43,969 nt of DNA from positions 1 to 43,969 of the IMG/VR virus record IMGVR_UViG_3300046458_000019. One strand, written 5' to 3'. This stretch comes from a virus. A model generated the notes under the pieces. It searched no databases and was not told where the DNA came from. It saw nothing but the letters and a program-made list of their open reading frames with translations. The translations under genes were made by a program, and so were the position numbers. Positions 1-43,969 of this stretch are shown here, one piece after another. How positions within the stretch are numbered: the first letter of the stretch is position 1; the number at the start of each line of letters is the position of its first letter.

Positions 1-122
1 GCGTCGAGCAATTCGTGGGGCATCTCGCTCTGCTGCGGTGCTGGTGCAGCCGATTTACGCTCTGCGCGCATCAGGCGCACGACTGCATCCAGCGTGGTCG
101 ATACCGCTACCGGCGAGAAACA
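1..122. repeat. Terminal direct repeat, left copy (contig circularisation overlap)
   Basis: Bases 1-122 are identical to 43848-43969. The repeat lies inside a coding frame that continues across the join, and HK97-type packaging genes predict cos ends elsewhere. It therefore looks like an assembly overlap of a circular molecule rather than a physical phage end. Confidence 0.95.
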
Positions 123-473
123 GTGACTATTTCCGAGGTGCCGGGTGATCTCCTGATGCACGGCATGTCCGTCTAACAGGATCGCCGGCAGTTCGTCGGT
201 TAGCGGTGCTGGCGCGGTGAGTGGCGGGATGGGGGCATCGGCCGGCAAAACCTTTGCGATCATCGCCAGCGTGCCGGCGACGACGTACTGGTCCGTGTTC
301 GGGATTTGCGCGATCACTCCGCCGGTGTCCATGTGAGCCAGGAAGGCGGCGCCAGCATCGGCCATGGCGTTTGCCAGGCGGGTGCTTTCGCGGGCATGCT
401 TCACTTCCGGATCTTCCCAGTCCAACGGTTCGGTTGGCAGGCGGTCGTCGATGCGGCGGTTCGGGTCGGTCAT
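1..473 (-). CDS. N-terminal part of a mosaic early protein that crosses the contig join
   Basis: On the minus strand an ATG at 473 opens a frame that runs to base 1 without a stop and continues in phase at 43847 down to the stop at 43064. The joined gene has 418 codons. The start is preceded by GGAGAG at a good distance and overlaps the stop of the upstream gene as ATGA. This half begins MTDPNRRIDDRLP and has no domain I recognise; it contains an alanine- and proline-rich stretch near residues 80-100. The C-terminal half carries a DUF551-type domain. The gene belongs to the leftward early operon, between the recombination genes and the PP-loop gene. Its function is unknown. Confidence 0.8.
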   Translation of the reverse strand, partial: MTDPNRRIDDRLPTEPLDWEDPEVKHARESTRLANAMADAGAAFLAHMDTGGVIAQIPNTDQYVVAGTLAMIAKVLPADAPIPPLTAPAPLTDELPAILLDGHAVHQEITRHLGNSHCFSPVAVSTTLDAVVRLMRAERKSAAPAPQQSEMPHELLD

Positions 474-658
474 GCTGTCTCTCCGTTAATGATTGGTTTT
501 CTGATTGATCGGAACTGGTTCTGCAGCCTGTCCTCTGCTCTCCGGCGCAGGCTTTGCTCAAGGTCTGTAGCGGCGCATTGGATTCGCCACAGGTCGAACA
601 AGTCGCGGGCCATGGCTTCGTAGGACTGGTAGCCGTCGCGCATGTCTTCGAAGGTCAC
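470..658 (-). CDS. Small hypothetical early protein
   Basis: This 62-residue protein begins MTFEDMRDGYQSYEAMARDL and is charged and probably helical. I recognise no domain. Its start overlaps the stop of ninB (ATGA at 655-658), and its own stop overlaps the start of the join-crossing gene (470-473). It is translationally coupled inside the leftward early operon. Confidence 0.65.
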   Translation of the reverse strand: MTFEDMRDGYQSYEAMARDLFDLWRIQCAATDLEQSLRRRAEDRLQNQFRSIRKPIINGETA

Positions 659-1035
659 GCCGGCACCTCGTCAAACAGGACGTCATGCTGCGCGCCGAAC
701 GCATAGATCAGCTCAATTAGCTCCGAGAACTGGGCCTTCGTGTAAGTCTTCGTCCGCTCTCCGAACACCACGAAACCGCCGTCGATACCCGGCACCGCGC
801 GCTGTTTGCGCAGAGAGGCTGTGAGCATGTCCTTCCAGTCTTCCGGCGACAGCTTCACGCCGTGCCAAACGATCCGGTCGGCCAACCGCTGGAGCAGGGG
901 CCACATCAGGGCGTTCTGCTCAAGGCTGCGGGTCGGCTCGCCCACGGTCACGCAGTAACCGGCTGGGGCCTGGGCGATGAACTGAAGCGCGTTCCGGCGG
1001 GCCTGTTCGTGCGACAGAATGAAGGTGCGTTTCAT
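655..1035 (-). CDS. ninB: NinB-family recombination protein
   Basis: The 126-residue product matches lambda NinB (Orf, PF05772) in length and pattern. It has the RSLEQNALMWPLL region near residue 35, a WHGVKLSPEDWKDM segment, GFVVFGERT and a C-terminal ELIELIYAFG helix. In the family this protein binds single-stranded DNA and mediates loading of recombination proteins, replacing host RecFOR functions. The ATG at 1035 was chosen over the upstream ATG at 1119 because it follows GGAGG and matches the family N-terminus. It is coupled by short overlaps to the exonuclease gene upstream and a small gene downstream. Confidence 0.85.
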   Translation of the reverse strand: MKRTFILSHEQARRNALQFIAQAPAGYCVTVGEPTRSLEQNALMWPLLQRLADRIVWHGVKLSPEDWKDMLTASLRKQRAVPGIDGGFVVFGERTKTYTKAQFSELIELIYAFGAQHDVLFDEVPA

Positions 1036-1775
1036 GCTGCCTCCAGTTGCGGGGCGCGGCCATGCTCGATCAGCATCCGGTCTACCAGTTGCATCAGATA
1101 GGTCCGCGCAACCTTGCACTTGTCATCCAGGCGTCGCTCCAGGTCTAGGTCGCGGTCGTACGTAACGCTGGTGATGCGCAGGGCTGGGTCGATGTGACTG
1201 ACTTCGTGCAGATCGCGTTGCTCCCACTTGATCAGCTCATCCGGCGTATCGAGCAGGACGTGCACCACCTCATGCTGCGGCACGTCCCACAGCTTCATGT
1301 AGGCGCGGCCTTGCCACTCATACAGCGTGTCGTGCGCGTCTTCTGAGAGGCCAGGGAAGGTATCGACGTCCCATGAGACCTTGATGTCGATCGTCTTCAC
1401 GGCCGGTGCGTAGATGTCGCATTCGCCGGTCAGGTACTCGCTGACGCGCCTCTCGGTGTTCTTGCGGTAGTTCGTGAAGCGCTGGTTATTGAGGAACTGG
1501 ATCGCAGCATCCTCGAGCGCCAGCCCCTTGTCCATGTACTTGGTCTTCACGACCTTGTGATAGCCAAACACGTACTCCTTCGCGAGCGACTTGAGGAAGG
1601 TCTTGGCGCCGGCCGACAACGACATTTCTTTGTACGGGGCAAGCAGCTCTTTCTCAGCGTCCGTCTTTCGCGCCTTGGCCGCCACCGGCACCAGTTCGGC
1701 CGGCAGCAGCGACATGTCGATCGACTGCGCGTCAGTCATCAGCAGGCCGACACAGTGCGGGTGGAAGCGGATCAT
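1032..1775 (-). CDS. PD-(D/E)XK phage exonuclease (YqaJ/RecE-like)
   Basis: This 247-residue protein carries a nuclease core GECDIYAP...TIDIKVSWD around residues 117-135. The acidic residue and the D-x-K pair are as expected for PD-(D/E)XK enzymes. Related phage proteins digest one strand of duplex DNA to give 3' tails for an annealing partner. The gene lies directly downstream of the probable annealing protein and overlaps it (ATGA, 1772-1775), a classic exonuclease-annealase pair. AAGGA precedes the first ATG. An internal Met at codon 13 is a possible but weaker start. Confidence 0.75.
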   Translation of the reverse strand: MIRFHPHCVGLLMTDAQSIDMSLLPAELVPVAAKARKTDAEKELLAPYKEMSLSAGAKTFLKSLAKEYVFGYHKVVKTKYMDKGLALEDAAIQFLNNQRFTNYRKNTERRVSEYLTGECDIYAPAVKTIDIKVSWDVDTFPGLSEDAHDTLYEWQGRAYMKLWDVPQHEVVHVLLDTPDELIKWEQRDLHEVSHIDPALRITSVTYDRDLDLERRLDDKCKVARTYLMQLVDRMLIEHGRAPQLEAA

Positions 1776-2569
1776 TTCGCCAGTTCCTTCTCGAGATCGG
1801 CCAGCGCGGTTTCCTGGTCGGCCGTGAGCTCGTAGTAGCCGCGCATGGACTGCACGTCATAGGTGCCGGCACGGATAGCCGCAATGGCGTTCGTGAACTG
1901 CTTGCCGTCGATCGGCTTCTTCGGCTCTTCCTTGGGCTGCGGCTGCGTTGCCGCTTCGTGCTGACGCAGCTCTTCCGGCAGGTCCTCGATGTCCTGCGTG
2001 AAGATGTCGGAAGCCGCGGTGACGTTCAGGGTCATGGCGATCATCGCCCGCTTACATGCCATCTTGAGCACGGTATTCGCCAAGTCGGCCGCTTCGGTGC
2101 GCACCTGGATGACCTTCTTCACGTTGCCCTGGTAGCTCGAAAACTTCAGGCGACGCATGTTCTCCGGGTAGGCGTCGAATTCCTCGGTGCAGACGGCCTT
2201 GCGCCACTTGTACTTTTCCTCGGCCGACGAGCACTCACCAACGCCTTCGCCTAGGATCACACCGGTCACCTGATGGCGTCCAATGCAAGTCACACGGAAG
2301 CGGGCCGTCAGCGCATCGCCCAGGTCTTCGATGCGGTATTCCTGAGCTATACGGAACGTCACGCACAGCACTTCGGCGCCCGGCTTGTACAGGGTCGGCT
2401 TCGGCGTGCCAGGGATGGTGCCGTAGTGGGTGTCCTTCTTCATGATGCCTTGCATCACGGTCTGGACGAGGTTGACGCGCTCGCGGATCTCAGATGCGGA
2501 GAATCGGTGCACTTCGCCAGCGGTCAGGCCGGCCACTTCGCGGCGCGGCATTTCGATGATGTCGTTCAT
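1772..2569 (-). CDS. Probable single-strand annealing protein of the recombination module
   Basis: The product has 265 residues with a conserved core near residues 45-65 (KKDTHYGTIPGTPKPTLYKP, followed by GAEVLC), a VRTEAADLANTVLKMACKRA segment near 155, and a Pro/Lys/Gln-rich linker around 205-220. I recognise this type from phage recombination cassettes, where it sits beside a PD-(D/E)XK exonuclease. The annealing role is inferred from that position and not from a catalytic motif. The start at 2569 follows AGGAG and overlaps the stop of the preceding small gene (TAATG). Confidence 0.55.
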   Translation of the reverse strand: MNDIIEMPRREVAGLTAGEVHRFSASEIRERVNLVQTVMQGIMKKDTHYGTIPGTPKPTLYKPGAEVLCVTFRIAQEYRIEDLGDALTARFRVTCIGRHQVTGVILGEGVGECSSAEEKYKWRKAVCTEEFDAYPENMRRLKFSSYQGNVKKVIQVRTEAADLANTVLKMACKRAMIAMTLNVTAASDIFTQDIEDLPEELRQHEAATQPQPKEEPKKPIDGKQFTNAIAAIRAGTYDVQSMRGYYELTADQETALADLEKELAK

Positions 2570-2676
2570 TACTGCTCCTGTGCGTAGGTCTGTTGGCTAT
2601 CGAGGCGCTCGGCCTCGGCGTAGATGATCAGCAGGGCGGCACCGACGACCCAGCCGATTGCGATGCGGCGGATCAC
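2569..2676 (-). CDS. 35-residue predicted membrane microprotein (GTG start)
   Basis: A GTG at 2676 preceded by GAGGT opens a 35-codon frame. It encodes one hydrophobic segment, IAIGWVVGAALLIIYA, followed by a charged tail (EAERLDSQQTYAQEQ). Its stop overlaps the start of the annealing gene and its start overlaps the stop of another membrane microprotein. The tight overlaps and ribosome binding site support it. The function is unknown. Confidence 0.5.
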   Translation of the reverse strand: MIRRIAIGWVVGAALLIIYAEAERLDSQQTYAQEQ

Positions 2677-2780
2677 GATGACCTCGCCAAGCAGAGCGCA
2701 ATCAGCGAAGCCAGAGTCAGGCCCGCGCCGCACTGAATCGCATACGAAGCCAGGCGGGCGGCGATCTGGCGGCGGCTCAT
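2673..2780 (-). CDS. 35-residue predicted membrane microprotein
   Basis: This frame encodes MSRRQIAARLASYAIQCGAG followed by LTLASLIALCLARSS, a basic N-terminus and one hydrophobic helix. The start overlaps the previous stop as ATGA, and its stop overlaps the GTG of the next microprotein. AGGTG lies upstream. No family is recognised. Confidence 0.45.
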   Translation of the reverse strand: MSRRQIAARLASYAIQCGAGLTLASLIALCLARSS

Positions 2781-2908
2781 GGCAGCACCTGGATCGAAAC
2801 AGCCAGCGCGCCGCTGTCGTAGGCTGCGTCCATGATCACGTCGCGGTCACCGATGGCGACGTAGGTGACGGTATCGGTTTCGTTCTTTGCGGTGACTTGG
2901 AAGCTCAT
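2777..2908 (-). CDS. 43-residue hypothetical early protein
   Basis: This frame encodes MSFQVTAKNETDTVTYVAIG and a further 23 residues, probably a small beta-rich protein. GAGG lies upstream of the ATG. It overlaps both neighbours by four bases, in keeping with the densely coupled early operon. The function is unknown. Confidence 0.5.
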   Translation of the reverse strand: MSFQVTAKNETDTVTYVAIGDRDVIMDAAYDSGALAVSIQVLP

Positions 2909-3063
2909 GCCGGCCTCACGGAGACGTTCTTGATCGGAGCATCAAAGCCCAACAGAGGAGCCTCAACCTTGGCGGCCTCTTTTGCCGCATCCGGGCTGGT
3001 TGCGTAGATGTCGAGCACGACGCTCGGGCCGCGCTTGAAGTTGATGGTGACGTGGTAGGCCAT
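2905..3063 (-). CDS. 52-residue hypothetical early protein
   Basis: The protein begins MAYHVTINFKRGPSVVLDIY and continues as an alternating strand/helix pattern (YATSPDAAKEAAKVEA). The ATG at 3063 follows GAGGG and is preferred to one at 3114, which overlaps the upstream gene heavily. Its stop overlaps the next start. I recognise no domain. Confidence 0.55.
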   Translation of the reverse strand: MAYHVTINFKRGPSVVLDIYATSPDAAKEAAKVEAPLLGFDAPIKNVSVRPA

Positions 3064-3070
3064 GGCACCC

Positions 3071-3427
3071 TCACGCAGCCAGGGCGACGAGGCGATCGCA
3101 CTCGACAATCGCAATGCGGTTGTCGTCGCGGGACTCGGCGCGATGCAGTTCCATCTGCTTGACGTCGGCCTCAGCCAGCTCGCGCGCCTCGTCCCAGATC
3201 AGGTTCGTGAGGATCGGCAGCAGGGAGTCGCCAGCCTGCAGCGTCGTGCAGATCAGGAGTGCAGCTGCTTGGTCGTCAGCCAGGTAGTCGCCCAGCGCAT
3301 CAACTACGCGCTTGGTAGCGGCTTGGTCGCCGTTGATAACGGCGCGGGTGAGGATAGAGAAGTGCGAGCGGGTCGCGGTGATCAGCTGCTCGTTGCGAGC
3401 TTCGTCGTAGGACTGGCGGGCTTCCAT
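3071..3427 (-). CDS. Hypothetical protein, first gene of the leftward early operon
   Basis: This 118-residue, probably all-helical acidic protein (MEARQSYDEARNEQLITATR at the start) has no domain I recognise. It is the first gene after the candidate PL promoter, with a short leader and a strong AGGAGA site. In lambda-like phages this position often holds host-takeover or antitermination genes, but nothing in the sequence shows such a role. Confidence 0.65.
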   Translation of the reverse strand: MEARQSYDEARNEQLITATRSHFSILTRAVINGDQAATKRVVDALGDYLADDQAAALLICTTLQAGDSLLPILTNLIWDEARELAEADVKQMELHRAESRDDNRIAIVECDRLVALAA

Positions 3428-3459
3428 CGTGTTCTCCTGAGAACTGTGTCGATGGGGCT

Positions 3460-3487
3460 ACTATACACGAATGGATAATTAATGCAA
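3460..3487 (-). promoter_or_regulatory. Candidate PL promoter
   Basis: Reading the minus strand, TTGCAT (3487-3482) and TATAGT (3465-3460) are separated by 16 bases. They lie just upstream of the first leftward gene (start 3427). Two repressor operator copies overlap the -10 and the -35. Confidence 0.55.
3462..3477 (-). promoter_or_regulatory. Operator OL-1 (repressor/Cro site)
   Basis: The 16-mer TATACACGAATGGATA matches 14 of 16 positions of the operator found at 6118-6133, read in the opposite orientation. It covers the candidate PL -10 element. Confidence 0.65.
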
Positions 3488-3501
3488 TACGCGAACGGAT
3501 A
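3486..3501 (-). promoter_or_regulatory. Operator OL-2 (repressor/Cro site)
   Basis: The 16-mer AATACGCGAACGGATA matches 15 of 16 positions of the 6118-6133 operator in inverse orientation. It overlaps the end of the candidate PL -35 and lies 24 bases from OL-1, centre to centre. Confidence 0.7.
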
Positions 3502-3548
3502 AACTTGAGCGAAAGTTATCCGAGACTTTGAGGGCGAGCGGCAGGCGT

Positions 3549-3571
3549 AAAAAAGCCCGCGCGTGGCGGGC
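3549..3571 (-). terminator. Rho-independent terminator after the lipoprotein gene
   Basis: On the minus strand a six-base-pair GC stem (GCCCGC/GCGGGC, loop of five) is followed by six T. It would stop transcription from the lipoprotein gene before PL. Confidence 0.8.
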
Positions 3572-3595
3572 AGTGTGATGGATTAATGTTGACCG

Positions 3596-4288
3596 CTAGA
3601 AGCCGGACAAGACTTGGTATCGCAAACCATTGTTGTCAGCACTAAGGAGCTTAATACGGACAGTTCGGAATGTGATCGTAGTTGGCAGATCCGGCACGTC
3701 GTAGGTCACGTCCTGGAAGAACGCGGGCCTAGCGAAATCGTTGATGTACTCACGATAGGACAGCCGTAGCGTTTTCGAGCTGATCCCCTGATAAAGAAGC
3801 TCGTACTTCTTCGAGTCTGGACGAGGAACCTGTAGTTCGCTTTGCTCGTATCGCACGGGACTGTCCAGCTTAGTCTTTAGCCAGACCATGCCAGGGGCCG
3901 CCTTCACAGTGTCGAACGTGCCACTGGCTGTTGTGTCAACGAAACATGCAGGTTTGATGGGTGGGGTTATAAGGTCGGAGTACGCCGGCTTTTCGGTGCA
4001 ATAGGCGGTCCCGCCGTCCACCTCGGCCTGTACAACAAAGTCTCCTGCATCAGCTCGGACGCGGCCAAGCATAAACCCCGTAGAGACAGGCGAGCTCAAG
4101 CGATAGCCCGTCTTGCTCCAATAGCGGAACTGCGAAAAGATTGTGCTGCCTACAGTAACTTCGGATGTCGACTCTAGGGCTGGAATCTGGCCGACTTTCT
4201 CAGACACCTGGCTAGGCTGGCTCACCTTGACTGTCGCGCATCCGGTTAATGCCACTGCAAGAGCGACAAGTGTTGGACGAAGGTTCAT
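3596..4288 (-). CDS. Phage-encoded lipoprotein in the immunity region
   Basis: The 230-residue product begins MNLRPTLVALAVALTGC with a lipobox LTGC and a lipidated Cys at 17, so it should be exported and anchored in a membrane. The rest is beta-rich and resembles no family I can name; a Cys pair lies near residues 95-115. The ATG at 4288 was chosen because it places the signal peptide correctly. The gene points left, lies between PL and the repressor, and has its own terminator. That is the position of lysogeny-expressed genes in lambdoid prophages, so lysogenic conversion or superinfection exclusion is possible but not shown. Confidence 0.75.
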   Translation of the reverse strand: MNLRPTLVALAVALTGCATVKVSQPSQVSEKVGQIPALESTSEVTVGSTIFSQFRYWSKTGYRLSSPVSTGFMLGRVRADAGDFVVQAEVDGGTAYCTEKPAYSDLITPPIKPACFVDTTASGTFDTVKAAPGMVWLKTKLDSPVRYEQSELQVPRPDSKKYELLYQGISSKTLRLSYREYINDFARPAFFQDVTYDVPDLPTTITFRTVRIKLLSADNNGLRYQVLSGF

Positions 4289-4376
4289 GGCATCCCTATA
4301 TATCGGCATCACTGCGTGCCGTCTCGCACGCGCGAGTATATCCCGGCAGCAAGGGTTGGAATCTCACCAATTATTG

Positions 4377-4835
4377 CTACAGCCGCCCTGTCACCACGCG
4401 CCCAGGCTGGTAGACCACGCGGCCGACGATACTCATCTGGACGCTGCGCACGTTGATCGGCTTGAAGGCCGGGTTCACAAAGCTCATGAACCACTGCCCA
4501 CCGCGCTCGACCAGTTGCGCTATACAGGCCTCTCCATTCCAGTTGAGCGCGTAGACGTCCCGGCTTCTACGCAGAGTGTCGGCCGTATCGATTACGATCC
4601 AGTCGTCCTCAAACAACATCGGCTCCATGCCCTGATCGCGCGCGCGAAGTGCCAGCAACTGCTGAGGGTCAACGCGAAGCGCCCGCACGGTCGAGGTGGG
4701 CATTAACAACGGCTCAGTGGTTCTCAGCTCCGGCTCGGCCTCAAAGCCCGATACGCCAGCGCGTAGTCGCAGGGTCACTCGCCGGATCGGTGTGAAGCGA
4801 GCAGCGGAATAGTCGGTATCGATTGTCATAAGCAT
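4377..4835 (-). CDS. S24 (LexA/CI C-terminal) domain protein lacking the catalytic dyad
   Basis: The 152-residue protein aligns by eye with the C-terminal domain of CI-like repressors: RVTLRLRAGVSGF near 19-31, MEPMLFEDDWIVIDTAD at 70-86, VYALNWNGEA at 94-103 and SIVGRVVY near the end. There is no DNA-binding domain. The usual catalytic Ser of the SMEP motif is Gly69, and the usual Lys of the VIKRL segment is Ala106, so self-cleavage or UmuD-like proteolysis should not occur. It may be a dimerisation partner, a decoy for RecA or another regulator, or a decayed gene. The start follows GGAG. It lies between the lipoprotein and Arc-like genes on the same strand. Confidence 0.7.
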   Translation of the reverse strand: MLMTIDTDYSAARFTPIRRVTLRLRAGVSGFEAEPELRTTEPLLMPTSTVRALRVDPQQLLALRARDQGMEPMLFEDDWIVIDTADTLRRSRDVYALNWNGEACIAQLVERGGQWFMSFVNPAFKPINVRSVQMSIVGRVVYQPGRVVTGRL

Positions 4836-4854
4836 GCGCCGCTCCGTCGCTGAC

Positions 4855-5079
4855 TCAGCTTTGGCGATCTATCAGCTGTTGGAGCATTCTCTTTAACTCC
4901 GCGTTTTGCTTAGCAATATCGCTAAGTGCCACAGATTCGGCATGCGCTCGTAGCCGGTGGATGATCTCTTCGTTCGCAGACCGGCCGGCAGCTGCAGCCG
5001 CCTCATTTATTTCATCCTGGAGGTCAGGTGGTAGGCGCAACGTTTTCTTTGTTCTTTGTTCTTTGCTGGATGTGCTCAT
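4855..5079 (-). CDS. Arc-like ribbon-helix-helix DNA-binding protein
   Basis: The 74-residue product has a basic N-terminus, the strand-helix-helix pattern KTLRLPPDLQDEINEAAAAA (residues 11-30), then GRSANEEIIHRL, and a C-terminal coiled coil (AELKRMLQQLIDRQ). This is the Arc/MetJ fold (Arc family, PF03869), which binds operators as dimers through the N-terminal strand. The ATG at 5079 fits the family length better than the upstream ATG at 5148. A palindrome at 5118-5139, just upstream, is a plausible autoregulatory operator. Confidence 0.75.
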   Translation of the reverse strand: MSTSSKEQRTKKTLRLPPDLQDEINEAAAAAGRSANEEIIHRLRAHAESVALSDIAKQNAELKRMLQQLIDRQS

Positions 5080-5117
5080 CGCGCGATTGTTGCGCAACAG
5101 CAAACGAAAAAACCACT

Positions 5118-5139
5118 GTGGTGCCACATTTGCCACCAC
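5118..5139. promoter_or_regulatory. Inverted repeat upstream of the Arc-like gene, possible operator
   Basis: GTGGTG and CACCAC form a perfect six-base inverted repeat with a ten-base spacer, 39 bases upstream of the Arc-like start. Ribbon-helix-helix proteins bind such dyads. The assignment rests on position only. Confidence 0.45.
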
Positions 5140-5342
5140 GAAAAACAACGGTTATGCTTGTACCATATTTACCCATGAGCCCGACTGGTCCATTCTGCAG
5201 AATGTTACCAAGCGGCACGTGTTCCGAATCTTGCAGCTAAACGGCGGCCGAAGGCAGAAAATTTACGTGGTTGGAACAACCCGAAAAGCATATAGTTATT
5301 TCTAATTGGCAAGACACGGCAGCCGAACACTGGCATAAACTA

Positions 5343-5358
5343 CTGTATGCGTGTACAG
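5343..5358. promoter_or_regulatory. LexA box 1 (SOS operator)
   Basis: CTGTATGCGTGTACAG is a perfect CTGT-N8-ACAG LexA site, extended on both sides to TACTGTA/TACAGTA. A TATAAC-like -10 at 5363-5368 follows. The first rightward gene after it is the 68-residue gene at 5460. The Arc-like gene diverges leftward about 260 bases away. Confidence 0.75.
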
Positions 5359-5459
5359 TACTTATAACGCGACAGATAGCCGAGCTCGGAGCCCTACAGT
5401 ACTAAAGCGCACCGCTGGCGGCTAAAAACAACAGCAGGAATACTCCGGACGGAGGAACA

Positions 5460-5666
5460 GTGGAACAGCAGAAGATAGAACAGACAGACCGCCGAGCCGC
5501 GATGCTTGAGGCCTTTGACAGTATGAGCGATGAGTCTCAGATTGATGCGCTCTGCATGTTGCAGTCGATCGCCCTCAGCTCGCCTCGGCGATCTACGGCC
5601 GGGCTACGCCTTGTCGCGAGCAGCAACGGTGACGGCTTTAGGAAGTCCGCGAGCGGCGGCCAGTAA
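5460..5666 (+). CDS. Small LexA-box-controlled gene, candidate antirepressor
   Basis: A GTG at 5460 preceded by GGAGG opens a 68-codon frame beginning MEQQKIEQTDRRAAMLEAFD. The first half is helical and acidic and the C-terminus is short and basic. No family is recognised; the helical part loosely resembles C-terminal segments of small phage regulators. A perfect LexA box lies 102 bases upstream. The gene converges on the repressor and overlaps its last 63 bases in antisense. This suggests an SOS-induced product, protein or antisense RNA, acting against the repressor. That function is inference. Confidence 0.5.
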   Translation: MEQQKIEQTDRRAAMLEAFDSMSDESQIDALCMLQSIALSSPRRSTAGLRLVASSNGDGFRKSASGGQ

Positions 5667-6053
5667 AGTTTTTTTCTGGGGTTCTTCGCATGCGCGAAAT
5701 TCGCTTAGCAACTCAGCTTCGCGATCTGTCACCCACTGTAGCGTTGTCTTCGTGGATGGCTCGACAACCCGCAGCCGGGCCTTGTCATCGTCGCGCGCTT
5801 CGCCGCCACCCTCTGTTGGGCTCACCGCTTTCTGTGGTCCGCGCCCTTGTTGCAGCCACAAAAATTCCACGCTGGTCGCATTGGCAAGTGCCACAAGAGT
5901 TGCCGACTCCGGCCCCTTCTTACCCCCGCCCTTCAGGATTCGATTGATGGTCGGCTGAGGCACTCCGCTAAGGCGGGCAAGCTGCGCCTGCGACTCAACC
6001 CTCGCGTCCTTCATAGCCTTATCTAGGCGCCATCCAATTGTATTCATATCCAT
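5604..6053 (-). CDS. Phage repressor (HTH, CI-like, without S24 domain)
   Basis: The 149-residue product has an N-terminal helix-turn-helix (SQAQLARLSGVPQPTINRIL, residues 21-40) and a short helical C-terminus (LQWVTDREAELLSEFRACEE). There is no LexA/CI autoproteolysis domain. The HTH protein, the divergent Cro-like gene and three intervening operators identify it as the maintenance repressor. The start at 6053 lies at the expected transcription start of the candidate PRM promoter and has no ribosome binding site, so a leaderless mRNA as in lambda cI is likely. Met codons at 6062 and 6047 are alternatives. The 3' end is overlapped by the LexA-box gene on the other strand. Confidence 0.8.
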   Translation of the reverse strand: MDMNTIGWRLDKAMKDARVESQAQLARLSGVPQPTINRILKGGGKKGPESATLVALANATSVEFLWLQQGRGPQKAVSPTEGGGEARDDDKARLRVVEPSTKTTLQWVTDREAELLSEFRACEEPQKKTLLAAARGLPKAVTVAARDKA

Positions 6054-6060
6054 GGGGCGC

Positions 6061-6089
6061 ATTATCCGTGCGCGTATAGAGGTACACAA
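6061..6089 (-). promoter_or_regulatory. Candidate PRM promoter of the repressor
   Basis: On the minus strand TTGTGT (6089-6084) and GATAAT (6066-6061) are 17 bases apart. Transcription would begin near 6054, at the repressor ATG. Operator OR-1 overlaps the -10, which would give negative autoregulation. Confidence 0.6.
6063..6078 (+). promoter_or_regulatory. Operator OR-1
   Basis: TATCCGTGCGCGTATA matches the 6118-6133 operator at 15 of 16 positions. It overlaps the -10 of the repressor promoter. Confidence 0.7.
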
Positions 6090-6094
6090 ATTTC

Positions 6095-6110
6095 TATCCG
6101 TTCAGGTATT
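6095..6110 (+). promoter_or_regulatory. Operator OR-2
   Basis: TATCCGTTCAGGTATT matches the 6118-6133 operator at 13 of 16 positions. It lies between the two divergent promoters. Confidence 0.65.
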
Positions 6111-6137
6111 GCGAATCTATCCGTTCGCGTATATCCT
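6109..6137 (+). promoter_or_regulatory. Candidate PR promoter
   Basis: TTGCGA (6109-6114) and TATCCT (6132-6137) are 17 bases apart. Initiation would fall at or next to the Cro-like ATG at 6144, which has no ribosome binding site, so this message may also be leaderless. Confidence 0.5.
6118..6133 (+). promoter_or_regulatory. Operator OR-3 (reference copy)
   Basis: TATCCGTTCGCGTATA is an imperfect palindrome with symmetric TAT, CG, CG and ATA positions. It lies in the -35/-10 spacer of the candidate PR promoter, and all other operator copies were compared with it. Confidence 0.75.
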
Positions 6138-6143
6138 GTCAGT

Positions 6144-6359
6144 ATGGACAAAGACATCTCGACCCTTCTAAGGGAAATCAAGGCGGCTACAGGTTGGAGC
6201 GAAACGCGAATAGCGTCGGAGCTGGAGACCTCTCAGCCAACAGTCAATCGAATCCTGAACGGACAGTCGCAGTGCCTCAGTAGCACGATGGCCGCTATTA
6301 GTCGCCTGCATCTTCGTCACTGCCGTAGACACCCTCAGCGTCGCCAAACGGACGCTTAA
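6144..6359 (+). CDS. Cro-like HTH repressor
   Basis: The 71-residue protein has an HTH (ETRIASELETSQPTVNRILN, residues 20-39) whose recognition region QPTVNRIL closely matches QPTINRIL in the divergent repressor. Both should read the same operators. The basic tail (RHCRRHPQRRQ) is unusual. The gene is divergent from the repressor and is the first gene of the rightward transcript. Its role would be to shut off PRM and tune early transcription. Confidence 0.75.
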   Translation: MDKDISTLLREIKAATGWSETRIASELETSQPTVNRILNGQSQCLSSTMAAISRLHLRHCRRHPQRRQTDA

Positions 6360-6514
6360 CGACACGTAGTTTGAACAACTTCCGCGGCCAAAAAGTTTCC
6401 ATGAGGCTCTTCCCTCTGGTCGATGTTTCGGTAGCAGTGAAGTTCGAAGTATCCATAAGCAGCATTGTGTAGCAGCCAACGTTTCCAAACCACATTCATT
6501 TTCGGAACAATCGC

Positions 6515-6955
6515 ATGAACGTCCAAGACGCCTTTTACGAAACCGTACGCAATGCCCCTGGCGGCTGCGCTGCCCTGGCTGTTCGTCTGGGAATGTCGGC
6601 TGCTGTGCTGCGCAACAAGGCTAATCCGAACAACCTCGGCAACGTGGTCTCGCTCGACGACGCAGACCGCGTCATGGCCCTGACTGAAGATTACTCGGTC
6701 CTCCACGCCCTTGCTCAGGCCCATGGCTTCGTCTGCACCAAGATCGACGAACAGCCAGCCGACGACATGGCGGTGCTCGAATCCGGTAGCGCGGTTTGGG
6801 CGTCGGTCGGCGCTCTGGGGGCTGCGGTTCACCAAGCACTGGCCGACGGCAAGATCGATCGACACGAAGTGAAGGCGATCGAGACTGCCACGTTTGCCGC
6901 ATTTCGCCCCATGATGCAGCTGCTGGCCCGCGTGAATGGGATGGCCGAGAAATGA
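6515..6955 (+). CDS. Phage regulatory protein, CII family (CP76 type)
   Basis: The 146-residue protein begins MNVQDAFYETVRNAPGGCAA and contains the SAAVLRNKANPNN segment (residues 29-41). These are hallmarks of the phage regulatory CII/CP76 family (PF06892), HTH-containing regulators of the lysis-lysogeny decision. A region near 70-76 (HALAQAH) and a helical C-terminus complete the usual length. The ribosome binding site is weak. Its stop overlaps the next start (ATGA). Possible targets are an integrase or repressor-establishment promoter, which I could not identify. Confidence 0.75.
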   Translation: MNVQDAFYETVRNAPGGCAALAVRLGMSAAVLRNKANPNNLGNVVSLDDADRVMALTEDYSVLHALAQAHGFVCTKIDEQPADDMAVLESGSAVWASVGALGAAVHQALADGKIDRHEVKAIETATFAAFRPMMQLLARVNGMAEK

Positions 6956-7335
6956 AGCGCCGCTCTTTCGACCGCGCCGCACTGGCACAGCTGAACGACC
7001 AGATCCTGCAGCTGCTCGCACAGGGCCAGCAAAGTGCTGAAGGCCTCGCTCGGGTAACCGGGTTCTCCGGCTCGACCATCCGTGCGCGCCTGTCCGAGCT
7101 GCGCCTGATAGGCAAAGCGCACTGTGTCCAGGATCCGTCTTCGAAATTGGGCGCTCGCTTTTTCTGGCATGCCGGCGCAGGCGAGGGCGTCAGGACTGTC
7201 GACTCTCCGGCCCTCTCGCTCGCGACGGCCTACCAGGTCACGCTCAAGGTCTATCCGATTGAGAACCGTCGCGATCCTCTCGTCACTGCGCTGTTCGGCC
7301 CGGCTAACTGCGCGTCTGTACAGGTGGCCGCATGA
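6952..7335 (+). CDS. Winged-helix-type hypothetical protein
   Basis: The 127-residue product has an N-terminal helical region (QLNDQILQLLAQG) followed by EGLARVTGFSGSTIRARLSE and LRLIGK (residues 28-53), which looks like a winged-helix DNA-binding domain. The C-terminus is poorly conserved in pattern. The ATG at 6952 overlaps the CII-family stop and was chosen over an upstream start at 6796 that lies inside that gene. It may be an accessory regulator of replication or early transcription. Confidence 0.6.
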   Translation: MKRRSFDRAALAQLNDQILQLLAQGQQSAEGLARVTGFSGSTIRARLSELRLIGKAHCVQDPSSKLGARFFWHAGAGEGVRTVDSPALSLATAYQVTLKVYPIENRRDPLVTALFGPANCASVQVAA

Positions 7336-7556
7336 ACATCGACAACATCCGCATTAAAGCCGTCGAGTCGGCGCGCGCATGCACTGGCTGCATGTTCATC
7401 GAGCAGCCGTCTTATGAGTGTGTGGCCCTGTGCAAGCAGCTGGCGAAGCGCGGTTTGCCTGATTGTGAGGACAAGGCGCCGAGCGGCAAAGAATACATCT
7501 ACGTCCTGGACGAGTCGGACCCGCGCCAGATGACGCTGTTGGAAGGAAATCATTAA
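7332..7556 (+). CDS. Small cysteine-containing hypothetical protein
   Basis: The 74-residue protein contains five Cys (ACTGCMFIEQ, YECVALCKQL, PDCEDK) that could bind zinc. It is coupled on both sides (ATGA at 7332, TAATG at 7556). Its position before the replication gene is typical of small accessory genes. No family is recognised. Confidence 0.6.
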   Translation: MNIDNIRIKAVESARACTGCMFIEQPSYECVALCKQLAKRGLPDCEDKAPSGKEYIYVLDESDPRQMTLLEGNH

Positions 7557-8443
7557 TGGCCCGCGCACGCAACATCAAGCCTGGCTTCTTCACCAACGAA
7601 GAGTTGGTTGAACTCCCGTTCGCAACCCGCCTGCTGTTCATCGGCTTGTGGACGATCGCTGACCGCGAAGGCCGCCTGGAGGATAAGCCTAAGCGCATCA
7701 AGATGAACTTGTTCCCGGCCGACGAGATCAACGTCGATGAGGCACTGAATGAGCTCCAGGCTTCTGGCTTCCTTGCTCGGTATGAACTGGATGGAGGCCG
7801 GTTTATCCAGGTGCTGGCATTCAGGAAGCACCAGAATCCCCACAAGGATGAAAAGGCTAGTTCTATACCTGCAATGGGCGAGCACGGTGCAAGCACGGTG
7901 CAAGCACCAGAGTCCAACTGTGGCAATCCTGCTGATTCTCCGATTCCTGATTCTCCGAAACCCGAACCCCTCACCACAACCGGCGCTAGCGCGCCTGGCG
8001 GCGGTGGCGATGATGATCCCCACGAAACCGGGAGTCCCAAGGCGGCGCCGCTTCCTGCTCGCCAAGCCCTGCCAGAGCCTAACAGCCCCGCCCTGGACCT
8101 GACGCTGGCTCTTCGCCCGCTGGGTGTTTCGGCTCTGTCGACGCATCCGACTGTGATCGCCTGGGCCGACGCCGGGGTTACCGTCGACGTTCTGGCCGAG
8201 GCGGTGCGAATGGCGCGCGAGACAAAGGGCAGCGCCACTTTGTCGCCGAACTATCTCGCCCCGATCGTCGAGCGCCTGCTCAACCCTCCGCCTGGCACGA
8301 AGCCGAGCGGCAGGGCCCAGTTGTCGCAGAAGTTCAACTTCGACGGCGTCGATCGGTCCGGCGACCGGGCCGCGATGGAAGCCTCGATGGCTCGCCACGG
8401 CGTGATGACCGCTGACGGCGATGACGACAACATTCCACTGTGA
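7556..8443 (+). CDS. Phage replication initiator / replisome organiser-like protein
   Basis: The 295-residue product begins MARARNIKPGFFTNEELVEL. Residues 1-100 resemble the winged-helix N-terminal domain of phage replisome organisers (FATRLLFIGLWTIADREGRL, then the KRIKMNLFPAD region). A Pro/Gly-rich linker spans about 105-180. The C-terminal domain (THPTVIAWADAGVTVDVLAE, then LSPNYLAPIVERLL) is DnaT-like. The next gene encodes a DnaC-like loader, so the pair probably recruits the host DnaB helicase to the phage origin. The gene itself may contain the origin, as in lambda O, but I saw no clear iterons. Confidence 0.7.
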   Translation: MARARNIKPGFFTNEELVELPFATRLLFIGLWTIADREGRLEDKPKRIKMNLFPADEINVDEALNELQASGFLARYELDGGRFIQVLAFRKHQNPHKDEKASSIPAMGEHGASTVQAPESNCGNPADSPIPDSPKPEPLTTTGASAPGGGGDDDPHETGSPKAAPLPARQALPEPNSPALDLTLALRPLGVSALSTHPTVIAWADAGVTVDVLAEAVRMARETKGSATLSPNYLAPIVERLLNPPPGTKPSGRAQLSQKFNFDGVDRSGDRAAMEASMARHGVMTADGDDDNIPL

Positions 8444-8454
8444 TGGAGACGACC

Positions 8455-9246
8455 ATGGAACACACCGAAAGCCTCATTCCAACGTTCGGCGCCCGCATGG
8501 GGATGTTGTCCGGATCCTGCGAGCAGCACGGCCCGGCCGAGGTTCTGGTTCGCGCTGGTAGCGCCTGGCATTGCCCTCGCTGCCTGGACGCTGAGCTGGC
8601 GGCCGACTTCGCCCGCCGCGCGGCAGCTGATCGCGCCATCACGCTTATGACCGCAGCGACGATCCCAGCGAAGTACGTCGACCAGCAGTTCGTCGCGTCA
8701 ACGCCCGAGCAGAAAGCCGTTCGCCGCCAGGCTCGCATGTTCCGCGACTTTATTCTCCGTGAACCGGCTTGGGCGACCCTGATCATGATCGGCATCACCG
8801 GTACAGGCAAGACCCTGCTGGCCTGCGAGATCGCGCAGTCGCTCATCAAGAACGCCGCACGCTCGATTCGCTACATCACCGCCAACGGGATGATCAGCGA
8901 GATTCAGGCAAGCTACGGTCGCGAAGGCAAGAGCGAGGAGGGCGAGATCCTTCGCTTCCTGCAGTACGAGGTCCTGATCCTCGACGAGATTGACGCGATT
9001 CGCTCGAGCGGCAACGCTTCGCTCCTCCTAACGGAGATCGTCAACCGCCGTTACAACGAAAACAAACCGGTTATCGCGATCAGCAATCAGCCGCTGGCCG
9101 ATCTGGCGAAGTTTGTCGGCGACCGCGTGCACAGCCGCCTTCACGAAAACGCTTTCGTCTGCGCCTTTACCTGGGCTGACGCTCGCAAGGCTGCGCCGGC
9201 GCCATCGGCAGAAGTTCACCAGATTGCGGACGGGAGGCGCGCATGA
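8455..9246 (+). CDS. DnaC-like helicase loader (AAA+ ATPase)
   Basis: The 263-residue protein has a probable zinc element (C near 20 and HCPRC near 40), a Walker A GITGTGKT (about 113-120), a Walker B LILDEID (about 174-180) and an ISNQPL sensor-like motif. This is the DnaC/IstB-type ATPase that loads DnaB helicase. The ATG at 8455 is preferred because GGAG lies seven bases upstream. In-frame GTG 8440 and ATG 8443 overlap the previous stop and have poor sites. It follows the replication initiator and precedes NinG. Confidence 0.8.
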   Translation: MEHTESLIPTFGARMGMLSGSCEQHGPAEVLVRAGSAWHCPRCLDAELAADFARRAAADRAITLMTAATIPAKYVDQQFVASTPEQKAVRRQARMFRDFILREPAWATLIMIGITGTGKTLLACEIAQSLIKNAARSIRYITANGMISEIQASYGREGKSEEGEILRFLQYEVLILDEIDAIRSSGNASLLLTEIVNRRYNENKPVIAISNQPLADLAKFVGDRVHSRLHENAFVCAFTWADARKAAPAPSAEVHQIADGRRA

Positions 9247-9332
9247 CCAAGCAAGAAATCCACGCCCAGCGCGCCGCTGCGCTTCTGATCCTGCTGGCCA
9301 AGATGAGGGCCGGTGTCAAGGTGGCGGCATGA
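9243..9332 (+). CDS. 29-residue microprotein
   Basis: The frame MTKQEIHAQRAAALLILLAK plus nine residues starts after a strong GGGAGG. It overlaps the previous stop and the next start by four bases each. It may be a real microprotein or only a translational coupler. No function is evident. Confidence 0.45.
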   Translation: MTKQEIHAQRAAALLILLAKMRAGVKVAA

Positions 9333-10018
9333 ACGGCTCGACGCTGACCCGCAAGACGCCAATGCGCCGCACCGGCATTAAGGCCAAAGCGCCGACCGCC
9401 GGCGCTGGCTTGCTGCGTGTCGACGCGGTGCAGCGCGCAACCAAGAAGCGCAAATGCGCCATCAAGGAATGCCGCACCGAGTTCGCGCCCTCCGCCCCGT
9501 TCGTGAAATGGTGCTCTCCGGCCTGCGGAACTGCGATCGCTCTCGCAAAGCTGGCGAAGCAGAAGGCCGCTGTGGCGCGTGCCGACCGGGCCGAGACGAA
9601 GCGCAAGCTCGACGGCATGAAAACGATCCCGCAGTTGAAGGCTGAAGCGCAGAAGGTCTTCAACGAGTACGTGCGGTTACGCGACCTGGCGGCCGGGCAT
9701 GGCTGCATCTGCTGCGGAAAATTCGCCACCGCGGCCGCGCTCGCCCAGCCTGGCGGCGCCTATGACGCCTGCCACTACCGCAGCCGGGGCAGCGCCGACC
9801 ATCTGCGCTTCGACGAGCGGAACGTGCACCTCGGGCTCAAGGACTGCAACACCTGGGGCCACGTCGACTACCGCGGTGGCCTGATATCCCGGATTGGCCT
9901 AGAGGCGGTCGAGACGCTGGAAGCGGACAACACGAGCCGCAAATGGACGCGCGAGTACCTGGAAAGCATCAAGACCACCTACCGGGCCAAGATCAAAGAA
10001 CTGAAGGAGACAGCATGA
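9329..10018 (+). CDS. ninG: NinG (Rap) recombination endonuclease
   Basis: The 229-residue protein has the NinG (PF05766) layout: an N-terminal zinc element (KRKCAIKECRTEF...KWCSPACG, about 31-65), a charged helical middle, and a C-terminal HNH-like part (GCICCG, then DACHYRSRGSADHLRFDERN, then NVHLGLKDCNTWGHVDYRGG). In lambda, NinG/Rap cuts branched recombination intermediates. The start overlaps the previous stop (ATGA). Confidence 0.85.
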   Translation: MNGSTLTRKTPMRRTGIKAKAPTAGAGLLRVDAVQRATKKRKCAIKECRTEFAPSAPFVKWCSPACGTAIALAKLAKQKAAVARADRAETKRKLDGMKTIPQLKAEAQKVFNEYVRLRDLAAGHGCICCGKFATAAALAQPGGAYDACHYRSRGSADHLRFDERNVHLGLKDCNTWGHVDYRGGLISRIGLEAVETLEADNTSRKWTREYLESIKTTYRAKIKELKETA

Positions 10019-10509
10019 AGAAGTCGCGCAACAAGAAGTACCAGGGCCCGAAGTACGTCTGCCGTAACGTGCTGACGACCGTCTTCGGCGGCATGGGCAG
10101 CGCGCACGGCGAGCACTTGCGCGAGCTGCAGATCAAGAATCACCTCGCCATGGCGGAAATGGCGCAGGGGCGCGGCACCCGGGAACAGTGGAATCAGATC
10201 GTCGGCGCTATCAACATGGCGAACATCCTCTGCGAGCAGGGTATCGGTGACGAGTTCCGCGAGAAGACCATTGACGCCCGGAATGCCATGCTGGCGGTAG
10301 GGAAGCGAGCAGTAAAGAACGGCGATCGCTTCGTGTTCACCGGCGCCGAGCTGCAGGCGATCAATGAAGCGCTGGACTGCCACGACGCCCAGCTCGAGAA
10401 CTCCCGGGCGATCGACGTTGACCGGGCAGCAATGGAAGTCGAGCGCCGGGTGCGCCACCGCATCAACAGCACGAGCGTGATGCGTGAGATCCGCAAGGAG
10501 GCTGCCTGA
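10015..10509 (+). CDS. Conserved phage hypothetical protein
   Basis: The 164-residue, largely helical protein begins MKKSRNKKYQGPKYVCRNVL and contains HLRELQIKNHLAMAEMAQGR. I know this pattern from hypothetical genes of other betaproteobacterial phages but not its function. AAGGAGA precedes the start, which overlaps the ninG stop. It ends TGATG into the next gene. Confidence 0.6.
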   Translation: MKKSRNKKYQGPKYVCRNVLTTVFGGMGSAHGEHLRELQIKNHLAMAEMAQGRGTREQWNQIVGAINMANILCEQGIGDEFREKTIDARNAMLAVGKRAVKNGDRFVFTGAELQAINEALDCHDAQLENSRAIDVDRAAMEVERRVRHRINSTSVMREIRKEAA

Positions 10510-10748
10510 TGCGCTGCCCGAATCCTGACCACATCTGCGGCTACTGCACTGAGTTCACTGTAAAGGACGCGGAACCGGAGTATGCCGAGCTCGGCATGGG
10601 CCGCTGTCATGGGTACGAGCAGGATGTGACGTCGCCCAAGCGTTACGTTGTATGGGATGAGAAGTGCATCCTGTTCGTGCGGGACAAACGGAATATTGCG
10701 GCGCGGCGCCGTTTTGTGGAGGAGCGCCGCGCGTCGGCCGAGACTTAA
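10509..10748 (+). CDS. Small cysteine-rich hypothetical protein
   Basis: The 79-residue protein has a possible zinc-binding set (MRCPNPDHICGYCTEF, then RCHGYE, then EKCILF). The start overlaps the previous stop and the end overlaps the convergent gene by four bases. A similar Cys pattern is common in small proteins near phage late regulators. The function is unknown. Confidence 0.6.
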   Translation: MRCPNPDHICGYCTEFTVKDAEPEYAELGMGRCHGYEQDVTSPKRYVVWDEKCILFVRDKRNIAARRRFVEERRASAET

Positions 10749-11023
10749 ATCGTCAGACGTTGCCAGCAAAGGTCGCCGCCGGCCATGAGCTTTACGCGCT
10801 CGCCGTCGGCGAAACTCGCGGCGCGTCGCAAGGCCGAATCGCTGATTAAGCGCTGATTCGCATGGAAGTTGGCGTCCAAGACCGGCTCACCTGGGTTTAG
10901 CTCTGCCAGCGCGCTCTTCGTAACACGGCCGGCGCGCCAGTTCGTGCCGCTATAGAACGAGAAGTCGTACGAATCCTCTTCTGGATTGTGAGTGATATTG
11001 CGGATTTCTCCTTGCTGGGTCAT
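10745..11023 (-). CDS. Reverse-strand single gene (possible DUF1488-like moron)
   Basis: The 92-residue product begins MTQQGEIRNITHNPEEDSYD. Its middle (RVTKSALAELNPGE...FHANQRLISDSALRRA) loosely resembles DUF1488 small proteins. It is the only leftward gene within the rightward block and has a good AGGAG site. Such insertions in other phages are often expressed independently, in some cases in the lysogen. The function is unknown. Confidence 0.6.
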   Translation of the reverse strand: MTQQGEIRNITHNPEEDSYDFSFYSGTNWRAGRVTKSALAELNPGEPVLDANFHANQRLISDSALRRAASFADGERVKLMAGGDLCWQRLTI

Positions 11024-11071
11024 CGAGACTCCTGGCTGTTAAGGTACTCCAATGCTGGGCGAAAACTGTGC

Positions 11072-11127
11072 AGTTGTAAACCAGTAAACAGCTAGATTGC
11101 AACAGAGAGAAAACGGTATAAAAAATT
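11072..11127 (+). promoter_or_regulatory. AT-rich intergenic promoter region before the late-regulator candidate
   Basis: This gap between divergent genes holds TTGCAA (11097-11102) and a TATAAA-like block (11117-11122). The spacing of 14 is short, so another hexamer in the A-rich run may be used. It probably serves the gene at 11198. Confidence 0.3.
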
Positions 11128-11197
11128 AGTGAATGACTGCCGGAAATTTCCAGTCGGCACCCTGTAAACTTACGGTGTAGCTCAACAGGAGAAAGTC

Positions 11198-11626
11198 ATG
11201 AACGCGATCGCGACAGCAAGCATGTTTCAGAGCCCGAACCTGCGCCGTGTTCGTCGCGAGGAAGCGGCTCAACCGGCATTCAACAAGCCTGACCCATACG
11301 CTCAGCTGATGGCCTGCTGGGTCGACTTCATGCGCGTGGACGACCGTGACCTGGGTGCCGGCGGGATGAAGCTGGAAGGCGAGGCCGGGCCCGACTACAA
11401 CGTCAACGATGCACAACGTGCGGCAGACCTGAAGATCGGTGAAGCAGTGGGCGCAATGGTCGATAGCCTGACCATGCAGCATCGCTGGGCCATCTATAAA
11501 AGCCAGCGCATCGCAACCGTTTGGCGCTTCCCGAACGCCGACTACGAGGCTGTGCTGATGGCTGCTCGCGACGACCTAGAAGAAAAGTTGAAGAAGAACG
11601 TTGCAACTCGGCTGTATTGGGCGTAA
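11198..11626 (+). CDS. Candidate late-gene regulator (antitermination position)
   Basis: The 142-residue protein begins MNAIATASMFQSPNLRRVRR. Its C-terminal half (MVDSLTMQHRWAIYKSQRIA, then TVWRFPNADYEAVLMAA and RDDLEEKLKK) resembles the helical regions of small antiterminator or sigma-like late regulators. I could not assign a family. A strong AGGAG site precedes the start. A terminator at 11671, a tRNA-like structure and a second terminator follow before the late genes, which fits a Q-type regulator acting on downstream terminators. Confidence 0.5.
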   Translation: MNAIATASMFQSPNLRRVRREEAAQPAFNKPDPYAQLMACWVDFMRVDDRDLGAGGMKLEGEAGPDYNVNDAQRAADLKIGEAVGAMVDSLTMQHRWAIYKSQRIATVWRFPNADYEAVLMAARDDLEEKLKKNVATRLYWA

Positions 11627-11670
11627 ACTGCGAATCACTGGGGGACTTTTGTCGCCCAAAGAAAAGCAAA

Positions 11671-11695
11671 GCCCGCCAACTTCGGCGGGTTTTTG
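11671..11695 (+). terminator. Rho-independent terminator after the late-regulator candidate
   Basis: CCCGCC/GGCGGG with a six-base loop is followed by five T. It lies 45 bases after the stop at 11626. Confidence 0.85.
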
Positions 11696-11755
11696 CGTTT
11701 ACGGCCCACTTAGCAGATAGCTCTGGGGCTCGCGTCACTCTCACGATACGAGAGA

Positions 11756-11865
11756 CCACATCACAGAGGTACTCTGCAAGGCGCGCGGGTATGCCGGCGA
11801 ATCCGGCACACGGCCAAGTGGAAGATGGGAGAAAGCTGGTTCGAATCCAGCCCTCTGTAATGTGG
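11756..11865 (+). other. tRNA-like structure, probably degenerate or atypical
   Basis: ACAGAGG (11763-11769) pairs with CCTCTGT (11852-11858) as a seven-base acceptor-like stem. A perfect T-arm (GCTGG TTCGAAT CCAGC, 11835-11851) abuts it. A five-base stem with a seven-base loop (TGCCG/CGGCA, 11792-11808) sits where an anticodon arm would be, with GAA in the loop, but the base before it is C instead of the invariant U. The D-arm is weak and the variable region is 26 bases. The outer stem extends through CCACAT/ATGTGG to 14 pairs with one mismatch. Lambdoid phages often carry tRNAs between the late regulator and late genes. This one may be a decayed tRNA or a regulatory RNA. Confidence 0.4.
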
Positions 11866-11948
11866 TGGGCGTTGCCCTACGTCTGCGCAGACTGAGCCCT
11901 GGCCGACGTCTACCACTACTTGTCTCCTCCAGCCACTAACTGGACTTC

Positions 11949-11987
11949 GCCGCCTGTCGCAGCAATGCTCGGGCGGCTTTTCTTTTT
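11949..11987 (+). terminator. Rho-independent terminator upstream of the late genes
   Basis: GCCGCC (11949-11954) pairs with GGCGGC (11972-11977) around a 17-base loop that can form a small inner hairpin. TTTTCTTTTT follows. It ends 13 bases before the next gene, so late transcription from upstream must read through it or start nearby. Confidence 0.65.
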
Positions 11988-11999
11988 CTGAGGTGCGCG

Positions 12000-12212
12000 A
12001 TGCACGAGTACGACAGCGGCAATATCAAGTGTATGGCTGACTGCTACATGCTCGACTACGAGCGCGAGTACGCCGCCTTCGGTCGACTCCAGCGCGAGAG
12101 AGAGCTGCCAATACTCCTAGCTGCAGTCCTCAAAGAGCTGCGTTGCTTGCGGGCCGAACTCAAGGCAGAGCGAGAAGCGGCAACCACTCTTTTCCGTTTG
12201 ACCGGGAGCTGA
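12000..12212 (+). CDS. Small helical hypothetical protein
   Basis: The 70-residue protein begins MHEYDSGNIKCMADCYMLDY and continues as a charged helix (VLKELRCLRAELKAEREA) that may form a coiled coil. GAGGTG precedes the start. It is the first gene after the terminator and tRNA-like region. Confidence 0.55.
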   Translation: MHEYDSGNIKCMADCYMLDYEREYAAFGRLQRERELPILLAAVLKELRCLRAELKAEREAATTLFRLTGS

Positions 12213-12215
12213 GCC

Positions 12216-12317
12216 ATGCACATCACCCTCGCAGCAGAGCGCACCTGGTTGATGGTCCTGATCCAGCTGGAGAAGGACCGCATCGCACTCCAGTCCGAAG
12301 GGATCGGTGTCGCATGA
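12216..12317 (+). CDS. 33-residue microprotein
   Basis: The frame MHITLAAERTWLMVLIQLEK plus 13 residues overlaps the next start as ATGA. A GGGAGC site lies upstream. The repeated coupling supports translation, but the function is unknown. Confidence 0.4.
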   Translation: MHITLAAERTWLMVLIQLEKDRIALQSEGIGVA

Positions 12318-12544
12318 GCCCTATCGCCGAGGCCTACAAGGGCGTGCTGATCCGCGCGATCACTGGCAAGCGGCCTTCGATGGTCGTGCCGATCTACGAC
12401 GAGCAGAAGCTGAATGCGCTGTGCGAGCAGCTGGCCCGCGCTGAACGCGTAGGCGACCTGTTCGCCCACAAGGGCTACGCAAAGGCCGGCGACCCGATCG
12501 ACAAGACGGCCGCCTCTCTGCCGCTACCCCTTCGCCCACGATGA
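12314..12544 (+). CDS. Hypothetical protein upstream of HNH
   Basis: The 76-residue protein begins MSPIAEAYKGVLIRAITGKR, with a helical middle (EQKLNALCEQLARAERVGDL). The start overlaps the previous stop, and its stop overlaps the HNH start (ATGA at 12541). No domain is recognised. Confidence 0.5.
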   Translation: MSPIAEAYKGVLIRAITGKRPSMVVPIYDEQKLNALCEQLARAERVGDLFAHKGYAKAGDPIDKTAASLPLPLRPR

Positions 12545-12858
12545 AACTCACCACCCTGAAGTCCCGCCTGCAGGTGGCGGGTCAGCGCATCGCCACGCTC
12601 GCGCCCCAGCGCCCGAACACAATCCAGCGTAAGCGAGGATGGGCCGGCGTACAGGATCGAGAGCGCATCCGCAAGCGCGACTGCGGCCTGTGCCAGGAGT
12701 GCAAGAGGCAAGGGCGCACCACCGTAGGCCACCCCGTTGACCACATCGTCCCACTGTGGGACGGCGGCAGCGACGACGATAGCAATAAAGAAACCCTCTG
12801 CGTTCCCTGTCACGACGCCAAGACGGCGCGCGAAGCAAAGCAGCGGGTGAGAGGCTGA
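12541..12858 (+). CDS. HNH endonuclease of the packaging module
   Basis: The 105-residue protein has the HNH fold: CGLCQEC (about 48-54), VDHIVPLWDGG (about 66-76) and an N...LCVPCH zinc half (about 82-91). Small HNH proteins just upstream of the terminase of HK97-type phages stimulate TerL-dependent cleavage at cos. Its place directly before TerS and TerL fits that role. Confidence 0.85.
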   Translation: MKLTTLKSRLQVAGQRIATLAPQRPNTIQRKRGWAGVQDRERIRKRDCGLCQECKRQGRTTVGHPVDHIVPLWDGGSDDDSNKETLCVPCHDAKTAREAKQRVRG

Positions 12859-12953
12859 GGGGGAGGGGCCATGAAAAGTCGAGGCGATCCACGGACCGAC
12901 ACCGCATAGTCCCCCACGCGCAAAAAAATCCCCTCTATCAAATAGGAAATCAA
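12859..12953. other. Candidate cos region between HNH and small terminase
   Basis: This 95-base gap holds G-rich (12859-12868) and C-rich (12910-12914, 12930-12933) tracts and a seven-A run, with no gene. In HNH-associated cos phages the cohesive end site lies near this position. No cleavage site can be read from sequence alone. Confidence 0.35.
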
Positions 12954-13256
12954 ATGGCCGGTGTTAAAGGACGCAGCGGCGGCGCACGCCCTGGCGCCGG
13001 CCGGAAGAAGAAACCCGAGAACGAAGGGACTGAATTTGCGGCATCGACGGTCGGCAAGTCGCCGCTGGAGGTGCTGGAGTTCTTCATGAACGATCCGGAA
13101 GTGCCGGTCGCCCTCCGACTGAAGGCCGCCGGCCTTGCAGCGCCGTTCAAGCATAAGAAGCTGGGCGAAAGCGGCAAGACCCCAGAGAAGCCGGTCGGCG
13201 AGACGTCGAGCAGGTTCGCCACACGGAGAGGCCCAGGCGCCGCCGTTAAGCATTAG
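12954..13256 (+). CDS. terS: Terminase small subunit
   Basis: The 100-residue protein begins MAGVKGRSGGARPGAGRKKK, the basic N-terminus typical of phage small terminases. A helical segment follows (PEVPVALRLKAAGLAAPFKH). The start follows AGGAA, and the gene lies 10 bases before TerL. The small subunit recognises the packaging site and recruits TerL. At 100 residues it is at the short end for the family. Confidence 0.75.
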   Translation: MAGVKGRSGGARPGAGRKKKPENEGTEFAASTVGKSPLEVLEFFMNDPEVPVALRLKAAGLAAPFKHKKLGESGKTPEKPVGETSSRFATRRGPGAAVKH

Positions 13257-13266
13257 GAGTTGACAC

Positions 13267-14955
13267 ATGGACTACTCAACGGCGTGTCCAGACTGGGAGC
13301 GCCGAATCGTAGCTCGTGAGTCTTTGATTCCTCTGCCGCCGCTGTTCCCTGATGTGGCGGCCGATGCTTGGGAAATCTGCAGCAGCTTCATCTTGGTAGA
13401 CGTCGCCGGCCAGCCAACAGTGGGCGAGGCTTCGCTGCCTTGGCTGCGTGAGTTCGTCCAAGCGGTGTTCGGCGCAGAGGACCCCGAGACGGGCCGGCGC
13501 CACATCAACGAGATAATGCTGATGGTCTCAAAGAAGAACGCAAAGAGCACGATCGCCGCAGCCATCATGCTGTGCGCGCTGATCATGAATTGGCGCCCGT
13601 CGGCAGAACTGCTGATTTTGAGCCCTACGAAGGAGATCGCGGACAACTCCTACAAGCCGATCCGCGACATGATCAAGGCGGATCCAGAGCTGTCCGCGCG
13701 CCTGAAGGTCCAGGACTACTTTCGCCAGATCACGCACCTGGAGACCGGGGCGACCCTCAAGGTCGTAGCTGCAGACAGCGACACCGTGTCGGGCAAGAAG
13801 GCATCGTTCGTCTTCGTCGACGAGCTGCACGAATTCGGCAAGCAGGCCAAGGCCTCTAACATGCTGCTAGAAGCGACAGGTGGTCTAGCATCGCGTCCAG
13901 AAGGCTTCGTCATCTACGCGACGACGCAGTCAAACGAACCGCCGGCCGGCGTGTTCAAAGCGAAGCTGGACTATGCGCGAAAGGTGCGCGACGGGCGTGT
14001 GGCAGATCGTAAGTTCCTGCCGGTGATTTACGAATTCCCGCCGGCGATGCTGGAAAGCAGGGCATACGAAGACCTCAATAACGCCTACGTGACGAACCCA
14101 AACTGGGGCGCCTCGGTCGATATCGAGCGCATCACCCAGTTGCATAGCCAGGCGAAAGAGGGCGGCGAGCAGGAATTTAAAGAGTTCCTAGCGAAGCACC
14201 TGAATGTCGAGATCGGGCTGAACCTGCGTTCTGACCGTTGGGCCGGCGCTGACTTCTGGGAAGGCGCCGTAGATCGGTCGATCACGCTGGATTCGCTGCT
14301 CGAGCGCTGCGAAGTTGCGGTAGTCGGTATCGACGGCGGCGGTCTGGATGACTTGCTAGGCCTGTCCGTGCTGGGGCGTGAACGCGAAACCGGTAAGTGG
14401 CTTCTCTGGTGCCACGCCTGGGCTCACAAAATCGCCCTCGAGCGGCGTAAAGAGATTGCGCCGCGGCTGCTGGACTTCCAGCGAGAGGGAGACCTTACGA
14501 TCGTCGACCAGCCAGGTGATGACGTAACGGGCGTTTGCAATGTGATCTGCCAAGTGCGTGACAGCGGCCTGCTGCCTGAGCAGAAGGGTATTGGCGTTGA
14601 CGCTGCCGGTATTGGTGATGTCGTGGACGAGCTGATCACGGACGCGCGCGGCATCACGATGGAGCAGATCGTCGCGATTTCGCAGGGCTACCGCCTGAAC
14701 GGCGCGATCAAGACCACCGAGCGCAAGGTCGCCGGCCGGGAGCTCCTGCACGGCGGGCGCCCGATGATGAATTGGTGTGTCGGTAACGCCCGGGTCGAGG
14801 ACAAGGGCAACGCCATCCTGATCACCAAGCAGGCCTCTGGTAAGGCCAAGATCGACCCGCTTATGTCGGCGTTCAGCGCGGTGTCCCTCATGGCGCTCAA
14901 CCCTGCAGGCTCGGGGAATATCAACGACTTTCTTAACGCACCCATCAGCGCATGA
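13267..14955 (+). CDS. terL: Terminase large subunit (HK97 type)
   Basis: The 562-residue protein has the packaging ATPase (Phage_term_1, PF03354): a variant Walker A VSKKNAKST (about 85-93), a Walker B FVFVDELHEF (about 180-189) and a coupling region YATTQS. The nuclease domain shows GIDGGGLDDLLG (about 355-366), GVDAAGIGDVVDEL (about 442-455) and KIDPLMSA near 528. It translocates DNA into the prohead and cuts concatemers. A strong AGGAG precedes the start. Its stop overlaps the portal start. Confidence 0.93.
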   Translation: MDYSTACPDWERRIVARESLIPLPPLFPDVAADAWEICSSFILVDVAGQPTVGEASLPWLREFVQAVFGAEDPETGRRHINEIMLMVSKKNAKSTIAAAIMLCALIMNWRPSAELLILSPTKEIADNSYKPIRDMIKADPELSARLKVQDYFRQITHLETGATLKVVAADSDTVSGKKASFVFVDELHEFGKQAKASNMLLEATGGLASRPEGFVIYATTQSNEPPAGVFKAKLDYARKVRDGRVADRKFLPVIYEFPPAMLESRAYEDLNNAYVTNPNWGASVDIERITQLHSQAKEGGEQEFKEFLAKHLNVEIGLNLRSDRWAGADFWEGAVDRSITLDSLLERCEVAVVGIDGGGLDDLLGLSVLGRERETGKWLLWCHAWAHKIALERRKEIAPRLLDFQREGDLTIVDQPGDDVTGVCNVICQVRDSGLLPEQKGIGVDAAGIGDVVDELITDARGITMEQIVAISQGYRLNGAIKTTERKVAGRELLHGGRPMMNWCVGNARVEDKGNAILITKQASGKAKIDPLMSAFSAVSLMALNPAGSGNINDFLNAPISA

Positions 14956-16184
14956 ATCTGTTCAACTCTTTCCGCACCTGGTGGGGCCGCGGCGGCGCGA
15001 TCGCCGAGGCAAGCGGTACGCAGCAGTCGATCCCCGGCGCGCCACTGATTCCCGATACCTCGAGTGTCGGCGTGGACGGCGCCCTGCAGATCAGCACGGT
15101 TTGGGCCTGCATTGACCGTCGCGCAACGACCGTCGCCAGCCTGCCGTTCTTCGCATACAAGCAGGTCAACGGGGAAAAGCAGCTCGCTCGCACGAGTCGC
15201 CTTTACGCGATCCTGCACGACAGCCCGAATAGTCGCATGACGCCTTTCGAGTTCTGGCGCGCGATGATGATGAATCACGACCTGCGCGGCAATGCGTACG
15301 CCAGGATTGACCGCGATGACAATGGCGAGGCGGTCGCGATGTGGCCAATGCCGGCCGATCAGGTCGAGCCTGTCGTGCTTCCTGACGGCTCGATGGTCTA
15401 CAAGTACACCTTCGACAACGATGTGGCAGTTCTGGCCGACAGTAACGTCCTGCACCTAAAGAATTTGGGCAACGGGACAACCGGCCTGGCGAAGCTGGAC
15501 TTCATGCGCAGCACCTTGGACGAGGCAGCAAAGGCGCAGGGCGCAGCGTCGAAGATTTTCGGGTCTGGCGGCAAGCCTACCGGCGTCCTGATGCTCGATA
15601 AGGTTCTCAGCCCAGATCAACGCAAGGCAGTGCAGGAACGGTTCGCCGAAATGGCCGCCGGCAGCACAGCGCGCCTGTACGTCCTTGAAGCGAACATGAA
15701 ATACGAGCAGCTGAGCATGTCGCCGGCTGACCAGCAGCTGTTGGAGACGCGAAAATTCAGCGTCGAGCAGATTTGCCAGTGGTTTGACGTGCCGCCGGTG
15801 CTCGTGCACCACTCAAATGTGACGGCATGGGGATCGGGAATCGAGCAATTGGTGCAGGGCTTCTATACCACTGCAATCCGACCGGTGCTCATCAACATCG
15901 AGCAGGCGGTGAAAAAGCGCGTTTTGACCCCTCGACAGCGTGCTTCGATGGCGATCGAGATGAGTTTTGACGCCCTAATGCGAGCAAATCCCAAGGATCG
16001 TGCTGAAATCTACGCAAAACAGGTGCAAAACGGCCTTGTTACACGTGCTGAGGTCCGTCAGCTAGAAGGCTGGCCATACATCGACGGCACCAACGTGCTG
16101 ACGGCACAAAGTAACCTGGTCCCGCTCGACATGCTCGGCAAAACGACAGCATCGGGCGGATCCGGCGCCGATATCGCTCAATAG
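14952..16184 (+). CDS. Portal protein, HK97 family
   Basis: The 410-residue protein matches the HK97-type portal (PF04860). It has an N-terminal VWACIDRRATTVASLPFFAY, then LHDSPNSRMTPFEFWRAMMM, FDVPPVLVHHSNVTAWGSGI, and GWPYIDGTNVL near the C-terminus. It forms the twelve-subunit ring through which DNA enters and leaves the capsid. It is coupled to TerL (ATGA) and followed by the protease. Confidence 0.93.
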   Translation: MNLFNSFRTWWGRGGAIAEASGTQQSIPGAPLIPDTSSVGVDGALQISTVWACIDRRATTVASLPFFAYKQVNGEKQLARTSRLYAILHDSPNSRMTPFEFWRAMMMNHDLRGNAYARIDRDDNGEAVAMWPMPADQVEPVVLPDGSMVYKYTFDNDVAVLADSNVLHLKNLGNGTTGLAKLDFMRSTLDEAAKAQGAASKIFGSGGKPTGVLMLDKVLSPDQRKAVQERFAEMAAGSTARLYVLEANMKYEQLSMSPADQQLLETRKFSVEQICQWFDVPPVLVHHSNVTAWGSGIEQLVQGFYTTAIRPVLINIEQAVKKRVLTPRQRASMAIEMSFDALMRANPKDRAEIYAKQVQNGLVTRAEVRQLEGWPYIDGTNVLTAQSNLVPLDMLGKTTASGGSGADIAQ

Positions 16185-16197
16185 CGGAGGAAAACAC

Positions 16198-16869
16198 ATG
16201 GAACGCAAGTCCCTGCTACTAGCAGACGCCCAGTTCAAGCTTGAGAGCGACGATTCGACCTTTGTCGGCTACGCGTCGACCTTCGGAAACGTCGATTCGT
16301 ACGGTGACACCATCGTCAAGGGTGCGTACGCCGAGACACTGAAGGTCAACGGGCTGCCAAAAATGTTCTTCAACCACGACTCGAGTTCGGTCCCGATCGG
16401 TAAATGGGTCAAGGCGGAAGAAGACGATTACGGCCTGCTGCTGACTGGCGAGTTCACTCCAGGGAACTCCCTCGCGGCAGAGGTAAAAGCAGCCCTCAAG
16501 CACGGCACCGTCGATTCGATGAGCATCGGCTATTCGCTGCGCAAGGGCGATTACGAAGACACGCCCGCCGGCCGGACGATTAACAAGGTCGCGCGCTTGG
16601 CTGAGACGTCGATCGTGACCTTCCCGGCCGACAAATTCGCCCGCGTCGACCTGTCGAGCGTGAAATACGCCGACGAGATGGCGGAAATCGAGACCATCCG
16701 AGATTTTGAGAATTTCCTGCGGGATGCGGGGAATTTCAGCAAAGGGGCGGCCCAGGCACTGACCGCCCGCGCCAAGGCGCTGTTCACCCTGCGGGATGCA
16801 GGCGACAACGACGAAGTGAAGCGCGCCGAGAGCGAAATCGTCGCTCGTATCGTGCGAATCTGCCAATAA
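16198..16869 (+). CDS. Prohead maturation protease, HK97 family
   Basis: The 223-residue protein has the U35/HK97 protease pattern (PF04586): VGYASTFGNVDSYGDTIVKG, a catalytic His in FFNHDSS (about 63) and a catalytic Ser in SMSIGYS (about 107), then ETSIVTFPAD. It processes the capsid protein and clears the scaffold domain. GGAGGAAA precedes the start. A terminator separates it from the capsid gene. Confidence 0.92.
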   Translation: MERKSLLLADAQFKLESDDSTFVGYASTFGNVDSYGDTIVKGAYAETLKVNGLPKMFFNHDSSSVPIGKWVKAEEDDYGLLLTGEFTPGNSLAAEVKAALKHGTVDSMSIGYSLRKGDYEDTPAGRTINKVARLAETSIVTFPADKFARVDLSSVKYADEMAEIETIRDFENFLRDAGNFSKGAAQALTARAKALFTLRDAGDNDEVKRAESEIVARIVRICQ

Positions 16870-16890
16870 ACCCGCATCACAACCACATTA

Positions 16891-16913
16891 AGCCGCCGCG
16901 AGCGGCTTTTTTT
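16891..16913 (+). terminator. Terminator-like hairpin before the major capsid gene
   Basis: AGCCGC/GCGGCT with a five-base loop is followed by T-rich sequence. It lies between protease and capsid genes and may set relative expression or protect an upstream mRNA end. Confidence 0.8.
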
Positions 16914-16930
16914 ACGACCAAAGGAAAGCA

Positions 16931-18106
16931 ATGTCCGATCTGATCATGAAAGCCCTCGATGGTGTCGAGGCAAAACTGACCGCCATGTCCGCAAAAGCGG
17001 ACGGCGAAATGGCAACCCTGGGTAAAGTCTCGCAGGAGACCAAGGCCGCAATCGAAGCCATCGGCGTCGAGCAGCGCACGCTGGCTGAGCGCCTGCTGGC
17101 GGTCGAGCAAAAGGCCTCCGCGCAGCCCGACCAAGCCCCGGTGGACCAGTCCATCGGCGCGCAGTTCGTGCAAGGCACGCAGTACAAGGGCATCCTCGGT
17201 GCCGGCGCCTCCACCCAATTCGGCCGCGTGTCGATGGAAGTGAAGAATACCGTCACCAACGCCATCGCCAACACCTTCAGCGAGCGCCGCCCCGGCCTGG
17301 TCGAGGGAGCCTTCCGCGTCTTCACCATCGAAGACCTTCTGACCTCGATTCCGACCAGCGCGAACGCGATCGACTGGGTGCGCGAGAATGTCTTCACCAA
17401 CAATGCCGCTGAAGTCGCCGAAGGCCTGCAGCTGCCGCAGACCAGCATCACCTTCGCCAACGCGACCATGCCGGTGCAGAACGTCGGCCACTTCATCAAG
17501 ATCACCCGCCAGCTGTCGATGGACAACGCCGCCATGGCTGCGTTCATCAACCGCCGCATGGTCTACGGCGTGAATATGCGCGTCGAAACCCAACTGATCG
17601 GCGGCAACGGCACGAACCCGAATCTGTCCGGCCTGACCAACGCCGGCAACTTCACTGCACACGGTTACACCGCGGCGACGCTGACCGGCGCCGGTCTGTC
17701 GGCTACCAACCGTTTCGACCTGATCGGCAAGATGATCGGCGACTGCGCGCTGAACGACTACCCAGCGGACGTCGTGATCGTGAACACCGGCGACTGGTGG
17801 TCCATGCGCCTGGCGAAAGACAGCCAAGGACGCTACCTGCTGGGCGATCCGGCACTGCCAGGCGTGCCAACCCTGTTCGGCCGCCCGGTCGTGGCTTCGA
17901 ACGCCATGCTGGTGGGCAAAGTGTGGGTGGGCTCGCTGTCGCAAGCTGCAACCCTGCACAACCGCGAAGGCATCGTGGTCGACCTGTCGGACTCGGACGA
18001 GAACAACTTCCAGCTCGGCCTGGTGACCGTCCGCGCAATGCGTCGCTTGGCGCTGACCGTCGAGAAGCCGGCCGCCGCCCGCTACGGCGACCTGGTCCCG
18101 GCCTAA
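16931..18106 (+). CDS. Major capsid protein, HK97 fold
   Basis: The 391-residue protein has a helical scaffolding delta domain (about 1-75, coiled-coil rich) followed by the HK97-fold core (PF05065). Core motifs include FTIEDLLTSIPTSANAIDWV, EGLQLPQTSITFANATMPVQ, then NVGHFIKITRQL, and PVVASNAML. The delta domain should be removed by the upstream protease; the cut site is probably between 70 and 115. The gene follows AAAGGAAA, and the codon use is strongly biased to C/G-ending codons, as expected for an abundant product. Confidence 0.95.
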   Translation: MSDLIMKALDGVEAKLTAMSAKADGEMATLGKVSQETKAAIEAIGVEQRTLAERLLAVEQKASAQPDQAPVDQSIGAQFVQGTQYKGILGAGASTQFGRVSMEVKNTVTNAIANTFSERRPGLVEGAFRVFTIEDLLTSIPTSANAIDWVRENVFTNNAAEVAEGLQLPQTSITFANATMPVQNVGHFIKITRQLSMDNAAMAAFINRRMVYGVNMRVETQLIGGNGTNPNLSGLTNAGNFTAHGYTAATLTGAGLSATNRFDLIGKMIGDCALNDYPADVVIVNTGDWWSMRLAKDSQGRYLLGDPALPGVPTLFGRPVVASNAMLVGKVWVGSLSQAATLHNREGIVVDLSDSDENNFQLGLVTVRAMRRLALTVEKPAAARYGDLVPA

Positions 18107-18154
18107 TCGGTCTAGGGGCAGGCGGAAGCGCTTGCCCCATCAGCGGAGAAATCT

Positions 18155-18385
18155 ATGGTTGAAGTCGAAATCCTCGGCCAAGTCATCACGCACCAGTATG
18201 GCGTACTGAATTCTGGCGATGTGCTGCGCACCAGCGCCGAGTTCGCGAAGCACCTGGTTGAAGACTGCGGCGCCGCGCGCTACCGATCGGAAGTCTCGGC
18301 GCCGGCAGTTGTTGCCGTCGAGGCTGAAGTCCGGACGGCCGCCGAGCCCGCGCCGCAAGCGAAATCAACTCGCGGAAAGAAATAA
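18155..18385 (+). CDS. Hypothetical protein after the capsid gene
   Basis: The 76-residue protein begins MVEVEILGQVITHQYGVLNS. It has a small beta-rich N-terminal part and an Ala/Pro/Lys-rich tail. A clear GGAGAAA site precedes it. Position suggests a head-associated product. Confidence 0.65.
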   Translation: MVEVEILGQVITHQYGVLNSGDVLRTSAEFAKHLVEDCGAARYRSEVSAPAVVAVEAEVRTAAEPAPQAKSTRGKK

Positions 18386-18388
18386 CCC

Positions 18389-18559
18389 ATGAGCCCCGCC
18401 GACGCTGCCTTGATCGCCAACGTGCGCGCCGAGGCCGCGGCGGCGGGCGCTGTGATCATCCCCGTCGATGGGCGGGTGGCGATCTTCCCTGAAGACATAG
18501 TCGGCAAGTCCGACGACGAGCTGCTTTCGTTTATCGAAGCGCGGCTCACTGAACAATGA
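18389..18559 (+). CDS. 56-residue hypothetical protein
   Basis: The frame begins [20 protein letters not shown], then [16 protein letters not shown] and a helical [11 protein letters not shown] end. It lies three bases after the previous stop with GGAAAG upstream. It fills the gap between two structural genes. The function is unknown. Confidence 0.55.
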
Positions 18560-18569
18560 AAGGCTGCCA

Positions 18570-18983
18570 ATGGCCGCATTCACCAAACTGAACGCCTTCG
18601 TCGAGGCATTGGCGAAGAAGAAGCACAACCTGGCGGCCGATCAGCTGGTGATCCTGCTGACCAATACGGCGCCGAATGCCGCTACCTCTGCGGTGACGGC
18701 CGATATTACCCAGATCGGCTACGCGAACTGCTCTTCCCGCAACATCAGCACGACCTCGTCGGTGCAGACCGGTGGCACGCTGAAGCAGGTGTGCGCCGAC
18801 CTCACCATTACCGCGGCTGGCGGCACCGTCGGACCGTTCCGATACGCGGTCCTGGCGAACGCCACTGCCACGAACGGCGACCTGATCGGCTATTACGACT
18901 ACGGGTCGAGCATAACCCTGAACGACGGCGAAAGCATCTTGGTCGACTTCGATCAGGCGGCCGGCATCTTCACCCTGAACTAA
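18570..18983 (+). CDS. Probable virion surface or decoration protein
   Basis: The 137-residue protein has a short helical N-terminus ([18 protein letters not shown]) and a beta-rich, Thr/Ser/Gly-rich rest ([20 protein letters not shown]), typical of small virion surface proteins. It follows the capsid genes, so capsid decoration is the most economical idea. No family is certain. Confidence 0.55.
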
Positions 18984-18986
18984 GAC

Positions 18987-19871
18987 ATGCTTGCGAACGG
19001 CATTAAGCAAACCACGGCAACGACGGGCGCGGGCAATGTGATCCTCATCGCCGCATCAGGGTATCCCAAGCTATCGGATGTCTTTGCGCTTAACACGCAG
19101 ACCGCCTACACGCTGCTCGACAGTGGCGGGCTATTTATCGAATCTGGCTTTGGGTACCTCAGCGATGCCAGCACCTTCGTGCGCGCCCGCGTCAGCGCGA
19201 CGTTCGCCGGTGGAACTTACAACAGCGTTAATCCCACTGCGGCAAACCTGTCCGGAACGACGACGATCATCTGCACGCCGCACGCGAACACGTTGGAATC
19301 GATGATGCCGACTGTGGACACGGTATCCGCGTCACTGAATCGATTGCTAACATCGGCCGCGCGCACTGCCACGACATCGACCGTTTCGATATATGCGGGG
19401 GATGTTCACTATATCCCGTTCCTGCTGAGAGCTGGCGCGCCCATCGCGGCGCTTGGTGTGAATGTCGTAACACCTGGATCTTCCGGCGCAATCATTCGGG
19501 CGGGTCTTTATTCTTTAAACGAGAAAGGCTATATCGGCAATCAGCTTGCAGCGACCGGCAATCTCGACGGTGGGACGACGGGCCTGAAAATTGGCCCGCT
19601 CGCCTCGGCACTGAACCTGCCCGCTGGCTGGTACTTCACCTCCATCACGATCAACGCCGGCAGCGCGGGCGTGACGGCATATTCGTCCTCGGGAAATAAC
19701 GAGCTTGGCGGCTCGCCTCTTGGCTTCAATACCGCGTCCCCGCCTGTGCAAATAGATTTTCGCACCGAGGCCGGCGGTACTGTTGGCGTGCTGCCGGCCG
19801 TGCCGAGCGTGACAACGACGGCGCATCCTGTCGGGCAGACACACGTGCCGCTTGTCTTCCTGGGAGTGTAG
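18987..19871 (+). CDS. Beta-rich fibre or adhesin-like structural protein in the head region
   Basis: The 294-residue protein is rich in Thr, Ser, Gly and Ala. It contains VHYIPFLLRAGAPIAALGVN, GAIIRAGLYSLNEKGYIGN and GWYFTSITINAGSAGVTAYS, a pattern of repeated beta strands seen in phage fibre and surface proteins. No good ribosome binding site is visible; it begins four bases after the previous stop and may be coupled. Base composition is less optimised than in the capsid gene. The position between capsid and connectors suggests a head fibre. Confidence 0.5.
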   Translation: MLANGIKQTTATTGAGNVILIAASGYPKLSDVFALNTQTAYTLLDSGGLFIESGFGYLSDASTFVRARVSATFAGGTYNSVNPTAANLSGTTTIICTPHANTLESMMPTVDTVSASLNRLLTSAARTATTSTVSIYAGDVHYIPFLLRAGAPIAALGVNVVTPGSSGAIIRAGLYSLNEKGYIGNQLAATGNLDGGTTGLKIGPLASALNLPAGWYFTSITINAGSAGVTAYSSSGNNELGGSPLGFNTASPPVQIDFRTEAGGTVGVLPAVPSVTTTAHPVGQTHVPLVFLGV

Positions 19872-19873
19872 TG

Positions 19874-20377
19874 ATGGCAATATATTACGCTGAAAAAGGC
19901 GCCGGCCTGCATGCCGCCATCTTTGCCGCTGGGCACTCGCTCTGGCAAGTTGGCATGCAATGGATGTCCAGCGACGACGTGGTAGTGCAGGCGATCATCG
20001 ACAGCTACACGCTGGATCAGGCTAAAGCCGAAAAATGTGCGCTGGTGCTGGCCCACGCTGCCGCGTTGCGCGACAAGGTGATCGAAATGGTGTCGCCCGG
20101 TGAGATGGCTGCCTGGCCGATCAAGCGTGCCGAGGCGGATGCGTTTAGCGCGGACGCGGCGACGGCCAAATGCCCGATGCTGGAAAAGGAAGCGCTGCGG
20201 CGCGGCATTTCGCTACTTGAGCTGGTGGCGAAGGTGCTCGCAAACGCTGCGCGGTTCGAATACGCCGAGACGGCTATCGGGGGCACTGACGGTGCGCATC
20301 GCGACGCGATCAACAAGCTGGCGACCTTTGAAGCCGTCGCATCGTATAACTACCTGACCGGCTGGCCGGAGGTGTAA
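19874..20377 (+). CDS. Helical protein, possible fibre-assembly partner
   Basis: The 167-residue protein begins MAIYYAEKGAGLHAAIFAAG, and its second half is helical (MVSPGEMAAWPIKRAEADAF, LEKEALRRGISLLELVAKVL, DGAHRDAINKLATFEAVASY) ending in GWPEV. This layout resembles C-terminal parts of phage fibre-assembly proteins. It directly follows the adhesin-like gene, as fibre chaperones often follow fibres. ATG 19874 follows GGGAG; a GTG three bases upstream is also in frame. Confidence 0.5.
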   Translation: MAIYYAEKGAGLHAAIFAAGHSLWQVGMQWMSSDDVVVQAIIDSYTLDQAKAEKCALVLAHAAALRDKVIEMVSPGEMAAWPIKRAEADAFSADAATAKCPMLEKEALRRGISLLELVAKVLANAARFEYAETAIGGTDGAHRDAINKLATFEAVASYNYLTGWPEV

Positions 20378-20380
20378 AAA

Positions 20381-21139
20381 ATGAGCCTGGGCTTATACCC
20401 GCTGGCCCTGTCGCCACTCGGGTTAGCCCCAACTGGCGCAGCGCCGGCGCCGAAGAGCTATACCCTGCAGGCCGCATCCGGGTCGTTCTCGGTTCTGGGC
20501 GTGCTGGCCGGTCTTGTCGCCGCTCGACGCCTGCCAGTTGCGACAGGCACAGTCTCGCTCGCCGGGTCTGTTGCCGGGATGGTGGCAACTCGTCGTTTAT
20601 CTTGCACCGCCGCTGAATTCTCTCTCTCGGGCTCAACTGCTCCGATGCGCGCGGCACGTCGGATGGCAACTGCGCCTGGCGTGTTCACGCTCGCGAGTGG
20701 ATCTGTCGAGTTGGCCTACAACCTGGTGTCGGGGCCTGCGGGTCCAGCCTACACACTCAACGCAATGCCAGGCGGATTTGCCGTGACTGGAGCTGCCGTA
20801 GCGATGCGGGTTCGGTGTCGCTTGGCTGCCGAGGTCGGCACGTTCGCGCTGGATGGCTCGAGCACCAGGTTGCGTGCGTGGCGCGCTCTGGTTGGTGTCG
20901 GCGGAAGCTTTGCCATCGTCGCTGCGAGTGCGGCTCTTCGCGCGGCACGCCGGGTGCCCGCTCAGGCGGGGACGTTCGACTTGGCCGAGGTTGATGCGCT
21001 GATGCGCTACAGCGCTCAGATCGACTACGCCAGCGCGCCAACAGGTGCCGGATACGCGCCACTTGCGCACTACAACGAGGCTAGGAAGCCGGCGACAAGT
21101 TCGCCAAGACCGGCCGCAACGCAAAGGAACTATCGATGA
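20381..21139 (+). CDS. Protein built of 22-residue repeats
   Basis: The 252-residue protein contains about eight tandem degenerate repeats (about residues 27-215), most of 22 residues. The pattern is G-x-F/V-x-L/V-x-G-x-x-A-x-M/L-x-A-x-R-R, for example TGTVSLAGSVAGMVATRRL and GGSFAIVAASAALRAARRV. Two units are 26-27 residues with YTLNA-type inserts. The pattern predicts a repetitive beta structure. GGAGGTG precedes the start, and its stop overlaps the next connector gene. It is probably structural. No family name is certain. Confidence 0.6.
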   Translation: MSLGLYPLALSPLGLAPTGAAPAPKSYTLQAASGSFSVLGVLAGLVAARRLPVATGTVSLAGSVAGMVATRRLSCTAAEFSLSGSTAPMRAARRMATAPGVFTLASGSVELAYNLVSGPAGPAYTLNAMPGGFAVTGAAVAMRVRCRLAAEVGTFALDGSSTRLRAWRALVGVGGSFAIVAASAALRAARRVPAQAGTFDLAEVDALMRYSAQIDYASAPTGAGYAPLAHYNEARKPATSSPRPAATQRNYR

Positions 21140-21696
21140 CCACGAAGCGAATCGTGCCACCGGCGGCGCTGGCGGTCTCGCTTGCTGCGGCACGCGAGCA
21201 TGCGCGCGCCGACGTCGAGTCGGACGGCACGTCAGCGCTTGATGCGCAGATCACCCAGGCTATACGGACGTACGCCGGCGAGGCCGAGCACATCACCGGA
21301 CGCGCGTTGATTACGCAGACCTGGCGCGTGACGCTCGACGCCTTCCCAAGCGCGATTCGCCTGCCGGGCGCCCCGCTGGCATCTGTCGATCACGTCAAGT
21401 TCTACGACGTCGACGGCATCCAGCAGACGCTCGATCCCCAGGACTATCAAGTGGACACGGAGAGCGAGCCGGGTTATGTGGTGCCAGCTCCGGGCCGAGC
21501 CTGGCCGGCGACCGCGCCGTATATCAACGCGGTCGAGGTGCAGTACGTGTGCGGCTTTGGCTCGACCGATGCCGCGGTGCCAGACGAGATCAAGGGGTAC
21601 ATCCTCGCTTGCGTCCAGCAGCAGTTTGTGCCGGTGCCGAACGCAAAGCAGAGCAATTTCGAGGGTCTCCTCGACCGTTGGAAGGTGTACGCATGA
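21136..21696 (+). CDS. Head-tail connector (gp6/phiE125 gp8-like)
   Basis: The 186-residue protein has the connector pattern: AREHARADVESDGTSALDAQ near the start, TYAGEAEHITGRALITQTWR, LPGAPLASVDHVKFYDVDG, and VQYVCGFGSTDAAVPDEIKG near the end. It forms the first ring below the portal. It overlaps the repeat-protein gene (ATGA) and precedes the adaptor gene. Confidence 0.85.
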   Translation: MTTKRIVPPAALAVSLAAAREHARADVESDGTSALDAQITQAIRTYAGEAEHITGRALITQTWRVTLDAFPSAIRLPGAPLASVDHVKFYDVDGIQQTLDPQDYQVDTESEPGYVVPAPGRAWPATAPYINAVEVQYVCGFGSTDAAVPDEIKGYILACVQQQFVPVPNAKQSNFEGLLDRWKVYA

Positions 21697-21992
21697 ATCA
21701 CCGAATCACCCTCCTACGGCGAATGGCCGGAACAGACGTTGTCGGCCAGCCGGTGGACGACTGGGCTGACGTCGCCACGATCTGGAGTGACGTCCGCTTC
21801 CAGAGCGGCGCCGAAGTCCTGCGCGCAGGCGCCGAGGTAGCGGTAAAGCGCGCTTCGATCCGGATCCGCTCGCGCGCTGACGTCGGCCCAGCCTGGCGCG
21901 CGCGCTACGCGGGCGAGGAGTATGACGTCAAGTCAGTCCTGCTGGCCGATGACCGGTCGTTCATGTTCTTGGTCGTGGAGAGCGCTAAATGA
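21693..21992 (+). CDS. Head-tail joining/adaptor protein
   Basis: The 99-residue protein begins MNHRITLLRRMAGTDVVGQP and contains WADVATIWSDVRFQSGAEVL and IRIRSRADV, the Phage_H_T_join pattern (PF05521, SPP1 gp16/HK97 gp7 type). Its start at 21693 overlaps the previous stop. It acts in the neck. Confidence 0.85.
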   Translation: MNHRITLLRRMAGTDVVGQPVDDWADVATIWSDVRFQSGAEVLRAGAEVAVKRASIRIRSRADVGPAWRARYAGEEYDVKSVLLADDRSFMFLVVESAK

Positions 21993-22510
21993 GCATGTTG
22001 TCGGTCGACCTCTCCGGCCTCAACACGATGCTTACCGACATGGGCGAGCGCGCGGAAGAGGCGGCCCGGCCGGCTGCGCAAGCTGCGGCACAGGTCTTGT
22101 ACGACGAGGTCCGGCGCAACGTCGCTGCGATCCCGCGCAAGACCGGCAAGCTGGCACAGAGTATTTACCAAGTGTTCAGCCAGACGAACAGCGGCGACGG
22201 CAGGGCGACGTATCACGTCAGCTGGAACCATCGCAAGGCGCCGCACGGCAACTTGGTCGAGTTCGGGCATATCCAGCGCTACGTTACATATATGGGTAGC
22301 GATGGCACCTTCTACGTGGCGAAGCGGCCCGAGTCGCGCGGCAAGCCAAAGCCGCGCCGAGGCGCATCGCAGGCCGTGAAGGACGCTTACTACGTTCCGT
22401 TGCCGGCGCCAAAGCAGGTGCCACCACAGTCCTTCGTGCGGAAGGCGCAGAACAAATTCCCGCAGGCCGCAGAAGCTGCGGCAGACGTCTTGCATAGGGC
22501 TATCCAATGA
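21989..22510 (+). CDS. Tail completion protein, HK97 gp10-like
   Basis: The 173-residue protein contains AAAQVLYDEVRRNVAAIPRK, TGKLAQSIY and WNHRKAPHGNLVEFGHIQRY, the HK97 gp10 pattern (PF04883). It caps or completes the head-tail junction and overlaps both neighbours by four bases. Confidence 0.85.
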   Translation: MSMLSVDLSGLNTMLTDMGERAEEAARPAAQAAAQVLYDEVRRNVAAIPRKTGKLAQSIYQVFSQTNSGDGRATYHVSWNHRKAPHGNLVEFGHIQRYVTYMGSDGTFYVAKRPESRGKPKPRRGASQAVKDAYYVPLPAPKQVPPQSFVRKAQNKFPQAAEAAADVLHRAIQ

Positions 22511-22860
22511 CACTCGAAGAAAAGCTAGCCGCTGTACTGCTTCCAATCTGTCCGCGCACGTTCCCAGACTTCGCGCCTCCGGATACAGCGATGCCCTACG
22601 TGACCTGGACTCAGATTGGCGGAGACGATCCGGCGTGCCTTGATAACACGGAGCTGTCGAAGGAAAACGCATTCATTCAGATCGAAGTTTGGAGTCCACG
22701 TCGCACGGAGGCAAAGGCAACGATCAAGCAGATAGCGTCCGCATTAACTCAGGCAACAGGTTTCCAGGCTCGCTCGATGGGCGCCAGCGTCGGGGACGCT
22801 GTGGCCGACATGAAGCGCTATTCATCACGTCAAGATTTCTCAATCTGGTCCGACCGATAA
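22507..22860 (+). CDS. Tail terminator-like protein (DUF3168)
   Basis: The 117-residue protein begins MTLEEKLAAVLLPICPRTFP, with PYVTWTQIGGDDPACLDNTE and IQIEVWSPRRTEAKATIKQI, the DUF3168 pattern (PF11367). The family includes tail-terminator-like proteins that set the tail tube end. A terminator follows. Confidence 0.8.
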   Translation: MTLEEKLAAVLLPICPRTFPDFAPPDTAMPYVTWTQIGGDDPACLDNTELSKENAFIQIEVWSPRRTEAKATIKQIASALTQATGFQARSMGASVGDAVADMKRYSSRQDFSIWSDR

Positions 22861-22879
22861 GTCGTCCCAGCCCAAACCG

Positions 22880-22910
22880 AGCCGCCCCGAGTAATCCGGG
22901 CGGCTTTTTT
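22880..22910 (+). terminator. Rho-independent terminator before the tail tube gene
   Basis: AGCCGCCC/GGGCGGCT with a ten-base loop is followed by T-rich sequence, between the DUF3168 and tail tube genes. Confidence 0.85.
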
Positions 22911-22965
22911 CTTGTCCGCTACGGACTTCACTAGTGCCCGAGAAGGGCAAGAAAGGTAATACAAC

Positions 22966-23613
22966 ATGGCTGCTCGCCTCCCTGACGGTTCCATCATTTC
23001 GCTGGCAACCACCTACGGTACCGCCAAGCCGGTGACCGCAATCACCAACGCCAACCCGGGCGTTGCCACATCGACCTCGCACGGCCTGACGAACGGCGCG
23101 CTGGTGTCGGTGACCTCCGGCTGGTCGAAGCTGAACAACCGCGTCATCCGCGTGGCTGGCTCGACCACCAACAACTTCAACCTGGACGGCATCGATACCA
23201 CCTCGACCACGATGTTCCCGACTGGCTCGGGCGTGGGTTCGGTGTCGGAAATCACCGGCTTCACCCAGATCACCCAGATCATGGACTTCCAGACCTCGGG
23301 CGGCGATCAGCAGTTCACCAACTACTCGTTCCTCGAGCAGGACTTCGAGTCGCAGATCCCGACCACCACGAGCGCGATGAGCATCACCATCAGCATCGCC
23401 GACGACCCGTCGCTGCCGGGCTACCAAGCGCTGCAAGCCGCGTCGGACGCACGCGCTGTCCGCGCCATCAAGCTGCAGCTGCCGGACGGCTCTTTCATCA
23501 TGTACCAGGGCTACGTGTCGTTCAACTCGACCCCGACCCTGTCGAAGGGCCAGGTCATGCAGGTCAAGGCAACCGTCTCGCTGCAGGGTAAGCCGGTCCG
23601 CTACGCGTCGTAA
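22966..23613 (+). CDS. Major tail tube protein with an inserted beta domain
   Basis: The 215-residue protein has the tail tube end pattern ITISIADDPSLPGYQALQAA, then IKLQLPDGSFIMYQGYVSF and GQVMQVKATVSLQGKPV, as in lambda gpV-like proteins. Residues about 24-95 (ITNANPGVATSTSHGLTNGA, then SVTSGWSKLNNRVIRVAG) form an inserted beta-rich module of a kind seen in other phage tail proteins. Codon use is strongly optimised. It is flanked by terminators, which suits an abundant product. Confidence 0.85.
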   Translation: MAARLPDGSIISLATTYGTAKPVTAITNANPGVATSTSHGLTNGALVSVTSGWSKLNNRVIRVAGSTTNNFNLDGIDTTSTTMFPTGSGVGSVSEITGFTQITQIMDFQTSGGDQQFTNYSFLEQDFESQIPTTTSAMSITISIADDPSLPGYQALQAASDARAVRAIKLQLPDGSFIMYQGYVSFNSTPTLSKGQVMQVKATVSLQGKPVRYAS

Positions 23614-23625
23614 TCAGTGTTGCCA

Positions 23626-23660
23626 GACCGGTGCTTAACCAAGCTCGGCGCCGGTCTTTT
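23626..23660 (+). terminator. Hairpin with T-run after the tail tube gene (first of two)
   Basis: GACCGG (23626-23631) pairs with CCGGTC (23651-23656) around a smaller GCTT/AAGC hairpin. Four T follow. Confidence 0.55.
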
Positions 23661-23664
23661 CCAG

Positions 23665-23694
23665 CCCGCAGGGTAGCTCCTTGCGGGTCTTTTT
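23665..23694 (+). terminator. Rho-independent terminator after the tail tube gene (second of two)
   Basis: CCCGCA (23665-23670) pairs with TGCGGG (23682-23687), followed by TCTTTTT. Two adjacent hairpins probably reduce transcription into the chaperone and tape measure genes. Confidence 0.7.
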
Positions 23695-23718
23695 ATCTCC
23701 CTCCGAAAGAAGAACACC

Positions 23719-24141
23719 ATGGCAAAAATCATCCTGGGCAAGCGCCCGAAGTCGTTCAAACGTACGGTTTCCTTCCCGATGCCTGGCGAAGCGGCCGGCA
23801 CGATCGAGGTCGAATTCAAGTATCGCACCCGTATCGAGTATGCGAAGTTCTCGGACGAGTTTCAGGCCAAAGTGAAGGCCGAAGGCGAGAAAGCTGTTGC
23901 ACGCGTGACCGAGGCCATCGAGAAGGACGAGGCGCCGAAGCCGATGACTGAGGCTGAGATCACCGGCCAGCAAAACGCGTTGTCTGTCGCCTACCTAATG
24001 GGCGCGATCGAAGGCTGGAATCTCGACGAGGAATTCAGCGAGGCTGCGGTCGCACAGCTGGTCGACGAACTGCCGGCCGCTGCGAAGGCGATCGCCGACG
24101 ACTACCGCGCCGCCCTCAGCGAAGGCCGCCTGGGAAACTGA
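23719..24141 (+). CDS. Tail assembly chaperone, upstream frame (gpG-like)
   Basis: The 140-residue protein begins MAKIILGKRPKSFKRTVSFP and contains FKYRTRIEYAKFSDEFQAKV, the tail assembly chaperone pattern (PF08748). It should bind the tape measure protein during tail assembly. The frame ends with a slippery heptamer directly followed by TGA. A fraction of ribosomes should shift to the -1 frame and make a 244-residue fusion, as in lambda G/GT. Confidence 0.85.
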   Translation: MAKIILGKRPKSFKRTVSFPMPGEAAGTIEVEFKYRTRIEYAKFSDEFQAKVKAEGEKAVARVTEAIEKDEAPKPMTEAEITGQQNALSVAYLMGAIEGWNLDEEFSEAAVAQLVDELPAAAKAIADDYRAALSEGRLGN

Positions 24142-24171
24142 GGGCCGTCGCTCATGCGATGTATGAGCGAC
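24132..24171 (+). promoter_or_regulatory. Programmed -1 ribosomal frameshift signal
   Basis: GGGAAAC (24132-24138) lies in the phase G GGA AAC, exactly the X XXY YYZ form, and is followed at once by the zero-frame stop TGA. Eight bases later a perfect nine-base-pair hairpin begins: GTCGCTCAT (24147-24155) with ATGAGCGAC (24163-24171) and a seven-base loop. The -1 frame is open to 24452. Confidence 0.9.
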
Positions 24172-24452
24172 CCGCGACTGACGCTGAGCTAGATGCCTTC
24201 GGCTTCTCTGCAAGCGATTACGAGCACGAGCAGGTAGAGGTTTGGCCGGAAAACTGGCAGGCCTTCGACTTGTTTCGTGCCCTGTCGACTCAGTGGCGCG
24301 TCGGTATGGCGGGTCCTACGGGGCTCGACTACAACACCCTGTTTCACAAGATGGACCGGATGCGCCTTGAGCCCGACGAGTACGACGAGCTCGAGGCGGA
24401 TATCCGGACGATGGAATTCGCCGCTCTGGGAGCGATGAACACGAAGGAATGA
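24138..24452 (+). CDS. Tail assembly chaperone, -1 frame extension (gpT-like, DUF1799)
   Basis: After the shift the reading continues [20 protein letters not shown] and ends after 104 residues. The extension contains [20 protein letters not shown] and [13 protein letters not shown], the DUF1799 pattern (PF08809), which is the usual downstream partner of these chaperones. An ATG at 24159 lies in the hairpin loop and has no good ribosome binding site, so independent translation is unlikely. The fusion should bridge the tape measure and tail tube. Confidence 0.85.
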
Positions 24453-24453
24453 C

Positions 24454-27400
24454 ATGACCGAAGAGCGCCGCGTACAGCTTGTTGCCGAGGTAGACACTAC
24501 CCGGACCCGTGCTGGATTCCAGGAAATCGGGCAGCAGGCCGGCCAAATGGCGCAGCAGGTCACCCAGGCCGGCGAGCGTGCCGAACGGGCGGTTTCTGGT
24601 GTTGGCTCGGGCGCCGCTACGTCTGCGCGCAACGTAGATGCGGCGAGCCGCGGCATCATCAGCTCCATCCAGCGCACGACCGTCGCTATGGAGGCCGGCG
24701 GTCGTGCGACTTCGCAGTATTACGAGCTGCTGGCCCGCCAGCGTGGCATCGACCCCTCGACGCTATCGCCGTACCTGAACGCGCTGCGCAACGTCGAGCA
24801 GGCGCAGACGCGGACCGGTGCGTCAACCGCCCAGGTCGCAAACGCCATGCGCATGGTGCCAGCCCAGTTGTCTGATATCGCCGTCCAGCTCGCGGGCGGC
24901 CAATCGCCGTTTATGGTGCTGATGCAGCAGGGCTCGCAGCTGCGCGACTCGTTCGGCAGCGTCCCGGCGACTCTCCGCGGCGTCGGCCAATCGCTGCTTG
25001 GCCTCGTCAATCCGTACACTGTCGCCGCTGCGGCCGCCGGTGCGCTCGCCTATGCATATAACGAGGGTTCGAAAGAGGCCGACGGCTATAACCGGGCGAT
25101 CATCATGTCTGGCAATGCTGCCGGCGTGAGCACGAACCAGCTAGCGAACTACGCCGCGCAGATCAGCAAGACCGTTGGCACCCAAGCTCAAGCCGCCCAG
25201 GCGCTCGCCGCATTGACCAGCACCGGTGAAGTCGGTGCTGAAAACCTTCAGCGCTTCGGTACCGTTGCCGTCCAGGTGCAGAAGTACGTCGGCCGCAGCA
25301 TCGACGAGACCGTCAAGGATTTCGCCGAGCTCGGCAAGTCGCCGGTCGAAGCCAGCCTGAAACTGAGCGAGTCGTATCACTACCTGACCGCTGCGACCTA
25401 TGAGCAGGTCAAAGCGCTCCAAGACCAGGGCAAGACGGAAGAGGCAGCCGAGGTCGCTCAGAAGGCCTACGCTGATGCGTTCGCCGATCGCGCGGCGAAG
25501 ATGAAAGATAGCCTCGGGAGCATTGAGCGCGCCTGGATGGGCGCAAAAGACAGTGCTGCCCAAGCATGGGACATGTTCCTCGGTGTGGGTCGTAAAAAGA
25601 GCTCGGCACAGGCATTGGCCGAAATCCAGGCCCAGATCGCGCTGGCGAAAGCCCCGCCAATTACTCAGGGCGGCGACCGGGGCGATAACGCCGCGATGCG
25701 CCAAGCCGCTGCAGCATCGAACCTGCCCGAGCTGCTTCGCAAGGAAAAGGAAGCGCAATACCAGGTCGACAAAGAGGCCTGGGAGGCTCAACAAGCCGGC
25801 ATCACCGAGCAGCTTAGAAAGGCTAGTCTCGAGTGGGACAAGGTCATGGAAGGCACCATGTCCAAGGCCGACCGGCTGAAGCTCGCGCTGAAGAAGGTGC
25901 AAGAGCAGGGCGAGGCAGCTGGCGCTTCGGACAAGGCGATCCAAACGGCCAAGAACAAGGTGGTGCAGGAATACGCATCGCTGGACAATCCGGCCCTGGC
26001 AGCACTTGAGGGTGAAAGCCGTCGCCAGAAGGAGATCCTTGCCGGGCAGCTGAGCGACCTGGACAGCAACTACAAGCAGCGAATCGTCTCGGAATCTCAG
26101 TACATCGAGCAGAAGCGCGACCTCCAGCTGCAGGAAAACAAGCTCGAGATCGACCTGGCGACGAAGCGCGCGCAAATCGATAAGGGCAAGGAAGACCAGT
26201 CGGCCTACAAGAAGGACCTTGCCGACCTGGCAGTGCTTGCCCAGCAGCGGCTGAACATCGCCAATGGTGCTACGGCTGCAATGGCAAATGCCGATGCAGC
26301 TCGCAAGACGGCGCTCGACAATCTGGTAGGCGGCTGGGACCGTGCTATTGCCGCCGAGACTGACGCCATTCAGCAGGAAGTAAGTCTGTTTGGGCAGTCC
26401 GACCAGGCGCGAGCCATCGCGATTGCCCAGATCAAGCTAGAAACCGATGCACGCAAGTTCGTCGCGGATCAAGCGAAAGACGGCCACGCCCTTAGTGCGC
26501 AAGAGATCGCGGACCTCAACGCCAAGACGGACGCTCGCAAGCGCGAACTGGCGGCAACCCTGAACCAGAAGGCGGCGATTGCCGGCGCCCAGCGCCTGCT
26601 TGATGAAAACCGCAAGTTCTCTGTCGATTACATTGCCGATGCCGACGAGCGTGCGCGTCGCGTGCTCGAAATCGATGCACGCCAGTGGCAAGAACTAATC
26701 GCCAACACTGAGGCAGGGTCGGAAGCGCGGCAAAAGCTGATCGAGCAGTTCGATCAGTGGTACGCGAATCGGCAGATGACGCCGGTGCTGGACCGCTGGA
26801 AAGGCGTGATCAACGACCTGGACTACAACTTCCAGGAGGGCTTCCGAGACATGCTGACGAACGGCCAGAACGCATGGTCGTCGTTTGCGAAGTCGATCGG
26901 TAACACGCTCAAGACCTCGCTGGCAGATGCGCTCTACCAGACCTTTATTAAGAAGTATGTGGTGCAGATTGTGGCCGGCTTTGCTGGTGCTATCTCTGGC
27001 CCAGCAGTCGCAAGTGTGTTAAGCGGAGATGGCTCATCTGCTGCTTCAGTGGGTGGCAACGGGGCCATCGGCGCCGCACAAGCTGCATCGAACGTCTATA
27101 AGCTGATCTCAGGAAGTCTGAACGACATCCCTGATCTTATCGCTGGTGACGTTCAAAAGGGCATGACGGGGATGGGGTACAACCCCTATGCGTCTCAAGG
27201 ATATGCCACTGCGGGCGGACAGGCTCTCAGCCCGACCGCGTACTACGCCGGCGAGATTGGTGGCACGCTCGTTGGCTACGGAATCGGCTCAACGCTTAAT
27301 TCTGCGATCTCCGGCAAGTACGAGACCGGCTCGGGCGTCATGACGGCGGAGAAGATCGGTACCGCTGTGGCGAGTGCGATCTTTGGCCCGGTCGGCGGCG

Positions 27401-29484
27401 CCGTCGCCGGTGCGATCAGCGGCGGGATCAACCGCCTGTTCGGAATGGGGCCGACCGAGGTTCAGTCACAAGGGTTGCGCGGCACGCTGTCGGCATCGAG
27501 CCTGTCGGGCAGTAGCTATCAGAACCTGCATCAAGACGGCGGCGTATTCCGGAGCGACAAGAACTGGACCGATACCAGGGCATTCACCGATGCCATGGTC
27601 AAGCAGTTCACCCAAGGCCTTGCGGCAATCGAGGGCGCTTCGAGCGGCTTCGCATCGTCGCTGGGCGTGCAGGCGGACTGGATCAAGGATTATTCCAAGA
27701 CCTTTGACCTGAAGCTGACGGGCGACGCCACGAAAGACCAGCAAGCCATCACGGACTTCTTCAGCGGTATCGGCGACGAGATCGCGAAGAAGCTGGTTCC
27801 GAACCTGGACGAGTTGTCGAAGTCGGGCGAGAGCGCATCCGCGGCGCTCGAGCGGCTGGCTGGTGACTTCAAAGGCACCGACCAAATCGCGCAGCTACTG
27901 GGCTTTTCTGCCAGTTCGCTGTTCGGCTCGACCGGCCTGGAGTCGGCGAAGGCTCGTGAGCAGTTGATCGACCTCGCCGGCGGCTTGTCTGCGCTGTCGT
28001 CTCAAGCGGCGTTCTTCAATCAGAACTTCCTGACGGACGCCGAGCGTATCAAGCCTGTTGCAGAGGCGCTGGATAAGGCACTTGCCAGCTTGGGCCTGAG
28101 CTCGATCCCGACAACGCGGGACCAGTTCAAGGGGCTAGTCAACGATCTGATCACGTCGGGCGCCGCTGCAACCGAGTCAGGCGCTAAGCAGTTGGATTCG
28201 TTGCTGGCTCTTGGCGAGGCGTTCGCACAGGTTCATCCGGACGATGCAGCCGAGAAGGCGCAGAAGGCCGCAGCCATCCTGCAAGAGCGCCAAGGCCTGC
28301 AAGACCAACTCGACGAACTCACGATGTCGTCGGTGCAGTTGCTAGGCAAGCAGCGCGCTGCGCTCGACGAAAGTAACCGCGCTCTGTTCGACCAGGTGCA
28401 GGCTGTGAAATCTCAGGCTGCCGCACTGCAGGCTGTGAAGGATCAGGCAAGCACAATGCTGGCCGGCGTCGGCGACATGTATTCGGTCTTGCAAAAGGTC
28501 GTGTCGCGAGAGAAGTCGGCGATCCAGACGAGCGTTGACACGCATACCGCGGCCTTCAACAAACTGCAGAGCTTGTCGCAGGCGCTTCACAGCACGCTCG
28601 ATAGCCTTCAATCGCCCGAACAGAAGCTGTTCGCGCGGTCGATGGCGCAGGCCGAAATCCGGTCTGACCTGGCAATCACGAAAGCAGGCGGCACGCTGTC
28701 GGATGCGCAAGTCGAGTCGCTGAAGAAGGCGCTCGGTGCGGTCACGCAAGACGCTTCGAAGCAGTTCGGATCGCGCGAAGACTACATGTTCGATCTGCTG
28801 CGCACGCAGAACGATATCGCCCAACTGGGTGACATCACTGACGATTCGCTGTCGATCGAGCAGAAGTCGCTCGACGCGCTGAACGACCAGATCAAACGCC
28901 TCGACGCGATTGTGGCGAATGGGCAGGCGGAGATTGATGCGCTGAACGGGCAGTCGGTTGCAACGCTGTCCCTGGCGCAGGCCCTGGCGGCATTCCAGTC
29001 GTCGATCGGTGGCGCGAAGTCGAATCCGGTCGTGGGTGGCACCTCGACCGTCGCGGGATTCTACGAGGATCTGCTCGGCCGGGCGCCGGACAAAGCCGGC
29101 CTGCAATTCTGGCAGGACCAGCTCGCCAAGGGCGTTTCGCTTGACTCAATTCGCGCCGAATTCATGAAGGGCGATGAGTACAAGAAGCTGCACCCGTTCG
29201 CGATCGGCACGAACTATGTACCGCAGACGATGCCGGCGCTTGTGCATGAGGGCGAGCGAATCATCCCGGCGGCAGATAACCGCCTGCTGATGTCCGTTCT
29301 GGCACGAGCATCTAGGCCATCAGATAACGGGGCGGTGCTTGCGGATGCGGTAAAGGGTCTGCAGGAAGAAAACGCGAAACAACGGGAGGTTATCGAGGGT
29401 ATGGCGAAAGACATGGCAATCATGGCTGATGTGCTGAAGGGCGCAAGCCCGGGCGGCAGCTTCCTGCGTGTGAAGGGGGTCTAA
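24454..29484 (+). CDS. Tail tape measure protein with DUF4214 module
   Basis: The 1676-residue protein begins [20 protein letters not shown] with long coiled-coil regions. Residues about 130-210 contain [20 protein letters not shown] and a hydrophobic [16 protein letters not shown] segment. Hydrophobic, glycine-rich segments recur near 830 and 975. Residues about 1530-1573 form a DUF4214-type repeat ([18 protein letters not shown]), and then the [12 protein letters not shown] motif typical of tape measure C-termini. At roughly 0.15 nm per residue it predicts a tail of about 250 nm. AAGGAA precedes the start. Confidence 0.92.
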
Positions 29485-30417
29485 TTGAGCGGCAATCTCA
29501 GCGTCTTGGTGCCGATCACCATCACATCGAGCATCCTTCAAAGCACTACGGCTGTAGCAGAGGGCTATCCGACCTGGGACAACACAACGTCCTTTGCGGC
29601 GGGAGCTTACTGCTACAGCCCGGCGACTCTGCATAACTACCGGAGTCTGGTCGCAAGCAACGTTGGTAAGGATCCGACTGACCCTGTCAATCGCGTAGCC
29701 GCCAGTAATGGCGGCGTCGTGTATTGGCAGGACCTCGGGCCGGCCAACCCTTGGGCGATGTTCGACAAGAAGATCGGTACGGCGACGACGGCAAGCGGCG
29801 ACCTCACTGTGGTCTTGCGCCCGGGGCCAGCTGGCTCTCTGTATGTGGTTGGCGTGTCCGCAAACGACATCACGGTCACCGTAAAGGATTCGCCGGGGGG
29901 GACCCTGGAGTACTCGTACACCCAGGCGATGGAGGCAAGCGCCCCTGATGATTATTGGGAGTACTTCTTCGATCCGTTTGAGCCGCTGACGGACTTGCTG
30001 CTGTCGGACCTGCCGCCGTACGGGACTGGCGAAATCACAGTCTCGCTCACGAGTGGCGGGACAGTTAGCTGCGGCGCGCTAGCGGTCGGTGACATCAAGG
30101 TGCTCGGGAAAACGTTGTCTGACGCCGAGGCCGAGCCAACTTCGTTCGCCTATATCGACACGGACCAGTGGGGCAACACCGACATTATCGATGGCCCTTC
30201 GGCTACGAATTTGTCGATGTCTGCGATTGCTGATAGCCGAGCTGCCGGGCTGCGTGCACAAGCGATCGTTACCTCTCTGCTGGGTAAGCCTGCGTTCTGG
30301 TTTTGCTCTGACAGTCCGGATGCAGCTGGACTTCGGACTTGGGGCCTTGGTTCCGGGAAGTTCTCCTACAGCGCTGATCGCTGCAACATTTCAATGACAG
30401 TAAAAGGGCTTATCTAA
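29485..30417 (+). CDS. Distal tail protein, probable tail-tip component (TTG start)
   Basis: The 310-residue protein starts with TTG after AAGGGGG. It contains YPTWDNTTSFAAGAYCYSPA and YRSLVASNVGKDPTDPVNRV, a small carbohydrate-binding-like beta module near 25-75. NPWAMFDKKIGT follows, then a beta sandwich, and a C-terminal region (AFWFCSDS...GKFSYSADRCNISMTV). I recognise it as a conserved protein after the tape measure of several betaproteobacterial phages. A tail-tip or hub role is inferred from position. Confidence 0.65.
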   Translation: MSGNLSVLVPITITSSILQSTTAVAEGYPTWDNTTSFAAGAYCYSPATLHNYRSLVASNVGKDPTDPVNRVAASNGGVVYWQDLGPANPWAMFDKKIGTATTASGDLTVVLRPGPAGSLYVVGVSANDITVTVKDSPGGTLEYSYTQAMEASAPDDYWEYFFDPFEPLTDLLLSDLPPYGTGEITVSLTSGGTVSCGALAVGDIKVLGKTLSDAEAEPTSFAYIDTDQWGNTDIIDGPSATNLSMSAIADSRAAGLRAQAIVTSLLGKPAFWFCSDSPDAAGLRTWGLGSGKFSYSADRCNISMTVKGLI

Positions 30418-31400
30418 TGGCACTTCTCACACTACCGCCGGCTGCTCCTCAGCGAGGCGATCGCACAACATTTTCGAGCCGCTTCGACGCGTTCATTACA
30501 TGGCTGGTGAACTTCGTCGCCGAGTTGATCGCGCTCGTTTCGGGGCTGAACGTCTTGGCGGCCGGCGGGGCTTACGCCTTTTCTTACACCGTCGACCTCT
30601 CGTCGACTGCCGATGCCGACCCGACGCCTGGCAAGCTGCGATTCAACGCCGCGACGCAGAATGCGGCCACGTCGCTCTTTCTAGACCTGTTCGGCGCCGA
30701 CGGAATCGACAACACTGCACTGATCGACCAATTCGATACTTCGACCAGTATCGTCAAGGGCCAGGTCCGGATCGTAAAGCAGGGTGATCCGACCAAATTC
30801 CTGACCTTCGATGTGACGGCACGAATCACTGCGACGGGATACCGGAAGCTGACAGTGACGAATACCGGCGGTAGTTCGGCGAACCCGTTTGGCCCGAACG
30901 AGGCGGTGCTGATCAAGTTCACGCGCACCGGCGACAAGGGTGACATCGGGCCGATGCCGGTCTACCAGTATGCGAAGTTCAGCGAGCAGTACGCAAGCAA
31001 CGTGAACGGGGCCGCGACGGGCACGGGCACGGTGAACCGCGGGTTGAACACAACTGACGCCAATACCATCAGCGGCGCGAGCCTGTCGTCCGGCGCGATT
31101 GTGTTGCCGGCCGGGACATACGATTTCCGCGCCCGCGCCTGCGTGTCCGGCACAGTGAATGCTACAAGCAAGACAATCTTGGCGAACACAACGGACAGTA
31201 TCACCTACGTCGGCTCCCCGCATCGCGTCTTCAACTCCGCAGAGAATTCCGACTCTTACGTGACTGGCCGCTTCACTATCGCTGCGCCAAAAACCTTTCG
31301 CCTGCAGTCTTACGTTGGCGCAACCGCTGGCACGTTCGGGTCTGCGCAGACGGGTGGAGTCGAAATTTATTCCGAGGCCGAATTTTGGAAGCTCGCATAA
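30417..31400 (+). CDS. Tail fibre / receptor-binding protein
   Basis: The 327-residue protein has an N-terminal attachment region with SSRFDAFITWLVNFVAELIA, a beta-rich middle, one short collagen-like GDKGDIGP (about 175-182) and a C-terminal jelly-roll-like domain (SGAIVLPAGTYDFRARACVS, then FTIAAPKTFRLQSYVGA, then EIYSEAEFWKLA). Such C-termini mediate receptor binding. It overlaps the previous stop (TAATG) and is followed by a DUF4376 gene. At 327 residues it is short for a sole fibre. Confidence 0.8.
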   Translation: MALLTLPPAAPQRGDRTTFSSRFDAFITWLVNFVAELIALVSGLNVLAAGGAYAFSYTVDLSSTADADPTPGKLRFNAATQNAATSLFLDLFGADGIDNTALIDQFDTSTSIVKGQVRIVKQGDPTKFLTFDVTARITATGYRKLTVTNTGGSSANPFGPNEAVLIKFTRTGDKGDIGPMPVYQYAKFSEQYASNVNGAATGTGTVNRGLNTTDANTISGASLSSGAIVLPAGTYDFRARACVSGTVNATSKTILANTTDSITYVGSPHRVFNSAENSDSYVTGRFTIAAPKTFRLQSYVGATAGTFGSAQTGGVEIYSEAEFWKLA

Positions 31401-31948
31401 TGGAAAACATTCGCTACGTCACCTATGGCGCCGACGGAAAGCTCGACGGCTGCTTTCTTCAAGTGCCGCCGGAAGAACACGTCGACCGCATGATTGTTGT
31501 CGACGAGGCTCTGGCTGGCTCTTGGGTCAACTACCACGCCAACGAAGCGCGCGACTGTGTCGAACTGGCACCCGTCTTGCAGCCGGTGTCCAATCTCGAT
31601 GCGCTCAAGGCCGCCAAGAACGACCAAATCAATGCGTGGCGCGCCGAAGCCAACCTGTCCACATTCCCGCACGCCGGAAAGCGCATCGCCTGTGATGCGC
31701 TTTCTCGGTCGGACATCGACGGCGTGGCAAACAACATCGCGCTTGCCGGCGGATTTCCAGCAGGCTTCCCGATGGCGTGGAAGGCAACTGATAACACGTT
31801 TATCCAGTTGGCAGACGTTGATGCGTTCAAGGATATGTACGCCTCGATGACCGCGCAGGGCACTGAGAACTTTACCCACGCCCAGGCTTTGAAGGCGCAG
31901 CTGGCAGCAGCCGGCACGCCGGAAGAGGTCGCGGCAATCACCTGGTGA
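31400..31948 (+). CDS. Tail fibre assembly-type protein (DUF4376)
   Basis: The 182-residue protein has an N-terminal domain of fibre-assembly type and a C-terminal DUF4376 (PF14301) from about 70: LKAAKNDQINAWRAEANLST, then FPHAGKRIACDALSRSDIDG, then QALKAQLAAAGTPEEVAAIT. Its start overlaps the fibre stop (TAATG); an upstream in-frame ATG at 31385 lies inside the fibre gene. It probably folds or caps the fibre. Confidence 0.8.
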   Translation: MENIRYVTYGADGKLDGCFLQVPPEEHVDRMIVVDEALAGSWVNYHANEARDCVELAPVLQPVSNLDALKAAKNDQINAWRAEANLSTFPHAGKRIACDALSRSDIDGVANNIALAGGFPAGFPMAWKATDNTFIQLADVDAFKDMYASMTAQGTENFTHAQALKAQLAAAGTPEEVAAITW

Positions 31949-31952
31949 TGCC

Positions 31953-32453
31953 ATGACCCTCCGAGCAGCTTTCTATAAAGGTACGCACGCCGGCCTGCCT
32001 GGCGTCTATAACCGCCTGGTCCGCTGGTGGACCCGCAGCCCGTACTCGCACGTCGAGCTTTTGCTGCTTGAGACCACGACGCCAGGCCGGGCTTACGCCG
32101 CATCGGCTTCATACATGGACGCCGGCGTACGGTTCAAGACGATCGACTTCGACCCGGCCCTGTGGGAGTTCGTCGATCTTCCTGAGCAGCTGTCCGATAA
32201 GGCTTGGGACTGGTTTGCTGAGCACGAGGGAAATGCATACGACCTGCTCGGCAACCTGCACTTCGTGTTCTCGGCCGTCGGCGACGACAAGCGGAAGTGG
32301 TTCTGTTCCGAGGCAGTAGCCGCGGCGCTCGGAATGCCAGACCCTGCACGATTCGACCCTGGCACCCTACATGCCGCCCTCAGCTTCATCCATCAACCCG
32401 CTTCGGCGGGTTTTTTTACGACCGTCGCAGCCTCTCCTGAAAGCGCGAAATGA
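31953..32453 (+). CDS. Papain-like cysteine hydrolase of the lysis cassette
   Basis: The 166-residue protein has the permuted papain fold (YiiX/NlpC-P60-related) pattern. A His-x-Glu lies at YSHVELLLLE (His33, Glu35), and a catalytic Cys in KWFCSEAVAAALG (Cys118). Such enzymes hydrolyse peptide or amide bonds in cell wall or related substrates. It lies directly before the holin, and its stop overlaps the holin start. The last 20 codons encode a perfect terminator hairpin, so the C-terminus is likely not conserved. Confidence 0.75.
   Translation: MTLRAAFYKGTHAGLPGVYNRLVRWWTRSPYSHVELLLLETTTPGRAYAASASYMDAGVRFKTIDFDPALWEFVDLPEQLSDKAWDWFAEHEGNAYDLLGNLHFVFSAVGDDKRKWFCSEAVAAALGMPDPARFDPGTLHAALSFIHQPASAGFFTTVAASPESAK
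32395..32417 (+). terminator. Terminator hairpin inside the 3' end of the hydrolase gene
   Basis: AACCCGC TTCG GCGGGTT forms a seven-base-pair tetraloop hairpin followed by five further T. It lies 36 bases before the stop codon of the hydrolase gene and upstream of the holin, so it could limit lysis gene expression. Confidence 0.8.
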
Positions 32454-32791
32454 ACCAAACCCCCACCCCTGGCACCTTGGACGTGCTTCTCAGCTGGGCA
32501 CTGCTTATCGGTTTGTCCCTCTTGGGCGGCTTGGCCTCCTTCATGCGCAAGATGAAAGAGGGTCACGTCCGCGCCTGGAACGTCACTGAGTTCGTCGGCG
32601 AACTGGTGATCTCTGGCTTCACCGGGATCGTCGTCGCGAACCTGTGCGACTACATCGGCGCGCCCACGTCTCTCAAGTACGCGCTGGTTGGCATCATGGC
32701 CCACATGGGTAGTCGCGCCCTGTTCAAGCTCGAAAGCCTGGCGAACTCCAAGTTCAGCCTGCCGGCGGACGCCCCGAAGGACACGCAATGA
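32450..32791 (+). CDS. Holin
   Basis: The 113-residue protein has hydrophobic helices at about 12-32 (LLSWALLIGLSLLGGLASFM), 51-64 and 75-90, and a charged C-terminus. This fits the LydA-type holin family (PF16083). It would form the inner-membrane lesion that releases the endolysin. It is coupled to the hydrolase upstream and endolysin downstream by ATGA overlaps. Confidence 0.8.
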   Translation: MNQTPTPGTLDVLLSWALLIGLSLLGGLASFMRKMKEGHVRAWNVTEFVGELVISGFTGIVVANLCDYIGAPTSLKYALVGIMAHMGSRALFKLESLANSKFSLPADAPKDTQ

Positions 32792-33246
32792 ACGCCGCCC
32801 ACATGAAGGCCTCCGGTGCGTGCCGTGCGCTGATCCGCCAGTTCGAAGGCTGCTACCTGCAGGCGTATCGTTGTCCCGCTGGCATTCCCACGATCGGAGT
32901 CGGCCACACGCGCGGCGTCAAGATGGGTGACCGCTGCTCTCAGCAGCAGGCCGACGTCTGGCTCACGCAGGATCTGGAAGACGCCGAGGCTGCAGTGTCG
33001 TCGCTGGTCAAGGCGCCGCTGGTCCAGCAGCAATTCGACGCACTCGTGTCCTTCACGTTCAACCTGGGCGCGAAGGCGCTGGCCGAATCGACCATGCTGA
33101 TCCTGCTGAACAAGGGCAGCCACAAGGCAGCCGCCGAGCAGTTTGACCGCTGGGTGTATTCGAACGGCCAGAAGCTCAAGGGGCTGGTCGACCGACGCGC
33201 GGCCGAGAAAGCGCTGTTCCTGGACGGTCTGAGGATGCCGGCATGA
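32788..33246 (+). CDS. Endolysin, GH24 lysozyme
   Basis: The 152-residue protein has the T4/P21-type lysozyme catalytic triad spacing Glu20-x8-Cys29-x5-Thr35 in QFEGCYLQAYRCPAGIPTIG, then VGHT, and the LVSFTFNLG motif. Cys replaces the Asp of T4 lysozyme, as in the phage 21 group. There is no N-terminal signal-anchor helix, so the enzyme should depend on the holin for release. Confidence 0.9.
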   Translation: MNAAHMKASGACRALIRQFEGCYLQAYRCPAGIPTIGVGHTRGVKMGDRCSQQQADVWLTQDLEDAEAAVSSLVKAPLVQQQFDALVSFTFNLGAKALAESTMLILLNKGSHKAAAEQFDRWVYSNGQKLKGLVDRRAAEKALFLDGLRMPA

Positions 33247-33638
33247 TCGCCGCGCTGTTGGCCCGCCTGACGCCGTATCGCGCGCCGTTCATGGTCGGAG
33301 CCGGAATCGCTGCCGGAGTTCTTGCATTCGGCGCCGGCTGGGTCATCAACGGCTGGCGGCTCAGCAATGAGCTGTCGCGCCTGAAGGCTACCCAGGCGCA
33401 GGAGAAGGCGGCGCAAGCAACCGTTGCGCTGACCACGCTGCAGGCCGATGCCGCTGCCATCCACAAGGCGGCGACCGAGTACGCCGGAATCGAAACCACC
33501 CTAGCGCCCAAGATTGCGGCGCTCACCAAGGAACTGCGCAATGCGAAGCCTCTGCCTGTGGATTGCAAGCCTGACGCTGTGCGGGTGCGCAACCTCGACT
33601 CCGCCATTGACGCCGCAAATCAAGCCATCCCTCGATAG
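33243..33638 (+). CDS. Rz: i-spanin (Rz)
   Basis: The 131-residue protein has an N-terminal membrane helix (FMVGAGIAAGVLAFGAGWVI, about 16-35), a helical periplasmic part with Ala-rich coiled coil, and a basic end. It partners with the nested Rz1 gene to fuse inner and outer membranes at lysis. It overlaps the endolysin stop (ATGA). Confidence 0.85.
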   Translation: MIAALLARLTPYRAPFMVGAGIAAGVLAFGAGWVINGWRLSNELSRLKATQAQEKAAQATVALTTLQADAAAIHKAATEYAGIETTLAPKIAALTKELRNAKPLPVDCKPDAVRVRNLDSAIDAANQAIPR

Positions 33639-33783
33639 CGCGCTTGCGGCGCCGTGCCCGGACGTGCCGAAACCCGAGTCTCCGGACTACGACGTGTGGC
33701 AGGCCTGGGCGATCGGGTTGCTGCACCAATACGCCGACTGTGCTGCGCGCCATGCGAAGACGGTACAGGCCTGGCCTAAGTAA
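33541..33783 (+). CDS. Rz1: o-spanin lipoprotein (Rz1), partly nested in Rz
   Basis: The 80-residue protein starts in the +1 frame inside Rz and extends 145 bases past it. It has a lipoprotein signal MRSLCLWIASLTLCGC with lipidated Cys16, followed by a Pro-rich segment (STPPLTPQIKPS). The ATG at 33541 is chosen over 33514 because it gives a proper signal peptide. Confidence 0.8.
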   Translation: MRSLCLWIASLTLCGCATSTPPLTPQIKPSLDSALAAPCPDVPKPESPDYDVWQAWAIGLLHQYADCAARHAKTVQAWPK

Positions 33784-33792
33784 AGGAACCGC

Positions 33793-34992
33793 ATGACCAA
33801 GCAGAACACCCTCGATCCGAACCTGCGCGAATTTGCGGCAAGCCCGCAGCAGGCTGCCTACTTCGACGCTGTGCTACAACACGGCAGCAAGCGTGCGGCG
33901 GCGCGTGCACTGGGCGTCGCCAAGAACACGATCGACGGCGCGATCGGCCGCATGATCCTGGCGGCCGCACGGCAGGGTTACTCGCCGGCGCACGATATGA
34001 CCCGGACCGTGCCCGATGGGTTCATCGTCAAGGGCGTCTCCACCTACTACAACAAGGAAGGCCAGCCGGCCGGGCAGTGGGTGAAGTCGTCCGTGGACAT
34101 GGATCGGCAACGCGAGGTCATGCAGGCTGCCTTCAGCGCGATGGCTGAAGAGCTTCCGCGCGCCAAGCCCGTGAAGGCGCCGGCGGTGACAAACGCCAAG
34201 CTGGCGAACGTCTACACCCTGACCGACAGCCATGTCGGGATGTTCGCGTGGCACAAAGAAAACCTAGACCCCAACGGCGACTGGGATCTCGGCATCGCGG
34301 AGCGTACCCTAGTTGGCTGCTTCCAGCATATGGTCGAGGCCAGCCCGCCTGCCCATACCGGGATCGTGGCGCAACTCGGTGACTGGATGCACAGTGATGG
34401 CATGGGCATGATTGAGGGGCGTACGCCCACTTCCGGACACGTTTTAGACCAAGACGGTCGATTCCCGAAGGTTGTGCAGACTGCTATCCGGATCCTGCGC
34501 CGAGTAATTGGCTTCGCGCTGCAGAAGCATGAGCGCGTGGTTGTCCTGATGGCAGAAGGCAATCACGACCTGGCGTCCAGCGTCTGGCTGCGAGCCATGT
34601 TCAAGGCCCTTTACGAGAACGAGCCGCGGGTTGAGGTGATCGACTCCGAACTGCCGTACTACGTCTACCAGCACGGTCAGACCATGCTGGCATGGCATCA
34701 CGGCCATTTAAAGAAGAACGATCAGCTTCCGCTGCTATTCGCTGCGCAGTTCCCGAAGGTTTGGGGCGATACGACCAGGCGCTATGCGCACACCGGTCAC
34801 CGCCACCACTTCGAGGAAAAGGAGCACTCGGGGATGTCCGTGGTCCAGCACTCGACCCTGGCGGCCCGGGATGCCTATGCAGCGCGCGGCGGCTGGATGA
34901 GCGAACGGCAGTGCACCGCGATCACATACCATGCCGACTTCGGGGTGGTCTGCCGTAATACCGTCACGCCAGAAATGCTACTGGTCGCGTAG
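33793..34992 (+). CDS. HTH-metallophosphoesterase fusion protein
   Basis: The 399-residue protein has an N-terminal helix-turn-helix (SKRAAARALGVAKNTIDGAI, about 32-51) and a calcineurin-like phosphoesterase domain with TDSHVG (about 143), QLGDWMHSDG (about 195), EGNHD (about 256), WHHGHLKKND (about 302) and HTGHRHHFEE (about 334). These are the metal-binding motifs of the Mre11/MPE superfamily. It lies after the lysis genes, a common place for it in related phages. It could act on phage DNA ends or nucleotides, but the substrate is unknown. AAAGGAA precedes the start. Confidence 0.85.
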   Translation: MTKQNTLDPNLREFAASPQQAAYFDAVLQHGSKRAAARALGVAKNTIDGAIGRMILAAARQGYSPAHDMTRTVPDGFIVKGVSTYYNKEGQPAGQWVKSSVDMDRQREVMQAAFSAMAEELPRAKPVKAPAVTNAKLANVYTLTDSHVGMFAWHKENLDPNGDWDLGIAERTLVGCFQHMVEASPPAHTGIVAQLGDWMHSDGMGMIEGRTPTSGHVLDQDGRFPKVVQTAIRILRRVIGFALQKHERVVVLMAEGNHDLASSVWLRAMFKALYENEPRVEVIDSELPYYVYQHGQTMLAWHHGHLKKNDQLPLLFAAQFPKVWGDTTRRYAHTGHRHHFEEKEHSGMSVVQHSTLAARDAYAARGGWMSERQCTAITYHADFGVVCRNTVTPEMLLVA

Positions 34993-35152
34993 GCCTGCGC
35001 GCTTCCGGCAGAACCATGACCCGTACAGCGACTTCAAGCGGAACGCCGCTCGCCCCCAAGGTGTAGGAAGTCTTGAGCCATCCAATCATCGGTAGCAGGA
35101 TGAGAGCCAGCTCAACCCGGCTGGCGGTAACAAGGTCGGTGCGTTCGATCAT
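34964..35152 (-). CDS. Small conserved-looking reverse-strand protein
   Basis: The 62-residue protein begins MIERTDLVTASRVELALILL and contains GASGVPLEVAVRVMVLPEAR R near the end, a pattern (GVPxxVAxRVL..P.RR) I have seen in small betaproteobacterial phage proteins. It converges on the phosphoesterase gene with a 29-base overlap. A longer start at 35245 is possible. The ribosome binding site is weak. LexA box 2 lies 58 bases upstream, so it may share SOS control with imuA. The function is unknown. Confidence 0.5.
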   Translation of the reverse strand: MIERTDLVTASRVELALILLPMIGWLKTSYTLGASGVPLEVAVRVMVLPEARRPTRPVAFLA

Positions 35153-35209
35153 GAGGAGAAGCGTACCGGACCGGTGCAAAACAGCGTTGAGCAATGGCAG
35201 TTTGATATA

Positions 35210-35225
35210 CTGTATATAAACACAG
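35210..35225. promoter_or_regulatory. LexA box 2 (SOS operator) upstream of imuA
   Basis: CTGTATATAAACACAG is a perfect CTGT-N8-ACAG site inside a longer AT-rich dyad (TACTGT...ACAGTA). It ends 18 bases before the imuA ATG and lies between divergent genes. Confidence 0.8.
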
Positions 35226-35243
35226 TATTTCATTGCGTCAACC

Positions 35244-35999
35244 ATGAGCCAATTACCGCCCGTCGCCGAACTCGAGCAGTTGCACCCGTCACTCTGGCGG
35301 GCTTCGCAGCTTGCACGCAGTCGTGCGCGGTGCGTCGATACAGGTCACCCGGCGCTGTCAAACCAGCTGCCGGGCGGCGGGTGGCCAACGGGAACACTCG
35401 TCGACCTTCTTGTGCAGCAACCAGGAATAGGGGAGATGCGCTTGATTGCGCCGGCGCTGGCAAAGGTTGCCGATCGGCGCGTGGTGTTTCTGACGCCGCC
35501 GCATGCGCCCCAAGCCTTGGCGCTCGCCGCACTGGGCATCCCTCCTGCCTCGGCCATCTGGCTGCGTGCCGATCGCGCGGCGGATGCACTGTGGGCTGCG
35601 GAGCAGGTGCTGCGCAGCGGGGGTTGCGGCGCCTTGCTGTTCTGGCCGGGACAGGGATCGACAAGCAGCACGCGGATCCAGCACGTGCGCGCCGACAGTC
35701 TGCGCCGCTTGCACCTTGCTGCTCAGCAGGGCGAAACGCTGTTCTTCAATATGCGCCCGTTGGCTGCCGAGGTTGATGCTTCGCCGGCACCGCTGCGTTT
35801 GAGCGTGCGGCCGGCGCCTGGCGGGATCAATATCGGGTTCGTAAAGCGGCAGGGACCGCAGCGGGATGAGCCGCTGTTTCTGCCGCTGTCAGTCGGGCCT
35901 GCGCATGTGTTCAAGCCGCAGCGGCCGGCGGTTCCCGAGCACGCAAAGACCGTGGTACCGGCAGCGTCTCAGGGCGGCAAAATCGTTTCCGCAACCTAA
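35244..35999 (+). CDS. imuA: ImuA-like translesion-mutagenesis protein (orphan)
   Basis: The 251-residue protein matches the ImuA/SulA-like (RecA-fold) family along its length: LHPSLWRASQLARS (about 12-25), TGHPALSNQLPGGGWPTGTL, a degenerate P-loop QPGIGEMRL, WLRADRAADALWAAEQVLRS, CGALLFWPGQGS and RLHLAAQQGETLF. In bacteria ImuA works with ImuB and DnaE2 in SOS mutagenesis. No imuB or dnaE2 lies here, so host partners would be needed. A LexA box directly upstream indicates SOS induction. The last codons coincide with an integrase arm-type site. The gene sits at the right prophage end beside attP, a typical place for acquired cargo. Confidence 0.85.
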   Translation: MSQLPPVAELEQLHPSLWRASQLARSRARCVDTGHPALSNQLPGGGWPTGTLVDLLVQQPGIGEMRLIAPALAKVADRRVVFLTPPHAPQALALAALGIPPASAIWLRADRAADALWAAEQVLRSGGCGALLFWPGQGSTSSTRIQHVRADSLRRLHLAAQQGETLFFNMRPLAAEVDASPAPLRLSVRPAPGGINIGFVKRQGPQRDEPLFLPLSVGPAHVFKPQRPAVPEHAKTVVPAASQGGKIVSAT

Positions 36000-36102
36000 T
36001 CGGCAACCATTGAAAAATAAGGGAAAAATCCCATCAAAATCAGCGGTGCTGCGGAAACGAAGTCGAACTAACCTGTTGAGCCGAAAGGGTTTAGTTCGTA
36101 GA

Positions 36103-36160
36103 CTTGAAAACTGCCGACGGGGGAACCCGTTCGTGAGTTCGAATCTCACCGCTTCCGCCA
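36103..36160 (+). other. attP core: 3' half of tRNA-Ser(UGA)
   Basis: The sequence reads as the anticodon loop CTTGAAA (anticodon TGA), the 3' anticodon stem, a long variable arm, the T-arm GTGAG TTCGAAT CTCAC, the 3' acceptor CGCTTCC, the Ser discriminator G and CCA. The 5' half does not fold as tRNA: GTAGA replaces the expected GCAGT stem. Integration here would rebuild an intact host tRNA-Ser gene. Confidence 0.85.
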
Positions 36161-36173
36161 GAACATACAGATA

Positions 36174-36198
36174 AGCCCTTATAAATCAAGGGCTTTTT
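36174..36198 (+). terminator. Terminator after the tRNA-Ser fragment
   Basis: AGCCCTT/AAGGGCT with a seven-base loop is followed by four further T. It may end the imuA transcript and, in the lysogen, the restored tRNA-Ser transcript. Confidence 0.75.
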
Positions 36199-36287
36199 GT
36201 TTCCCCGACAGCGACGAGGTCGTCGATTTTAGTTCATGCCTTGCTGATTTCGCAGGCAGTTGCGGAAACGGTTTCCGCAACCCTAGC

Positions 36288-37346
36288 TCATTTTGTTGGC
36301 TTGACTGCCTCGCCTGCGCGTCGATACACCCGCTTTGTAATCGCCTTATCGGTGTGTCCGAGCAGGTCGCTCGCGTCCTGCAGACTGCTGATTTCGCTCG
36401 CTGCTTTCGGGCGGATGTCGCGGAACTGGAACGCCTTGATCCGTCTCTCCAGATCTTCTTGCCGATCCTTTTTTGCCTTTTCGGCTGCCGCCTTGCGCGC
36501 CGCCTCGAACCGGTCGCGCAGCATCTTCGCAGTCAATGGCTGGCCTTGTTCTGTGCAAATAAGTGCTCCGCTCATCGAGCGTACCGGGCGGGCCTGAATC
36601 CTGTCTATACACGCGCCGAGCCCCGTCAACTGCCCGTCCACATGCAACCTGATGCGCAAAGCATGCTGAGTCTTGTTTTGCCTGACGTGCAACTCGTCGT
36701 TCCGGATGTCGCTATCGTTCATTTTCAGTACATCTGCTGGGCGCTGGCCTGATAGGTAGGCAAGATCCATCGCATCACGTAAGGCCTCGGTGCCGGCGTC
36801 GCGCACCGCATTCCACACGTCGTCCTCGGCGTAGTAGTCGCGCGGCTTCTCTACGTTCTTTCGCACGCCGCGGCATGGGTTGTCACGCTTCGTAAAACCC
36901 CATTCGCGCGCCATGTTGAAGACGTGCGAGAGCAGGGCAATCTCGCGGTTCGCACGGACGGGTGCCGTCCTGGCGTCCCGGTATCGCGAGATGTCGTGAG
37001 GCGTAATCATCTCGATCGGCGCTTTATCGAAGCTGCGGCGCAACTCCTTCAGGCAAAGTTTGTTTTCCCGCTGCGTCGACGGCTTCTTCTTCGGCAGGAT
37101 GTCGCGCTCGTACTGGTCGAACGCGTACTTCATGAGGGATGCATCGGGCGGCACTTCGACGCACTCGAGCTCTGCCCACTTCCGCTTCGCCGCGGCCAGA
37201 TCAGTCCCGAGAGGGATCTCCTTCCGCTTTCCTTCCTCATCCCGGCCGTTATAGTAGTAGCCTGTCCAGACCTCGCCGGATTTTAGTTTTCGCGTCCGCG
37301 CGAGCATCCGCGGCGGAAGCTTTTTACCGGTCGTCTTCGGTCGCAT
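36288..37346 (-). CDS. int: Tyrosine site-specific integrase
   Basis: The 352-residue protein has an N-terminal arm-binding region, a SAM-like core-binding domain (about 65-165) and a catalytic domain with Arg202 (SGQRPADVL), Lys225, RDIR (309-312, Arg in place of the usual His), His331 (LLGHTDK) and the nucleophile Tyr341 (TKRVYRR). It should recombine attP with the host tRNA-Ser gene. The ATG at 37346 fits the family; the open frame upstream to 37610 lies over the excisionase-like gene. It is the last gene of the leftward operon. Confidence 0.9.
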   Translation of the reverse strand: MRPKTTGKKLPPRMLARTRKLKSGEVWTGYYYNGRDEEGKRKEIPLGTDLAAAKRKWAELECVEVPPDASLMKYAFDQYERDILPKKKPSTQRENKLCLKELRRSFDKAPIEMITPHDISRYRDARTAPVRANREIALLSHVFNMAREWGFTKRDNPCRGVRKNVEKPRDYYAEDDVWNAVRDAGTEALRDAMDLAYLSGQRPADVLKMNDSDIRNDELHVRQNKTQHALRIRLHVDGQLTGLGACIDRIQARPVRSMSGALICTEQGQPLTAKMLRDRFEAARKAAAEKAKKDRQEDLERRIKAFQFRDIRPKAASEISSLQDASDLLGHTDKAITKRVYRRAGEAVKPTK

Positions 37347-37356
37347 TGCTTGCCTG

Positions 37357-37614
37357 TTATCGAATGTTGGATACGTCAAGCTGCCACCCGCCGGCTTGGG
37401 GCGCCGCCAGTGCAGCAGGATTGATGCCTGCCAGTTTAAGCCTGGCGTACAGCCGTCCGATGATCGGGACGCCGGCGTGGTTCTTGACGAAGACCCAGTC
37501 ATGGCGTTTGAGCCATTCGATTTGCTCGGCCTTGCGGCTGCAGCCTGAGATCCTCTCGACTTCGTCGGGCTCGAGCGTCTCCGATGACATCGGCATTTCA
37601 AAGATAGCACTCAT
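37357..37614 (-). CDS. Excisionase-like DUF4224 protein
   Basis: The 85-residue protein contains ETLEPDEVERISGCSRKAEQ, then IEWLKRHDWVFVKNHAGVPI, matching DUF4224 (PF13986), a small winged-helix-like family found beside phage integrases. It ends 10 bases before int. AGGAAAGAGG precedes the start. A directionality-factor role is inferred. Confidence 0.75.
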   Translation of the reverse strand: MSAIFEMPMSSETLEPDEVERISGCSRKAEQIEWLKRHDWVFVKNHAGVPIIGRLYARLKLAGINPAALAAPQAGGWQLDVSNIR

Positions 37615-37638
37615 CCTCTTTCCTTCCTAAACTCCGAC

Positions 37639-38214
37639 CTACGCCGGCTTCCCGGCTTTGGTGTGCGCAGAAATAGCTGCAACAAACTCGATGGCGGCCA
37701 TCCAGTTCTTGCCGTCTTCCGTTGCGGTGCCCTGGCCGTCTTCCAGCTTGTGGCGGGTGGCTATGCCCACGTCGCTCCGCACGATGGCAGCGAGAAGCCG
37801 CTCCGCATCCTTCTCTGTTCCAGATGCGGGAGCCGCGATTTGGCCAGCGCCAGCAAAGCCAATGCCCATGCGGGTTCCAGCGGATTTTGCGTCGTTTTCC
37901 GCGCGTTTTCCCAGCACCATGTTTTCGCTCGTATCGCCACCCTCCGCGCGGCACCGGGTAGCCAACTCAGCCCGCAGGCGCTCGACTTCGGTGCAAAGCT
38001 CATGCACAGCAGCGGGGTTGGCGGTTGCTATGAATTCGGCGTTGCGTGACATTTGCAGGTAATCGCGCCCTTCGGCCATGCAAACGTGGTAGCGATCAAG
38101 TCCCGCGTTCGTTTCATTGGGCGCAATTACGTTGAAGTTCCCATAGTTTTTCTGCCACGGCCCCGGCGTTGCCGCAAGTGCCAGCGCCTTCATCTTTTCG
38201 GTGTCTACGGTCAT
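37639..38214 (-). CDS. Ea22-like protein
   Basis: The 191-residue protein starts MTVDTEKMKALALAATPGPW and contains GRDYLQMSRNAEFIATANPA and HELCTEVERLRAEL, the Ead/Ea22-like pattern (PF13935) of lambdoid early regions. An accessory C-terminal part (about 105-190) follows. The ATG at 38214 follows AAGGAAG. The role of Ea22 proteins is poorly known. Confidence 0.75.
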   Translation of the reverse strand: MTVDTEKMKALALAATPGPWQKNYGNFNVIAPNETNAGLDRYHVCMAEGRDYLQMSRNAEFIATANPAAVHELCTEVERLRAELATRCRAEGGDTSENMVLGKRAENDAKSAGTRMGIGFAGAGQIAAPASGTEKDAERLLAAIVRSDVGIATRHKLEDGQGTATEDGKNWMAAIEFVAAISAHTKAGKPA

Positions 38215-38417
38215 TTGAATGCTTCCTTCGCAAAGCAACGATTCGGGCCGGAGCGCAGGCGAACATACACGCAGCCGCGTTCCTCGCACAGTTGCTGGTC
38301 ACTCTTAGGCTGCGGCCTGCTCATAGCCGGCGCCATCACGGTATAAGCAAACCAGATCGCAAGCACGATGCCACAAAGCGCTGCCACGATGCCGGCGATT
38401 GCCTCGCTGTTTTTCAT
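38211..38417 (-). CDS. Small membrane protein
   Basis: The 68-residue protein has one hydrophobic helix (AIAGIVAALCGIVLAIWFAY, about 5-24) and a C-terminal part with three Cys (CEERGC, RCFAKE). The ATG at 38417 has a good AGGAAG site. An ATG at 38447, ten codons upstream, also has AAGGAG. It overlaps the next gene by four bases. No family is recognised. Confidence 0.6.
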   Translation of the reverse strand: MKNSEAIAGIVAALCGIVLAIWFAYTVMAPAMSRPQPKSDQQLCEERGCVYVRLRSGPNRCFAKEAFK

Positions 38418-38437
38418 GCTTTCTTCCTGCCGGGTGT

Positions 38438-39136
38438 CTACGGGCATTTCATGTCTCCTTGGTGGCGAAAAGGTCGAGCGTGGCCAGGAGCTGGAGCTGC
38501 GCCGCCTTCGGCTCTGGCGGCATCCTCAGCGCGCGTCCACATGTCCCATCCCATGCCAATCTCGCACTCAATGGCGCGGAACGCCCGATCCATAGCAACG
38601 CCGCCGTGATCGCGCCGATTGAGGGCCCGGTAGTAGCCGGCGACCGCGTTACGGATCTTCGCTAGGATCGCTTCAGCCGGTACTGCATCGCCAGCGCTGC
38701 GAGCCAAGCTGGCGCTACCGTAAAGCCCAGTATCTATGCGGGTTTCAGCCGTTTTGGCATCGATTTTCTGCTGATCTGGCGCTACCGTATTTGCAGCGCT
38801 GCGAGCGGCCCAGGTGTCGATGTGGGCGATGATGGCGACTCGGGCTGATCGCTCAGCCTGCACTGCGTCGATGCTGTCGGAGTTGCAACGCGCCTCCGCT
38901 GCTCGCTGATGGGCACGTAGCAACGCTCGAAATTCCGGCGTATCAATGCTCTGTCGCTCTCCTGCAGTAGTAGCGGAGGAAGGGGCGCGGTCGAGTTCGG
39001 CCAGCCGGGCCTCGGCGGCTTCCAGTCGGCTAGCGGCTTCCTGCGCGCGGCTCCAGAACTGGAAGCTCGACATGTGGTCGGACATCGCCATGTGGTAGGG
39101 CATGCGCAGCACGCCGTAAAGCATCAAGTCGCTCAT
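38438..39136 (-). CDS. Conserved early hypothetical protein
   Basis: The 232-residue protein begins MSDLMLYGVLRMPYHMAMSD and continues SSFQFWSRAQEAASRLEAAE, an N-terminal module I have seen in early proteins of other betaproteobacterial phages. The Ala-rich middle contains short DNA repeats (TGGCGCTACCGTA occurs twice near 38710 and 38780). The function is unknown. The start overlaps the previous stop (TGATG). Confidence 0.6.
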   Translation of the reverse strand: MSDLMLYGVLRMPYHMAMSDHMSSFQFWSRAQEAASRLEAAEARLAELDRAPSSATTAGERQSIDTPEFRALLRAHQRAAEARCNSDSIDAVQAERSARVAIIAHIDTWAARSAANTVAPDQQKIDAKTAETRIDTGLYGSASLARSAGDAVPAEAILAKIRNAVAGYYRALNRRDHGGVAMDRAFRAIECEIGMGWDMWTRAEDAARAEGGAAPAPGHARPFRHQGDMKCP

Positions 39137-39399
39137 CAGTTCTTCTCCTTGTTCGTCGGCTGCTCGCCTTCCTGACCGGCTGGATTCTCAGCAAGACCGC
39201 GCCATGCTTCTCGCGGCGCGTCCTCGGAGTTGTTGCCGAACAGGCAAGCGCTAGATTCAGGGTGAAATCGCCATGTTTCACCATCGAAATACCTGCGCTT
39301 GAAGTACGGCTTCACACGATCGACATACCGGACGTCGTACCAGCCAGATAGCGCCGGCCTCACGTTCGCCGGGAACCAATCGGTAACTTGCCCGCTCAT
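39136..39399 (-). CDS. Hypothetical early protein
   Basis: The 87-residue protein contains NVRPALSGWYDVRYVDRVKP and YFDGETWRFHPESSACLFG, a Trp- and aromatic-rich small fold resembling the W...G.W modules of early phage proteins. It is coupled on both sides. The function is unknown. Confidence 0.6.
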   Translation of the reverse strand: MSGQVTDWFPANVRPALSGWYDVRYVDRVKPYFKRRYFDGETWRFHPESSACLFGNNSEDAPREAWRGLAENPAGQEGEQPTNKEKN

Positions 39400-39824
39400 G
39401 CTGCACCGCCTTTCTGCCCGCCCGGCGCCTGCCCTATGTCGATCATCTCTTGCTGACCGGCTTGCTTGCGCTGGGCGCGATCAGCGGCGATAGCGGCGCG
39501 GGCGACGGCGATATAGCAGTCCAGGTCGCCCAAGCTGAGACTGATGCGCTTTCCGGTGTTTGCCGCGACGATCTGCAAAAGCTGCGCGACGTTCAGCTCT
39601 CCCGCACCTACAGCGTCAGCAGGGGTGCGGCGGGCACGTTCGGCCCATGCCTTCCAACGCTCGTTGACTGCGAAGCTACCGTGTGGGCGCGGAGTTGCCG
39701 ATGTAACAGCGTAAGCGCCGAGCAGCAGCTTGAATTCCACATCAGGGAATTTATCGTGGTGCCACGCTTCAAACGCTGCGCGCTCGGCTTCAATGCTCGC
39801 GCCTTGGTTCAGGTTATTGGACAT
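39396..39824 (-). CDS. Hypothetical early protein
   Basis: The 142-residue protein has an N-terminal EAERAAFEAWHHDKFPDVEF, a module common in early phage mosaic proteins (F..W.......), then WKAWAERARR and a helical C-terminus. AAAAGGAG precedes the start. No function is evident. Confidence 0.6.
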   Translation of the reverse strand: MSNNLNQGASIEAERAAFEAWHHDKFPDVEFKLLLGAYAVTSATPRPHGSFAVNERWKAWAERARRTPADAVGAGELNVAQLLQIVAANTGKRISLSLGDLDCYIAVARAAIAADRAQRKQAGQQEMIDIGQAPGGQKGGAA

Positions 39825-40077
39825 GGGATTGCTCCTTTTTCGGTGGTGCGCTCAGCCCGCGCCAGGCGGTCATATCTTTTGCTGCGTCCTGCCACAGCAA
39901 GAACGGCCCCCAGCATCCTTTTTGGTAGTACCAGCCTGGCTTCGTTTCATCGGTCAGTGTTCTCCAATAGACAACGAGAGTTGCACCGGTGCGCTTTTCT
40001 CGACCCTCGTACTCGCCTTCGCGTGTTGGCTTGTGCTGCATCCCGATCCAGGGCGTGAGTTTCGGGAGCTTAGGCAT
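39814..40077 (-). CDS. Hypothetical early protein
   Basis: The 87-residue protein begins MPKLPKLTPWIGMQHKPTRE and contains GWYYQKGCWGPFLLWQDAAK, a Trp-rich small module. AGGAGG precedes the ATG at 40077, and the 5' end overlaps the large mosaic gene by eight bases. The function is unknown. Confidence 0.6.
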   Translation of the reverse strand: MPKLPKLTPWIGMQHKPTREGEYEGREKRTGATLVVYWRTLTDETKPGWYYQKGCWGPFLLWQDAAKDMTAWRGLSAPPKKEQSHVQ

Positions 40078-41704
40078 TGCCGCCCTCCTGCTGGGTGGCG
40101 CGCATGGCTGCGTCGATGGCTGCGTCCAGCGCCTTGCCCTCGATGATGTTGTGGTCATCATCAAGCACGTCGAGGCCACGATGCGGTTGCGGGTCTGGAT
40201 TTCGCAGCCAACGATACCGGGCCGCATCCTGTCGCGTCGAGTAGAGCGGCGCATCCTCGCTGGTCGTCGCTGTCAGGCCTCGGGCGGCCTCCATCCCGGC
40301 GATCATGGCCTTGTAGTGCATCACCTCGTCGGCGGTCAGCGCGCGCCGCGCGCCGATGTCCACCAGCTTGCGCAACACCGTACGGGTGGATGGCTGCGGC
40401 TGTACCGTCGTCGCTGCGCCAGCAGTAGGAGCGGCGGCGACAGCACGGCGCCAGGCGTAGCCCGGTAACTCGCTCCAGCAGGCGTCCAGATCCTCTTTGG
40501 TGAGGGGGCCGCCATGCTTGGCCTGCATGGCTTCATCAAATCGTTCGCGCTCTCCCGCTGCTGGTTGCTGTGCATGCGCCGCCTCGATCTGCGCCACTGC
40601 GTGCTTGAGCAGTTCGGCAGTTTTGGGCCAGTCGTGCGACAACATCGGGACCACATCAGCAACAACGTTTTTCAGGAATTGGATTGCATCTACAGCCTGC
40701 GCTGCCGGTGCATCAGAATCGATCAGTTCAAAGAGGCCGCAATGCCTGTAGCCAGGAAAGTCTGAAAGATCATCCTGCGCTGCCGGTGCTTTGGCTGCGC
40801 GCCGCCATTCGAAGCCCTTGGCCTCGCAGTAGTCGCGTGCCTCGTCGTCGGTTTCAGCGTGCGGGATCGGCGTCCAGTCCAGCAGCATGCCGTTTTCGTG
40901 GCGCGGCTGGTATTCGTACACGGCTGCGCCCTGCTGGGCGGCTATCCTGGCTTCCAGGCGCTCGATGCGTGCGCAGTATTCCGCGACGGCTCCGCGCGCC
41001 GCATTGCGCTCAATCTCAAGTTCCCGGATCTTGCCCTGCTGGGCGGATACCGGGGCAGCAGCCACCATTGCGCGATATCCGTCAGCATGGGTGAAGCCCT
41101 GCATGCCGGCGGAGTTGTAACGGAATTCCGCTGCCGCCTTGATCGCTGCCTTAACCATTTCCGGCGTCGGCTCCAGCGGCACCAGCTTATAGCCAGTCGG
41201 GGCGGATACCGGGGCAAGACTGGCGCGGTCATACACTGCGCTGAAGATTTCGGAGCGAGCACGGCTGCGCCAATCGGCGTTGTCATCCTTGACGGCCATG
41301 CCGTACTCATCCAGCTTGTCCATGATTCGCGCCGTGAACTGGTCCGGAGCCTCTATCGCTTCTCCAGCCGGTACCGGCTGGGCGGCGCGGCCCCTCAGTG
41401 CCTGCTTGTTCCAGTGAACTTGCGTCGATTCCGACAGATCGGCCCAGCGCTTCGGCGTGATGGTGTGCCCGGCGCTGGCAATCCATGTCTCGTAGAGAGT
41501 CTGTCCGCTCGCGCTTACCTTGGTAGCCGGTGCAGCTCGGCGAGCGAGAGCGCAGACCTTGCAAGTCAAGCGGCCCTTGTGCCCAACGAACTTGTTCCCG
41601 CATTCGTAGCAGATATTCTGATAGTTCCCGTTCTCATGCGCGGCATCTTCGGGCCAGTCGCCTGCTTCAGTGCCGGTAGGGTTGGTGGCGATGCTCATGA
41701 TCAC
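40070..41704 (-). CDS. Large mosaic early protein (544 residues)
   Basis: The protein has several short modules joined by Ala/Pro-rich linkers. It has an N-terminal zinc ribbon (NICYECGNKFVGHKGRLTCK, then VCAL), a WADLSESTQVHWNKQAL segment, YKLVPLEPTPEMVKAAIKAA, a coiled coil with an aromatic segment, and a C-terminal DAARYRWLRNPDPQPHRGL module. These modules also occur separately in phage early genes. Short DNA repeats (GGGCGGATACCGGGGCA near 41040 and 41200) mark linker boundaries. The start is GTG with GGAGG. The function is unknown. Confidence 0.6.
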   Translation of the reverse strand: MIMSIATNPTGTEAGDWPEDAAHENGNYQNICYECGNKFVGHKGRLTCKVCALARRAAPATKVSASGQTLYETWIASAGHTITPKRWADLSESTQVHWNKQALRGRAAQPVPAGEAIEAPDQFTARIMDKLDEYGMAVKDDNADWRSRARSEIFSAVYDRASLAPVSAPTGYKLVPLEPTPEMVKAAIKAAAEFRYNSAGMQGFTHADGYRAMVAAAPVSAQQGKIRELEIERNAARGAVAEYCARIERLEARIAAQQGAAVYEYQPRHENGMLLDWTPIPHAETDDEARDYCEAKGFEWRRAAKAPAAQDDLSDFPGYRHCGLFELIDSDAPAAQAVDAIQFLKNVVADVVPMLSHDWPKTAELLKHAVAQIEAAHAQQPAAGERERFDEAMQAKHGGPLTKEDLDACWSELPGYAWRRAVAAAPTAGAATTVQPQPSTRTVLRKLVDIGARRALTADEVMHYKAMIAGMEAARGLTATTSEDAPLYSTRQDAARYRWLRNPDPQPHRGLDVLDDDHNIIEGKALDAAIDAAMRATQQEGGNA

Positions 41705-42033
41705 GCGGGCCTCCGGCTGAACCAGATCGTCTCAGCAGGCGTTTCGATGCTGAAGGAATGCTGAAACATCCCCTCCATCAGCCTCCTACCCAGGTTTTCA
41801 GCGTCGGCGACAATTTGCTCGGACGCTTTCGGAAAGCGCGCGTAGTTAATGAAGCCGACTACTACGCCTGCCTCCTGGCCTCCCGTGTAGACGTACAGCG
41901 CGTCCTGTACCGTCACGCACTGGCCCACTTCGAAGCAAAATTGTCGGCAGATCCGCTCAGCGTCCTGCTTAGCCCCGGCGATAAAGATTCGCGCCCAGAA
42001 GGTGGGAGCGCGCTGAATGGTCATGGTAGTCAT
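41701..42033 (-). CDS. Conserved early hypothetical protein
   Basis: The 110-residue protein begins MTTMTIQRAPTFWARIFIAG and contains CFEVGQCVTVQDALYVYTGG and VVGFINYARFP, a family I know only as a conserved phage protein. The ATG at 42033 has an ideal AAGGAG site. An ATG at 42084 with a more distant AGGAGG is an alternative. Confidence 0.6.
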   Translation of the reverse strand: MTTMTIQRAPTFWARIFIAGAKQDAERICRQFCFEVGQCVTVQDALYVYTGGQEAGVVVGFINYARFPKASEQIVADAENLGRRLMEGMFQHSFSIETPAETIWFSRRPA

Positions 42034-42076
42034 AGATGCTCCTTTTGATATTTCGGCACGGGTGAGGTTGCTCATG

Positions 42077-42244
42077 TCAGTCAATCCTCCTGGTCCCTTT
42101 GCAGGTGCGGCACTTAATCACTGGCGGCTCCCAATCGGTCGGCCCACCCATCGTTGTTACTTCGCCTTGACCCTCGCAGTCGGGGCAGATGTCGTCATCG
42201 GCCTCGTCTAGCTCTAGGTCGTCGATATCGTCGGGTTCTCTCAT
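42077..42244 (-). CDS. Small DnaJ-type zinc-finger protein
   Basis: The 55-residue protein has an acidic N-terminus (REPDDIDDLELDEADDD) and two CxxC pairs (CPDCEGQGEV and KCRTCKGTRR), the CxxCxGxG type of zinc element. Its start overlaps the stop of the PP-loop gene. It could assist a partner protein; nothing else is known. Confidence 0.6.
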   Translation of the reverse strand: MREPDDIDDLELDEADDDICPDCEGQGEVTTMGGPTDWEPPVIKCRTCKGTRRID

Positions 42245-43077
42245 GTCGAGCACTCGCAAGGTAAAAGTGATTGCTGTTGTGTTGAGATCTTCACTATCTT
42301 GTTCGCCTTCGCCCAGAAGAGTTGATGCGGGATGTGTTCTGTTTGCGGCACGCCAGCGCAGCGCATCGCGGCGAACTTCTCCTCCATGTCTTCCAGGTAC
42401 ACAGGGCCGTTTTCGTCGTGGTGGATCGCATAGCCGATTTCTTCCTCCGCCCACTTGCCGAGCGCCCAGATGTCAGGCCTGGTGCAGTAGACGATGTACC
42501 AGTGCTGCCAGCCCGCCTTCAGGCAGCCAATGCAGTTTGCGTGCTTGAACTGGCTGTAGCCCAGCGGCTTCGCAATACCGACCTCGACGGAGTTGTAGAT
42601 GGTCCGCTGATCTGATCCCCACAGGGCAAGTGGGTAATCTGTCTGGTAGCCAAGCGCACCTAAGATGCCGATCCTGCGCTGGACGCGGTGCATCTCGTTC
42701 GCGTCATAGCCGTAGTAGATGACGCAATCTTTCTGCGGAAATGCAGCCTCCAGCCAGCGCATAAATGGGCCGGTCTTCAGTCTAGCGGTGCACAGTTCGG
42801 GCCCGCTGTCGACCTTGAAAGCCTTCGCATCTACACAGACCGAGAATTGATTCGCTTCTGGGTCTGGGTGGTTCGCGTAGACGATTGGCATGTCCAGGTA
42901 TTCGGCCACCTCGCGCTTGAACCGCTTGACGTCCTCGGCTTCCACCAGCGCCGGCAGATCGTGGTTCAGCAGGATCACGTTCTCCTTGCCGAACCGCCGC
43001 ACTGCCTCGATGGCGACCAGCCCCGACGAGTGTCCGCCTGACAGCAGGGCAATATGTTTCACGTCACTCACGCGCAT
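42241..43077 (-). CDS. PP-loop ATP pyrophosphatase (PAPS-reductase-like)
   Basis: The 278-residue protein has the PP-loop SGGHSSG (13-19), and then a domain with ELCTARLKTGPFMRWL and HANCIGCLKAGWQHWYI. Its Cys residues could bind an iron-sulfur cluster. This is the CysH/DndC-like superfamily, whose members adenylate substrates in sulfate reduction or nucleic-acid sulfur chemistry. No other sulfur genes lie here, so the substrate is unknown. The ATG at 43077 is close to GGGAG; a GTG at 43071 has better spacing. It overlaps the join-crossing gene. Confidence 0.75.
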   Translation of the reverse strand: MRVSDVKHIALLSGGHSSGLVAIEAVRRFGKENVILLNHDLPALVEAEDVKRFKREVAEYLDMPIVYANHPDPEANQFSVCVDAKAFKVDSGPELCTARLKTGPFMRWLEAAFPQKDCVIYYGYDANEMHRVQRRIGILGALGYQTDYPLALWGSDQRTIYNSVEVGIAKPLGYSQFKHANCIGCLKAGWQHWYIVYCTRPDIWALGKWAEEEIGYAIHHDENGPVYLEDMEEKFAAMRCAGVPQTEHIPHQLFWAKANKIVKISTQQQSLLPCECST

Positions 43078-43969
43078 CGCTCCCGCTAGCGGCGTTATCG
43101 CCATCCTTGCTGGCTTCACCGGTGCTCGGGGCGACAGGAAGAGGCATCCAATGCGTGATGGCTTTCGCCAGTCCGTTGTCGAAGTCGATCACCCAGCCGC
43201 TGTGGTTTTCGGGGTCGTTCTTGTCATCGCTCCGATAGCCGCAAATCCGATAGCCGCACCAGATCAGCACTTCTTCGCCGACTCCCGGCAGCCGATCATC
43301 GACGCTGATCCACTGCGCCTGCTCCGTTACTGCTTGTACCGGAGCGGCCACTTCGGCTTCCTGCAACAGGTGCAGCAGGCCCCATTCCTGTTTTTCAGAC
43401 AGGTAGTCGAGCAAGGGCTTGAAGTGCGGTGCGCGTTCCACCATGCGCTTCATGCGCTCGGCTTCTTCCTTGTGACCCAGCGATTCCCAATACGCAGCCT
43501 CTGCACGGTCGTAAGCGTCGTGCTCGCGGTCGCCAATGCTCAGCAGTTCTCGCAGCGCCGGTTCATACCACTCGGTTCCGTAGTCGCCTGTGTCTGCGAT
43601 CGGATAACTGTGCGTGTAATCCGAAAACGGTTCTTCAGGGCTTTCCGCCAGGATGATCGCCAGCGCTTCCTCGCGCCCTTGAGCACGATAGTCCAGCGGC
43701 GTCAGCACGGTGGTCTGCGCCGGGGCGGCTGGCGCAGCCTTGGTTGAGGTCAACGCTTCGATCTTGCTGGCCGCGATCAGCGCAGCCATGTAAGTGTCTG
43801 CACCGGTATTGGCGTCTTCGATTGCGGCCTTCACCTCTGCGGCGATTGCGTCGAGCAATTCGTGGGGCATCTCGCTCTGCTGCGGTGCTGGTGCAGCCGA
43901 TTTACGCTCTGCGCGCATCAGGCGCACGACTGCATCCAGCGTGGTCGATACCGCTACCGGCGAGAAACA
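43064..43969 (-). CDS. C-terminal part of the join-crossing mosaic early protein (DUF551)
   Basis: This is the in-phase continuation of the gene that starts at 473. Bases 43848-43969 repeat 1-122. The part ends with a DUF551-type module (PF04448), residues about 336-398 of the joined protein: QWISVDDRLPGVGEEVLIWC, then AITHWMPLP. The middle contains helical segments (LAAIIL-type and EEAERMKRMVE). A GTG at 43927 only looks like a start because the contig was cut here. The stop overlaps the PP-loop gene start. Confidence 0.8.
   Translation of the reverse strand, partial: CFSPVAVSTTLDAVVRLMRAERKSAAPAPQQSEMPHELLDAIAAEVKAAIEDANTGADTYMAALIAASKIEALTSTKAAPAAPAQTTVLTPLDYRAQGREEALAIILAESPEEPFSDYTHSYPIADTGDYGTEWYEPALRELLSIGDREHDAYDRAEAAYWESLGHKEEAERMKRMVERAPHFKPLLDYLSEKQEWGLLHLLQEAEVAAPVQAVTEQAQWISVDDRLPGVGEEVLIWCGYRICGYRSDDKNDPENHSGWVIDFDNGLAKAITHWMPLPVAPSTGEASKDGDNAASGSDARE
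43848..43969. repeat. Terminal direct repeat, right copy
   Basis: The 122 bases equal 1-122 and close the circle. Confidence 0.95.

Follow-up and report, generated by a model that had tools for sequence, protein, structure and literature searches.

The stretch of DNA analysed here (the window) is a single virus record of 43,969 bases, which encodes an integrase, a CII-like regulator and replication genes. Two convergent genes are at the centre of the locus: an HTH repressor on the minus strand (5604–6089), and a small gene of 68 codons on the plus strand (5460–5666) that runs antisense into the repressor's 3' end, the two sharing 63 bases (5604–5666), exactly as originally predicted. On the other side of the repressor lies a divergent gene for a Cro-like HTH protein (6144–6359, plus strand; domain and family matches), followed by the CII-like regulator (Phage_CP76, E 4.5e-36; 6515–6955, plus strand). 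Three operator-like repeats of 16 bases each, TATCCGTKCGCGTATA, start at 6063, 6095 and 6118 (6063–6133), between the repressor and the Cro-like gene; the region is therefore an ordinary immunity region. Since one operator copy occupies 6063–6078, the true start of the repressor is likely the ATG at 6053.

The repressor matches HTH_3 (E 4.9e-8) and no S24 domain was found in it, as had been claimed; that is, the combination seen in the self-cleaving S24 class—HTH and S24 with a Ser-Lys dyad in one protein—is absent. The original prediction overlooked a nearby gene for an orphan S24-fold protein (4377–4835, minus strand), which lies close to a gene for an Arc-like ribbon-helix-helix protein (4855–5148, minus strand; domain and family matches) on the far side of the LexA box. 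We considered the orphan as the missing protease and rejected it: motif inspection shows that, in the window and in 16/16 close relatives (L005–L020), the catalytic Ser is replaced by Gly (QGMEP or similar) and the catalytic Lys by Gln, Ala, His or other residues, and so the orphan supplies no obvious protease. Judged by these motifs, the orphans are a non-cleaving S24 family; a distant relative (L021) is a full HTH-S24 repressor with dyad motifs.

An SOS motif for the likely host was derived from imuA loci. The phage carries its own imuA (35244–35999; NCBIfam NF033429), whose closest counterparts are the imuA sequences of Massilia (82% to one MAG) and further Oxalobacteraceae, and we infer that Massilia/Oxalobacteraceae is the likely host group. 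A CTGTN8ACAG box lies upstream of imuA in 71 of 80 imuA loci, nearly always in the form TACTGTN8ACAGTA, and 70 of these host-group boxes were used to train a weight matrix. The phage imuA is itself under a LexA box (35208–35999), and its direct neighbour is the integrase gene rather than imuB. Its nearest relative, in a Massilia MAG (L029), also has a LexA box as well as a tRNA-like sequence nearby, and perhaps marks a prophage end. ARAGORN additionally called a 97-base tRNA-Phe in the early region of the window phage (11763–11859, plus strand), which is likely spurious.

The perfect LexA box that had been claimed upstream of the small gene is present: its core, CTGTATGCGTGTACAG, occupies 5343–5358, and its full form, TACTGTATGCGTGTACAGTA, 5341–5360. 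The bare CTGTN8ACAG core is only mildly unusual, because two copies are seen in the window versus 0.55 expected from shuffling. On the host-group imuA matrix, however, the 5341 box scores 27.4, while no site in any of 60 simulated windows exceeds 3.6; the box therefore agrees with the SOS motif seen in the presumed host group. A box occupies the same place, ahead of the small gene, in five relatives (L001, L003, L004, L024 and L027). Between box and gene lies a leader of ~100 nt (5361–5459, plus strand) with a GGAGG ribosome site at 5451–5455; the distance from box to start is 99–102 nt in five close phages (the window included) and 121 nt in L003. Promoter and terminator scans were uninformative, and the LexA box coincided with no sigma-70 match.

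Several observations indicate that 5460–5666 is a real gene that makes a protein. Firstly, relatives lie at the same place in L001 (79%), L004 (about 71–72%), L024 and L027, with a diverged one in L003, and the GTG start and ribosome site—the latter part of the original prediction—are preserved in all five close phages (again counting the window). Secondly, outside the overlap substitutions are mostly synonymous, with dN/dS values of 0.06–0.10 in the pairs where the ratio is estimable; differences amount to 0.57 at third codon positions, versus 0.26 and 0.17 at the other two. The earlier remark was that the protein matches no recognised antirepressor of the Gifsy kind; Pfam, PHROG and NCBIfam searches gave no match, and among GenBank phages neither the small protein nor, at the DNA level, the region has a relative. 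Distant family members were missed by single-sequence and early-alignment searches of viral and genome collections, and a genome search with a more diverse alignment (A8) gave a weaker result. A profile search of genomes nevertheless recovered a broader family whose short proteins share the pattern LLxAFRxMDxxxQ...PRRxxPxLRLV; some are encoded convergently with HTH repressors and some in tandem arrays.

The original prediction had called for profile and structure searches with the small protein. Foldseek with the small-protein model returned zero matches, and PDB profile searches with either the repressor tail or the small family gave only weak matches to unrelated proteins. Comparison of family profiles gave a link that the original prediction had not seen: the small family resembles the C-terminal tails of the very repressors with which it is paired. 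Comparison of the two by hhalign gave a probability of 93.8% (E 1.7e-7), with a score of 32.7 versus maxima of 15.4 in 300 column shuffles and 16.2 in 300 shuffles that keep the hydrophobic pattern, and 7.3 with a reversed profile. Free-standing family members alone gave 94.3% against the tails, and a second profile comparison of small family and tails 91.2% (E 1e-6). In the converse search, a profile built from repressor tails alone matched a small-family protein among 5976 ORFs (E 1.5e-6). Pairwise BLAST of the small protein against the repressor found no match, and within the second subfamily alone (see below; S2 vs C2) tail homology was not detectable (0.06%); the homology is thus remote and rests on the broad family.

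Predicted structures are consistent with this likeness. AlphaFold models the small protein as a helical hairpin (residues 2–20 and 24–40; pLDDT about 90) followed by a disordered tail containing the LRLV motif, and the repressor C-terminus (residues 117–150; 5640–5741, minus strand) as a corresponding hairpin (residues 122–132 and 136–147), with modest confidence for the whole repressor (pLDDT 67.7). Foldseek matches of the repressor model include the SinR/SinI complex 1b0n, though via the HTH part. By profile and predicted fold, then, the small protein and the C-terminal helical hairpin of the repressor itself are distant homologues, and this resemblance suggests a mode of action.

Comparison of related loci indicates that the small gene is inherited together with the tail. 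Between the window and L004, the HTH is 36% shared, the tail core 89% and the small protein about 71–72%, while between the window and L003 the corresponding values are 63%, 23% and 33%; a further pair (G390 vs G382: HTH 33%, tail 67%, small protein 58%) repeats the window–L004 pattern. Across 15 pairs, with overlap regions largely omitted, divergence of the small protein follows that of the tail (partial Mantel r 0.71, p 0.0005) rather than that of the HTH (r 0.11, p 0.22). The antisense overlap physically links small gene and tail, and so by itself favours joint inheritance.

Among repressor-selected loci, a convergent small gene accompanies 20/20 hairpin-tailed repressors and 0/26 repressors with S24 or another C-terminus. 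A Fisher test of this contrast took 27 non-tail loci where the count is 26, and its value is descriptive only, since the loci are related and some were used in profile training. A second subfamily serves as a natural control. Its 12 members (G227, L159–L168 and L172) have a different HTH, and tail, small gene and upstream LexA box are present in 12/12; in G227, one of the seven exact SOS boxes in the 5.8-Mb genome is the one that precedes the small gene. Two other loci have the same HTH type: L169 carries an S24 domain in which the dyad motifs are intact (GESMEP and VVKRM) and lacks the small gene and LexA box, and L170 carries another C-terminus and lacks tail, small gene and LexA box alike. 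The overlap of small gene and repressor recurs at about 20–30 bases in other loci and at about 30–50 bases in the second subfamily.

A LexA box is absent from seven pairs of tail and small gene (G390, G382, G203, G292, G213, G108 and G359), although most of these genomes carry the same SOS box elsewhere, and LexA control is therefore common but not universal. In one further locus (G165) a weak box lies at the right place (score 8.5).

The wider family shows other arrangements. In L110, L113 and L152, two consecutive small-family ORFs face one repressor, and the LexA box is absent though these genomes use it elsewhere. In L127, L133, L135 and L153, two tandem HTH repressors have related tails, and it is the second whose 3' end the small gene overlaps. 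Finally, L111, L114, L115, L116, L118 and L120 contain free-standing tandem arrays of small-family genes, away from any repressor, and in consequence not every family member need be an antirepressor of its neighbour. The members of such arrays are possibly decoys for other repressors.

The homology between small protein and repressor tail suggests a SinI-like mechanism under LexA control: the small gene probably encodes a decoy antirepressor that is produced upon LexA removal, forms hetero-oligomers with the repressor and thereby releases lysogeny. The LexA box, the coding selection, the conserved arrangement, the likeness of small protein and tail and their joint inheritance are seen in the sequences; that LexA binds, that the repressor oligomerises through its tail, that the small protein pairs with it and that induction follows is what we infer. 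The events proposed are these. In the lysogen, host LexA would hold the 5460 gene off, while the hairpin-tailed repressor, acting at its three operators, would keep the lytic promoters silent. DNA damage would remove LexA, and the 68-residue protein would be made. Its hairpin would then take the position of a second repressor subunit at the repressor tail, and this mixed pairing would break the active repressor oligomer, as SinI does to SinR, freeing the lytic promoters. The original prediction of a LexA-controlled antirepressor for a non-cleavable repressor thus emerges as the best supported of the readings compared, because relatives keep box, small gene and tail together, and repressors whose DNA-binding domain is related but that end in S24 or another C-terminus lack the small gene.

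Four other readings were weighed. The one that survives best, though we regard it as unlikely, is that a LexA-driven antirepressor binds some other surface of the repressor, such as the HTH, or marks the repressor for proteolysis, in either case without mimicking the tail. The C-terminal part of the small protein, with LRLV, is also conserved, and in the available part of PMC3121763 the LexA-controlled antirepressors of Gifsy phages are not described as copies of their repressor; however, such a reading does not account for the profile homology and corresponding hairpins shared with the tail, or for a small protein that tracks the tail and not the HTH. It is considerably less probable that the small protein acts as a co-repressor or modulator, entering mixed oligomers so as to tune operator binding or later to stop repressor synthesis, without being an inducer. 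Any mixed oligomer is compatible with the tail homology, and phage MOR proteins work jointly with their CI (PMC7250872), but LexA control would place synthesis at induction, and the small gene is absent beside tail-less or S24 repressors.

Very improbable, in our judgement, is an antisense RNA that targets the repressor mRNA at its 3' end, with the ORF incidental. The original prediction had left open whether the antirepressor is a protein or an antisense RNA; the overlap (63 bases here, about 20–30 in other loci) would allow the latter, but strong codon-level selection outside the overlap argues for the protein and leads us to reject RNA as the main product, the family also occurs free-standing without an antisense partner, and repressor protein already present would stay. 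An antisense effect in addition to that of the protein is possible. Just as improbable is a gene with some other SOS role (for example on LexA, RecA or cell division) that neighbours the repressor through linkage alone: free-standing tandem family members would suit it, but not the strict association of the gene with a single type of repressor C-terminus, whichever of two unrelated HTH types the repressor carries.

If the small gene is indeed a tail-related decoy under LexA control, it offers a concrete account of DNA-damage sensing by prophages whose repressors cannot be cleaved, in which the inducer is apparently related to the repressor's own tail rather than being an unrelated antirepressor. 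A broader reading, towards which we lean only slightly, is that in prophages of Massilia relatives the hairpin tail and its convergent, often LexA-controlled, decoy gene form an exchangeable cassette that replaces S24 self-cleavage; joined to unrelated DNA-binding domains, it would provide one induction device for many immunities and could act between tail-sharing prophages. Recurrence of the pair with different DNA-binding domains predicts that the tail determines specificity, and that tail-sharing prophages may trigger one another's induction. The arrangement also provides a sequence rule by which overlooked induction genes could be located: a hairpin-tailed HTH repressor plus a convergent small ORF. 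Such genes may escape annotation, being short and partly shared with a second gene.

How does this system compare with those already known? SinI and the C-terminus of SinR are related helical hairpins. In Bacillus subtilis, SinI binds SinR and disrupts the SinR tetramer to give a heterodimer (PMC6123443). As in SinI/SinR, a small protein here would oppose an HTH repressor to whose tail it is related, and homology of the small protein to the C-terminal hairpin of its putative target is found (hhalign 91–94%, shuffles and predicted hairpins). The differences are that SinI/SinR is not a phage switch and lacks LexA control, while the small gene here is convergent with, and overlaps, its repressor. 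Scanning 20 small-family members (E up to 10) gave no match to the Pfam SinI model; the small protein is thus a SinI analogue, and no member of that family.

The locus shares with LexA-controlled antirepressors a host-type LexA box upstream and a repressor without a self-cleavage domain. The precedent that the original prediction drew from Gifsy-type prophages holds, in that PMC3121763 describes LexA-driven antirepressors of non-cleavable repressors in Gifsy phages. Gifsy GfoA and GftA, together with Fels-1 FsoA, are small and LexA-controlled, like the role predicted here; they were compared with the small protein via PHROG families alone, none of which it matched. The Gifsy LexA operon (a dinI homologue, then the antirepressor) differs in position, being housed in a module of its own at a distance from the repressor. 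Two further antirepressors, Tum of coliphage 186 and that of N15, are likewise tied to the SOS response (cited in PMC10432266), and both are set apart from the small protein by description: Tum by a DinI-like part that is split off in relatives (PMC3121763), and the N15 antirepressor by control through a small processed RNA (cited in PMC10432266).

Some small phage proteins inactivate a cognate repressor, among them those of the Silpe/Bassler modules (Qtip and smORF72; PMC10432266, PMC11323111), but these are SOS-independent, lie beside a transcription factor, target self-cleaving repressors and have little or no homology to each other. In the CI-MOR systems of TP901-1 and phi13, a small phage protein binds CI (PMC11149083); MOR, however, is divergent from CI and occupies the Cro position (PMC7250872), while the window has a separate Cro-like gene. 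We found no report in the open-access literature of an antirepressor homologous to its repressor's own tail. An antirepressor that resembles the repressor's tail, is encoded against it and is exchanged with it as a cassette appears to be new.
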